From positions 1 to 64,000 of the forward strand of contig FMBT01000098.1 in assembly GCA_900095095.1 (NCBI GenBank): DNA of 64,000 nt, given 5' to 3'. The notes beneath the pieces are model-generated. The model did not search any database. It had not been told where the DNA came from and was given only the letters and a program-made list of their open reading frames with translations. Positions 1-64,000 of this stretch are shown here, piece after piece. This DNA is from Fragilariopsis cylindrus CCMP1102 (lineage: Eukaryota; Bacillariophyta; Bacillariophyceae; Bacillariales; Bacillariaceae). Position numbers and translations under genes: made by a program. The first letter of the stretch is position 1. Every line of letters starts with the position of its first letter.

Positions 1-263
1 TAATAAATAACCAGACAGAGTAGTTGAAGAAGTACACACAGGTTAAGATAAATGAAACCTACGTTAATGTATTGTAATGCCTTCAACCATTATATTAGTG
101 TTATGTGAGATTTCTTGAATATGGATTCCTTTGAGTTTCCATGACATTTTAATGTATTTCTCTACCAGCACATGATATAGACTGAACATTATTACAGTAG
201 TAGAATTGCATTTGCTGGGGTTGCGTAAGACCTTATCTTAACAAGAAGTAAGATCAAAATTGC

Positions 264-518
264 TTGGTTCCTTTTTTCAAACTCCTGGACCGTTTCCTTT
301 TTCACGGTGGCAATTTAAATACCATCACGCAAAGACCTGAAAATCCAACAGGAAGGTTCATCGTCACATATTGCTACACTGATATGAATCCTGTTTCCAA
401 TGGAAATGATTTGTTGGCCGAGCAAATTCAATGCAAACTGCTAAACGAAATGGTACAACCTTTAATAGAAAGAGAACTAAAGAAAACCTGGAAAAACTAT
501 ATAGGAATTTTGGAGTGA
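264..518 (+). CDS. Possible 3' exon of an unrecognised gene
   Basis: This is an open frame of about 84 codons ending in TGA. It has no convincing ATG: the frame is closed upstream by a stop near 249, and several AG dinucleotides just before it could serve as a splice acceptor. The composition is not low-complexity (Trp, Cys and Tyr are present, and the C-terminus is basic and ends WKNYIGILE), which argues weakly for coding. I do not recognise a domain. It could be the last exon of a gene whose upstream exons lie outside the window, or chance. Confidence 0.22.
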   Translation: MVPFFKLLDRFLFHGGNLNTITQRPENPTGRFIVTYCYTDMNPVSNGNDLLAEQIQCKLLNEMVQPLIERELKKTWKNYIGILE

Positions 519-892
519 TGATACATATTATTTATTGATAACAAGTTAAAATTATCTATAATAACAATTCTGAAGGCGGACCAATTTTAGCCTCGATAGT
601 AGAGAAAATTAGGTAGCCATATGTCATATAATTGTTGTTGAGCTGCTTTACGCCTCTTGCTTCATATTCATTTTATTGTTCCAGTTAAATTTTCTTCATT
701 TTTATTTAATTTTCTTGTGTCGTGTTTCATTCATCATCATTGAACAATAAATTATTAACAATCAACATTATTGATCCGACAACGTCGAAATTCAGAATCA
801 AAGTAATACATTATTTATAGTGTACAGTACGTGTTGTGTAATTTAATTGTGTACTTATTACTGACCCGTCGTGTTTTTGTTGTTTCAAGCTA
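519..892. other. Intergenic, AT-rich
   Basis: No gene or RNA is visible. The stretch lies between two convergent weak gene candidates and probably holds their 3' flanks. Confidence 0.5.
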
Positions 893-1318
893 TTAAGGAT
901 CCGACCGAGCTACAGTAATAGCATCACAAACACACCGAGTTGTGAAGGCATTAATAAATGTCCTAGGTTCTTTTTCACATGCTGTAGCAGCAGATGAACA
1001 TTCTTCATCTTCACCAAGAACGGTAGCGATGACAATGAATAGTAGAGAGGTTGGAATTAAACACAATATCATAAAATGGATAAAACTAGCTCTCTGTACT
1101 CTTTGAAGTTCTCGAAGTAATACATTCCGACGACGTTCTTGCATTTCTGGTGAATCTTGATCAATCCACCCATGTGCTAATACTTCATCATTTTCATCAT
1201 CATTTTCGAGTACAATAACCGTCACATCGTCGTCGTCATCATCATCGTCATCACAATCTTCTACGATGTGATTTGCCGCTCCTTCTTCTTCTCCTTCTTG
1301 CCGTTGTTCGGTCCTGTT
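893..1318 (-). CDS. Single-pass membrane protein, unknown function
   Basis: The open frame runs from a stop near 1319 to a stop at 893. It encodes an acidic N-terminal part with a long Asp run (about 1226-1250), then a Trp/Asp segment (GWIDQDSPE), a basic amphipathic stretch, and one clear hydrophobic helix (FMILCLIPTSLLFIVIATVL). The C-terminal tail has four cysteines (ECSS, ACEK, TRCVC), consistent with disulfides on the far side of the membrane. There is no ATG between the upstream stop and the conserved-looking part, so the true start is probably in an upstream exon around 1330-1560 that I could not place. No known family is recognised. Confidence 0.5.
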   Translation of the reverse strand, partial: NRTEQRQEGEEEGAANHIVEDCDDDDDDDDDVTVIVLENDDENDEVLAHGWIDQDSPEMQERRRNVLLRELQRVQRASFIHFMILCLIPTSLLFIVIATVLGEDEECSSAATACEKEPRTFINAFTTRCVCDAITVARSDP

Positions 1319-1878
1319 CTAATTGTCATCTTTTTTATCGGAGATATTCGAGTAAATTTAATGACTCGTTCTGATGTCAATATTGATGTTATTCCTTTTA
1401 TTTTAAGTGTTATTACGTTATGTTTCTGTGTAAGAAGTATGTTGTATGTATATTCATTCGTTTGTTGTGTTCAATGTCTTACAAGAGAAAAGAACAATAT
1501 ACCGTATGTCTGAGTCTGTCCTACACATAATATGTGATAGCAGTGTTTTTGTTAATACGGAAAATTTGCACTTAAGGAATTAGGCGCGCCTTGTAGTTTG
1601 TTTTGTTTTTATTTAATTGTTCTGTTTTGACACGACAGCATATTCAATTACACACCATACCACACAAAATAAATCCATCATACATCGCGGAGAAAAAAAA
1701 CTTTTTAAAATCTGCTTTCTGCCTTGCTTTAACGTTTCTTGCTACAATTCATTTGAACGAATCTTGATGTCAACGTTGTACAAAGTGTAGTTGAAAAGAG
1801 TGACTTATTCTGTTAACAATAGAGCAATCGTGACAATTGTGGTAGCAAATTCTTCAGCTCAACAAAAAAGAGTAAAGC
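1319..1878. other. Intergenic; likely promoter side of the Ataxin-10 gene
   Basis: No supported gene. The plus-strand open frame at 1268-1513 is rich in Phe/Val/Cys and unlike a protein. A GC-rich GGCGCGCCTT motif at 1583-1592 stands out from the AT-rich background, 287 bp before the ATG at 1879. A missing 5' exon of the minus-strand membrane protein could also lie here. Confidence 0.4.
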
Positions 1879-3888
1879 ATGACGCAGTCACCGGACAATC
1901 CTGAAGATCCATCATCATCATCGTCGCCGTCACAGCCACCAACAACTGCTGGTTTGAATTGGACAGAGATCCTTCAAAAGACGAAAAATGTACAGCGTGA
2001 ATTTTCTGAAAATAATAGCAAGTCATTGGATAACTTTCAGACCTACGTCGAATCTAAGTTCCTTCCATGCCATGATCAGTTCTTAGTATATGCAAAGGAA
2101 ATGTCGCTCAGCAAGAGTGATTCGAAACTATGTCCTGATAAAATTAAGGAGTTAGTTGTTCAGACTAGAGCAGCACTCCGATTTGGTCTTTCATATCTAT
2201 CAATATATGAAAAATATTCATCCTATAGTAGCGAGGAAACTGTTGATGTTGTCCGAGCCATTCAATATACAACGATAATAGAATATAGATGGTACGAACC
2301 CCTCGTGACTTTACTTAGTCAACGACGAGGTGATTCCAAATGTCGAATATATGCAGCCCAACTTATGAGTAATCTTGTAACATCTAATGTACAAACAGCT
2401 GTATTTGTTTCATCGAACGTACGGATATCTCCATCATCAGAATCTGTATCGTCTTCCATCATTGAAACGATATCATCATCTCCTGTATGCGGCGGTGGTG
2501 TAGAGCCAAACTGGGTTGATATGATTCTATCAGCCGCCATATCTAGAAATCGAGAGGCTATTGCAGCTATCACAGCAATCCTACACAATTGTATCTGTTC
2601 TCTACTGATAAAAAGTAGTAATGATGACGACGACAACGACGATGATGATGACGTATCAACGAATAATAATCACAATAGTAATGATATTCAATTTGTCAAA
2701 GATATTTCCTCAAACGGAATGCTGATAAGTACCTTACTTAGGCATTTTGTATCTGCGGAAGCGGTAACAGATGCAATCGTAAAAGTCGACGACGTTTCAG
2801 GATCCAAAAAGGAACAAGTTGATGATCATTGGGACTCTGCAACAGAATGGATACAACTATTCCTATCCAAGCTAGCAAAATTGGGGATGTTACTCAGTAT
2901 GTTCTCTTCAATCAATACTCCACGTTGTACTACAAGTACTTCTATTACTAGCACCGATGGAAAGTGTACGAAATCTACACTAAGGAAATTATTACCAGAG
3001 CAGAATATTCTATTGCATTGTATGTCAAGAGAGATCGATACATATGCTATGGAGTATTGTACCAACAACAATAACGTTCAAGATCCATTTGGTGAAGAAG
3101 CAGCGATAGGGGAACCAAGCAATTCCAGCTATGCCTTTTTGGCCAGCCTAATGATCGAGTTGTCTCCTTGGTTTCGACGTCAAAGACTACCGAAAACTAC
3201 GAAAACACATGAATACGATCAAATCAAAGAAGAAGGCGACGATGACTTTAATCAACAGCTTATGCTATCTGGCTATATAACTATCAACGAAATTCTGGGA
3301 TGTTCTCTTGGAATCGATAGTCCACTCAATAAAATACTACGATTGTATTTAGGTCAAGAAACTATCATATTACAAGAAGCTATAAAATCACTTGGTGTCA
3401 TGCTAGATGATTTGGCTGGTAAAAGTGTTGGATGCAAGAGTAGTGATATCCACATGACTAAAGACGATCAAAGACTATTGGTATCATTAGTACAATTTGT
3501 CGGTAACTTTTGTTATAAATGCAGGCACAATCAGGACTTGTTACGAATGACAATAGTTCCCAAGGAAATCGAATCAATAGACGGTTACGACGAGGGCAGT
3601 GGAAAGAATTCGGAATCATCTTCTGATAAAAATACGAATGTCGTAATGCGTAATGGATTGCACGTCCTACTTTCTTGTACAACTCATGCTACCGCGTGCT
3701 TCACCTTGCGAGAATGGGGTGTTATTGCGATACGTCACCTCTTAGAAGACAACTCAGAGAATCAAGCAGTAGTGGAAGAACTCATGGCCCAGGATACTGT
3801 ACAATCAGCTGAACTACAACAGGCTGGCGTACAAGTTCAAATGACTCCCAAAGGAAATTTTTCGATATCACCAATTGACGAAAAATAA
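1879..3888 (+). CDS. ATXN10: Ataxin-10-like armadillo-repeat protein
   Basis: This is an intact, intronless 669-residue open frame. It starts with a Ser/Pro-rich leader, continues as alpha-helical repeats with an acidic Asp-rich loop near residues 252-262, and ends in the segment that defines the family: near residue 615 it reads LREWGVIAIRHLLEDNSENQ, followed by an amphipathic helix. Ataxin-10 homologues in fungi and animals are cytosolic armadillo-fold scaffolds linked to cytokinesis and ciliary or septation functions. Only the C-terminal domain gives the assignment; the middle is diverged. The length fits the family (about 475-700 residues). No frame break is seen over 2 kb, which is useful as a contrast with other loci in this window. 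Confidence 0.85.
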   Translation: MTQSPDNPEDPSSSSSPSQPPTTAGLNWTEILQKTKNVQREFSENNSKSLDNFQTYVESKFLPCHDQFLVYAKEMSLSKSDSKLCPDKIKELVVQTRAALRFGLSYLSIYEKYSSYSSEETVDVVRAIQYTTIIEYRWYEPLVTLLSQRRGDSKCRIYAAQLMSNLVTSNVQTAVFVSSNVRISPSSESVSSSIIETISSSPVCGGGVEPNWVDMILSAAISRNREAIAAITAILHNCICSLLIKSSNDDDDNDDDDDVSTNNNHNSNDIQFVKDISSNGMLISTLLRHFVSAEAVTDAIVKVDDVSGSKKEQVDDHWDSATEWIQLFLSKLAKLGMLLSMFSSINTPRCTTSTSITSTDGKCTKSTLRKLLPEQNILLHCMSREIDTYAMEYCTNNNNVQDPFGEEAAIGEPSNSSYAFLASLMIELSPWFRRQRLPKTTKTHEYDQIKEEGDDDFNQQLMLSGYITINEILGCSLGIDSPLNKILRLYLGQETIILQEAIKSLGVMLDDLAGKSVGCKSSDIHMTKDDQRLLVSLVQFVGNFCYKCRHNQDLLRMTIVPKEIESIDGYDEGSGKNSESSSDKNTNVVMRNGLHVLLSCTTHATACFTLREWGVIAIRHLLEDNSENQAVVEELMAQDTVQSAELQQAGVQVQMTPKGNFSISPIDEK

Positions 3889-4024
3889 TAGGATAGTTTG
3901 CATCCTAGCTAGTACGAATAAGAGAAATTATATCATACACTGGATCGATTACTAGAAAATAATGAGCAGCTATAATAATAAAGTTTGTAATTATGTTACA
4001 ATATTCGTATGTTGTAGTGTCACA

Positions 4025-5282
4025 TTAACTAGCATACCCGTTTGGGTTTTGGGATTGCCAACTCCAAAGATCCCGACACATCTCATCAAGCGTCAGTTTT
4101 GCCTCCCAACCTAATTTAGTCTTCGCCAAGGTAGCATCAGCGTAGCATGTAGCAATATCACCAGGACGGCGAGCACCCACCTTACATTTAATTTCATGTC
4201 CACAGGCTTTGCCCATGGCCTTGGTCATATCAAAAACACTGCATCCGTTTCCCGTTCCTAGATTAAAGGTATACGTTCCAGCTTCTTTCTTTCCCGCGTA
4301 TTCAATAGCTGCAATGTGTCCTTCTGCTAGATCCATGACGTGTAAATAATCACGTACACCGGTCCCATCTGGCGTTGGATAATCATCTCCGAAGACCGTA
4401 AGAAATTCACGTCGTCCAGCAGCAACTTGAGCAACGTATGGCATTAAATTATTAGGAATACCATCGGGATCCTCACCAATTTTTCCTGATGGATGAGCCC
4501 CGATGGGATTAAAATAACGAAGAATAACAACAGACCAATCTGTGGTACCAGATTCTCCCAATGTTTTTGAATTATAAAAGTCTCGAAGAATCTCCTCGAT
4601 CATATACTTCGTTCGTCCGTACGCATTTGTTATACCGGTTCCGACAGTTGTTTCCTCTGTAATTGGCATTTTATCAGCAGCTCCATACACTGTAGCAGAA
4701 CTTGAAAATACAATAGAATGGCAACCGAATTCGTCCATAAGCTCGAGTAGGAAGAATGTTCCGGTTAGATTGTTGTGGTAATACTTTAATGGAATTTTAG
4801 TACTTTCACCGACGGCCTATATTTTTTGAAGTGGGTCGAACATTGTTTATTGTTAGAAAATTGATTAGATCGTACAAATTAGATTGAACCACACAGAGAA
4901 ATCGGATTAGATTACTATATGAACCAGCACGAACGAATATGTTTTTTTTCTTCTAAATCTTAATTGTATTCACCTTTAGTCCAGCGAAGTGAATACATGC
5001 ATGAAACGTTGGAGATGTTTCGAAAACTTTTTTTAATGCATTCCTATCACATATATCTACATTATGAAAAACAAGACGTTCCTTTCGAGCTGCGTCATCG
5101 AGGTTGACAAGCTCTGCTACACGATCTAAAGCAGCCAAACTTGAATTTATTAGATTGTCTACAACGACAACATTGTATCCTTGCTCTAAAAGACATACGA
5201 TGGTATGACTACCAATATAACCAGCTCCACCAGTAATAAGAATAGGACCTATTGCTGCAGCTTTTGCCGTTGTCGTTGCCAT
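4025..5282 (-). CDS. GALE: UDP-glucose 4-epimerase, two exons
   Basis: The enzyme interconverts UDP-glucose and UDP-galactose, feeding galactose into glycans and polysaccharides. Exon 1 (5282-4974) starts at ATG and carries the NAD-binding Rossmann motif TGGAGYIGSH near residue 18. Exon 2 (4816-4025) carries SSSATVYG (catalytic Ser, about residue 142) and YGRTK (catalytic Tyr and Lys, about 169 and 173). The intron (4973-4817, 157 bp) begins GTGAAT, ends ATAG, and is in phase 0. The spliced protein is 366 residues, slightly longer than bacterial GalE. No targeting peptide is obvious, so it is likely cytosolic. The gene is divergent from the protease gene, whose ATG lies 491 bp away. Confidence 0.96.
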
Positions 5283-5773
5283 GGTAGTATAGTAATTCTT
5301 TGTTTGTTGTGCTAATAGAGCGAGAGACTAAAAGCTTCGCTTTTTTATATGTCAACAAAAAATAATAGATTCCTTCGGTAATTGTGTTCGGTGATGACTT
5401 TTTTGTACAAAAAATTACAAAATTCAAATCTGAGAATACTTCCTAGTCAAGTTTCCTGTCTACTCCTATGATTGAAAAAAGAAAAGAAAAAGGAAAATAA
5501 AGTTAGGTAGGCTCGAAGGGCATGTTAAGCTCGTATAATTAGCAAGCCAACATACAGCAATTAAACATGTAAAAATCAAAACCATTCTTTACTAGGACTG
5601 TACGTTGGAGTTGCTGCCTTCCTCGCTAAATACAACGCTCCTCGGAATTAATTCCACGATGCATACGAAAAGGCGAGATCTGCGGTAACATCTAAATTCA
5701 CAACTCGCTCTCTTTCCGGACGAACGACAATGGAATAATTTGACTGAGTATAACTGTATCATCCTCATATAAC
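5283..5773. promoter_or_regulatory. Divergent promoter region, epimerase/protease
   Basis: This 491-bp gap separates two divergently oriented start codons, so it should contain both promoters. It is AT-rich with A/G-rich runs near 5470-5500. No specific site is recognised. Confidence 0.4.
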
Positions 5774-8700
5774 GTGTTCAATAAATTCATCATGGCCGAA
5801 GAACTAGTTAAAGCTCAAAAATCTCTTCGAGAAATGGACTATGATTCCATGTCAGAAGAAGAAGAAGAAGAAGAAGAAGGGGAGGAGGACGAAAAGAAAC
5901 AGAGCAGTCTCGTTTCCTTTCCCACACCCAAGCATGTTATAGACGCTAATAATAATAATAATACTAGTAGTAATAATAATAGTAGAATCAATAATTATGA
6001 ATCGACAACCTCATTGGAGAAATTTTTCTCTTCAACTGACGACGATGACGACTTTCAGAAAAATAATAACAGTAATAATATTCTTATTGATTTTGATGAT
6101 GTGATCAAACCATCAAGTAATAATACTAATATATAATAACAACCGCTGACGAGAATGCTAAACACTCTACACTAAAAAACTCCAGCTCCTAATTCACTTT
6201 TTGATGACGATGATTCGACTGCAGCATTTACTGTAGAACTTCAGACATTTAATAGTAATAATAATAATAATAACAATAATAACAACGACGATATTACCAA
6301 ATTTACGACTACCAACGGGGGTATTGTTCATACAACCACGTATCCTGGTACGGCTGGATATCTTGAAATGGAAGAAGAACCATCAAGAGAAGTTTACAAC
6401 GAAAGAAACATTGACAACAATAATAGCAATACAATACCAATATCATAACAATATCAATAACTCTACTAAATAATAGGTGATTCAATAAGAACAGACTCAG
6501 GATTGGTATTGACTCATCGGAAGATTCCAGCTGTATCAACGACCCATCGCAATCATCAGCAACAGCAACAACAACAGCAGCAGCAGCTGCAGCAGCGACA
6601 ACAAAATCCTACACATCGAAATCATCTTCAACATCATAATACGCAACACCATGACGGTAGTAATGGTAACAATAGTAGTGGATTTCGTGATGCTCAACAG
6701 GATTACTTTGAGGTAGATAATGGAGTCTTCCGTGGATGGAATAAGATAATCCTAATTTTCAAAAACAACAACAACGTGAAGGGTACTTTGGATCATCTAG
6801 TGGTGGAATCGGTGGTCGTCAAGGAAACTACACTGGTGGTGGTGGTATGCATTCCATGACTATGGTACGAGCGAAACGTCTTATGTCATTTGTTAGAATT
6901 TGGGTCGTCTTATTTTCTTTAATACTTTTGGCAATGACTGGAGTTTTTTTTCATTCACTGGACATCATGAAGATCCAGCAACGACAACATCAAAAAGAAC
7001 GACGACTCAAACAAACAACGATGCTTCTAATAATAATGATGGTCGTAGTAGTAGCTCTTCAAGAGATGTATTGCTGTCGGTTGTTGCACCAGAAGAAATT
7101 TTGTTACTACCGATGGAGGATGTTTCTCAGCTTTCTTCTTCTTCTGCGCAACAGAAAGCATATCGTGCGCGTGTAATACAACAGCAACAGCAGCAGCAGC
7201 AGCAGCAACCTCTAAGGTTGCAACCCCCGCAACTTGGTCAACAACACCGTCATTTATTAGTAAATTCTGTTAGTAGCGGCAATAGCAACGGGAATGATAA
7301 TAGTGGTTCTTCGCATCGTTTTCTGCTGGGACTTCGGCAAGAGTTTGAGGATTGGATGATGCTTCATAATAAGGCGTACCATTCGGAGGAAGAAAAACAG
7401 CATCGATTTTCTATTTGGTCACAAAATCATGCACGCACAGCCGAAAAAAATAGACGCCATGGACCATGTACATTAACCAAGCAACATGTCTTTGGTTCAA
7501 ATCATTTCAAAGATCTGGCTCCGGAAGAATTCCAAGCAAAATTCCTAACAGGATATAAGGGTGCATTTACCGATGTACTAGAAGATAAGAGACAAGAACA
7601 ACCACCTGATATTCGTCGACTGCGAAAGGATTCTGGTATTGTACTGAATCCGAAGATTCACAAGCTTAACATTCATGAATCGGTCGTACAGAAGCAACGT
7701 CATTTGAAGAATACATATAAGCCACAAGTTATGGGTAGCTCATCGATGTATTGCAAATGGTATGATTTGTCTTGCGTACTGCGTTATATCTGGCAATCTA
7801 CTGGTATTCAATTTGGCAGCCTAATTGGAACGATGGAGCCAAAGTATGATGCCGATGCCTTTCCAAATTCTGTTGACTGGAGAGATTCTGGAGCAATTTC
7901 CGATATTCGTACGCAGGGTGAATGTGGAGCTTGTTGGGCTGTTACCGCAGTCGAAGAAGTAGAATCGGCGGTTTTCCTCAATACGGGAACTTTGTACGCA
8001 CTTTCCGAATCGGAAATTATTGTATGCGATGACAGCTGTGAAATGTGCTCTGGTGGCTGGCCTCAAAATGCTTTTGAATGGGTTATGGATCACGGAGGTT
8101 TGCCACTTCAAAGTTCATTCCCCTACGATGCATACACATTGATTGCGCTTACGGCAGGTTTAGAAGGAGAAAGTGACTACTACAATGAGGATTCTGTTGA
8201 ATCGTACCGTTCTGAAATGTGCCCCGCAGATGGTGATAGTTCCGGATCCGGTTCAAATAGCAACGACGGCAATTCTTACTGGGAAGATGGTATGGAAAAT
8301 GAGAACTACGCAGATTACTCTAACCAGGGTCGCTACGGTAATATTCGAGGCTATGGGTATGCCACGGATCGTTGTCTCTGTTACTCCGATGGATCAGGTT
8401 GTGATTGCGAAGATCAAGACGAAGACACAGCCATAAATAATATTGCAACCTATGGGCCATCGGTAGTATGTTTAGAGGCTTCTACATGGCAAGATTATGG
8501 TGGTGGAATCATCACATCCGACAGTGGCTGTGCTCAAACATTCTTGGACATGAATCATTGCGTTCAAGTAGTAGGGTACGCCTTTACCACGGGGTCTTCC
8601 GACTGTAACGACAGCAACGATGAAGGATGTGATAGCAACGATGAGAACTCCGGAAGCGATAGCGGAAGTAACAGTGGAAGTGGTGACTCCAATGGCAGAG

Positions 8701-8822
8701 AAGGATATTGGATCGTACGTAACCAGTGGGGTGATAGTTGGGGCATGAATGGCTATGCATATGTCTCAATGGGAACCAACACGTGCGGGATTCTAAATGA
8801 TATGACTATTGCTTACGCATAG
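5774..8822 (+). CDS. Membrane-anchored papain-family (C1A) cysteine protease
   Basis: The N-terminal part is acidic, Asn-rich and Gln-rich; an intron is likely at 6117-6185 (GTAATA...CTCCAG), and others probably follow. A Gly-rich segment then leads to a hydrophobic anchor near 6894-6960 (VRIWVVLFSLILLAM). The uninterrupted frame to 8822 holds an inhibitor_I29-type prodomain (FEDWMMLHNKAYHSEEE region) and the C1A catalytic domain. QGECGACWAV supplies the oxyanion Gln and catalytic Cys, NHCVQVVGY the His, and RNQWGDSWG the Asn. Ser/Gly/Asn/Asp-rich insertions interrupt the domain. The anchor and protease are in different frames, meeting at a T8 run (6945-6952), and another 1-base break is likely near 6743. 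The topology suggests a type II protein with a lumenal or extracellular protease. The catalytic domain is certain; the 5' exon structure is not. Confidence 0.85.
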
Positions 8823-9226
8823 AATATGAAAGAACTATAGTTATAACTATCATTAAAATTTGTGCTAAGTGATCTACTACTACTCTAATTGCTGTGCGTT
8901 GGAAATATAGTAGCACTTAGGCAATAAAGCGTTACCACTTAATCAATTTCTGTATATTATTGCTTATCGCCATGTCTTCGTTCTCAATATATTACCACTA
9001 AATCTTTTCGGAACGGAAAGTTTGTTGTTAGCTATCATCTCAATAATTTTTCCGGCTGCCTGTTGTCCGCGTCATTATTGTGAGCGAAAAAATTACATTT
9101 AAACCAAAATTTGTGTTAGAACTGTATCAAATATGTTAGGATCAGTGGTATGGTAGTGAACAGTTGAAGTGGCAGCAGTACAGTACAAGGACGAAAACGA
9201 AGCACACACGAGTACACACGATTCGA
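8823..9226. other. Convergent 3' flanks
   Basis: The 404 bp lie between the protease stop and the stop of the TcdA-like gene on the other strand. No gene is visible; both 3' untranslated regions are expected here. Confidence 0.5.
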
Positions 9227-10492
9227 TCACTTTCCATCACTACCACCACCATCATCAGTAAGAAGTAGTGCTGAAACGACAGTAAAATCACTACTAGAAC
9301 TTACCACAAAACCTGACGTCCCCGTAACGAAACAAGCTGTCCCCAAGGCCCCATCACAACTTCCCCTCGAAGAGTCGTTATTGTTTCTCGGTGGGGATTG
9401 AGGTGACTCTGTTGAATATACCGCTTGGATCTTCCACTTACGTGGAAGTTTACTTCGCTTCTTTCCGTTTTCATCTCGAGACTTGGCCCCTGGTGTAATA
9501 CCTTCTTGGAACCCGTAATACTTACGTAAGTTCTTACGACAAGATGATAACAACGGGTCCTCAATTGCTCTCGTCAGGTCGGCGCAAACGAATTTTGTGG
9601 GATCGGTCCGTCCCGCAGATCCACCGCAGGTAACAACACTCACACCTCGTCTAGCGCAACTTGCAATCCATGCCGATTTTGCATCGCTCCCGTCAATGGC
9701 ATCCAAACAAGCAGTTACAGCAGTGGACGATGATTGTTCGATAGTGTCCCAGATTTCATCTGCATTTCCCTTTGAAACAAAGTCGTGTATTAATGTCACG
9801 TTACAATTTGGGTTAATTTCTATTATTCGTCGTTTCATAACATCAATTTTCATCTCACCAACGGTTGTTGAAAGTGCATGCAATTGACGATTTGTATTTG
9901 AAATACAGACATCGTCGAGATCAATAAGCGTAATGCATCCAATTCCTGAACGAGCTAATGCCTCAGTAGCCCATGATCCAACGCCTCCGATACCAACAAC
10001 GACCACATGACTCGCTTCCAGCCGATCAATCACCTGAAGGTAACCCTCTTGCGACGATTGTTGTTCCTCCTCTGGTGTAATGCTGGCTTTATTAGTGTAC
10101 AATCGACCAACACCACTAAATCTTAAATTCCTTTCTTCGGACGACGGTGATGATGATGATATAGGCGACGATGCTGATATAGATGAGGACGAGTCAGACT
10201 CGACATTTTCGACTGTAGCACGTAGCCTGCTAGTAGGTAGTGACGAAGAGTAGTAACGATTGGATGAGGTGATGACGAATGATCTTGACGGAATTGGCAG
10301 TAAAGTAATATCCAAAATTATGATCAACAAAACACCAGATAACATCTTCATGGTAGCCTCTATTTCGTTTGATAATAGTGAAGTTGATCGGAGATAAATT
10401 GATCCACAGGATGTGTTCTTGATGCTTTTACTGTTTTGATTTGATTGTAATTTGAAAAAAAAAACCTTATTGTTATTCGACAGTATGTACAA
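9227..10492 (-). CDS. tcdA: TcdA/CsdL-like tRNA threonylcarbamoyladenosine dehydratase (E1-like fold)
   Basis: This family uses ATP to cyclise tRNA t6A37 to ct6A. The ThiF/E1 fold is clear: nucleotide-binding GIGGVGSWA near residue 167, then DLDDVCISNTNRQ, DAIDGSD, and a C-terminal GALGTACFVTGTSGFV as in bacterial TcdA. The open frame begins at 10492, but residues 1-47 are not conserved-looking. Met48 (about 10351) begins a hydrophobic leader (MLSGVLLIIILDITLLP) followed by SRSFVI, so it is the more likely start and suggests an organellar or secretory leader. A Ser-rich spacer follows. A perfect GTAAGT lies after GFV near the end, but the uninterrupted reading still gives a family-like tail. 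Confidence 0.88.
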   Translation of the reverse strand: MYILSNNNKVFFFKLQSNQNSKSIKNTSCGSIYLRSTSLLSNEIEATMKMLSGVLLIIILDITLLPIPSRSFVITSSNRYYSSSLPTSRLRATVENVESDSSSSISASSPISSSSPSSEERNLRFSGVGRLYTNKASITPEEEQQSSQEGYLQVIDRLEASHVVVVGIGGVGSWATEALARSGIGCITLIDLDDVCISNTNRQLHALSTTVGEMKIDVMKRRIIEINPNCNVTLIHDFVSKGNADEIWDTIEQSSSTAVTACLDAIDGSDAKSAWIASCARRGVSVVTCGGSAGRTDPTKFVCADLTRAIEDPLLSSCRKNLRKYYGFQEGITPGAKSRDENGKKRSKLPRKWKIQAVYSTESPQSPPRNNNDSSRGSCDGALGTACFVTGTSGFVVSSSSDFTVVSALLLTDDGGGSDGK

Positions 10493-11065
10493 AAATCAAG
10501 TTTCTTGGCATCTGTGACTGGCAGTCTGTACGCCGTACGCATAGAGACGAAATAGTGGTTCGATTTCTTCAAATAGAGTAAACAAACACCTAGGATATAC
10601 AATTATAATACAATTATAGTAAGAGAAGCTTATTAAAACATCGAACTTGGCTGATACAATATCTATTGATTCTTCCATGAACCAAGAAATTTGTAATATC
10701 ATTCTATGACAAATCAAAGACAACACAAAGGTTTCTCTCTCTTAAACAAATTAGTATAAAAATTAGAAGATAGTATACTAGAAACAGAGAAATTATTGAA
10801 TCCTAAAGAAAATATATGCATCTGTTGGATACAGTAACATAATACCGTTTCTATTCACTACAAACTATGGGTATCACTTCTGTAAACATAAAATACATGG
10901 AGTATTTCTATGTATATCGAATCTAAAAAAGAAACCAAGATATATCGGTAGTCTTATTATCGTTTTTTTTGACTGCTGTGACGCCCAATTATTTCTTTAG
11001 TATTAATGTAATAATACTCCAGACATTAGATGGACATAACCTTTGCCCCACCAGAGTTGGATGTA
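10493..11065. other. Intergenic between tandem minus-strand genes
   Basis: AT-rich sequence between the start of the TcdA-like gene and the stop of the tetraspan gene. No gene is supported. Confidence 0.5.
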
Positions 11066-11848
11066 TCAGGCTGTATGGTGAAGTCTCCGTAGCCGTTGTT
11101 CGATTGAAATTTGTTGTTGTTGCGGTTGTTGCGTTTGAGGATTCTGCTGAAATGAAGTAGGAGACGATTGCTGTTGTTGTTGCTGCTGCTGCTGAAATTG
11201 TGGTGGTTGAACATTATATTGTTCCGCCGACGTTAGACTTGATACGCTTGATCTTTCACTACTGCCAATACTATTATATTGTTGCTGTTGAGTATGTGTT
11301 ACTTCTTCTCGTCCTGCTGCCACGAGGAACGCTAAAAACACATCTAACCAGAATATGATTGAACTCCACCACCACATACTCCATAGACGATTGTTAGTAA
11401 GATTCCCACATGAATGTATTAAGTCTTCCGGTGTATAATGTGCTGCAGCATACTTACAAAGTGAAAATGCATGTGAAAAGAATACAGAAACAAAGAATGC
11501 TAATATACCACCTCCAACACATATCCCAAGACACAGTCCAACAATAAATTCCGTTGGTTCGAATGATCTTGGAGCGAAATTTATTTGATTATTATGTAAT
11601 ATCATAACAACAACCAAAGTTTGTAATGCCAATAAAGTAGCAGCAATGAAGGTCATAAATGAGACCGATATTGATTTAATCAAAAGGAAAAAGTTGGATA
11701 TCGTCAAAAAGAATAGGACATGATTTATAACCTTTGGAATCGTATCGACGTTAACAGCCATATAATTTGCTATAGGCGGTGGCATCATGTTTTGAATCGA
11801 CCTTCCATATCCCTGTAAATTACTGGCATTATTATTATGATTATCCAT
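11066..11848 (-). CDS. Four-pass membrane protein with polyGln tail, unknown
   Basis: This is an intact 260-residue open frame. After a short Asn-rich head come four hydrophobic helices: near residues 42-60 (NHVLFFLTISNFFLLI), 62-85 (SFMTFIAATLLALQTLVVVMIL), 104-128 (FIVGLCLGICVGGGILAFFVSVFF), and about 158-178 (WWWSSIIFWLDVFLAFLVAA). The loop between helices 3 and 4 contains two cysteines. The C-terminal third is Gln/Ser-rich with CAG/CAA runs and is probably cytosolic. The four-helix layout resembles MARVEL or tetraspan-like proteins, but no diagnostic motif is present, so no function is assigned. Confidence 0.7.
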   Translation of the reverse strand: MDNHNNNASNLQGYGRSIQNMMPPPIANYMAVNVDTIPKVINHVLFFLTISNFFLLIKSISVSFMTFIAATLLALQTLVVVMILHNNQINFAPRSFEPTEFIVGLCLGICVGGGILAFFVSVFFSHAFSLCKYAAAHYTPEDLIHSCGNLTNNRLWSMWWWSSIIFWLDVFLAFLVAAGREEVTHTQQQQYNSIGSSERSSVSSLTSAEQYNVQPPQFQQQQQQQQQSSPTSFQQNPQTQQPQQQQISIEQRLRRLHHTA

Positions 11849-11901
11849 AATATTATCGTATTATTACCACTCATCAATTATTGAATAAATCGAATCGAAT
11901 C

Positions 11902-11930
11902 CAATCTCAATCTCAATCTCAATCTCAATC
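11902..11930. repeat. (CAATCT)n microsatellite
   Basis: Nearly five uninterrupted copies of the hexamer lie directly upstream of the tetraspan gene start. Confidence 0.9.
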
Positions 11931-12273
11931 AAATCAACCTCGTCGCTCGTTCGCTCGGGGAAATGGGTATAATGATCAGTGTAATTCTGTAACTCTATAC
12001 AAATGGCTTTTGTTGTCGTTTGATTTCTTGTGACTGATGTATATCACATCTTCTTTCAGTTTGGATCTTGTCGCATGAACTTAGATTTGGGGTCATTCAT
12101 CAATTCGGGGTGAAGCACTCTAAACACACTTCACATAAATTTATCATGTAAAGATGTCGTAAATGATCGTTGTTTTTGTGGCGAACCCCCCCCCCCTCGG
12201 GAGATATGCCATCAAATTCACGATTCAACGGTAATATAATATCTTTGATAGAAAAATATGAATATGGAATCTT

Positions 12274-12299
12274 ATTGTATTGTATTGTATTGTATTGTA
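12274..12299. repeat. (TATTG)n microsatellite
   Basis: Five copies of the pentamer. The complementary unit (TACAA/CAATA type) recurs as a longer tract at 39651-39685. Confidence 0.9.
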
Positions 12300-12327
12300 A
12301 GATCATTCATTTCATTAGATAGCAACG

Positions 12328-13563
12328 ATGGTCGGAAAACACAACCTTCACTGCTGGCACCGATTAGTGTCAGTTACGTTTCTACTGCTGGCACTTTCCT
12401 ATTGAGCATCGATTTAACAACAATAGAGAATCGTTTATTGGGTAACGTTGACGAAAACAGCAAAAAGCTATTGTACTGGCATCAACAGCAATAGCAACAG
12501 CAACAGCGACAGGGATCATATCAGAAATAATATCTACCAATCATTTTCATGGATGAACACGACAGGGATTACGTTGTCTCATATCCAAGGCGACCCAACA
12601 ACATGTACGGATGTTATTTATACAGGCAACTCTCAAAATCCATTCAAGTCAACAATAATAGTGACGATGAAACGATGAAAATGACGAAAATGAAAGACGA
12701 GCAGCAAAAGATGGTGATGGAGCGAATATAGTTAGAAATGGATGGAAAAGTATCACACATGTCGTCCGTACTTCACCAATTCTCAAAAAAAATACATGTT
12801 TTGCATTTTTCTTAGTACCCAGTCCTTGGATTGATCGTCGTGGAAATGAAATACATCCTGTATGGGGCCGGTTACCGGCGACTGCATTAGTTATGAAGGC
12901 ATTTCCAAAGGCAGATTATTTTCTGTATATGGACTCTGATGCTCTATTAGCATTTCCTGATATAACTCCTACCACTATGTATAAGGAATTGGCTTTTGAT
13001 GGGTACGGCGAGAATGCAACCTTCCAACAACAGAATCCTGGTCTAATTGTGAACAAACCATTTACAGGTTGGTTATGTGGAGAATGTGAAAAATTTGGAC
13101 TAGGACACGGATGTTTCAATTCTGGTGTACTACTGTGGCATAGATCTACCAAAGCAGAACATATATTAAAATCTTGGTGGTCCTCAAGAAATTTACGTGA
13201 ATCACGAAAATGTTCGATCCTATTAATGGTGACAGTTTCAATGGATGGGTGGGTAACGATGCTCAACGAATCGGTGATAAAATGGGTGAACAAAATCGCT
13301 TGATGTATATATTTGCAACAGATCCAGATGTTCGTTCAGCTGTTTGGCCTGTACCTCGAAAACGAAGTGCCGAATTTAATTCCGAATCATGTCCGAGTGG
13401 AATGGAAGGTTACACGCCATGCTTGCAATCTGATTTTATCTCTCAAGCCAAGTGGGATACGACGGACCCATCCTGTTATGTTAACCACTATGCTGACGAA
13501 AAGGAACAGGTGCTTCAACATGCAAAAATGATGATGAAATATGGAAATTTGTTGAGAGGATAA
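12328..13563 (+). CDS. GT-A type glycosyltransferase, type II membrane protein, frame-broken
   Basis: The catalytic part is clear: YFLYMDSDALLAF is a DxD-type nucleotide-sugar/metal motif embedded as in Golgi GT-A enzymes, followed by CFNSGVLLWHRS and a Cys-containing C-terminal region ending at 13563. Upstream coding extends without a break through VPSPWIDRRGNEIHPVWGR to about 12670. The likely start is ATG 12328, which encodes a short basic head and a signal anchor (RLVSVTFLLLALS), then a low-complexity stem. The frame changes at least three times: near 12400, near 12670, and in an A4 run at about 13206-13210. The family may be GT34-like (galactosyl/mannosyltransferase), but that is inference. 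The acceptor sugar is unknown. Confidence 0.7.
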
Positions 13564-13854
13564 AAAAGGGATAGACGTATGATGGCTATTGAATGACAAA
13601 AATTGTACGGTGGGATCGGTAAACATGAATATTTATATTGTTTAGTACGAGCCCCAAAATTGACCGTCCTTAACAAATATGATTTAGTATACCAGAAAAA
13701 GATAGGCAATCAATGTTCTTAAAAAAAATAGGACCTCTCCTTCTAATCACAACATAGAATACTGGGTATTATTATGGTACAAATTCAGGCAATTGAGGAA
13801 AAGCTAAGAATAAACTCCTCTCGTATAGTACTGCATGTATATCGTTTTATTTTC

Positions 13855-16800
13855 TCAAACGTTCTTCTTTCCTTCAGTACTCAGTGGGTCGATTTTGGAC
13901 GTTCGATCCATTAGATCAAATATTCTTTCTGCCGCAGCAAGGGCCTTAGAGCGATCAGTCGCACCTTGCGCTGCCGCCGCCGTACCTGACAAGGAAAATA
14001 GCAGCGAAAACAATGAGATCAAGAAGCCTTGGCTTGTAAATCGACTAGGATAGTTAGCAATTAGCCAGCCTCCCCACCAGTACAGGAGCGCAAAGCTCCA
14101 TTGCTGGAAGAATGGCCCTAGACCACTCGAAGCTCCTTTGATGAGATTATTTCTGAGGGGGAGCGGGTCTTCGTCATACAAAGCCTTTGCAAATTGGTCA
14201 CTGCGGTTACTTTCAAGTGACAACGAGGCTACTGTCCGGATATTGGTGAGACTTTCAATTACGATGATTCCAGAATTCGTATCATCTTCACCTGTTAGTT
14301 CGTCTTCTCCCATGAACATCTTCTGCTCAGCTACTGCTCCCTGTTTGTCGAATGAGCAAAAAGATGAAAAGTTAAGGGAAAAATAAATTTAGAAAAGAAT
14401 ATTGCCGCCGTTTTTATAAGCACCTGTACGAGGTGAGGACTTACGAATGCCATAAAAGGCAAGACTCCAAGAGCTACTAACGCAAATGGCCACATAAAAA
14501 TAAAAGAGACAACCAGACCCACGAAAATACTAGCCAAGTTCATAACTAGTGTACGGATTGGTTCTCCTGAAAATGAATGGATCATCGCCGCATCATCACT
14601 CAGCTGGGACGTTATAGCACTAGCTGGTCTCGTGTCAAAGTACGCAACCTCTTGTCTGATAAGATTTTTGAACGTAGCGTCCCGTACTCTCTTATTCATA
14701 CGCTCAGTAGCAGTACCAAAACCATAGAAAACTAACGTGTTCCCAATCAAAGCAGCGACCATTAAAGCAATGTAAATATACGTAATAAGAAAGGAAAGTT
14801 CTCGCATATCGTCTGATGTATAGTCCCAGTAGTTTTGGCAGGTAACAAACGGTGGTGGTGGTGGCTGACCATTCGATACGTTGCACGGAAAGACAGGATG
14901 CAAGTATAGGAGATCTACCATATAGGCAAACGTAAAACCCCACCCAGGAAAAATTAGTCCAGCCAATACAGCGCCGATACCACCAATAAAAAGATACGAT
15001 CTGTCTCCTTTCGATAGACTGCGTGCTTTTTTTGCATTCGACTTGTCAAGTTTTTTGCTAGCTTCTGGTCTCTCAGATGAAGGAATTTTCTCAGAGTCCA
15101 TAGGCGAATTTACCAAATAGCCCGACAATTGATCTTCCTTCAAAGCTTCGGTATAGGCCTTCCTATCAGTGTCATCGTCGAGATCTTGCAAACCAACGAG
15201 ACGTTGATAATGCCCTTTCAGTGCCATTAGTTCTTCGTGTGTTCCATTCTCTCTAACCTTGCCATTGTTAAGAACAATAATCCTGTCAGAGTTTCGAATT
15301 GTAGAAAGTCTGTGCGCTATTTGGACGACTGTGCGGTTTCTATTCGAAGTAATCTTGTCGAGAGTCGCCTGCACAACCTGTTCTGACACCGAATCAAGTG
15401 CGGAAGTAGCTTCATCCAAGAGAAGGATCTTCGGATTACGCAGAAGTGCTCGGGCAATGGCGATCCTCTGCTTTTCTCCTCCTGATATTTGGGTACTGGC
15501 CGTGGACCCCACAATTGTGTCGTATCCATCTGGGAATGAGACAATGAAATCATGACAATTTGCTTCTTTGGCTGCTATTTCAACGTCATCTTGAGTGGCA
15601 TTAGCCAACCCAAATCGGATGTTATCTTTCACACTAATGTCGAAAAGTGTAGGTTCCTGTGCAACGAGCGACATTTGGTTTCGCAACCATGCTACATTCA
15701 AATCAGTCATCTGAACCCCTTTGTATGTCAAGCAACCTTTGTTAGGAAGATAAAATTGCTCAATGAGTTGAATAACAGTGGATTTTCCTTGTCCGCTGGG
15801 ACCAACAATCGCGATAGTCTCTCCTTCCTTTATACTCATTTCAAGCCCTCGGAATATTTTCTGCTCGGGTCGTGAAGGGTATTTGAACTCAACATCGTGG
15901 AAATTAATCAATTCATCGTTCTCAAAAGAAACATTAGGATTGATACGTGCTAAGTATTCATCGCTTCCAATAACACTGACTCTACGGGAAGATTCACCAC
16001 TAGGATCCAACCCCTCTTTTTCTTCCCTCTCTGAGCTTCAACAAGGTCATAGTATACGCCATGCTTCGAAATCAACTGTGCGTGGTTTCCAGTTCCACAA
16101 CCATTCCTCCTGATATGACGGCTATCATGTCAGCATTTTTAATGGTTGAGAGCCTGTGAGCGATAACAACAATTGTTTGGTTTCTTCCGTCTTCTTCAAT
16201 CAGTCTGTCCAATGCCTAATATATGTGTGAGTTATAATTCAAACGTTACGTGATGTAATTTCGCTTCAAGTTGAAAGATCAGTTTTTCTTCTTCTTACCT
16301 CTTGGACTATAACCTCGCTTTCGGAGTCTAACGCACTATATATATATAAGAGTAAACGAAACAAAAGATATCAATTAGTGAGAGATAATCATCTTATACC
16401 AGTAGCAGCACCAACCCCAGTGCCAGCAACAAAATTGATCCCCTACCTTGTGGCCTCGTCTAGGAGAATTATTCTTGGCTTCATAATCAAGGCCCTGGCG
16501 ATTGCGATCCCTTAGATTGTAATTAAAAGAGAAGAAGAGGAAAATGGTTGAGCTGAAACGCAAAGAGTTGGGAAATCCATAGTAGTCCGCGTGCTCCTAG
16601 CTTACTTTGTTTTTGTCCCCCGGAGAGTTGCGAACCTAAGAATAAGAGTAGAAAAAGTAGTAAAACAAACGACGCTGAGAAACAATCATCAGAAGTTAAT
16701 AAATCGCAAGAGAAACTCCATAAAACTGTACCTAGATCTCCCACTGAGGTATCATATCCTGTGATCACAAGAACCAAGAATTGAGCACAGCGCGAGAGTG

Positions 16801-19350
16801 TGAGTGTGCATACGAAATAGACTTGTCAAAAGATAAAAGAATTAAATTCAAACCGGATAGCAGGGTACTGAAACCAAAAGAAAACACAACTTGCCTTCGG
16901 CAAACGACTCGATAAAATCGTGGGCATTTGACTTTTTTGCTGCCTCAACGATTTCCTCGAAGGTTGCACTAGGGCGACCAATCTTTATGTTGTCTTTGAT
17001 ACTCATAGCAAAAAGCTTTGGTTCTTGAGAGACCAATCTGAAGAAAATGAAATAAGATAAAAAAAGAAAGAAATGACGTTTTAAAATCTCAGATTGAGAT
17101 CCATGCATACAAGAAAATATAGTCAAATAGTGAAAACGAAGATACATGATGCTTCCAACAATGGTTTTGACATACCCGATCTGCTGCCTAAGCCATTTTA
17201 CATTTAGACTCTTTAAATCAATCCCATCCAAGGTAATTTTACCAGACGATGGATCGTAGAATCTCTCTAGCAACTGAATTATAGTGCTTTTACCACCTGA
17301 AACAATTTGGAAAGTACGAGACGGGAAATATTGTTAGAAGAAGAACGACCATTACCAAAAGATACGAATCGAAAGTTAACGCATATTTTTCGAAATGTAC
17401 TTACCACCAGATGGACCGCACAATGCAACCGTTGTACCAGGTTTGATGTCTAAATCCAATCCATTGTACACCTCAGCCTGTAGGCGCGTTGGATAGCTAA
17501 ACGACACATTCTTGAACTTGATATGACCCATTACGGATTCAGGTTTTACGCCGTCTGGAGAAGATGTATCGATCGCGTATGTCGGAAGAGAAAGCGTCGT
17601 ACTTCTTCTTTGGAGAGATTTACTCTTCACTTCATCTTTTTCTATGGCCTTTTGGTCTTGTCCTTCTCTTGCGGTCTTTCTATACATCGCTACAAGAGCA
17701 GGGTAACAAGCCGATCGTGCACCAACAAAAGCTTCCAAAGATGCTGAGATCTGCGGTAACACAGCTCCCGCGAATGTTATACCCATCAAAGCTCCAAAAA
17801 CTTCGAACGCCCGAGGACTGCATGATTCATTATTAGAAACAGCTCCAGATGGGTCACATCCGGTTTCAGCTAGATCAGTGTACATTAGATATGAGCCATA
17901 AAGCGTAACAGGTATGTAATTAAATAAGAAGACAGCCATCAAGGAACCATTTGCGGCACCCAGATAAACCACCTGACTAGTTGCACCGACAAACGCTTGT
18001 TGTGTCGCCTCTTCAAACTTAGAATTAACCTCCTCAACTGCATTTAGAGACAAAATTGTTCGAATCGATGACACAGCGGCAAAAACAATACTTCCCGCCT
18101 TGGCATATGACTCGCTGGCTCTAGCTGTCTTTGTTTGGTTCAATTTCATCACCCAGCTAGTAATTATAGCCATGAATGGGACAACACATAGTATAATAAG
18201 ACTTAACTTCCACGAACACCAGAATCCAAAAGCAAGACCTCCAAGAGCGGTGATAGTAAACTGCACGCCATCGCCCATCTTACGCCCAAGGCCCCTACAA
18301 ATATATCGAGAAATGTTGGTTGTGAGAAAAGTTCAAATCAATTGTGACCTTTCATAATAATGTTTACACACACACACACATATATATATACACACACATT
18401 AGGTATTATCCAATCTGATTTGATGTATAATCTTCAGAGTCATTTTATCTTAAGTTAATTTACCTTTTGAAGTTCTTGCCATTAACAGTAAGTATTGTAG
18501 CAGTACCACTAGTGTCCATCACATCATAGTATGCAATATCTTGTCTCAAGAGAGAATCGAACCAGTCTTGTTTCATATTATCTGTCATTTCTGCAGCTGC
18601 CGTTTCAAGAAATGCAGACTGCAAAGCCATTGCAAAAAAAGCGTATACACCAATGATCATAAATGTAAAGGAAAGATTTCGTATACCATTTTCATCAGCA
18701 CTATCAGCAAAATTAACAAAACTTTGTGAAAATACAATTGCAATTGCTGGTTGAATTGCACCACTACAGGCAGAAGCAAATAAACCGATTGCAAGATTCC
18801 TTTTTGTTTTCCAAGATCTGGCGAAAGAGAAAACTTCAAGGACGGTTGCTAATGGTTCCTCATTATCTTTCTTCTTCTCGTCAATTGTATCATCTGATCC
18901 CTCCTCGGTGAGCTGATTTTCTACATCTTCATCTTCTTTATTACCATTTGTATCACCATATACATCCTTTGTATCATCGTTATCGTGACTGTTGTTTCCA
19001 TTAGTCACAATTTCTCTTTCTTTTTCTGTGTGATATCCCTCGAAGAACATATTAGATTCACCTTCTTTGTCGACCCTAACATGAGATTCATTACACCAAA
19101 TCTCATAATAGTCACCGTTCTCCTCGTCCTTGAAATCATCATGATGAACAACAGCACAAATTGTTGGTTTGTGTTTAATTTTCTTCAACGCACGTCGTAC
19201 GACGCGACAACCAGTGAGACGTTGTCCGGCCACCGGATTAGGAAATTTCACATCACTAATTTTATGTGGATGAATAAACTTGATTTGGAAGGAAACGATT
19301 GCACCGATTCCTAAATGATACGCGTTGTTATCCTTACGTGTATCCGTCAT
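13855..19350 (-). CDS. ABCB-type ABC transporter with domain order TMD-NBD-NBD-TMD, ten exons
   Basis: Exons by splice signals: 19350-18464, 18294-17405, 17296-17176, 17037-16895, 16758-16732, 16635-16606, 16510-16447, 16335-16299, 16215-14445, 14340-13855. The N-terminal 100 residues are a novel extension, followed by an acidic linker and TMD1. NBD1 has Walker [26 protein letters not shown] and AHRLST. A second complete NBD follows at once ([34 protein letters not shown]), then a basic linker and TMD2. The protein stops at [12 protein letters not shown], exactly where another NBD would normally begin. Canonical P-glycoprotein order is TMD-NBD-TMD-NBD. Both NBDs look catalytically intact. Two 1-base breaks lie in exon 9 (about 16086 and 16010). 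Intron 4 uses a GC donor. Substrate and membrane are unknown; the family exports lipophilic compounds. Confidence 0.9.
18366..18398. repeat. (CA)n/(TA)n compound microsatellite in ABC intron 1
   Basis: A CA tract, a TA tract and a second CA tract lie in the 169-bp first intron of the ABC transporter gene. Confidence 0.9.
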
Positions 19351-20188
19351 TTTTATAAGCCTTGATTGTTTAAACGAGTCTACTAGTGTGAAAGCAATTA
19401 CGTCTGATCGGCAGATTTTTCTTGAAGCGTAGTTCTAATGGGCATATACACCAAAAAACCCAAAACAGGCTATGATTGTATTGACGACAATAATTCCTAT
19501 CAAAAGTAATTCCAGTTTTTTTTCTATGAAAGCGAAATATATAGCTGTGTTAGAATAGGCGTTGTATTACTCTTATCGTTAAGATATGTAAGAGGATTGA
19601 TTCATTCATTTAGAAAACATTAGCCTTTTTAAAATGCCTTCCAATCATTATAATTCGATGGCGCCGTTATTGCATGCGTCCACTTATTGATTTTGATTGA
19701 TTCGTGCTTTCACAAAATTTCGAAACATCGCATGGTGTCATCATGTCAAAACTTTGATTTGCAATTCAAAATCTACGCTCAACTTTCCTCAACTTTACTT
19801 AGTAATTAAAACAAAAACTATTTATAGATAAAATATATTATTTAACATATTATTGTCTTACGACAATCTTTTACTTAAGGTCTAGATAGATTTTACTAAT
19901 AATGCGATGGCGCACCTTAGTTTTTTGATTCGATTGATTCATTCATTCTTTTGTGATTCGATTGATTCATCTTCTAATCACGGAAGACGGAATTTGTAAC
20001 TTAGTACTTATTGTAGATAGACACTCTAGATTTTGACAATCACCTGTGAGCTATAGTAGCATGTACAGTAGAGCATAACAAAGTAGTGCTGCTGTGCTGC
20101 TGTGCTGAAACAACACAAAGGATAGACTTTATTCGTGAGAGAATTGTTATTATAATATAAAGAATCAAGAATCAAGAATAACAACATC
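19351..20188. promoter_or_regulatory. Divergent intergenic region, ABC transporter/PSI protein
   Basis: This 838-bp AT-rich gap lies between divergent start codons. A TTGATTCGATTGATTCATTC-type unit is repeated around 19926-19970. No gene or RNA is seen. Confidence 0.45.
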
Positions 20189-21454
20189 ATGACCAACGAA
20201 TTTAATAAACAACAATACGACGACAGTCGAAGTCGAAGTCGAAGTCAATGTCGAAGTCATTATGGAAAGAAGATCAACAATAACAAGATGTCATCAATAA
20301 ACATTGCTTCTGCTTTTATGATATTGGTATCGATCGTATTCTGTTTAAGTTTTTCGCCATCTTTGTGTGTAGCAGTATCAGCGTCATCAGCATCAGTATC
20401 AGCTTTATCCCAGAGTATCAGCAGAAGTATCATCAGAATTATCAGCAGAATTATCAGCAATACTATCGCCATCATCTACTACAATAACAACAATGACCAA
20501 CAGTAACTATCACCAGCAAAACAACAAAAGTAACAGCAATATCAACAGCAGTAGCAATAATACAACAACAACAGCAACAACAACAGCAAGAGCAACGATC
20601 CTCCCACCAACAACGAACAACAACAACAACATAAGAGTAGGAAAAATAGTAGGCAGAAATTCATGCGATTCATTGACAACATGTGATAATTGTACCAATA
20701 CATATTCATGTCACTGGTGTAAAAAATCAAAATCATGTCATGCAAGAGGTAGCTTTTATGGTTGTGCATGGGGTGAATCATGTAGTCCCAAACCTCCACC
20801 ACCCAAAAAGGAAAATACCACTTGTGCATCACAAACAACATGTTCTGATTGTGGTGCATCGTCGCGATTATGTCATTGGTGTGAAGTTGATAACGCATGT
20901 CATGCTATAGGTAGTCGATATGGATGTGCTATTGGTGTTGATTGTTATTCAAATGATCGTTGTCGTCGATCAGAATCAGAAAAATTACCAGGTATACCTT
21001 TTTCTCCAATAAAAGCACCCATCGATTATCTATTGGCAATACTGAACCGTGTCCCGTCAATGAGTTTGATTGTAATTATTATATTTGGTATAATGACTTT
21101 AAGTTGTTTATGTTGTTGTCATTATTTCACTTCTAACGTCAAAGGTGCATATGATGACTTGGCAACAATTACAATGGCAGCGAGTGTAGCACCAATGAGT
21201 ATAATTGGTGGTCAAGATTTCACCGCTGGACAATTCTATACTAGATTAGAGTCTACTCCAGAAGAAGTTGGTATGGAAGAAGAAGATGATGATGATGATG
21301 CCAATGACAACGAAAATAGTAACAACAACGGTAACAACAACAACAACAACACCAACGGTGATGGTGATGGTGCGACGATAGAGCAGCCATCATCACAAAT
21401 ACCAGAACGAAATGCCGATGAGACAATCGATGTGAATAACCAAGACCAAGACCG

Positions 21455-21485
<31 letters not shown>

Positions 21486-22262
21486 GATGTGGGACCAAAC
21501 GAGGATATAAATGTTGATCCGTACTACTTAATGGATGATGATCATCATCCACAACGCACAGGACTACTACTTCGAAATCGTGGGGAGCAAGAAAACAACG
21601 GTCCTTTACTTCATCCAACCTTTAATAATGGTAGTATCATTGGCGGCTTTAATGGTAGTATCTATGAGATGGAAGAGCCTCTTCACATGAAAAACTTATA
21701 CAGATTATGTTCGATTATATACTACCTTTCCATTATTGTTGTAATATCTGTTCTGGGGACATGTGTATTTATGTACCCCCAAAGACCGGTTTATAATATT
21801 TGTAACGACGAGGTGGCGTGGACAGGAATTATGAAAAATATGGTTGCATTCAAATTCGAAACTAGTTTTGAAATCCTAGGAAGTTTGAGCAATCCCAATC
21901 GTATTGATGCTATCCTTGATCGAGGGAAGGGATTATTTTCATTTGAGGGCAAACAATTTGGAAGATTCGAAATCCCTCCCGTTACAGTTGAGGCAATGGC
22001 TATTACTGATTTTATGATCGTTGTTCATGTCTCACCTGCTGACCGGCAACAGGCAATCCAATTAGCCGAAGCGTACTACCTTGGCAAGTTAATAATTGAG
22101 GCTGAATTTGAGGGTACCATTAGAATTCCAGCTTTGTTCGACTATACTAGAGAAATTCTGGTTAAGGGTATCATGGTTGATATTAATGCACATTCCGATC
22201 GAAGTTTGTGCCATTGCAAACCCTGGGACGGCAAAAAGAACCATACTAAACCGTTACTATGA
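20189..22262 (+). CDS. Two-pass membrane protein with two PSI-type Cys-rich repeats and a LEA2-like C-terminal domain
   Basis: ATG 20189 gives a basic head and a hydrophobic signal segment (FMILVSIVFCLSFSPSLCV), then Ser/Ala repeats. The frame switches near 20410 and continues uninterrupted to 22262. Next come Asn/Thr-rich sequence, two similar Cys-rich modules (about 20658-20790 and 20826-20950; each has CDxC/CSDC, CHWC, CHA.GS.YGCA.G.xC spacing as in PSI/plexin repeats), one transmembrane helix (SLIVIIIFGIMTLSCLCCC), a long acidic/Gln/Asn cytosolic loop, and a second helix (YYLSIIVVISVLGTCVFM). The C-terminal 150 residues resemble the beta-rich LEA2/NDR1-like fold, ending in a CHC pair. It is likely a plasma-membrane or endomembrane protein. 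Function unknown; the LEA2 call is tentative. Confidence 0.75.
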
Positions 22263-22504
22263 TAGAAGAGCAGTTACTTCCATCGTTCATGCTTGATAAG
22301 TTATAGAAAAAGTGATCTAGGAATAAAATCATAAATAATTTACCGTTAAAAACAATATTTACAGTATACAGAATTACGCGTTTCTTTTCTCGAAGCCATT
22401 TATATTTGAATTGATTCTTATCTTACGACAAGTTCTCCCTCGTGAACTGAATTACTTTTGCATCTACTTTGCATAACATCCTCCACTTCCTGTTCGCTAC
22501 GTTT
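22263..22504. other. Convergent 3' flanks
   Basis: Short AT-rich gap between the PSI protein stop and the MYB gene stop. No feature is seen. Confidence 0.5.
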
Positions 22505-23940
22505 CTACTTGAGCAAATGAGGAAGACGAAGTAAATCCCCCGATCGGATCAATGTCACACCAGTACAGGTTTACACCACCATGTCTTACTACAAACGAAG
22601 CGTCCAGTCTCTTTGGATGGAATGACAAGGGCACATCTTTCACAGCTAAGACAATTTTCGACCTGATGGAATGGACCAAACTTGTATTCACCGTCCCCAC
22701 CGTTTGGATTTTGTCTCTTTTCTGGTATGTCCAACATCCCTGTAGCAATATCCTTGATAACAAACGGATCTAAAGATAGTCGTTGGAAGGTTGGACTTCC
22801 TCCGACATCTTTATTAGCTGCCCTAGTTCTTTCGATCAGGGATCGACTGCATCCGTTTCTCGAAACGTCGCCTTAAATGATGGTATCTATTCTTGATACC
22901 ATTGTCTGATCTACCTGTAAGAACTTTTGCCATGACTGACCACTTGGAACCTTTCAGGTCGTATATACGAAATATGAAAGCATCTTCACTAGCTGTCCAT
23001 CCCGATTTTTTCAGTTTGCTAGAGAGATGATTCAAATATCGTTCACGGCATTGTTTTCCGGTCCTTCCTTGGACTTTTTGAGCAATCTTGGGCCAGCATA
23101 ACTCGTAGTTATTTGCAGCAATCTTATCTAGAAGTAACTTATCTTCATCTGGCATCCATAATTTTGGATTTCGAGAAGAAAGACTATTACTGCCAATACT
23201 GCCACCAGTGTTTGTGCTGCTAGTGCTCATAGTACTGATTTGACTAGTAGGACTACCACATCCCACAACTCTTCCTTTAGGACTGCGTCGAGTGATAGGC
23301 GAATGATAACTCCGATCTGGAGAAAAATCAACGCGTGCTTTCTTCTTTAGATGGTCACGGGGGGACTTAGCCGCTATTGATAAAGCCTCTACGGAATGAA
23401 AGTCCGATGCTGTCATTATTGGAGTAAGAGGAGGCTGTTGTTCCTTTTTTTAGAACCAATTTATATCAGTACTGGTGAGATATCAACACTTCAAATAAGA
23501 TTTTGCGACAATGTCGAATACGCTCTTCAAATCCTTCAACTTACATTAAAAATAGGATCGATTGAAAAAACACCCACTTCACTGCCATCCACGCTATTGG
23601 TCATGAATAAAGGAACGCATTTCTCGTCGAAAGCGTCTAAGCTCGCCTTTTCCAAGGAATAGTGATTTTCGAATTGCTGAGCATATTCTTGAAATGGATC
23701 ATCACCTATACATACCCATTCTTCTTCGTCGTCCATAAATAACACAAGATATATTTGCATCGTCAATTCGTAAGTCTGTACGGTTCCAAATTCCCATTTT
23801 CCGTTACTTCGAAGTGCCGGAATGTGATACCCGACAAGACAACGACCACAACATCTACCGTAAGAGTCTTTCCCAGCATTGGGATACACTCGTACTAACT
23901 TATGAATGCTGGTGATCGTTCCGCAGCTTGAACAATTCAT
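22505..23940 (-). CDS. R2R3 MYB-type transcription factor with Cys-rich N- and C-terminal modules
   Basis: Exon 1 (23940-23545) encodes an N-terminal Cys-pair module (MNCSSCGT ... CCGRC) and an acidic region. The intron 23544-23435 (GTAAGT...CAACAG, 110 bp) joins it in frame to the MYB part. Two MYB repeats follow: R2 with LWMPDEDKLLLDK ... GRTGKQCRERYLNHL, and R3 with GWTASEDAF ... GRSDNGIKNRYHHLRRR. A C-terminal module then has ENCLSCERCALVIPSKETGR and VCSKTWWCK. Reaching this module needs a frame change in the CCC of about 22846, and the last 20 codons, to a TAG at 22505, need another near AAACC (about 22572). Nuclear DNA binding is expected from the MYB repeats. The Cys modules look like zinc ribbons or fingers by spacing only. 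The gene is divergent from NAA35. Confidence 0.82.
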
Positions 23941-24558
23941 CGCTGTAGATGCTGATGCCGATGTACGTGGTATCGAAGATATATTATTGCTTTAATCGTT
24001 CCTTTTGGAAAAATATGATAAATTGATCGAGAAGAAAAGTAAATTGAATAACGCTATGCCATAATAAACGAATAAGTTGGCGATTGAAAACCACTTCTTT
24101 TTGTCTTCCGTTTTTGTTTTCGTTTCAATCTACTAACGTGCAAACACTATATCATCAACGGTGAACCTATTGTCGTTTGAATTCAGGTTTTTGTGAGAAA
24201 AAAATTGGCTAAATTGGGGGAAAGACAGGCTTAATTGTACATGTAGGGGGGATCCAATATATAATATCCCCCATATGTTCTGAATTTTCTTGTGAGACGT
24301 GATCGAAGAGCTTATTGAACGTGGGGCGCGCCTTCGTTCTTTTTTTATTCCCGGATTTTTAAACACAGCATCACAGCATAGTTTGCTTTTGTCGGAACAC
24401 TATTCACTAACTCTATCGTCGTCGTATCGTAACGTTACATTTTTACACTAGCTGTGGACGGAAGCAACGCTGAACCGAAGACGACAACAATACTACAACT
24501 AGAGAGGAGATAAAACGACTTGCATTGTATAAATCATCATAATCTTCTCTTTTAAAAT
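23941..24558. promoter_or_regulatory. Divergent promoter region, MYB/NAA35
   Basis: The 618-bp gap lies between divergent starts. It contains GGCGCGCCTT at 24325-24334, 225 bp before the NAA35 ATG; the same ten bases occur upstream of the Ataxin-10 gene. No gene is supported here. Confidence 0.4.
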
Positions 24559-27005
24559 ATGGACGATAACGAGAATGATCCTCAAGAAGAGATGACCGAC
24601 ATAACTCTCATATTGGAAGCAGCAGCTTCCAATTTGGATTTCAAATCGCCTATGCTTCACACAAAATCCTTCAATCTGCAAGACTCTATGGCAGCTTTGG
24701 AAATCATGGACAAGAAGATGGATTGTTGTGAGGTTCCCTGTAGGAAAGATGAACCAGCTGATAGTACTAATAACAGTAATAATAATAATAGTGATGAAAA
24801 TACAGAATCAGTAGAAGAACCCAAAAAGGAAAACGCAGAGGCTACTAGCAGAATGATCTTTCCAAGACCTGCACCAACTGGATTAGATGATGAAGTGGAT
24901 CCATTGCCGTGGGACGAATTGACGTTGGAAGATGCGGTGTTTATAGCCACAGAAAATCTCGTACTGCTTGAGTCTTTCCTTACCGATGGAATATCTGTCG
25001 TAGAAAGTACCTTCAATTGTCTATATGCACACAAAAGTGTTGTAGAAGATATGAAGAATCGTCTAGAACCGTCCTCGTTGACGGAACAAATGCAAGCCAT
25101 TATGTCAACTACTACGAAAAAGGGTACGGTTCCACAACACGTTGTATATTCTTCAACATTAATGATGATTGAACTTACAGACCTTTTACGGAAGTTATAT
25201 TGAATGCAGATATTTATGAGGAAGAGGATTTTACGATAAGCACTTATAACATTGATAAATTTGACGATCGAGATGATGTTTCAGTAACGAAAATAGGTCG
25301 CAACGTCCTGGAAATATTGAAAGAAGAATCGGTCCTCAACAACCACACAACAATACACATGATTCGGCCGTTCTAAAGGCTATAAATTCAATATTAGAAT
25401 TTCAACTGGATTTTATTACTGTGATCACGTCGATGGCTCGACTTTCCGGAAAATCTATACAAGAAGAACTGACGAAATCTCAAGTCATTGCTAGAGCAGC
25501 AGTCGCAAAAGTTACTCAGATATCGATATTAATGAAAAAACTGAAAACAGTTCAGTCGGAGTCAACAAAGGTTGTGATTAAACGTACCTTTGATTCTTAC
25601 GTAAATCGACCCTTGGTTGGAAATGCTCCTTTACGGAAAATTGTTTTCCGAGAGACAGAAGAATCACTTTCTACGTTGAAAAAATAATTGGAGATGTTGA
25701 TTCGGTTGTTTGCAATATCCTTCTCAAGGGCAATACGTTAGGAAGAATACGATACATGATGAGGAAGGCCTCCACTTCTTCCGCAAATATTCTAACAAGA
25801 TCGCTTTTGGTACTTAATCTATACTTTGATGATAAGATGTTCGGTCAGTTCCCTGTCCCTGAATTGATCGTCAATCATATGAAACAACTAATGGGAGTTT
25901 CAGATAGTGTTTTTAGTAGCATAGCGGCAAAAGCTTTCTTGAATCGACTCTGTAAGCCTGTATACGACAGCTTGAAAGTACTTGTCCTCAACAAGAACCG
26001 ACAAAGAAGCTACATTGACGTTATGCTTGGTGATTGGTCTGTTCTTCGGGAGGAGGCTTACATTGTGGACATGACATATCATCAAGAAATTCAAAGTAAC
26101 AATGCATCATCAGAGCTACAGCCACATTTTAGTCTGTACATTCTTTGCATTACGATCGAATTGATGGATAATTTTGTGCATTTGGGCGTCGAACTTAAGT
26201 TACTTTGCAGTGAAGAAGAATTAGGTATTGCGTATTGGTACCGTGATTTTCTTACATCATCCTTACTGAGTCAAGTTAATACGATGAGACAAGAAAAATT
26301 ACTTACCAGGAAGTTGAAGCAGACAGAACAATTACTTGAAGTAAAAAAGAAGCAGCAGCATCAATCAACCACCAAATCCAACAAAGGGGGTGGTAAGAAG
26401 AAAGGAAAGAACAAGAAAAATGGTAATACTTCTTCGAACAACAACAATGGTAATAATAATAGTAATGGTGGCTCAATTATTGATCTACCATATACCCCAG
26501 AGGATATTGAAGACGATTTCGATTATATGCTGCTAAATGTGAAACGAAATTTGTGTCGTGGACTTGTTCGTTTTTTTGCTGCTTTACGACAGGCAGGACT
26601 TATCAAAGAAACGTTCTACGAATTCACAACGAATCGCCGGATATTTGAAATGAGATTCGAGATTTTTGCAGCCATTCAACAACCTCCATCTCTTTCCTAC
26701 GATGATTACATGAAAGGTTCTGATTTTTCTGAAGTATCACAGAAAGATTTGTTAGCATCGACAGCGGATACTTTTCGTCTTACCAAAGGAATGATTGATC
26801 GACTATTAGTGCAAATCCTGGTATCGATTCAAACTATTTGCCCGCACAGGAAGAAGAACTTCGTCAACTTGCAAAGGTTTGTGTTGGTAACTCTATATAC
26901 CTCCAAAAATTGATACGTATCATCGAAGGAAAGGGAGAATCAAAAGCTCGTGTTACGATTGACACAAAGACAAGCAACCAATTCTGCACAATTAAGATAG
27001 ACTAG
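24559..27005 (+). CDS. NAA35: NatC N-terminal acetyltransferase auxiliary subunit NAA35/Mak10, frame-broken
   Basis: NAA35 anchors the NatC complex (with NAA30 and NAA38), which acetylates N-terminal Met followed by a hydrophobic residue. Family features are clear: an N-terminal LHTKSFNLQDSMAALEIMDKKMD, then PLPWDELTLEDAVFIATE, VVESTFNCLYAHKSVVEDM, and later the conserved mid and C-terminal blocks. A Lys/Asn-rich insert lies near 26340-26480. The reading frame changes four times: about 25185 (T4), 25350, 25681 (A6) and 26815. Each side continues in good family sequence, and the corrected end is the TAG at 27003-27005. Since NAA35 is broadly conserved and no large piece is missing, I read these as sequence errors rather than a dead gene. 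Confidence 0.85.
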
Positions 27006-27264
27006 ATAATGAATTTAATTTATTTATCCTTATGAAGTTAATAGCTTTTTCTTTTTAAATCTTTCTACTACTACCACTATTATTTTAATAGCGCTTCGGG
27101 GTTACAGTGAGTGAGTGTAGGACCTACTTCAATTTTTGTTCATCTTATATATCCTTCAATTAATTTCGATATAGATAATCAAAGATGATAGTACATACAT
27201 TGTACAGTATATAATATCAAGTCAGCAAAAATACTTGTACAGCTAAAATGTAACTATTCTTTAT

Positions 27265-28063
27265 TTATAGTGTCGTGATAGCGCATTTTCCTTTGGCTAC
27301 CTTCGTTTGGCAAGCTTTGACTTGTTTTCCATTCAGCTTCACCATGCAAGTTCCTATCGAAAACAAGGAGAGAAAACAAAGGTAAGACAAGATAAAACGC
27401 AGATCAATATCCACGAGGAGGTAAAGCAAACAAATGTAAGAGAATTATAAACTTTTTACTGAGGTTTTTTTTCTTCTTTTTCTCTGATTCATAAGGGGGG
27501 AAAAGCAAGCATTGACGCTAATATTGAATCCATCGAATCAATCATCGTAGGACCAAATCACTCTTCACATCCATATACCGTTTAGCTAGCGAAGACAGGT
27601 TTTTCAATTTATACTTTATTATAATAGTAATAATAATAATATCTTACGCACCACAATCTCCCTGATTACAATTCACAGGAATTTTAACTCGTACTCTGCC
27701 TGCTACTACTGTTAATTTCTGTCCAACTACCGCCTTTGGAACTTTTTTCCCATTCACTGTCACATTTTCATTATAGTCAGGACCACCAGAAAGTCCTTCA
27801 TTTTTTACTTCTCCTAAACTATCATCATTTCCGAATGCACCCTTAAATGCATCTCCAAATCCATTTAAACTTGTTGTTGTTGTCGTCGTCGTTGTCGTTG
27901 TATAGGAAGAAACTCGTCGTTGTTGTTGTTGTGATGTACCGCTGCTGCTGGGAGAAAATCCTTGCGTTGTTGCGGCCATGCATACCAACAATGAAGTAGT
28001 AGAGAAGAGTAAACCGCGAGTCATCATTTTATATATTGGTTTGTTTGTTTGTTTTGGTAGCAA
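27265..28063 (-). CDS. Plastid-type 2Fe-2S ferredoxin domain protein, two exons
   Basis: Exon 1 (28063-27652) and exon 2 (27353-27265) join across a 298-bp intron (GTGCGT donor, phase 1), creating the cluster motif CNQGDCGTC with a fourth Cys in VKACQ: C-x4-C-x2-C...C as in plant-type ferredoxins. The protein is 166 residues from the first Met. The second Met pair (28027, MMTRGLLFSTTSLLVCMAATTQGFSP) fits a signal peptide plus an AxF-like diatom plastid motif and may be the true start. A Thr/Gln-rich spacer precedes the domain. Likely a plastid electron carrier or a small 2Fe-2S protein; its partner is unknown. It is convergent with NAA35. Confidence 0.85.
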
Positions 28064-28852
28064 TCAATAATAATCCTCTAATACAGAAATAATAAGTTTA
28101 ATGACAACAGTGATTGCCATTATTATTAACGCTAGGTTGTTAGCCATATCATACATCATTAAAAAGAAAGAATAATCAAATGACGAGATGACGCACTATG
28201 AACACATCATGCTTTCACTTGTTGTGTACGATTGAATGCATCCGTTTCCAGTCACGGATAAGAATCGAATCACGGATAGTTTGTTGAAAGGTGAGAAAAA
28301 TTAGTTCGTGCGATTAACGACAAAAATCACACACGCACCACATGTAAGTTTTTTTGTGGTGGTTACTACATTACAGCGCCGTACAATTTCTACTGCTTTA
28401 CTTGGCTGATATTATGGCTGATGTGACATGACACTTTATCAACAATTGTAGCATGTTATTCCTAGAAGCCAATTACACTTCGAACAGTTTTGCTGATACT
28501 GTAGACAGCCGCCATCGTACCATTGTAGCGTATTAGATCATCGAGCTTTATTATCCCACTTCTCTTCATTAATAGGATCCTTTCAAAGGCGGATAGAATA
28601 CACCGAAAAAAGTACCGTTTTACTTTCCATTTGAATAAACAGAACAAACACTCAACAAGTGGCTCAACAAGATCCACTAAAGCAAAAAAGGTCATCACAC
28701 ATATTTTACGTATCGGTATCGTCCGCTTTTAGAGAAAAAAAAAGCCTGGAAGTGTTGATAGAGCCTAGATCTTTAGAAACAAAAAACAGAAGACGAGAGA
28801 AAACGTTTAAATTAAAATAAATAAACATACATACAAAACAAATACATAAATA
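28064..28852. promoter_or_regulatory. Divergent intergenic region, ferredoxin/ZIP
   Basis: 789 bp between divergent starts. A minus-strand 78-codon open frame at 28462-28698 exists but lacks any recognisable feature, so I do not call it. Confidence 0.4.
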
Positions 28853-30174
28853 ATGATGTCAAAGAATACAAAATCAATTCATGCTTCTGCCAATATGGCA
28901 AGAGCAATGGCAGCAACAAATAAGAAAGATGACGAGGATGATAATGACAAACAACAACAAAAAAGGATGAGAAAAAAAGAAAAAATTAAAACAGCACCAT
29001 GGGTATATTTTGCCTTGGTGATATTCGCAGTGATTACCTATGTCGCGAAGCCGGATCCGTTACAGCCACCTCGTGGTGAAGCACCCTCGATACAACATGT
29101 TTTTTATTATGGTTGGTTGACTGCTATTAGTACTGGATTAGGTGCGATACCACTGGTATTTGCACCTAATTTAGCATCCTATTGGGTGGGAATATCGAAC
29201 GGTACGTTTTTACGTTTTAATTTTTACCAACGTTTTACCGGTGCTTATCGTTACATTACATTACATTACATTACATTGATGATGTGTTTTTAATATGTTG
29301 AATATTGGATCTTGAATATTGTGTGTGTGTGTGTGTGTGTGTTGCACAGTATAGTACAGTACAGTACAGTACATTCGAAAGAAAAAAAAGAAGGAAAAAA
29401 GAATAAAGATGTAATGCATTTTCTCACTATTTCACCATCAAACGTTTTATTATCTCATATTTTACTGTTATTGTTATTCTTATTGTTATTGTTCATTATA
29501 TTATGACAGCCGTGGCAGCTGGTATGATGATTGCGGCTAGTTATTCTTTATTGAACGAGGGAACGAATTTCGACGATCCACACGATACCACTTCTATATC
29601 AGCTACTGTACGAACAGCCATTGGTGGATTGGTTGGACTTATCTTTATTAATTTAACAGAACGATTATTAGCCGACTATGAAGATTTGACTGTTGGTGGT
29701 CTTGCTGGAGCCGATGCGAAACGTGCCTTGTTAATTTTCTTCGTTATGACGTTACATTCGTTTTCGGAGGGTGTCGGTATTGGTGTGAGTTTTGGTGGCG
29801 CACATGGTAGTGAATTAGGTGTGTTTATATCAGCGAGTCTTGCCGTTCACAACATACCGGAGGGACTGGCCATGGCTGTTACCTTAATGCCAAGAGGAAC
29901 TACTTTAGCCACAGCGGTCGTATTTGCAATATTGACGAGTCTTCCCCAACCACTGATGGCAGTACCAGCCTATGAGTTCGTATATCATTTTATTCCCATC
30001 CTTCCTGCTGGTTTAGGATTTGCCGGTGGTGCTATGGCATGGGTGGCATTGTTTGAATTATTAAAGGAAGCAGTAGAAGATTCGGGTCTGGTCACCACTG
30101 CTTTTGTTTCAACTGCATCTCTGATAGGTATGCGCTTCCTTAATGATTTTATAGACCAGGGAGCTAGGTCATAA
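28853..30174 (+). CDS. ZIP-family metal (zinc/iron) transporter, two exons
   Basis: Exon 1 (28853-29201) encodes a basic head and the first helices. Exon 2 (29510-30174) follows a 308-bp intron (GGTACG...GACAG) and carries the diagnostic metal-site helices HSFSEGVGIGV and HNIPEGLAMAV (ZIP TM4 and TM5, HxxEG type). The spliced protein is about 337 residues with eight predicted helices. The His-rich loop between TM3 and TM4 typical of many ZIPs is replaced by a short acidic loop, making it closer to the ZupT/SLC39A11-like branch. It probably imports divalent metal into the cytosol; the membrane is unknown. The intron carries three simple repeats. Confidence 0.93.
29252..29374. repeat. Cluster of microsatellites in ZIP intron
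   Basis: A (TTACA)n tract (about 29252-29278), a (GT)n tract (about 29320-29342) and an (AGTAC)n tract (about 29350-29373) lie within 125 bp inside the intron. Confidence 0.85.
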
Positions 30175-30504
30175 TGTTGGTTATGTTCCTACTACCATAT
30201 TAGACTAAATATAATAATGTGCCAAGTCAAAACTATTCATTAGTAGTAATCTATAATATTTAATACTAGTATTTATATTTCAATACGGTAGATAAACAAT
30301 AGAGTGAGAGCTACAGATTTTTATTTAAAGAAATCATTCAAAGTGATATGTATCTCGTTTAATGTACATTGTATGCGATGTGTGCAAATCAATCTCTATC
30401 GATTGAGGAATGTACAATATAATATAATGCACAAATATATTAGGACTATATATATAATATATACAGTATATATATTATATATAAATATATTATATGAAAT
30501 AGTT
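30175..30504. other. Convergent 3' flanks with AT palindrome
   Basis: 330 bp between the ZIP and FIS1 stops. An imperfect AT palindrome (30448-30484) centred on CAG lies 20 bp from the FIS1 stop. Otherwise AT-rich with no gene. Confidence 0.5.
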
Positions 30505-31253
30505 CTATCTCTTCGTTAACAATAAACTTGCTATACCAGCTGCAACACCCACAGCTGCAGCTATAGTAACACCCCCAATAGCTGCTTCTTTCATTTTTCT
30601 TTTATCTTGCTGCTCACTTGATTCAATACTGGATAAATGAAGTTCTCGAGCAAGACGACTCTCTGGATGAGATCTCAAGATATTTTCAGCTCGAAGCTTT
30701 TTTTATAATGATTTCCAACAAATAAATACATACATACATCATTATACACAGTAGTTCAATGTGAAAAAGAAGAATTCGTTAGTTTATTTTAAAAGAATGA
30801 CATGGTCACAATTCTCATTCGCGATGACAATGACAATACACGGAAAAGAAGAAAGAAAAAAGACAACTGCAACTACAACGCAGCATTCATTCGGTCGCAT
30901 GGTACAATATCGATATATATACATATTATATATATATATATAGTACAACGTACCCTTGCTTTGTCGTATTCACCCAAAAGATATAGTGCACATGCCGAAC
31001 CATACATACAATCAATTTGATGTTCGTATCCCTCCTTCACTAAACCGTCTAAAATCTGAACAGAGTAACGTAGCTCGGACCGTTCCGCAGATTTCGATAA
31101 ACAGAATGCATATTGGAAAGTATTATCCTGTGATGGTGTCTTCGCACAAGCGATAGCGAGGTCTTCTAAAATTTGACGATTTGGTTTTGCTAGCAGTAAC
31201 TTGTGGTCTAGTTCCGCCTTCGCTTGTTTTTGTCTATTCTTGGTGGTGCCCAT
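30505..31253 (-). CDS. FIS1: Mitochondrial/peroxisomal fission protein FIS1, two exons
   Basis: FIS1 is a tail-anchored TPR-like adaptor for organelle fission machinery. Exon 1 (31253-30954) has the family blocks NTFQYAFCLSKS and LLGEYDKAR. The intron 30953-30697 (GTACGT...AAAAAG, 257 bp, with a TA tract) joins it in phase 0 to exon 2 (30696-30505), which reads LRAENILRSHPESRLAREL and ends in a Gly/Ala-rich transmembrane tail followed by Leu-Thr-Lys-Arg. The spliced length of 163 residues matches the family (about 150). The basic residues after the anchor favour mitochondrial or peroxisomal outer membrane placement. Confidence 0.93.
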
Positions 31254-31770
31254 TATATATATTATAGCGTAAAATATATTTTCTTTTGATATATTGATTC
31301 GATAAATAATGTATGCTATGCTATGTGTTCTCTTTGCTTGTTGTATTTTCTCTATTTGATGTTTCAGGTATATTGTATTCGATATTGATTAGACTTCCTT
31401 GTTTGTTATTCAAAGTTACTTGACTTGTGATTATTGTTTGTTGTGTTCCGTTTTTTTGTGTTCCGTGTGTCCGTGTGTTAGTGATTATTTCTTTTAGCAT
31501 CACGATCGCTCATAATTCTAGCATTATATTATTCTTCGATTTTCCTTACTGTAACGTAAGCTGTGCCCACGACTAAATAATGAAAGTCAGTCGTGCATAT
31601 TTGTAACAAATTCTACCAGGATTTATTGACCTGAGAAAACGTGGTACGTGCGTCGATCTTTCGTCGTCGAGTTTATTTGTGTTGAAATAAATAGAGAAGA
31701 ATCAAGAAGCAAAAGGGATGAGATATTTGTCATCACATCCTTACTATTTTTTTGTTTCAGCAATGACATC
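31254..31770. promoter_or_regulatory. Divergent intergenic region; possible 5' UTR intron end
   Basis: The gap separates FIS1 from the next plus-strand gene. TTTTTTTGTTTCAG just before 31762 looks like a 3' splice site 9 bases ahead of the ATG at 31771, suggesting an intron in the 5' untranslated region. Confidence 0.4.
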
Positions 31771-32756
31771 ATGTCGTCTATATCAGATAAGAGTCATCCA
31801 GAAGACGGCGATAAACGGCGTAGCATAGAGACAAATCAGAACGAATGCCATCGAAAACTGAAACGTAGTCGAACAGAAAAGGACAATTCTTTGAACGAGG
31901 AAGATGACGATACTACTACGAAAACTCGTGATGATGAAAACAATGCGCAGTCAAAACTTTGTGCTAATAATAATAATAATAATAATAATAATAAGTTCAT
32001 GAATGTACATCTTCATGTATTGATGTCCCTATATCAGAAAGATTCGACGATATCAATATTGAGACATGATATGATGATGATGATGATTGTCCAGCAGTGG
32101 AAGAAAAATACTGGGAATTGATTCAATACTTTTTAAAGCAACGATGTGCCATCAAAACCACAACCGAACGTGTACAAGGCATGAGTGAAATATGTGATCA
32201 GGCAGTAGAATTTGAAACAAATGTTTCGGCATTACCTATCTGTGAGAATGACTTCCTTGACCAGCAAGTTTCACCTCAAATGAACCGTAGTACTGCTAAT
32301 CGAAAAAGTTCGATGAAAGGATCACGATCTAATAACGTCTCATTTCGATCTTCTTCTTCTACTCACAATATGCTGATAACCCAACCTTCTCCATTCTTGA
32401 ATCGTTCATCTCATGCTCGATCTTGGACTAATGGTACCACTAGCAAATCTAGTGTTCCATCAAAGAATTCTGGTTATATACAAGAAAGTGATAACATAGA
32501 AATGGCAGGAGGCAATGCATTTGGTATCGTTTCTGGTTTGTTGAAATACAAAAGACAGTTAGCATCGAAGCAATTGAATCAGCGATACTCCACCCTACAC
32601 GCATTAGTAAAAGAAAGTCAAAATCAAATCGTAAATCTAAACTCTCGAATTAGTAACGCCATTAAGGAAACGAATGAAGATACCAAAGTAGAAATTGAGA
32701 CAAAAATTGGATTATGGAAGCTCCTGCTCCGAGATCTGACCGAAATATTGAGTTAG
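31771..32756 (+). CDS. Unknown coiled-coil protein, probably nuclear, frame-broken
   Basis: The likely start is ATG 31771, after a splice-acceptor-like tract; an in-frame extension to 31648 also exists. The first part is charged with Lys/Arg clusters (KLKRSR) and an Asn run. Around 32070-32095, in a GAT/ATG repeat, the frame changes. The second part (to 32756) reads VEEKYWELIQYF, a Ser-rich middle, then a C-terminal helical region (NQRYSTLHALVKE ... VNLNSRISNAIKET) with heptad spacing. I recognise no family. The basic clusters suggest nuclear location, by inference only. Confidence 0.6.
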
Positions 32757-32925
32757 TACATTTAGTTACATTTCTAATTATTTTAAATAATGCAGTCATT
32801 TATAACAGCAATCTGAAGTAAATGCACCATACACACAAAAACTGTAATACTATGCGGCATATAGTAGTCAAGGAGTACCAAGTTTCGTGCGTGTATATAA
32901 TAGTAGTACAGCATAATATTATTGG

Positions 32926-34576
32926 TCATTCGGATCCTTCTTGAAGTTTATATATTGGAAAAGCCTTCGTTTTGTATATGTCATTCAAAGATAGATCAAG
33001 CAAATCAGACTTGACACTGCCTAAGTTTTCAACGTAAGCGTCTCCAAGGTGAAAATTAACATCAGGCATTTGTGATTGGTTGAAAGAGTTTTGGCTTTTC
33101 GATTTAGTAGATGAAGAGTCTCGGCTTTTGAATTTAGTAGACTTCGATAGATTACTACGGAAACTCTTACTACTTCCGCTGCTACTTCCGCTGCTACTGC
33201 GCGGAGCATCATCTACGACGAGGTCTGCTGCTGTTATTGTTGATTGTTCTTCCTCTTCTTGTTCATCAATGACTATAGACTCTCCCAAGAATGCTAATTC
33301 AAATCTTTCTTTCGCAAGCCTCAATTTGACGCCAGTATGATAAAACTTTTCTTTTTCTTCGAATTTACTATCAATAAGTTTAAAGGCAAGATAAGAAATA
33401 GGTGACAATGTAGCCCACATCTTCTTCCCAGTAGCAGATGGCATCATTGTTACAGGATCTCTATCATTGGCAATTCGAAGATGTCGCAAGAGGCCGCGTT
33501 CTTCCAATCGACTAAAGGCTGATTGGAAAGAACGATCACCAACTCGTGGGGATGCTACACTAATACAATTAACAGGCGTAGGGATACTAACAGCTGCTTT
33601 GGATGTGCCGCCATCGACCAAGCCAGTCAGCAGCAGCGGCAGCATACAGTGAAAATAGAGTTGCCAACGCTCCTCCGAGACTGTGGCCCGTACAATACAG
33701 TTTGTAATTCTGTAGGCGGTCGTATTGCAAAAATAGTGCCTGAACATGCCCCATAATTTCTTGATATTTGTTCATACCGTTTTTACGAGGTCTCAGCAGG
33801 TAGTCATAAAAGCCATGATGAATTCCAATCTTTTCGTGTTGAATGGCGTCGATGTCTTTTACTGGATTTGGTTGTGGATTGAGAGATATCATTGCATCCT
33901 TCTGAAAATCTGTTGATGTGACACTGCCTCGAAAAACCACCGTTATTCTCTTTCGGTGTTGATCAATACCAACAGCATAAACCATATCAGAATCTGAGTT
34001 TTCGTCACCAAAATACGTCAACATCGGTGCTACTTCTTCAATTTTGACACTACCATTATCTGAAATTGTGCTTTTGGTACTAACGAAGGGATTGAATCGC
34101 ATAATAGGACTACCACTAACGGAACCAACTACTAGAGGAGAAGGTGGAATCGATGAAGTCAACGAAAAATGTTTCTTGAACCTTGTGTGGATCATATTAA
34201 GGGAATTCATGGTATTGATATGGTCGACCTCCCCTAAACATTCCTTCATAACATCGTAGTTGTTCTCTAAAACTTGCAAACATGTTTGTAGACTCAGTGG
34301 CATATCTAATATCTTTTCGTGTGTCTTGAGTTTGTCTTTTTTCTTCGGATCTTTAGCGAGACTACGTAGGTCGGTGATACTATAAATCAACAAGCTTGCC
34401 TGTAACATTTCATCGGCCTCTTCGTATAGATTGGGATATTGATAAGAATCTACACCATGCTTCTCTTCGAAAGTGAAAGGAGGCGGTGGCTGCGAAGAGG
34501 AAGATTCTTCGTCATCGCCTTCGCCTTTATCTTTGTTGTTCTTCCCAAGGATGTTGTTCCCAATAAATTGGAACAT
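32926..34576 (-). CDS. Class 3 (alpha/beta-hydrolase) lipase
   Basis: A triacylglycerol-lipase-like serine hydrolase. The nucleophile elbow is GHSLGGALATLFS (about residue 306). DRDPVTMMP supplies the probable catalytic Asp and FYHTGVKL the His. Upstream, VVFRGSVTSTDF is the typical oxyanion strand of the Lipase_3 family. After the domain comes a Ser/Lys-rich low-complexity tail. The frame breaks once, in the GCT-rich stretch just after the nucleophile (about 33625-33650); both sides are clear lipase sequence. Intronless. No signal peptide is visible, so it may be cytosolic or lipid-droplet associated. Confidence 0.88.
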
Positions 34577-34892
34577 TGACGATAAGATAAGATGAAGTTG
34601 TTATATTTGAATATTGTAGCGACAGCTTTGCTCTTGCTTATAATTCTTGTTACGCCGTGCAAGAACAATCTCTGATATGCTCTGTCAAAGCGTTCAACGT
34701 CCTATTTCCTATTTTACTATTATCTTTATAACGAAGGGAGGTTTTTCCGCGCTGCTTCACCATTCAGTCGTGCATATTTCAGAAGGGAATTCACGACTCA
34801 TCATTGGTCGGTATTTTATTTGCATGTTTTTTTTATCATTTATTTTTTGTTCTTCGTTTTAATGTTGTTAGGATCAGATCATTGATTGCTCC
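34577..34892. other. Intergenic, upstream of lipase
   Basis: 316 bp with no supported gene; the lipase promoter is expected here. Confidence 0.5.
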
Positions 34893-34995
34893 GGGAGGAC
34901 CCGGCATAAATGAATTTTAACGATTAAAAGTTTTATTATTGCCGCGCGATCAAAAAGGGGCATCTCGCCGAAAGGGGGACAGAGGCTGTTCAAAT
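34893..34995 (+). repeat. Left inverted end of the putative transposon
   Basis: It begins GGGAGGACCCGG and continues through the CGCGCGA and CGCCGAAA blocks. It matches the reverse complement of about 39420-39513, imperfectly. Confidence 0.6.
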
Positions 34996-35006
34996 AATTA
35001 CCCGAA

Positions 35007-35125
35007 AAAATCTAAATTTTTCTAAATAAATCTAAATTTTCTAAATAAATCTAAATTTATATAAATAAATCTAAATTTATATAAATAAATCTAAATTCTA
35101 AATAAATCTAAATAATTAAAAATAA
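35007..35125 (+). repeat. AT-rich tandem repeat (TCTAAATAAATCTAAAT type)
   Basis: About seven irregular copies of a 14-19-bp unit. The same unit, in the same strand orientation, forms an array at 39286-39392. Confidence 0.85.
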
Positions 35126-35599
35126 AAACGGTATAAGTAAATTACTATGCCTTTTTTTTGATATAACACCGTTAAAAAATATAACGTCTATTCAACGCTA
35201 ATATGTTCTCCAACGGTTTTAACTCGCTAAAAAATACATTCCACGGTCCAAGTATTCAAATTATTAGTACAAATTGTACACATTATTATACACAAGTCGA
35301 GTATTTTACACTGATTGCCCTTATACAAAACCACTACGAAATTTTTTTTATTTTTTTTTTCAAAAATGACCCCTGTAGTACTGAAACTCTCGTAGAATCC
35401 TACGCAGAAATACTTTTTAAGGGGTAGCCACGAAAAGAAGAAAAATTCGAACTTGTGATTGGAGTCTGAAATCGAAGATGTAAGATAACACGTGTATTTA
35501 CATGGGGATTGCACTTCACAAAAACGACGCCAAATATTTTTCTAACACAGTACAAGATAGCACTGTTGTTGACGCTGAGTCATATAAGAAAAAAAAAAA
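35126..35599. other. Left internal flank of the transposon
   Basis: AT-rich with T runs near 35340-35360; no gene is supported. It probably contains the transposase promoter. Confidence 0.4.
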
Positions 35600-36523
35600 A
35601 TGAAAATAACAAAGGCTGCTATCAAAGCAATAGAAGAGATTGCCAAAGAGACCCTAGGCTGGCCCAGTAACCGCAAGTGGGATTCTGCAGATAAAGACGA
35701 GCGTTTTAGGTCTTTGTTTGGCGCCCCAAGTGTTGTTATTGCAACTCTGTGGGAGCTAATTCGATCCATGTTGATGATGACGTCGTGAAAAGCATTTGTT
35801 TTGGGGACTTATCTTCTTAAAGGCGTATGCTCCAAACGAGGAAATACACTGTGCTATTGTTGGTTTTCCTACTAGGAAAGAGTTTCGGCAAAAGGCGTGG
35901 CATATAGTAGAAATAATTGCTGATTTAAAAGATGGTTTAATTCGATTAGATAATAGATTTATAAATGCACCAAACAATAAGAACGGAATTCCTTTCTTGA
36001 CACTTGACTGTACCGACTGCAAGATCAACGAACCGTTTCCATTCGAAACCAAATGGCTGTCCCAGAAGTTCAGGGGTCCTGGAATGAAATACGAAGTTGC
36101 AATTGCAATATATTCAAACAATATTTGTTGGTCAAATGGCCCATTTTATGCTGCTGCAAATGAATCTAGAATCTTTAGAGAAGGATTGGGATTGGAATTA
36201 CCTCGTGATGAACCTATCGAGGTTGATGCCGGTCCTGGGGGAGATCTAAGGTTAATGAAACCACTCGCTGGTAGGTCAACTATTGCAAGAAAACAAAAAA
36301 GTAAATATAGAGGAAGACAAGAGACGGTTTTCAGTAGAATGAAACAGTTTAATATACTGGACACTCACTTCCACCATACCTGTACGGATGAAGGCTTGTA
36401 TCTGTTAAAGCATCAGCGTTGTTTTGATTGCATCCTTGTCATTACTCAGTTGAAATTATGGTGGGTGGGGATAAATTTTTTGATGCCGGGAAGATGGATG
36501 AAGTGGAGTATGTGATGCGGTAG
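35600..36523 (+). CDS. PIF/Harbinger-like DDE transposase, frame-broken
   Basis: The catalytic DDE_Tnp_4-type core is plain: TLDCTDCKINEP with the first Asp, KFRGPGMKYEVAIAIYSNNI and WSNGPF between strands, EVDAGPGGD with the second Asp, and RGRQETVFSRMKQFN with the Glu. KHQRCFDCILVITQL follows near the C-terminus, as in plant Harbinger transposases. The N-terminus (from ATG 35600) is a helical domain. The frame changes twice near 35775-35800 and once near 36455; with the last change the protein ends at a TAG at 36521. All three acidic residues are present. The breaks may be assembly errors or real inactivation. Confidence 0.82.
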
Positions 36524-36952
36524 AGGAGAGTAGGGGAGGGGAGGGGTGGTATGGTAGAATGTGCAGACTGTTACGATCATTCCTATATATTTAGTTTCAT
36601 TTACAATTGAGTAGAACATCAGTATTTTTAGCATGTTTTTTATTTTATTTTTATTTTCAAACATACCTGTAGCCTCATCAAAACAGCAATGTGTGACTAA
36701 AGCAAAGAAAATATACTGTCTCACTGAAAAATCATCTCTATTCATACTACTATTTTGTACTAATACTACTACTTAAGATGTTATAGAGGTGCAAAAAATG
36801 TGAAATATAAAATCGATCTAATTTAGAGCTTATATACGATTTCTATTCCATTTTTTTCTATGATTAATATTACAAGTAACTCCCCTAGGGATTTCTTTAT
36901 TAAAACAAGTTACAATATTATCATTCCCAATCCCCATTTCCCTTCCTTTTGT
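36524..36952. other. Convergent middle of the transposon
   Basis: It lies between the transposase stop and the accessory gene stop. It contains a G-rich purine stretch (about 36520-36550) and copy 1 of the 80-bp inverted repeat. No gene is supported. Confidence 0.5.
36653..36732 (+). repeat. 80-bp inverted repeat, copy 1
   Basis: Its reverse complement matches 37629-37708 at 79 of 80 positions (one C/T difference). This copy lies 3' of both convergent genes of the putative transposon. Confidence 0.92.
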
Positions 36953-38935
36953 TTATATATAGTTGTTTATCTCCCTTTCAATCTCATCTAAACCTTCTTG
37001 TAATGCCAACAACGGATCTATACCTGATGATACAATTGTATCATCATTAGAATCGAAACTTGCAACAGAGAAAGAATCAATATCGGATGCAGATTCCACA
37101 TTTCAAACCCCTATAGACAGATAAAAAGCAAGAATGACGTTAGTTCTCAATCAATACCTTCTAGTACAACATTTACTCTGCTTTGTTGTCTTGTCACTGC
37201 TGGTTCTTCTCGTCTCCGTTTTGAATGATCTCTTGTTGTATCCATAGCATCAACATTCACAGTAGAAACAGTAGTAATAGGAGGTGATCGCCTTGCCACT
37301 GCCCTTTCAGCAATAACGGATTCGGCATAGGCCATCATCGGTACTGGTTGACCCGCGAATTGTGACATGACTTGCTCAACAAAATCTCCTTGATCAAGCA
37401 GTTCGCGATCATTCTCCAATAGAAGTGATACCAAATAGAAGAGATTCGATTCTACACCACGAAAGTGCTTCAATTTCTCCTTGGCTGGGGGAATCGTATC
37501 ATAACTGTTGTACAGACGACAGAAACGAGCATATTCAACATCATCATAACCATCTTCCCCTACTTTCACACCATCTGGATCAATTGACTTACCTGTGAAT
37601 GAAGAAGTAATAAAAGTGAGTGGACAAAATTTTTCAGTGAGACAGTATATTTTCTTTGTTTTAGTCACACATTGCTGTTTTGATGAGGCTACAGGTATGT
37701 TTGAAAATGCAAACACACACACACACGAATGCAATTCAACTTACCTGTACCGACGGTAGCATGTTGTGCTGTTTGTTTAGCTTTCAATGGTTTCTTCTTA
37801 GCACTCGGAAGGGGTTTGACATCAACTTGTACACGAACTGAAATAAACTGGCCTGTTACACCCTTGATAGTGAGAGGATACAATTCGACATGACTCTCAT
37901 CTGCAGTCATATCCATGTCAGTACTAAATTTGAAGATACCAGTATCATAGATACGACCAGTTACGACGTCTTTTCGCTTCTCATTATTAGTCATCATAGA
38001 TCCAATCAACTTGTGCTGGAGGTCGTAAAGGGGGACTTTGACGTTGACTGACTTTGCCTCTCCAGCATCATCTACCATAACAGCAACTTGGTCTTTGGTT
38101 TCAAACATAGCTTGATTCTCCGGGTTTTCCCACCATGGTGGACTTGCAATTCGAACTTGGAGTGTACGAGCATTCAACCAAAGCTTATCAATGTCATCAG
38201 CCACTACAAAATTGTGAGTGAGAAATCGATACTTGTAGACCATAATTTCCCTACGATCAGTATATGTGTTGTACTCATAATGACCCCAAACAACTGGCAT
38301 GCTAATTTTACTGATAGATCCAAGATTTGCTTTAGCCAAATCAGTTGTAATATCATCGACAGTCGGCATTGTGGCTTCCTTGGGTTGTTTCTTTTGGGGT
38401 GTTTGGTAGATAAATTCTTCTTCTTCTTCTTCTTCTTCGACTTCTTCACCTTCAATTTCAATTTCAAAAGCTTGTCTGATGGTATCTCGTCCAGCTGGTG
38501 CTTGGTCTGGTGCTGGGGTTCTTTGTTGTTGTAGAGCTGTGTTTTTATCTTCGAGGTCTGGTACTTCTAAGATTGTTTCTCCCTCCGCATGTAAATCTAA
38601 AGCAATCTGGCAAGCTTTCTACAGAAACAAGAACAAGACAATGAGCGAGAGGAACGAAAAGAATCTGTATCATTCAAATAAAACAACAAGGCTATGAAAC
38701 AACAACTTACCTTGGCGCTGTAACCAAAATTTCTGGGTTCTAAATATTGCTTTATGTTACCTGCAATTGCGTAGTCAGTTGTTCCACCTACAACCCCTCC
38801 TGGATTCAATCCTTCCGCGTTATGTGTCCGTTCACCTAAATAGTACAACCAGACTAATCTCTGTATTAAAAGAGACTGTTTGTTATATTCGTCGATAGCC
38901 TTTTGTTTCTTTTTCTTGCTTGCTGTTTGAGCCAT
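36953..38935 (-). CDS. Unrecognised accessory protein of the putative transposon, three or four exons
   Basis: Exons: 38935-38711, 38618-37745, 37592-37158 (or to the stop at 37147), and probably 37110-36953. Introns 1 and 2 show GTAAGT donors and join in frame. The product, about 520-560 residues, starts MAQTASKKKKQKA, has a Trp/Tyr-containing helical block (LIQRLVWLYYLGERTH), a long Glu run, and a central domain rich in beta-type sequence (VVWGHYEYNTYTDRREI, YKYRFLTHNFVVADDIDKLW, ASPPWWENP). An aromatic/acidic C-terminal region follows. Exon 4 codes well (SASDIDSFSVASFDS) but needs a 47-bp intron and a 1-base shift, so that joint is uncertain. No Myb, helicase or nuclease motif is visible. 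Position inside the inverted ends suggests it belongs to the element, though a captured host gene is possible. Confidence 0.65.
37629..37708 (-). repeat. 80-bp inverted repeat, copy 2 (intronic)
   Basis: It lies inside intron 2 of the accessory gene (37744-37593) and is the near-perfect reverse complement of 36653-36732, with an 896-bp spacer. Confidence 0.92.
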
Positions 38936-39285
38936 TGTCAACAAAAAAAGAGTGAGCTTTTCCTTTGAAAGCAATTTTTCTGTACAGTAATAGTGATTCT
39001 AAGCTTTTGTCGTGTTAGCTCGTGTTAAAAAAAAATGACGAAAACTAGTACGTTATACTATAGTTAGTTCTAATGAATTCTAAGCAGGAATGAATTTAAG
39101 TCTCAAGAATGAGTCGACTCCGAACGTTAGACCCGTTATACTCGTACTAAAATTCTATTCGAATCAGTCAAACACACGATGCATCGTGCTTTGTCATTAG
39201 TTTGTCGACCGTTTTATTTAACGTCTTTTTAAAGGGATTAAAAATTTGGAGGGCGCGAAAAACTTTTCAATAGTATGGTTCGATT

Positions 39286-39392
39286 TTTTCTAAATAAATC
39301 TAAATTTTTCTAAATAAATCTAAATTTTCTAAATAAATCTAAATTTTTCTAAATAAATCTAAATAAATCTAAATTTTTCTAAATAAATCTGA
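39286..39392 (+). repeat. AT-rich tandem repeat, second array
   Basis: TTTCTAAATAAATCTAAA units of the same type and orientation as 35007-35125, although the surrounding element ends are inverted. Confidence 0.85.
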
Positions 39393-39419
39393 ATAAAAAT
39401 AAATATTTTGTTTTTGGGT

Positions 39420-39513
39420 TATATATTTCCCCTTTTTTCGGCGAATAAAAATAATCCATGTTCGCGCGGGAACAAACATTTTTCCACGATTAAATATTTC
39501 GACCGGGTCCTCC
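39420..39513 (-). repeat. Right inverted end of the putative transposon
   Basis: Reverse complement of the left-end pattern: CCCCTTTTTTCGGCG, CGCGCGGGAA and CCGGGTCCTCC in order. Confidence 0.6.
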
Positions 39514-39620
39514 AGGTTGGATTGTTTTGTTATTATGTTCCGACGAAGCAAAATTCATCTTCACTGACTTACGCTTACTTACGCGCACTTACTTATTTAT
39601 TTTATTTGTGTTTTATTTCT

Positions 39621-39685
39621 CACTCTCTCTCTCTCTCTCTCTCTCTTTTTTACAATACAATACAATACAATACAATACAATACAA
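39621..39685. repeat. (CT)n followed by (TACAA)n
   Basis: A CT dinucleotide tract followed by seven TACAA pentamers running straight into a CAG splice acceptor at 39686-39689. Confidence 0.9.
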
Positions 39686-39689
39686 CAGC

Positions 39690-40872
39690 TAGGTGAACCT
39701 GGTACTGGTAAATCTGTATTAGGATTACGACTATCTAAATTACTTGCTTCTTCTACCGGTAGTGGATCATCATCATCATCATCATCATTATCCGGCAACA
39801 ACAACAACAACAACAATGGCAGCAAACACACAAACACAATCCCAAATTTTCTTCCAAAGATTGTTAACAAAATTTACCACACCCGAAGAATTATTTGGTC
39901 CATTAAGTTTAAAAGCATTAGAAAATGATATCTATCGAAGAAATGATAATCTTTTCGGAAAAAGAAGGAGTAACCACATCACAGAGCATCGATCTGACAT
40001 TAGAATTTGTTAATGCTACCTGGTAATAGATCCCTATTACAGCCATGACAAAGATGATTGACGATATCATAACGAATCCAAGGTTACTAACAGGTATGAA
40101 TGCAAGCAAATACACACCAGATCGGGAGACTGCTGTCGACGGCATCCCTGTATACATCATATGTGATTCCGAAATGGATGATACAGACATGAGTTCGGTA
40201 GATTACGATAACTCTTCTATCTTTGATTCTGAAAGTGATCATGTTCGTTTGAACTGTCCTGATGACGAAATCGTGGAATCAACTTATAAGGATCTTGAGG
40301 ATAACGATCAAATAATTCCCCCACCTCAATCGTTTTTCGAAGAACCAAAAACGAAACAAGTTATTGCAGATGAGAAAAACGAAAGTAGGATCAAATATCA
40401 CACTGAAGACAATATTACCAGTTCATTTATTCAGAGCACGGATCGTTCTTCCGGTGAAATTCTGCAACACCAGGACGACTACGAAGATATGAAGGAAACA
40501 AAAAATCAGATTTCGACGGAGTCGAACGGCGGTTTACCATTCACAACCGACGACGATGAGGATCTATCCTACACCACCTCGTCGTCGTCAGATTTATGGC
40601 GTTTGATGAAAGAAGGAATCGCACCCACAACAACTGCAGTTACCTGTGGTTCCATACGAGGAAGAAAGATTCGACGGAAGAAACAACCAATGACGATTAA
40701 TTTACATACAAGAGTTGAAAGAATCCAACATCAAGCAATGAAGCCTTTCCGTGTTGCTTCCAAGATGATATTTTGGTCAACAGGACGACTACATAATGCT
40801 GTTCGCCAAGGGCCAGATCCTGGTCTATTTCTTTCCAGTAATCTTCTTCCAGGGGTGTTTGCCGCTAAATAA
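39690..40872 (+). CDS. MoxR-like P-loop fragment joined to an unknown acidic protein
   Basis: The exon after the acceptor at 39689 encodes LGEPGTGKSVLGLRLSKLL, a Walker A region, then Ser/Asn-rich sequence. After a frame change it reads FFQRLLTKFTTPEELFGPLSLKALE, a hallmark of MoxR/RavA AAA+ ATPases. The Walker B block that should follow (LDEIFKANS-like) is absent. A 72-bp intron (39971-40042, GTAACC...TTACAG) would splice in phase to MTKMIDDIITN and an acidic, Ser-rich 275-residue protein ending RQGPDPGLFLSSNLLPGVFAAK. A further 55-codon frame at 40910-41074 (RRWLYARQLQPVG) may be its displaced tail. No 5' exon is visible, since the inverted end of the transposon lies 170 bp upstream. Either a truncated or rearranged gene, or two separate fragments. 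Confidence 0.45.
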
Positions 40873-41074
40873 TAACAATGATACTTTATATTCAATAATA
40901 CCGAACATCATGTCACTAGACAGCTCTGACAGTATGGAAAGCAACGGGGACGGGGACGAAATTAAACAAGATGGAGAGGAAGGGGGTCAAGATGATCGTC
41001 GTTGGCTTTATGCCAGACAACTACAGCCAGTTGGAATTAATCACGACTTCGCATCCCCAAATCGGAATGAATAA

Positions 41075-41433
41075 GATAATAGAATAATCACTGTTTTTTT
41101 ACTTAGTTTCTATATTTGGAGTTTTTCCGCGAGGAAATTTTAGCCGCATGCCTTAAATATAAATCGATTTAACTATCGAAACGCACGACAGACGAATTGC
41201 ATATTTGAAGTAGGTGACGATCAATGTGAAGCCACAAGAGAAAGGGTGCGTGAGTGATATCATATTACAACAGTATTACAACAGTCGAGAACAACCAGGC
41301 TTCCACCATTAATGAAGGTTTTTTAATTTATACTTTCTTTTAGTTTTATGAATTCATCAATATCATGCATCATATCAATAATCGATCGCAATGCTTTTTA
41401 TTTTATTTTTGAACAGGTTTGTCTTGTCTCTCT
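41075..41433. other. Convergent 3' flanks
   Basis: 359 bp between the unknown protein and the SF3B1 stop. No feature is seen. Confidence 0.5.
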
Positions 41434-44400
41434 TCAAATAAAAAGCTCAAGTGTGGTTCGTGCGTATGTGTTCTCCTCTTCGTCTTCAACCATGGGAAAG
41501 CCAGCGACAAGAGCATCGGAATTGTATATATAGAGAATGTTAAAAATTCTCCAATGTACCTCCCTAACCTTTCGAGCAGGATGATAGAGTCCCTGCAATG
41601 TGTATTGCAGAATCACATTCGGACCGAGAGACACCATGAGACCTTGAATAGCATCAAAGACCGCTTGAATGACATGGGGACTTTCCTCAAAAATATTCGG
41701 CCACACGAAGTTAAGCAGATGCAGAAGGGCATCCTCACAGCCATGACCAGCTACTCCTAGAGCCAGATGCTTGACTGCTGCACAACCAGTTTGACGATGC
41801 ACAGGATCCCGATCCATGAGAGCATCCTCTAGAAGTGGTGTGACAGCATAGGCATAATCTTTACCCATTACGCCAATATATTCAAACATGAAGCTTATCG
41901 CCTTCAGAACTCCATTTTGAATGTTAAGTTCCGGAACACGGTATTCGTTCATAAGAGCAGGAAGAACAGTGAAAGGTCCGCATGTCTCTGCCACAATTGC
42001 AATGGCAACGGTCGTACAGACACGCATCTGTCGATCTTGTACTTTCAGGTTGTTCAAGAGGGTGTGTAGAACATCTTGCGGTCCGATAGCTCGAGCGATA
42101 AATCCGAACGTACTTACGGCAGCACGACGAATAGCCTTCTTATGCGCCTTGAGCATTTCTAATAACTCAAAGCAAATTCTCATCCATTCTTTCGCCGAAA
42201 CAAATTCTGCACCACGATCAGCTACCCGTCCAACCAAATCGATACAATTCTCTTGCACTTTTTCATGTCTATTTCTCAAGATAGGAGTTAACCTCGGTAG
42301 TAGATCGCGTATGGGTGGTGTCATTTTAGTCATACCGATCACGTTCACAATTGCACGAAGAGCACCAAGAATTGAACCCAGAACTTCAGGATATTCTTCG
42401 CCTAAATATTCGTAGAGGACAACACCTAAGTGTCCCATTAGCTGATCTTCATCACAAGCCTTCATAACAACGGCAACTCGAGCCACTAGATCTGCAGCTT
42501 GCATTCGAACCGAAGCGGCTTTGTTGTTAAGTCTCCATTTAATTGTTCCTGCAATTTGCTTTAAGTAAGGTTTGCAACGTTCGCCCAGTGCTACAACCAC
42601 GGCGCCGAAGCCATCTAGCATTATCTGGCTCTCTTTACCGAGGCTGCTGGAAGCATCCACCGCTTGTTCTTGGAATGCATACAATATACCGTCAATCAAT
42701 CTCTCTTCTAGCCTATCGTCGATGTCTCCTGCGCCAAGATTTTCTAACACTTTTCGAATCGTTTCCATCACCATGCGACGATAGGGCTCGGAATCATCCT
42801 TCAAATCATCCACGATACGGGTGATGATATCCGAAGATCCTACTTTATTGGCAAGTTCTTCGGTAGTCTCAATAACTTGTTTGTAATTTCTTCGATCGAG
42901 AGCCATCCTTCGAATCCAGAAATTGCGAAAGAATTCAGGCAAAATCTCTTTTCGAATGTATTCTGGTTCTACACCAGCTGTTGCCACGCACTGCTGGATC
43001 ACCTTTAGAACAATTCGTTTCATCTCTTCATCTGGAGAATGAAATTCTCTCAAAAGAATCGGCATCACTAATCGAGTATAATGACTAGCGTAGTTTTCTT
43101 CCATTAGAGGGATAACGTACCCAATAGCTTTTAAAAATGCAGCAAGTGCTTTTCCGTGGTGTTCCAATGCTCCTTTCCACAGCGGACGAATAACAGAATC
43201 AAAACTTTCGATACCATACGGATGTGCGGCTTCAGCAAGTGCAGCACAAGTCAACGCAGTGATGATTCGTACCTTTTGCATATCGTCTGTAAGGCCATGA
43301 CTTACGATTTCCACCAGCTCCCGAAGATAAGGTAATATAGCAACGCCCATTAATAGCGCAATTTGTTGGACGATTTTTATACCAGTATGCCGAGCTTGCC
43401 AAGACTTTCTAGATTGGCACACTGCTTTGAGGAACGGAAGAAGGGCGGGAACTCCAAGTGCACTGGCAACCACAGCTACTGCACGCGAGGTCGTGTTTCG
43501 AACGTATTCATCGGGACTATCTATATCAGGTCGCATTGTCGCGATCATAGTTGCTAATCCCGCAGCCTTAGCCAAATTGCTGATAATCTCTCGACCCTCC
43601 ACACGGGCATAATAGTCTTCATCGATAAGTAATGGTTCGATTACAGCTAGAATTCTATGCACGTACGGGCGGACAAGATCGTCTAGCTTATACAAAACTC
43701 GATCGATTACTTTCACCAATAAATGACGTTCTTGATCCTCCAGAGTTGGACTCATCAACAGAGGTAAGATTTGATTGAAAAGTGGTCCCGCCCCAAAGCT
43801 TCGCGCTCTATCTGTAATTTGTCGCATTGCCGTCTTCCGTTGAGGCGGTGTACCGTTCTTTATCTTCAATAGCAGGGACATTATGCGTCGTTCGTTAGCT
43901 TCCTCTTTCGTAAGCTTTTCATCGTCGGTATCTTCCATCAGCCTACCAAAGTATTGCATATCTTCCGGTTTGATGTACGGTAAGGCACCAGCATCTCCAC
44001 TTTCGGATGATGTAACACCCAGAGGGACACCATACGCCTCACGTATATCTTGAACGGATGCGTCCTGTCTCTGTTCGACCGGAATTTCCATTTGAAAACC
44101 CTGTGGAGTCATCGACATGGGCGTCGGAGTCGCGAGCAATTTGCGTCCTGGTGTACGTAACGGGACATAACTCGAAGGTGGACGCATAATTGTATAACCT
44201 TCGGTGGGGAGAATCGCATCAAGGGCAACATCCGTCCAAGGACGATTACGGGAATCCATTTCCTTCTCTAACGATAATGCTTTGGCAAGACCGGGTGTCT
44301 GTGAGCCCATGCCGGGAAGTACAGGTGCCGGCGTTTCAGCCCATCGGTTTGTTTTCTTTTCAGATGTTATTGCCGGCGTCTCTTGACCTCCCATTCCAGA

Positions 44401-45497
44401 GAATGTTACTGGCGTCTCATCCCATTTGCTTGAAGAATTAACGGCAGGTGTCGCGCTACCAGATGCCACGACGGGGGTAGCGGAAGCGTTTGACGAGACG
44501 ACAGGAGTATCGTCCCATCGTTTCCTTCTACTCCCAGCAACATTGCTTTTGCTCACATCTTCGTCCCATTTTGACACTATATTAGAAGTGACAGAATCAT
44601 TATCCGAAATCATTGCAGAGTCGGTCATTTCCGTGGTACTCGGAGGTCCAACGGATGTATCCCATCGTCGCTTTCGTCGCTTACTACCACTAGTTAAAGT
44701 CGTTCCTTCCTCTGCTAATTGTTGTTGCTGTTGCTGCTTTTCATTATTGTTGTCGTTGTTGTTGGATTTTTCCGTTTGAATTCCTTTCATCCCATTTTCC
44801 TCCAAGTCCTTTTCTTCACGAATTAATTCATCCCGCTCTTTTTCCATATTTGCTTGAATCATCGACTCTTTGAAAGAAAGACCATCCTCTCTAAGTACGC
44901 GATTGGTCCGTCTTTTCTGATAGTCACTTTCACGGTCATTGATACGTGTATTGACTAGGCCTGAACCCCCTTCTGCGTCTTTAAAGGGGTCATCTTCTGC
45001 CTGAATTGGCGACCAGATTAGAATAGAGCAGAGCAGTCACAAAATAAATAAATAAGTAATAAATTCGAATAAAGAAAAAGTGAAAAAGATGAGTGAGTCA
45101 ACAAGATTGAATAAAAGACATCAAGTTTCAAATATTTGACTAGACTATAATCATTTTCGTTTGACAAAGTTTGGACATAACGAACGGAAATAAATTCGAA
45201 ACTAGCACTACTACAACTCACCTCTTTTGCTGCGGACGATGCCTTATTAGAGCTGGCTAACGTACTAGGATGATTACTTTTTCGTCCTTCGTCGATATCT
45301 TCAATTTCTTCTCGTGCTCGTACATTTTCTCCCGCTAAAATCCTTCGTTCTTCTTCTTCTGTAGGAAGCGATGATACATATTCCGCAGAATCACTATCGT
45401 ATGATGTATCTTTTTCTCCAAATGTTAGACCACCGCGCTCATCATCATTATTATCATCATCATTCGTGTTTTTGTTTTCCCCTTTAGTTGGTGCCAT
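41434..45497 (-). CDS. SF3B1: Splicing factor 3B subunit 1 (SF3b155), two exons
   Basis: SF3B1 is the HEAT-repeat core of the U2 snRNP that clamps the branch-point helix. Exon 1 (45497-45222) and exon 2 (45000-41434) are joined across a 221-bp phase-0 intron (GTGAGT...TTCAG), giving about 1280 residues (human 1304). The N-terminal part has the repeated RWDETPV/KWDETPV/RWAETPA phospho-site motifs. The HEAT superhelix is highly conserved ([60 protein letters not shown]). The Lys corresponding to human K700 is present in [10 protein letters not shown]. No frame break occurs in 3.6 kb. The C-terminus ([20 protein letters not shown]) is complete. Confidence 0.98.
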
Positions 45498-46087
45498 TTT
45501 TCTTTCTTTGAAGTATGTGCTCTCTTAAATTTTAGCTCAAGCAATCACGTTTGTTAATACGGTAATTGCATGTACAGATGTGATGGTGTATCTTATAGTT
45601 ACTCGAGTTGCGGTTGCGGTTGTTGTTGTTGTTGTTGTTTTGTGTTCATCATCGTTGATGATTGTTCATTTTGAATTGTTTCGGTATGTCCTCCGTACGT
45701 CGTTTGGGGGATGCGAGATTTTGGAAATGTTTCGATTTTTAATTTTACATCTCATTTTCCGGCTTTGCTTGTTCGGAACGAAGTCGCGGATGTCAAGGAA
45801 GGTATCTTCCTCCGTGTCAAAACTAGTAATTAGCGAAAAACATATGCTGAAATCAGTACAAGTACAATATATTATGGAAGCAAAGACAAGTGTACTACGG
45901 TAGTACTAGTGTGCAACCGAGATAAGAAACACGATACGAAATACAAGCACGGTTGATGGCATTAATGTCAAATATAAAAGGCGATAGACATAAGCTACTT
46001 ACTGTGATAACATAACATAAAAAGTAACGTAACATAAAACAAACCTCTTCGATTCATTCTAAAACGCTAACAAACGAAAATTTCAAG
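45498..46087. promoter_or_regulatory. Divergent intergenic region, SF3B1/small secreted protein
   Basis: 590 bp between divergent starts. A plus-strand open frame at 45580-45903 begins with a GTT-repeat Val run and is not convincing as a gene. Confidence 0.45.
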
Positions 46088-46748
46088 ATGATGATGCAAT
46101 TACAATTACTTTCCTTATCCCTTATCCTCTCATTGGCTTCAGCATTGACCAATCCAAAACGTGTTGCTGTATCGTCAAGAATGACCCGAACGGCTCTTTT
46201 TTCGGAATCAGAATCGAACCCATGCTGGCAAGACATATACGATGCTGGTAAGTGAAAGAAGGCAAAATGCGAAAGCTACGATGCAAGATGTATGTGACAG
46301 TCGTTGCTAATATGAATCGTATTATTACTGTTGTGCTCACGCAAATTTAATTTGTTTCCTCTCTTTACTGATATGCGATACAGATTGTACTATGGATAGT
46401 TTTTCAGCAAGATTTGTTGCTAGTGACTGGATCAAGAAGTTGCCTTGCGGTCAAGGTATAGAGGTGAGTTAAAGAAAGCCAGGGTGCAAAAGTTACGACG
46501 TTTGATTATGTGACACACATGCGTTGCTAACAATTATCGATACGTATTACGATACTGAATACTGAACTCACGCATACGGTTTCGATTTGTTCCTTCTTTT
46601 GATATTATCTTGGATTTCTTCTTAGGATTGTGATTTCCCAGAAGATACACAGCTACCAGGAATCCGACCAGAGTCGCATCAGGATATTAATGTCATGGAT
46701 TTTTTGAACATCAAGCGAGTACAGGATGTCAATGCCAAGAAGCCGTAA
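46088..46748 (+). CDS. Small secreted/targeted Cys-containing protein with INVMxFL..KRV C-terminal motif, three exons
   Basis: Exons 46088-46247, 46384-46463 and 46626-46748 splice in frame to a 120-residue protein. It starts with a signal peptide (LQLLSLSLILSLASALTNP) and has cysteines in NPCWQD, DCTMDS, LPCGQG and EDCDFPED. It ends DINVMDFLNIKRVQDV. The two introns (46248-46383 and 46464-46625) resemble each other along their length. The C-terminal block is shared with the gene at 48527-49099. Diatom proteins with similar VMxFLGxxR endings are known to me only as uncharacterised; no function is assigned. The SALTNP context may be either ER or plastid targeting. Confidence 0.75.
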
Positions 46749-46867
46749 TTTTAATAGCCGTTTACCCCCACCGTTTTGAGCATGAAAACTGCACAAATCT
46801 TCTGACGCCACCTCCACCATAAAGCGATGATGATATGTTGAGAACATGGAGTATTCTCATTTAAATA

Positions 46868-47060
46868 CCTTCCAATCAAAAAACAATGATAACCAATGAA
46901 AAAAACTGATGCTTACTCTCATTCTATCTTTTGATAGTATCATTCAGACATAAAAACAAAAGAAAAAAGAACCTGAAATCTGAAATCCCTTCCAATCAGA
47001 CGATGATACCCAGATCAAACCACACTATCTTCTGATAGTTTCATTCAGACAAAAAAGAAA
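46868..47060. repeat. Two diverged direct repeats with small hairpins
   Basis: Both units begin CTTCCAATCA and contain CTATCTTxTGATAGTxTCATTCAGACA, followed by an A/G-rich run. They lie 120-310 bp past the small secreted gene's stop. Confidence 0.7.
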
Positions 47061-47672
47061 AAAAATACTTATACTGGACAGCTAACTCAACTCGACTCAT
47101 TCCCATTGATTATGTCCCTGCCTACAACCTACAGGTATCATCAAACTTCTTCGCATTTTAAATATACAAAAACATGAATATATTGATTATTTAAATATCT
47201 TAAGCTAATAATAAAAACTAGATTCTAAAATATTTTTTTAAGATAAAGAACATTTAGTGCAAAATGTAGAATTATGCAAGCTGAAGATGTAAAAGGAGAA
47301 ATTCTTGGCTCTATCTTTGCTTTATTATGAGTATTGACGGCTCTTGTACTGTCATGGGTAGTAGAGATAGTGGTCATGTGTGGAAGTAGATAAAAATGAA
47401 ACGATTTGACAAGCACAGGATTGATTGATCAATATCTCAGAATCTTGTCCTCTCTCGTCTTGTCTTTACTGACTTAGTCAAAGGAAATGTATTAGTTATT
47501 GTGGATAGAAAAGGTTCTGTGAGGATATAGTATGCCTTGCATATAGTTACTCATTGGGGTGTACTCAAATTCCGTATACAACTTATAATTTGGTTTTTCT
47601 GATAAAAGTTCTGATGCTCAGTCATTATTTTCAAGAGAACTTTTTGTGTTCTGATACAAACCAGAGCCTAGT

Positions 47673-47687
47673 GGGGGGGGGGGGGGG
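47673..47687 (+). repeat. G15 homopolymer
   Basis: Fifteen consecutive G bases in an AT-rich setting. Confidence 0.9.
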
Positions 47688-48526
47688 TGAAACTTATAAG
47701 ATAAGGTCATCATGGGTAACAAAGTGGTGAAGAGGTTGGTTGCTATTAGTCCTGTGAATGTTTCTGATCATTAACTTTCTAAATTCAATCAGTACAAATG
47801 TGCCTGATGGGCTCCCATTGAATGTGAGTTTCGTTTTCTGCCCTAAAGTTTTTGGTTCTTTTAATCCCAAGATGAGCCTTCTTCTCCGTTGTTGTGTCAA
47901 CCTTGTGAAGACTTCCATACAACAGAATCACATCCCTAATTGGGACTTTAGAATGAAAGATCTTCTTCTGTCAGTTGTCTGTTGTGAAAGAGATGAAATG
48001 TCAAACATATGCATAGCTTCCGGTAATCATTAGACATAGAAAAATTGATGCCAGAAGTTGCCATCCCTCTCAGTATATAGTATTAATATTCTGATTGCTA
48101 TAGTTGCACATAATATAATATATATATACAGTAACAGTTACTAGATAGCTAGTCAAATCTGCTGTAGAGTTCAACTTCTTCGCCGCGTGGCCGACTTTAT
48201 TTTTTTGATGTTGACACCTTCCTACCACGAGTACAGCATGATTGCAGAACAGATGACATCACCTGTATATTCCAATGAGAATAGTCCGCGATCACTGACC
48301 CTTGTTCTTCACGGAACTTCGAACATACACTTCTGGCAAGGATCAATTAAGAAATACAACGGTGGTAAGAATAACTTAGTAGGAGCACTTTTAACATAAA
48401 ACTTATTGTACATTGGATTCGTAGAAAACCTCATATCTCATAACAACATCTGCCTAAAGATAGCTACAGCAAATTGATCTCTCTTTTACTAAACAATATA
48501 ACAACAAAATAAGAAACAGAGCAACC

Positions 48527-49099
48527 ATGGCAGAATCTTCCACTTCCAGAATAAGCAATATACTGATGTTATCTTGTATGGTTACTTCAGTTCATGCATT
48601 CGAATCATTATCATCACACAACAATAATAACCATGCTGTATGCCGGCACTTAACCGACACGCGATGCTGCACTTCTTCATCATTACTATACATGACTACT
48701 ACTGATCCGAGTGACAATCATCACGATAGAGAAATAGTAGACAACATCATACGAAATTCCGATTTTTCTGGTTCTGATTTTGATTTCGTCCCTGTTCATC
48801 ACGATAATCTAGAAGACGATTTTTCTTCACTATTCGATAGAGGATTTTTTGAAGGAAGTTTCCCTTTACTACAAGGACAAGCTGATATGCTGGCTTTTGA
48901 ATCGTTCGAAGAGTATAATAATGAATCATTTGAATATGTTGAAGCAAAGCTTAGAGATAGTTGTGGTGAAGAATGTAACGAATGTGATATTCCAAAAGGT
49001 TGGCATACCTCATCGGCAGATGGGATCAATGTTATGGAATTTTTAGGCGTAAAAAGAGTAAAACCATTGACGAGTATCTCTAATGTTGTGCTACGGTAG
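48527..49099 (+). CDS. Small targeted protein, paralogue-like to 46088-46748 by C-terminal motif
   Basis: This is an intronless 190-residue frame. The N-terminus is a hydrophobic leader (NILMLSCMVTSVHAF) followed by ESLSS, consistent with a signal peptide and a diatom AF-type plastid or secretory motif. The middle is Asp/Phe-rich (FDFVPVHHDN, SLFDRGFFEGSFPLL), and the end carries CGEECNECDIPKGW and INVMEFLGVKRVKPL. The last block matches the C-terminal block of the gene 1.8 kb upstream (Cys-Asp, Pro, then INVM[D/E]FL[N/G][I/V]KRV). The acidic middle is absent from that gene. Function unknown. Confidence 0.72.
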   Translation: MAESSTSRISNILMLSCMVTSVHAFESLSSHNNNNHAVCRHLTDTRCCTSSSLLYMTTTDPSDNHHDREIVDNIIRNSDFSGSDFDFVPVHHDNLEDDFSSLFDRGFFEGSFPLLQGQADMLAFESFEEYNNESFEYVEAKLRDSCGEECNECDIPKGWHTSSADGINVMEFLGVKRVKPLTSISNVVLR

Positions 49100-50141
49100 T
49101 AGCACCACCAAAACTAAGCTAAGCTAATCACTTAATAATCATAATCATATTGGACAACTTCCTTTTTTTAAATTCAACAACACAACGATAGATATATACT
49201 GTATATATAACATACTTACATAAGAACATTACATAACAATAAGCAACATTCATACCGGCACGGGTGTCCGAGTCGAAATTATTCAAACAAAAATTATACA
49301 CATACACATACACATACACAAATAATATATTTTATAGTCATCAGATTTTTTAGTTACTACTAATACGACTGAAATAGATTATGATACGGTACAATAGTTA
49401 CCTGTAGAGTAGAAATACACGAGTTCATTCTCATTGCACCATTCAAATGTTGTTATATCGTACTATCTTTGAGTGAAGGGAGACTGACTAGACATCAAAC
49501 TCCATGATAAATAGGGAAAGAGAAAATATTCGATCTCTCAGAGTGTCAACAACAAACTTTTTGTTGAAGCAATGACCTGTTAGTGTAACAAAGCTTATCC
49601 ACTACTGTAGAGCAGAATTGATAGAAGACTTGGTTGATAGAAAAAGAAAAGAGAAAATGATTATTTACTAATAATTCCAAAACCAACTACTACTACACTA
49701 GTTAGATATATATTTTATTATAAACAATGATGTATTGTTACTTTGATTCATATTTCTTCTCTGCTCTGCACATCATATGACGTGATCGATCAGTCTTGCA
49801 ATTCGCTTTATAATAGCTGGTTGGGACTAGTATGGTTTTCTTTTTGTATGCAGAGATTAAAGGAATGTGATACTAGTGTAATACAGTCAATATGAAATTG
49901 TACTCCTATATAGAAAAATATATATACGTATTTTTACTATGTTACTATTCTTCTATTGAATTATTGCTATCCAAATACAGCAAAAATGACAGGTAAATTA
50001 TATTCGTACTTGTAGTTGATATTGTTCATTAACGGTATACACTTGCAGATAGTTATGAAATCCAATATTGATAGATTCTTCTATCAACTAACTATTGAAT
50101 ACTTTAGTACCGTAGTAGAATAGTCAAGTCACAGCTAGGAC
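49100..50141. other. Intergenic, AT-rich
   Basis: About 1 kb between convergent genes with a short ACACAT repeat near 49298-49320. No gene or RNA is recognised. Confidence 0.5.
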
Positions 50142-50987
50142 TTATCTCTGGAATTTGAATCCCTTCGCATTAGCTTCTTGCATCTTTCTCATCCAAAGTG
50201 GCTCTGGTAAAATTTCGTTAATTTTTTTCTCAAGATTTTCATAATTTGGACGATCTATTTGCTCAGCAAGTAACGGCATTTCCTCATCAGGTTTACCTTC
50301 CTCCTCACATATAATGCATGATTGCCAGTTCGGATACTCAAACGTTAATTTGAGATCCTCTCCACGACAAGCGAATTCTTGAAACGCAAATCCGTGTGTA
50401 AAACGATCAAAAACTGTCTTCTTGCTTATATCACCTTTCCCAAATCCAAAATCGGCCGGTCTTTGAAATTGTTTATTAAACAAGATCAAAGTCCGTTCCT
50501 CGCCGACCGAGGCGTCAATATCTTGTATTGATTTTAGTTGATCTACACCTGGAAACAATATGGCAGCTACATCATTCTTTGCAGATGTTTCTGATTCCTG
50601 TACGAAGAAACCACAACAATCTGGTGCACTAAGTACTTGCGATGAGCAGGATTTTTTAGCATCCGGAACAACTCCCTGTAGAATCTCAGATAGTATTTCC
50701 TCAGCATATGGGTACATTTGTGCCAGACCACCAGGCCATGGATCAATATCTTCAGCTTTTGTTGCTGTAGGTAATGGTATTAAATAGTCAACATATATAC
50801 GAAGGGGTTTTCCATCTTGTCGTCGTCCATCGATCGCATCTCTAATGCTTGAAATTGCACGAGTTGTTTGTTCTTGAGGAGTTGCCGGTATCAACGCAAC
50901 AACAACTACTTGACCTCCGAAAGAAAGAGCAAATAATGATAGTACGAGTGCGGCCGTAGATGCTGTCGTAGCAATGTTATACATCAT
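50142..50987 (-). CDS. DUF1995-domain protein
   Basis: Intact 281-residue frame. A hydrophobic leader (AALVLSLFALSFGGQVVVVA) precedes the domain, suggesting secretory or plastid targeting. The DUF1995 core is recognised from RIYVDYLIPLP, DPWPGGLAQMYPYAEEIL, VAAILFPGVDQL and the later WQSCIICEEEGKP. In plants and algae such proteins are chloroplast proteins linked to photosystem assembly (LPA3-like), but specific function here is inference. No conserved catalytic residues are known to me. Confidence 0.82.
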   Translation of the reverse strand: MMYNIATTASTAALVLSLFALSFGGQVVVVALIPATPQEQTTRAISSIRDAIDGRRQDGKPLRIYVDYLIPLPTATKAEDIDPWPGGLAQMYPYAEEILSEILQGVVPDAKKSCSSQVLSAPDCCGFFVQESETSAKNDVAAILFPGVDQLKSIQDIDASVGEERTLILFNKQFQRPADFGFGKGDISKKTVFDRFTHGFAFQEFACRGEDLKLTFEYPNWQSCIICEEEGKPDEEMPLLAEQIDRPNYENLEKKINEILPEPLWMRKMQEANAKGFKFQR

Positions 50988-51319
50988 GATTACACCGCCT
51001 ACAAGTATCGGTGTAGTATTCCTTTCGCAATACTATACATCAGTTATTGTTATGTCTATTAAAATAAGCTCCAAGCTGCGGCCGAATAAAAATGCTCTTG
51101 TTTGTTCTCGATTTTCTTTTACGCCGGATGCAATGAATGAGTCACAGTCGTGTACGTACGTACGCGCGTAAAACTTCAAATTGCCGGTAGCACTATCTAC
51201 TAGTTATTAATTTCAAATTTAAAAATTGTAGAATAAAAATATCCACGATGCGATGGCACTACTTCATAGACACCACATTACAATTTTGCAATATTATATA
51301 AATAAATCAGTACATTGCC
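50988..51319. promoter_or_regulatory. Divergent promoter region, DUF1995/Nudix
   Basis: 332 bp between divergent ATGs. No specific element is recognised. Confidence 0.45.
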
Positions 51320-52504
51320 ATGCAAAGATTGAGCCGCATAGTACTTGGTTCGACCTTGTTAACTCTGTCTAGTACAAGTAGGACCATTAAAGGTGCCGCT
51401 GGAATCCACAATGCGGCGACTGCTTTCTTGATCAAAAACAACAATTTATCCCCTTCGTTGTCACATCCTCGTCGTCGTCGTCGTCGTCCTGGAACTGACG
51501 GGAACCATGCAATGTATCATATTTCCCAACCGCCGCTTATGATGATATCGACTAGTACTTTTGTAGACGATAATCTGAATGCTACCAAAACCAACGATGA
51601 GGAGGAAAAAAACAATGACGACAAAATTTTGCCATATATCGAAACTTCGCATAATTCTGTTACCATTAAGATACCAAATAAAAACGATGAAGGAAACGAA
51701 AATGATATCCTATTTCAACCACAATACTTCTCTACATCACTCGCGAATACTACAGTAGCTGCTCGTGAATTGGATAAAGCAAGTATATGGGTAGAAGTTC
51801 CGATGTCAAGAGCAAGTCTAATTGAAGAAATAGAAACAGCAAACTTAGGTTTCCAATTCCATCATGCGGAAGGTAGTACTGCTAAGTTGAATGCATGGCT
51901 ACGAGATGATATTCCATCGAAGATACCAGAATTTGCCACGCACCATGTAGGAGTAGGAGCGGTTGTTATCAATAGTAGAGACGAGATTTTATGCATCCGA
52001 GAACTTAGAAAGAATTATCACCCATGGAAGATCCCAACTGGACTTGCGGATTTGGGCGAATCAATCCACGATGCAGCAGAACGAGAAGTCCTAGAAGAGA
52101 CAGGGATTTCTGCGACATGCCATAGCGTATTAAGTATCCGTCACTCACATGGTATGTCTAATGGTAGGAGTGATCTATTCTTTATTTGTCGTTTGATACC
52201 AGATAATAATGAAGACAATGATGATCACGGTAATGGTGGTGATGGTAACGATAATAATATTCGTACACCCGTTCCACAAGCTTGTGAAATTGCTGAAGCA
52301 AAATGGTTGCCTTTATCAGAGTACAGAGATATGATAGATGGACTAACTGAAGATAGTAACGGTCATCCAGTTATGTCCTTTGTAATGGATGAAATTTTTG
52401 ACAAGGGAAAAGGGATAAACATGCGAGAAGTGGATAGTGTAATACCTGGACGTAGTCGAACACCACTTTACTTTCCAGACATGACAAACAACAACATTCA
52501 ATAA
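51320..52504 (+). CDS. Nudix hydrolase, NUDT6-like
   Basis: Intact 394-residue frame. An N-terminal leader (SRIVLGSTLLTLSS ... AATAFLI) and a low-complexity acidic spacer precede a pre-Nudix region (IWVEVPMSRASLIEEI, GFQFHHAE) typical of NUDT6/FGF2-antisense proteins. The Nudix box is complete: GLADLGESIHDAAEREVLEE, followed by TGI (G-x5-E-x7-REUxEExGU). An Asp/Asn/Gly insert lies after the box (about 52204-52260). It hydrolyses a nucleoside diphosphate linked to another moiety; the substrate is unknown. The leader suggests organellar location. Confidence 0.93.
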   Translation: MQRLSRIVLGSTLLTLSSTSRTIKGAAGIHNAATAFLIKNNNLSPSLSHPRRRRRRPGTDGNHAMYHISQPPLMMISTSTFVDDNLNATKTNDEEEKNNDDKILPYIETSHNSVTIKIPNKNDEGNENDILFQPQYFSTSLANTTVAARELDKASIWVEVPMSRASLIEEIETANLGFQFHHAEGSTAKLNAWLRDDIPSKIPEFATHHVGVGAVVINSRDEILCIRELRKNYHPWKIPTGLADLGESIHDAAEREVLEETGISATCHSVLSIRHSHGMSNGRSDLFFICRLIPDNNEDNDDHGNGGDGNDNNIRTPVPQACEIAEAKWLPLSEYRDMIDGLTEDSNGHPVMSFVMDEIFDKGKGINMREVDSVIPGRSRTPLYFPDMTNNNIQ

Positions 52505-53285
52505 ACTAACGATTATATATAATATATTAGTAGATTACTGAGTGTTATCGCATCGACTGCCGCACTATATATACTAATTTTTAAGAGGTAACATGTGGAA
52601 AGTTTTTGAGGAAAACGCGATACGAAGCGAGCAACGACCTTTCTCATTCTTCTTTAAAGCCTTCCTTCCTTTGTATCACTTTGTATAAGGGACGACTCCA
52701 GTGTAGCGTGCCCCGACGAACAACTATCATGCAGATGATATACGCCTTTGATAAATTGATTGATGAACCATTTTCATGTGTTCACTGATATCCTGTTCTA
52801 TATCATTGACAAGCTTGTCTACAGTAACCTGTACATACTGTTAGTTCTAAAACAAAAAGTATTAGGCCATATGCTGCATAAAATCTACTACAATTGTACA
52901 AAGCAAAGGTCGCGCCAAGCTCTACTTTCTTTACTTAGTATCGTCGGATAAGTACGGGATGACGAATATTTTTTTTGGCATTGAAGTTGATATGTACAAA
53001 GTATAATAATAACAATGTACCACAAATACTTACGAAAGGGCTAGACTAGATATAATTTTATAATTTGAGATCACTTAAGCAGTGGTAAAATAAAAGAGAT
53101 AAAACATGAAAAGTTGTAGCTATTATAGATTATCCAACCTAAACTACAGTTTATATTCCACATTCCTTTTAGGCAGAGAGGAAACACAAAGTAAGAATTC
53201 GCCTTCTTATTTTTTAATTTGTGCGAAACCACCCTTCCTAGATCCAACGCTTAGTTAAGTTAATCAATCATGATCGATTGATTGC
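52505..53285. other. Convergent 3' flanks, AT-rich
   Basis: 781 bp between the Nudix stop and the Ubl-eL41 stop. Short open frames at 52606-52951 lack any recognisable feature. Confidence 0.5.
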
Positions 53286-53573
53286 TTAACGGGCACGTTG
53301 ACGCATCTTACGGCGTTTGCGTCGGAGACGTCGCATACGCTTTTTGCGCCACTTCTTACGCATACCAGAGTTGACAGCCATTCTCATGTCAAGGCTTTCA
53401 TCTTCTTCGATACCGTTGCTTTCGAGGGAACCCTCAACGAGCATATCGGAACCACGCATCAAACAAAGCATTTGAGATGGTACGAATTCAGCATTCTCAA
53501 CCTGAAGCTTTAAGGCTTCGACGGAGGTGGCAGGGTCAACCTCGTAGGCTGTGGATCCAACAAAAATTTGCAT
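53286..53573 (-). CDS. RPL41: Ubiquitin-like domain fused to ribosomal protein eL41
   Basis: One uninterrupted 95-codon frame. Residues 71-95 are a complete eL41, the tiny 25-residue basic protein of the large ribosomal subunit (MRKKWRKKRMRRL then a basic tail ending MRQRAR; human eL41 is nearly identical). Residues 1-70 form a ubiquitin-like sequence: MQIFVGSTAYEVDPATSVEA at the start, MRGSDMLVEGSLESNGIEED in the middle, ending MAVNSG. A single Gly, not Gly-Gly, precedes the eL41 Met. Ubiquitin family members are classically fused to eL40, eS31 and (as FUBI) eS30; eL41 is normally free-standing. The Ubl might act as a cleaved chaperone tag. The upstream non-coding region is AT-rich. Confidence 0.92.
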   Translation of the reverse strand: MQIFVGSTAYEVDPATSVEALKLQVENAEFVPSQMLCLMRGSDMLVEGSLESNGIEEDESLDMRMAVNSGMRKKWRKKRMRRLRRKRRKMRQRAR

Positions 53574-54531
53574 ATTGATTTTTTTAAGAGTTTTAAAAGT
53601 TTTTATAAAGGATTAGGTTGCTCAACCTAATTAATGAATAATGAATAATGAATAATTAATAATTAAAATAAAATGAAATAAAATATAAAATAAAATAAGA
53701 GGAAAGAACGAAATGGAAAAATGGCAAGGACAGAATTAGCACGAGTCGACTGATATCATTATACTACAGTTCAATCAACATACAGTGTCACTTTTAGACA
53801 TCACTCGAACATTCCATGCCGCCATTGTCGTAACTTACTTTTTTAAAGGAACATACAGCTAATCTGAGCATAACAAGTTAGAAGTTGAAAAAGAGTCATA
53901 CCAGTACCGTAACGAGAGCAACCAAAACTGCACAAACACGAACTATTTTTCACAAGCGACTACTGTACTAACTGGCACACAACCACTGTACTGTTTTTAC
54001 TGCTGTACGTAAAAACCTACAGCAATTTAGTACTGTACATAAATCAATCGTATTTAAAATTTGTGGTGGTCTGTCAATCTATCCTATAATGGACCCATTC
54101 GACTCAAAACAATTCACAAATCGAAACGAATGAATTCGAATTTCGAAGAATTGTTCGACTTTCAACTTGGTTTGCCGAGTATCGTTCTGTCTCAGCAATG
54201 GCCGTTGTTAAACGTAGATTATCATGCTTACCCCGTGGACAATGTGCGCTGCCCGGAGGAAGTGGTAGTAGAGTATATAATTGTGTTCTTCAGTGAAGTC
54301 TAACACGCCAAAGCTTCATCCAGTAGTGAGTAAGCGCCGATTCGATTATATTGATTTAATGGAAAGATATATCAAATATAGAGCACGTACATACCCCATA
54401 CTATCAAGGCAATTATGATTATCCGATTGTGTAACAGCATTGTTTCATTTATACCAAAAAATATATGACATATAATATTATCGAACGATATCAGATACTA
54501 ATCTGTACTACACTATACCCGACTAATCGAT
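53574..54531. promoter_or_regulatory. Divergent intergenic region, Ubl-eL41/J-domain
   Basis: 958 bp with A/T-rich simple sequence (AATGAATAATG and AAATAAAAT units, about 53632-53700). A plus-strand 80-codon frame at 54061-54303 is unsupported. Confidence 0.45.
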
Positions 54532-55221
54532 ATGAGTTCTGCAACGTCACGAGGTGTGAAACAGAAATTGGTACATTTATTATTTCGACAAAAGTATAAA
54601 CGAACTGGACCAGAAAGTCATAAATTATTAGATTTTTCTATTTATTCCTATGATGACTTACGAAAAGAATATCTAAAACGACTTCATTTAATACATCCGG
54701 ATAAGCATAAAATCGCCACCGCCACTACTACTAATGTTATGACTACTTCTGTCAGAAACAACAATAGTAATAATAAAAATTCACATTCGAATATAGAAGA
54801 ATTAAAGAAAGAGTTCCAAGAATTACAAAGTACGTGGGATAAATATGAAGAATTAACGAAGAGGATGATGAATAGCAGTAATGGTACAGGTAGAACAGAA
54901 GCGAATTTTACAAAATTTGGAGTAGGATGTTCATTTAGTGACAACGACGAAGAACGGGCACTTAGAGATGAAATCACTGATCAAGCCTGTCGTGGATGGT
55001 TTTCAAGTGGGTTGATAACATCATCTGATGGTAGTACTTCAACTACCAATATTATAGCGCAAAAACCAAAAAAAATCACTATCGATGACAAAATGTTTGT
55101 TGAGGTAGATATGCATGACGACACAAAAAATGATAATGATGTATACGCATCATCGAACGATCGAATAATACAGACGAACGACAAGTCACGTCGGGATGCT
55201 TCTCGAAAGACACTGTGCTAG
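54532..55221 (+). CDS. J-domain (DnaJ-like) protein
   Basis: Intact 229-residue frame. An N-terminal J domain is shown by YSYDDLRKEYLKRLHLIHPD, with the Hsp70-activating HPD, an Asn/Ser-rich insert in the following loop, and the last helix FQELQSTWDKYEE. After it comes NFTKFGVGCSFSDNDEERAL, then ITDQACRGWFSSG, a block I associate with small diatom J proteins, then a polar tail. It has neither a G/F region nor zinc fingers, so it is a type III J protein. The compartment is unclear; no strong leader is present. Confidence 0.85.
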   Translation: MSSATSRGVKQKLVHLLFRQKYKRTGPESHKLLDFSIYSYDDLRKEYLKRLHLIHPDKHKIATATTTNVMTTSVRNNNSNNKNSHSNIEELKKEFQELQSTWDKYEELTKRMMNSSNGTGRTEANFTKFGVGCSFSDNDEERALRDEITDQACRGWFSSGLITSSDGSTSTTNIIAQKPKKITIDDKMFVEVDMHDDTKNDNDVYASSNDRIIQTNDKSRRDASRKTLC

Positions 55222-55487
55222 GAGTTAAGTATGTTCAGTATGATAAGTAAATTTGAGTCAAACGATACCCATAATAGTAGTATTAGTAGTAGTGGTAGTA
55301 GTATAGAGAGTTACTTTATTGTTTTTTTTATGCATTCCAAAGTGTATATTTCTGAGTATTCCTTAGATTTGAAGAGATATTGTACGAAACAATAATACTG
55401 TGTGCACCGTAAACTCCTGATTCTTTACTTTACTTTACATCCATCCATACATACATTCATTCATAAAAGACGTGATCAATCGATTAT

Positions 55488-56524
55488 TTACCATTTTCGA
55501 AAAGTTTTCTTTATTATATGATACGATGAATCTATCATTTCTGGTGGGATACCAAATCTTGACCACATTTTTACAGAAAAATGACGAAAATAGGAATGTC
55601 GACCAAATACAGTACCGACCATAACAAGAAGTGTCGCATATATGGGAGTCATAACGACCAAGGAACAGATTCGGAATGACCAAGGTCCATCTTTCATGCT
55701 GCCCTTCAGACCTAATCCATTCGCAACTGCAGGACGAACCTTAAAGAAACGAAAAAAGAAAAAAAATGATGAGGATAAGTATCATGAAAAAGAAAAGAAA
55801 GAGTTGTTCCTCCAGAGATAGAGCACAACACCACCGTAAATTGCTTGCCCAACTCTTTCATTAACTCACCAATATCATCGTGGAGGACCCGGTAATTGCA
55901 AAGACTGTACAGATAAGTACCATCTCGCGGTACTTTTGTAGCAAGAAAAATGAAGGAAGAGGGTATTATCAGTGGAAGGCGTTATATTCGTGTAAAATGT
56001 TGAGAAATACAATTCAATTCAGATCAAACACACATAAACACACATAGATACATATAAATACACATAAATACACACACACACACACACACACACAAAGAAA
56101 TAGATGCACGCACCCATGCGTTCGTCCAGCGTTCAGGCATCGGTTTGGGTTCCAAAAATGACTTCCAAAATGGCTTCGAAGTTGCTGCAGCTGCATCTCC
56201 TTTCGTCGCAGGTTTTGTTGACGCTTCTTTTATAGAGTTCATTTCTGCTGTATTTTTGGAATTCATTACATTCTTATTCCCAGACGATGATAGTAGACGC
56301 CGACCAATGATTGTCTGTATTGATTCCACGTTTGAAAGCAGCACCCTCCTCGACGACGTCCTCATTGGGCGTTGTGCACAATGTTGTTTTTGCTGCTGTT
56401 GCAGCGTATGGATGGACTGTTTGACCCATCTTTGTCGCGGAGTACTCGTAGATAATGCCGCTACTATCGATGGTCTGACTAAACTCATTCCTCTCGTTGT
56501 TATGCTGGCTGTAATTGACATCAT
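55488..56524 (-). CDS. Mitochondrial-type two-helix membrane protein, three exons, unknown
   Basis: Exon 1 (56524-56114), exon 2 (55932-55870, 63 bp) and exon 3 (55739-55488) are joined by phase-0 GT-AG introns of 181 and 130 bp. The 241-residue product begins with a basic Ser/Thr/Arg leader (RRVLLSNVES, GRRLLSSSGN) typical of mitochondrial import. It continues with ERWTNAW joined to YREMVLICTVFAITGSSTMI and LVRPAVANGLGLKGSMKDGP, then WSFRICSLVVMTPIYATLL and VGTVFGRHSYFRHFSVKMW. Two hydrophobic helices flank the GSMKDGPW loop. I judge it a conserved inner-membrane-type protein (DUF6787-like by impression); no function is assigned. Confidence 0.8.
56038..56095. repeat. (CACATA)n/(CA)n tract in intron
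   Basis: CACACATA-type units grading into a CA dinucleotide tract, within intron 1 of the membrane protein gene. Confidence 0.85.
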
Positions 56525-56947
56525 CGTCCCGTTTAGAATATTAGAACACTATCCTCGTAAATTGCCAATGTCCGGTGATGGTAATCGAAAGATTTCAATC
56601 GAAATGAAACAAAGCAAATACCGTAGAACGCGACATTCGAACATCTATCACGTCAGCGGCGCGGATTTAAAAATTGAGGAAATATGTATACTTTCCCTAA
56701 CCCCCTTTTCGAATCATCGGCAATAACAAACCCAAAATTATCTTTGGCTTATTTGACGATGATGGATATTGTTAGTTGATAATAGATAATAGATCATGGA
56801 TGATACGTTAACGAGTCGAATATCTATTCATTAAAGTTTGCGAACTCTCCTCGTATCGACAGCATTTAAACACCTCTATTCGACAACTTTGCGAGTTATT
56901 GTCCTACACGAATCACAAGATACATTTTAAGAATTGTCGCCAACAAA
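56525..56947. promoter_or_regulatory. Divergent promoter region, membrane protein/LarB
   Basis: 423 bp between divergent ATGs. The plus-strand open frame that overlaps 56145-56726 is a shadow of the opposite exon. No element is recognised. Confidence 0.45.
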
Positions 56948-58260
56948 ATGATATCCAATATTTTTACTTTTAATAATCGTCTTCTCGGAAGGTATTCTCG
57001 TGCTTTATATCGAAAATATTCAACCACTGGTATACTGCCGTTGGCAATGAATGACAATGAGCTTAGAAGGATTCTGCAACAAGTAAGTGAAGGGAATCTA
57101 TCGTTATCCGAATCTGAGTACTTGATTCGTCGTCAGTCGGACAAGGAATTGTTGTCGTCGAGGTCATCAGAATCATCATCACCATCACCTGAAGAACTTT
57201 TGAAAGCATTTGCCGACCTTGATCATACTCGGTCTTCGCGAACTGCATTTCCAGAAGCTGTATTTGGACCCGGTAAAACACCATCACAAATAGCATTAAT
57301 TCTTGATGATATGGCTCGACATTTTAACGACAAAGTTCTCGAAAGCGATGGTAGAATTGATAGCTCTCAACGGGCAATTCTCGCAACGAGGTGAGTCAGT
57401 CGGTATATATAAACAACAACCTCACGCCTGAAATTGCCTACTATGGTTTTCCTGACAGAAAAATTTAGATGTGGTTGTGAAAGAAAAGAACTATTTCGAA
57501 TAAACGCGGATAAGACACGTACTCTATCTCTCTCACACTAAAGCACTTTTTATTCAGGATATCTTCCGAAATGTACGAGAGTGTAAAGGAAATCCCATTA
57601 TCGCATGGTCATTTGGTCTATCATCCAGTCGCTAATATATTATCTATAATTCCTAGTTGTCTCGCCAGCAGTAAGGTTGTTAGTGAAGATTCGATGCAAC
57701 TAAGGAAGCGAATTATTGTCGCAACGGCTGGTACGACTGATCTTCCAGTTGCAGAGGAAGCTGCAGTTGTATTGGAAGCTGCAAACTGCAAGGTTGATCG
57801 AATATATGATGTAGGAGTGGCTGGACTGCATAGAGTTATTAGAGCCTTACCAAGATTACAATCAAATGAAGTGGGTTGTGTTATTGTTTGCGCAGGTATG
57901 GATGGGGCTCTCCCTAGTGTCATCGGTGGATTGGTTTCTGTTCCTGTAATAGCTGTGCCTACAAGCATTGGCTATGGAGTTTCATTGGGTGGTATCAGTG
58001 CCTTAATGACAATGCTTAATAGCTGTGCACCAGGCGTAAGTTAAAGATTTTCTCGTATAATTTGTCATTGTCATTGTCGTGTTCGTCATATATGCCATCT
58101 CGTCTTACACAGAGATCCTCTAAATATATACACCCCACCTGCAACGTACCGACGACTTTTCTCTTATTATTATGATCGTTTTTGTTATTCCAAGGTCGGA
58201 GTTGTGAATATCGATAATGGATTCGGTGCTGCTGCCCTTGCATATAAATGTATTCTATGA
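56948..58260 (+). CDS. larB: LarB, nickel-pincer nucleotide cofactor biosynthesis carboxylase, three exons
   Basis: LarB carboxylates and hydrolyses nicotinic acid adenine dinucleotide to start the nickel-pincer (NPN) cofactor made with LarE and LarC for lactate racemase-type enzymes. Exons 56948-57390, 57558-58035 and 58195-58260 splice in frame to 328 residues. Family motifs: [83 protein letters not shown] and, in the last exon, [14 protein letters not shown]. The N-terminus (basic, Arg/Tyr/Ser, no acids) looks mitochondrial. It is distantly related to PurE. Three introns' worth of splice signals and good codon context show a resident nuclear gene, not contamination. Confidence 0.94.
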
Positions 58261-58936
58261 TGAATAAGCTAGATTTAAAAGTATCTGGTCATTCACTAGT
58301 TCGAAAGAAACTTTATCTCTAAATTCACTTATTAGAGCTATACTGAAAGACAAATATATTTACGGGGACCTAATGGTTTCAAATTAAAGAAGTACTAGCC
58401 AAATAATCTGCGTAACAAAATATGTCGCTCCGTTGAGACAACTTTGAAAAATAATTAATAGGATATAGAACCACAATTTAGAATGATAAGTAACCTGTCA
58501 ATCCAACGACGGTGAAATAATCCGGACTGAAAGACAATAGAAGATGACCTTATATTAGCTTTTTGGTCCTACTTCTTTCATTACAGGTTACTATTTTATT
58601 ACTACTATACTACTTCGAGGTAACTAGTATTCGTACAATTTAAATTTAATACAGATCGACTGCCTGTATGATTAATTATTGATCATGTAAATATTATTTA
58701 AGATAACGCGCGAATGAATGAATCGCGCGCGCACTTTCAACTAACGTGATCATTGACACAACATATCTTTATCGGATGATGATGTTTCGATGATGTCACA
58801 TTAATTTGTTTCGTTTTCATTTCACATGCATAACCAAAAGGAGTCACATAATCATCATTGATACACTTCTACATTGTACCGATTTCAAACAAAACTGTAT
58901 TAAAATCTTTTTAAAAAAAACAAGAAACTATCGATA
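58261..58936. other. Intergenic, AT-rich
   Basis: 676 bp between tandem plus-strand genes. A short GCGCGCGC-containing stretch near 58708-58732 stands out. No gene is seen. Confidence 0.5.
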
Positions 58937-59668
58937 ATGCGAGTTCTAGCTATATCTGCTCTTGTTTCAATTTTCGTGAGAACGAAAGTGGAAGCCTTTT
59001 CGTTGTCGATGACAACTGAACAGCATGCATCGTCACGACGGGGTTTCATGAACACTGCTGCGGTGTCTGCCGGCGCTTTAGTTACCGCAGTTTCGTTGCA
59101 GCCAACCGTAAAAGCTGATGCTGCTGCTCCTACAATTTACAATCTTAGTAACGGAGTCAAGTATGCAATCACGAAAGACGTCGCGAAAGGTTCATTTCCT
59201 CAAGAGGGGGATATCTGCGCAATCGAGTACACGGGATACCTTTCAAATGGCGCTATTTTCGATGCAACACACGGCGAAGGAAAGAAGTCTGTGCTTCTTT
59301 TCAAATTGGGAAGCTCAGTAGTTAATGCTGGTATTAATTCTATGGTCGGAGAAATGAAGGTTGGACAAAAAGTGCAGGCAATAATTCCACCTGAACTGGC
59401 ATTCGGAGACAAAGGTAAGGAAAAGAAGAAATTGAACTGAACTGCTGAATAATAAATACCAACTTTGATGGTCTCATTACATCAAAATTATAAGAATTAT
59501 CAGAACACTAATATTGCTTCAAAACTCACACATATTTGTCCTACGTATTTTTTTCTCCTTCCTTTTTCTCAAGGAATATGCTTGGATGATGGAGAATGCT
59601 TAGTGAAACCCGGCGCAACACTCGTTTACGATATCCTTTTAAAGAAAGCATCGATCCCTCCACCATAA
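58937..59668 (+). CDS. FKBP-type peptidyl-prolyl isomerase, probable thylakoid lumen, two exons
   Basis: Exons 58937-59414 and 59574-59668 splice (phase 1) to 190 residues. The leader is multipart: a signal peptide ending VEAFSLSM (diatom AF-type plastid motif), then SRRGFMNTAAVSAGALVTAV, a twin-arginine segment with a hydrophobic core ending in ADA. This predicts transport through the Tat route into the thylakoid lumen. The FKBP fold follows: IEYTGYLSNGAIFDATHGEG, VGEMKVGQKVQAIIPPELAF, then exon 2 PGATLVYDILLKK. The active-site pattern is only partly conserved, as in many lumenal FKBPs, so isomerase activity is uncertain. Confidence 0.92.
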
Positions 59669-59810
59669 AAAAAGAAGATGAAGTTGAAAGTTGATGGCTA
59701 TGCTATGTAAATCGAGTGAATACTACTTTAGTGAGCACTAACGAATCCCAATCTGAATACAATAATCTAGTATAAATTAAAAGTAGATTTTCTTCAGATG
59801 AACCTCATCC

Positions 59811-61710
59811 TCACCAACTACCATTCTCTAAGCTTTGTGATCTTGGTCTTTTCGTAGTTTCTGTCCAAGCCTTTGCCTGCAAAAGTTTGATTCGATATGC
59901 ATCGGGTGTCAACTTATCGTTAGGTTCAACAAAGCTTTCTGTTTCCGACAACGCATCGGAATCATCATCATCGTCAGAGTCGTCATCCTCATCATCGTCG
60001 TCGTCGTCGTCAGAGTCGCTTTCCCCGTCAGAGTCTTCGATGCTTTCATCTGTATCAAAAGTGGGATCTCCGTCTCTATAATCTCGTCAATCACGAGGAC
60101 GTCCTCCTCTTCAACAGGCCCTTGCCAGTACTTATAAAGAGGCTCGATGAATTCGTGAGATTGACGTAGTAATAGTGGATCAAAAGGAAAGAAGGACTTA
60201 AGAGGATTGGAACCACGACCCAAACCGCCAACACCACCAGTCTGTCTGCGGCGTTCCAATGTTGCTGCTGTTGAAATAGAAGACGCCGCTTTCTTGTTGA
60301 CTCTACCCGTCGAAAGACGTTTGGCATCTGCCACTAGTTTGTTCAAAATATCTTCATCGATAAGACCATAAAAATGTGCCACATGTAGAAATTCACTCCG
60401 CACACTTTCTAAGCAGAATCGAAGTGGCTGCAACGGATGACCACACAAGAATGTCCATCGTTTGCTTTCCAAGTTCATATATTCCAAATCTTCAGAGGTT
60501 TCATTCGAATCACCGTTATGGATTCCTTTCTCAATTTCTTCTTTACTCGATACGGCCTCCCTATAATATTCAATTGCTTCATTTCCGCGAAAGGACATTA
60601 TATAGAATGCTGCTTGACAAACTGTATAGAATATAGAATGATGTTCACTTTGCTGCCTAGCATCTGAAGCACGGACCGCATAAGGAGGCAATGACCCGAT
60701 GTATGCTTCTGCCCATCTAAGTAACGCGGAGATAGATTCACAAACTGTCTCTACACAAACGAAGGAGGCCCGGCTAACAAAGGAAGCTAAGTAGCATGCA
60801 CTACTTTGTCGTGTAGTAGCTGCTCGGTAAGGATCGACAATAATTTGAAGGAGCTTCGAAACGAATTCACGATATAAAACAGTTTCGTCGTCGTGTTCCG
60901 GTGGACAGTGATGGGTGACTCCTTGGTTCGTTACTCAGGTCATCTTCTTGGGCAAAGCTGTTGTCCTTTCCGATCTGTACCTCTAAGCCGCATGGGATGA
61001 ACATGCAGAATTGAACAAATTTCGATTTATGTGTTGTTAAAATTGTGCTTTCAAATATAGGAGTAACTCATAATATATTTGTTGTGTACCACCCGCGTAA
61101 TTTTTGCACCCGATCTGGATCTGTTCAAATAGTAGTTCCAATAATGCATCAAGTTTGTCTGATAACACGTCAACACTGGTCTTCAACTTAGATTTTTCCT
61201 CCCTCGAAACAACGATTGGATTACTTTCTTCCGCTTCCTTATCATCACCGTTTGTTTGGTTTGTTGTTGTTATTTCGTCGACTATCGCGTCTCCATTATC
61301 TTTGATAAAATATTGACATCAATTTCTACGCATTTGTCAATCAATAGCTCGAATAGTCCTTGACGAATGGTTGGTAAATATTCTAACACCTTGAAGGATT
61401 GGGTAGTATACCACACCAATATTTCCTTATCCTTTAACCAAAATGGAAATTTCGATGCTATTATAGGATATAAATCTGAATTGGATCTGGGAACTATTCT
61501 CAAAATGTTACAAAGCATTACATGGATTCGATTGGTTCTGTATTATTCGTCGGATGTAGTGTCGGGATCAAAGAAATGCATAAAAGAGAGAGAGAAGTCA
61601 GAATGGGGTCAGTCAGATTCAGTGGGTTGTAGTATACGAAATTAATTTGGATAAAATACATAGGCAAAATTTTTAATTCATTTTTGAATACTTTCTACGT
61701 TGTGTGTGTG

Positions 61711-61741
<31 letters not shown>

Positions 61742-62488
61742 CTTCTGTACTTACACTCCTTCGTCGCCTATTGGACCGTAACTTGTTAGTAGTTTCCAAA
61801 TGGCAGTCAAAATTGGTGCAACGTGTGTTGACTTCGCACTAACTATAGCAAGGAGTAAATTAAAGTGTGCATCACATAGTGAATAATCCTTGTAAACTTG
61901 AAGTTTCTCATCAAGATTTTTCCCTGTCGCCGTTTCTTCGAGTAAGGTATTTATTGGAGGTACTGTCGATACGAACCGGATAACTAAATGTAATAACTGT
62001 GCATGATTGTCTTTCAATGCCAATAAATTTAATATAGAACCATGTCCAGCAGTCCGTAATGCAAGCAGTACCTTCCATATCAAATTAGGATTTTCATTTG
62101 GTCGTTTTAAAGCATTTAATATAGCTCTATATGCATCTGCATGTGTAGAATGAGATGGATTACGTCGTATTGCTGTGCCATCGTCATCGTTTCGTGGTTC
62201 TTGTGATTGCACTGCATTTGCGACGAACGTTTCTATCGCTGCCATCTCTGAGGCTGGAGGTAATTTACATTTAGGTATTTGATTCAACTTCAGTCGCAAA
62301 TTTCCTTCATCATTATTATTATTAATAATAATATTATTCCCCTGATTACTAGTATCCTTCATTATTTCCGCCACCGCCGCCGTCGGGTTCAATATTTTTT
62401 GTGGTTTCATCTCACTTTCAGTTTCACTTTCACTTTCATCATCGTGTGGTAGATCTACAGACACGACAGTTGTATGGTCGTTCTGCAT
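59811..62488 (-). CDS. RRN3: RNA polymerase I transcription initiation factor RRN3 (TIF-IA), three exons, frame-broken
   Basis: RRN3 bridges Pol I to the core promoter factor at rDNA. Exon 1 (62488-61755) has an acidic, Asn-rich head and helical repeats (LCDAHFNLLLAIVSA). Exon 2 (61537-61093), joined in phase 2 after a 217-bp TA-rich intron, reads TNRIHVMLCNILRIVP and FPFWLKDKEILVWYT. Exon 3 (60982-59811) carries REFVSKLLQIIVDPYRA, SIFYTVCQAAFYIMSFRG, and FDPLLLRQSHEFIEPLYKYW, the best family signature. It ends in a long Asp/Glu/Ser tail. Frame changes lie near 61313, 60925 and 60066; family sequence continues on both sides of each. The corrected stop is a TGA at 59811. Confidence 0.88.
61712..61741. 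repeat. (TA)n tract in RRN3 intron 1
   Basis: Fifteen TA units close to the donor end of the intron. Confidence 0.9.
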
Positions 62489-63124
62489 TTCTTAATTGAC
62501 TTTCTTCGACTGGACCTTTAGCAGAATTCACAGCTCAAAATTGTTAAGTTACTGTGTGTGGTCGATGCGATAAGCCGTTTGTTCTGTGTTGTGTGTTGTT
62601 AATTTTTTTTACTTACTCTCTAAATGCCATTCATTTTCCCGGATTTTTTTTACAAAAAGAGCTACTAGAGCATTGCTTCCTCGTACTCCGTACTGGTCCA
62701 GACCTTCGCGGGTTTTTTTTCCTTTTTAAAGTTTTAGTCCCGGTCGTGATTAAAATACAGTACAATACCGTACATTTTCGATCACCATCAATCAAACAAA
62801 ATTTTAAAATATATTCATTAATATTATTATGTTTTTATGATGCAACATACAACATACCGTATCATATCTTTTCCTAAAGCAGTAACCATATCTTATTAAA
62901 GTGAAAAGGTTAACAGGGTAGATTGATTTGCAAACTTCTTCGCAAAGATTTTCATCCATTCATCCAATTCAATACCGAATGATTCGTTTATTATCAACGC
63001 TGCCATCATATTGTCGCCATCTCGTCCGCTCCAATCCAGTATTTCTTCTACAAGCAAAAGCACATACAAAGCATAGTCTACACATTCACATGCACATGTA
63101 AACGAACCATCGAGGAGGAGGGAA
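62489..63124. promoter_or_regulatory. Divergent intergenic region, RRN3/helicase-associated protein
   Basis: 636 bp between divergent starts; AT-rich with T runs near 62600-62735. No gene is supported. Confidence 0.45.
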
Positions 63125-64000
63125 ATGATCCAGTCCTTCGCTACGACAATAAACGATGTACGGTCTGATACGGTAATTACGTCGTGTTGTCAAGAAAAAC
63201 GTGGTGGCGGTTTTCAACTGCTACTGGACCAGTCATCCGCAACAAAACGGAGTTTAAATCATGGATTACTTCTGCATCAGCAACATTATCATCATTTACC
63301 TTCCTTTTCCTCGAATTATACCCAGATCTGTCATCGACGACGACGAAAATTTCCAACCGAAATTTTTCGACTTTTACCAATGATAATAAAGATGATGATA
63401 TTGATATATTAAAAAGAAAGCTCACCCCGGAAGAAAACATATGACTGAGTTGCTTATACAATACAAGGTTAAAAACGGAGATTGTCATATACCGACCGGA
63501 ACGAGTAAGTACACTCGTCAGGAAAGAGAACGGTTGGGTGTCTCTGATGACCTAGCCAACTGGGCAGTCAGACAAAGAAGACAGTACCGTGGATCGAACA
63601 GTAAAGGAGCTAATATCAGTAGTAACTCACTGTCTACAAGGATAATTATCTTGGAATCGATAGGATTTATGTGGTCGTGCCGTGAGAGTCAGTGGCAACG
63701 TTCTTTTAATAAGCTTGAATTATACGGAAAACGTCATGGGGGAGATTTAACAATCAGAATCCAAGATGATCTTCGGATGTATACGTGGATAGAACAACAA
63801 CGAAAGGCATATAAAAGGGCCTTATGTCGATTGAAAGAGAAGATCTACTTAGAGAGATTGAATTTTCTTTTGATCCGAAAGATGTAAAATGGAGGACAAA
63901 CCATGAAAATCTGTGTCTATACCATGAAGAACATGGAGATACCTTGGTACCATTGATTGACGACGAAGGTAAATCAAATTATTTAGGTCAATGGGTTGCC
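63125..64000 (+). CDS. Helicase-associated (HA) domain protein, partial at window end
   Basis: From ATG 63125 the first 90 codons give a leader that is hard to place, with a frame change near 63290. Then the HA repeats begin: LLIQYKVKNGDCHIPTG, LANWAVRQRRQYR, ILESIGFMWSCRESQWQ, FNKLELYGKRHGG, LRMYTWIEQQRKAYKR, IEFSFDPKDVKWR, YHEEHGDTLVP, YLGQWVA. These alternate about every 60-70 residues, as in the helicase-associated domain repeats abundant in diatoms. Frame changes are needed near 63443 and 63828. The gene continues beyond base 64000. The repeats are presumed DNA- or protein-binding; no helicase core is visible in the window. Confidence 0.8.

Follow-up and report, generated by a model that had tools for sequence, protein, structure and literature searches.

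A diverged ubiquitin-like domain joined in frame to ribosomal protein eL41 in a putative diatom genome

The central observation of this analysis is a minus-strand gene at 53573-53286 of the window (the whole 64,000-nucleotide stretch of DNA analysed), in which a diverged ubiquitin-like domain (UBL) and, behind it, eL41, the smallest of the ribosomal proteins, share a single frame of 95 codons without an intron. It is an uncommon counterpart of the known fusions of ubiquitin and FUBI to ribosomal proteins. We propose that the two halves are made as one precursor, in which the acidic UBL probably chaperones or masks eL41 before being cut off.

Specifically, the start ATG lies at 53573-53571, the UBL (residues 1-70, from MQIFV to AVNSG) occupies 53364..53573, the complete eL41 (residues 71-95) occupies 53289..53363, and the TAA stop codon lies at 53286..53288, all on the minus strand. 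Start and stop were read from the frame; the UBL is supported by its end-to-end alignment with ubiquitin, by hhalign and by codon choice, its Pfam score being below the cut-off, and eL41 by Pfam PF05162 and by a full-length match to solved eL41 chains. An AT-rich stretch (53574..53633, minus strand) stands immediately 5' of the first ATG, whose start context is AATCAATATGC, and the next ATG upstream is 186 bases away. The UBL tail reads MAVNSG and the junction with eL41 is SG-M. Both the 70 + 25 residue layout and this junction had been described in a first-pass annotation, and both are correct in the single intron-free frame; its coordinates also hold, but they were given without a strand, and it is the minus strand that carries the gene, the plus-strand frame at 53286..53573 being interrupted by a stop codon. 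GC content reaches 47% over the UBL codons and 56% over those of eL41, with 28% and 31% in the flanking 300 bases on the two sides. In the adjoining frame, on the plus strand at 51302-52504 of the window, a NUDIX hydrolase domain was detected (Pfam 62.4 bits).

The identity of the downstream half is clear. It matches Pfam PF05162 with 29.7 bits (cut-off 22.3), covering positions 1-23 of the 25 in the profile, and it aligns along its full length with solved eL41 chains, several of which (33-41 residues) bear short N-terminal extensions. In one solved chain of 34 residues, PDB 7ase_D, nine extra N-terminal residues end in GG directly before the usual Met, possibly by chance or possibly as a remnant of a fusion.

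The upstream half is diverged. On its own it scores 14.6 bits against Pfam PF00240, under the cut-off of 25.4, and it is absent from the 65 places returned by a genome-wide PF00240 search at E 0.001. Its first five residues are those of ubiquitin (MQIFV), and a global alignment with the ubiquitin of the same genome runs end to end, placing Gly70 on Gly76, with 19 of 70 residues identical (27%). The score of this alignment (z 9.5) was reached by none of 2000 shuffles, and z remained 7.3 when the first five residues were left out. Against other members of the family the z values were 7.6 for human FUBI, and 5.3 and -0.7 for the NEDD8 and Hub1 of the same genome, both named by reading its frames. 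A comparable result was obtained with hhalign: against a profile of the genome's own ubiquitin, plastid-type ubiquitin and NEDD8, the UBL reached a probability of 83% and a score of 31.3 (best of 200 shuffles, 17.3), and against ubiquitin, NEDD8 and human FUBI a probability of 94%. In addition, all 13 aligned ubiquitin core positions are hydrophobic in the UBL, a count that the alignment itself favours.

Structure prediction gave models too weak to confirm the fold. AlphaFold2 run without an alignment placed strands at residues 2-5, 8-11, 35-40 and 43-49 and a helix at 18-27, and the two single-sequence models obtained (pLDDT 67 and 60, pTM 0.38 and 0.42) showed the E-E-H-E-E order of the ubiquitin fold. 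When the models were submitted to Foldseek, ubiquitin chains topped one list at E 0.9 and were missing from the other list of 35, and no match was significant. The NCBIfam library, made for prokaryotes, matched with none of its families. Since both the alignment and the hhalign scores lie far above those of every shuffle, the similarity to ubiquitin is well beyond chance, and we conclude from sequence that the UBL is a ubiquitin homologue, with a beta-grasp fold as a prediction only; the assignment of residues 1-70 to the ubiquitin family in the first-pass annotation is thereby supported. The UBL was also considered as an ortholog of FUBI and was not filed as such, the alignment favouring ubiquitin (z 9.5) over human FUBI (z 7.6).

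Compared with ubiquitin residue by residue, the UBL lacks several features, the conjugation tail among them. The tail lacks RLRGG and has no di-glycine; the Ile44 patch is lost in the alignment, with Leu8 falling in a gap, Ile44 replaced by Met and Val70 by Arg; and the first hairpin is shortened by five gap columns. Six of the seven ubiquitin lysines are missing, and the single lysine present, Lys22, aligns with ubiquitin Lys27. The net charge of the UBL is -10, ahead of an eL41 tail of +18; human FUBI has a net charge of -8 and one lysine, whereas the genome's own ubiquitin has a charge of 0 and seven lysines. With the Ile44 patch, the RLR tail and the di-glycine lost, and with no lysine but the Lys27 equivalent, the UBL once set free probably does not function as a modifier, and its sequence would suit a chaperone or mask acting in cis better.

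In its codon choice the UBL tends towards the usage of highly expressed genes. On a scale of high versus background usage, it scores +0.04 bits per codon, far above the background of 15 mechanical ORFs of at least 250 codons from the window (-0.26 to -0.43) though below every one of the five reference genes, which range from +0.20 to +0.51; background and reference sets alike were used to train the scale. The references were two histones, one longer frame found by a histone motif, Ub-eL40 and eS30. When the UBL was recoded by background usage, its score was reached in 0.25% of 2000 trials (P 0.0025).

Searching the whole genome (67.9 Mb in 818 contigs) detected eL41 twice, on the window's own contig, C287, and on contig C139, and the UBL is fused to it in both cases; exons were read singly in this search, so that a plain eL41 gene split by an intron could escape it. 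The two copies have identical coding sequences, and across 20 kb of surrounding DNA the contigs agree at 99.8% identity (8 mismatches, 26 gap openings), probably as two haplotypes or as a redundant contig. With surroundings so nearly identical, the C139 copy is not independent evidence. Beyond these two copies, the UBL was found in no other gene genome-wide.

As for the other ribosomal partners of ubiquitin-type domains, eS30 is unfused in this genome, its frame starting MGKVHGS without a UBL, and a Ub-eL40 gene is present. No genome-wide match to eS31 (PF01599) was obtained at E 0.001, which may reflect either an intron-split or an absent gene. Further ubiquitin arrangements were observed in the same genome. 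At G000:C398:42072-42515 (L008), a signal-peptide-like N-terminus is followed by two tandem diverged ubiquitins, which read like diatom plastid-envelope ubiquitin, and then by a tail of no recognised kind; a similar match lies on C405. From G000:C90:675369 onward (L007), a ubiquitin one substitution different from the ubiquitin encoded by Ub-eL40 (L004) runs across a GG-KGG junction into SDE2, where a SPRY domain and the SDE2 C-terminal domain were recognised. At G000:C80:139147 and C237:29261 (L005, L006, L018), the ubiquitin frame continues into what reads as the beginning of a nickel superoxide dismutase (HCQVPCGIFDD), a fusion previously reported in algae (PMC6332867).

Silicon transporter matches (27 rows, counted exon by exon, the best at 757 bits), 104 light-harvesting protein matches genome-wide and the ubiquitin-NiSOD frame together fit a photosynthetic diatom. 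Two light-harvesting proteins tried as a pointer to diatoms were set aside, as at strict thresholds they matched only chains of PDB 9vfj. RuBisCO large subunit had no match in the genome, as expected if the assembly is without plastid DNA.

Counting for a common precursor are the single open frame, the eight AUGs ahead of that of eL41, the UBL on both eL41 matches, the codon usage, the pattern of charge and lysines, the position of eL41 beside eS30 at the decoding centre (PMC5693986) and the removal of FUBI from eS30 that 40S maturation requires (PMC8354635). In the mechanism that we propose, a single precursor would be made, as in the Ub-eL40 and FUBI-eS30 genes, and the UBL half would be translated first and fold. 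Its acidic surface (-10) could then keep the very basic eL41 tail (+18) from binding elsewhere and from entering the 40S decoding region too early. A ubiquitin-like protease would finally cut after Gly70, leaving eL41 to begin with its usual Met (precursor residue 71). What we infer in this scheme is translation as a single chain, masking by the UBL and the cut at the SG-M junction.

The junction is the most delicate point of this scheme. FUBI-eS30 carrying G73,74A or G74V is reported to stay uncleaved (PMC8354635), and the activity of USP36 is described as confined to substrates with a terminal di-glycine (PMC10611586); the MAVNSG tail may therefore be no substrate for ordinary deubiquitinases. 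The changes cited here do not include a serine at the first of the two glycine positions. The SG junction thus implies an unusual, more tolerant protease, unless the fusion stays uncut or eL41 is synthesised separately. In addition, eL41 has been described as non-essential (PMC6582356), so that a mask is less plainly needed.

Separate synthesis would mean that eL41 is made alone, either from a transcript whose start falls within the UBL or through internal initiation at Met71, with the UBL as a separate or minor product of a longer mRNA. The eL41 Met does sit in its usual place behind a junction without di-glycine, and in Giardia the annotated eL41 proved too long when the structure showed a shorter form (PMC8860606). 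Eight AUGs, however, precede that of eL41, six in frame (the UBL start included) and two out of frame, and the UBL can be recognised as a relative of ubiquitin, with codons that lean to high expression, unlike a chance upstream frame. Because of these eight AUGs, little eL41 would be expected from leaky scanning, and a cut precursor is the simplest route to it. The first-pass annotation had raised initiation of eL41 at its own Met, which is unlikely by scanning; a transcript starting within the UBL would still be a possible route to free eL41. We regard separate synthesis as an unlikely, if serious, alternative to the cleaved precursor. A weak hint on transcript length comes from Nitzschia putrida, in which the reads-to-TPM ratio of 'Ribosomal protein L41' is 2.05 times that of S28e, with L37 at 1.92 and S30 at 2.61 (PMC12547632): this suits a gene model of more than 25 codons, and untranslated regions may explain it instead.

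We consider it less likely again that the fusion stays uncut, with the UBL jutting from the ribosomal subunit interface or with eL41 having another role in this organism. SG-M is a poor junction by the standards of both FUBI and ubiquitin, Ub-eS31 of Giardia is reported to be uncut (PMC8122580), and several solved eL41 chains have short N-terminal extensions. As eL41 forms an intersubunit bridge with tight contacts at the decoding centre (PMC5693986), though, a globular N-terminal domain of 70 residues should clash there, and the comparable FUBI has to be removed from eS30 for 40S maturation (PMC8354635). Finally, a functionless upstream frame, arisen by chance or decayed, would agree with the sub-threshold Pfam score, the weak fold models without significant matches and the lack of relatives in the virus and prokaryote collections searched, but it is very improbable given alignment and profile scores far above every shuffle, hydrophobic residues at 13 of 13 core positions (in an alignment that favours them), and an intact frame with the GC content and codon choice of a translated gene.

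The search for relatives covered viruses and prokaryotes, and its outcome says nothing on other diatoms. In virus contigs, 22 stretches fitted the pattern of the UBL-eL41 protein and none was confirmed, and two eL41 DNA patterns gave no match; in prokaryote genome contigs, the pattern search returned none and the protein search gave 210 stretches fitting the pattern, none of them confirmed. As to the literature, the first-pass annotation knew of no described eL41 fusion, which no longer stands: a 2021 review mentions ubiquitin fused to eL41 (PMC8122580, Table S2), as does PMC11354881. For the domains it retained, the review set a floor of 80% identity to yeast ubiquitin, a filter by which a diverged UBL would have dropped out. 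The main text of PMC6332867, on algal ubiquitin fusions, contains none of the terms 'L41', 'S30' and 'FUBI', and among the titles and abstract beginnings covered by our literature search none names a diverged UBL fused to eL41. In conclusion, an eL41 fusion as such is not wholly undescribed; what is new here is the diverged, FUBI-like UBL, with its lone lysine at the Lys27 position, its charge of -10 before +18, its short first hairpin and the SG-M junction.

The gene bears on why a few ribosomal proteins are made as ubiquitin fusions. Were a lysine-poor, acidic UBL established ahead of a basic decoding-centre protein in another lineage, this would suggest that selection acted on masking or folding of the tail and not on ubiquitin supply. 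More tentatively, and with less than even expectation on our part, diatoms may use a FUBI-like, non-conjugating, lysine-poor and acidic ubiquitin fold to mask eL41 until late 40S/80S assembly, when a protease reading SG would remove it. In that case, a FUBI-type domain would have switched partner between eS30 and eL41, which are neighbours at the decoding centre (PMC5693986), or the same solution would have evolved twice. Promoters named rpL41, which may be those of eL41 genes, drive diatom transgenes (PMC5124317, PMC5561644), and the true start of the eL41 frame may matter in practice for such constructs.

Among known systems, the closest in design is FUBI-eS30 (FAU), described as holozoan (PMC8354635), which likewise places a diverged acidic UBL of about 70-74 residues before a ribosomal protein that is small, basic and located at the decoding centre. 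FUBI, too, has a single lysine at the Lys27 position (PMC8354635) and a deletion near its N terminus, although its deletion is of two residues (PMC10611586), whereas the UBL described here has five gap columns in the first hairpin. In contrast to FUBI-eS30, the partner is eL41 while eS30 is free in the same genome, the junction is SG and not GG, and the host is no opisthokont. Ub-eL40 and Ub-eS31 share with the present gene an N-terminal ubiquitin-type domain joined to a ribosomal protein without a linker, but they carry a near-identical ubiquitin ending in RLRGG, whereas here 19 of 70 residues are identical and the tail is MAVNSG. The ubiquitin-eL41 fusion of PMC8122580 has the same ribosomal partner and, judged by the selection criterion of that review alone, differs from the present one in its ubiquitin, at least 80% identical to that of yeast, where the UBL is diverged. 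The comparison with FUBI offers a possible mechanism and not membership, since partner and junction differ.
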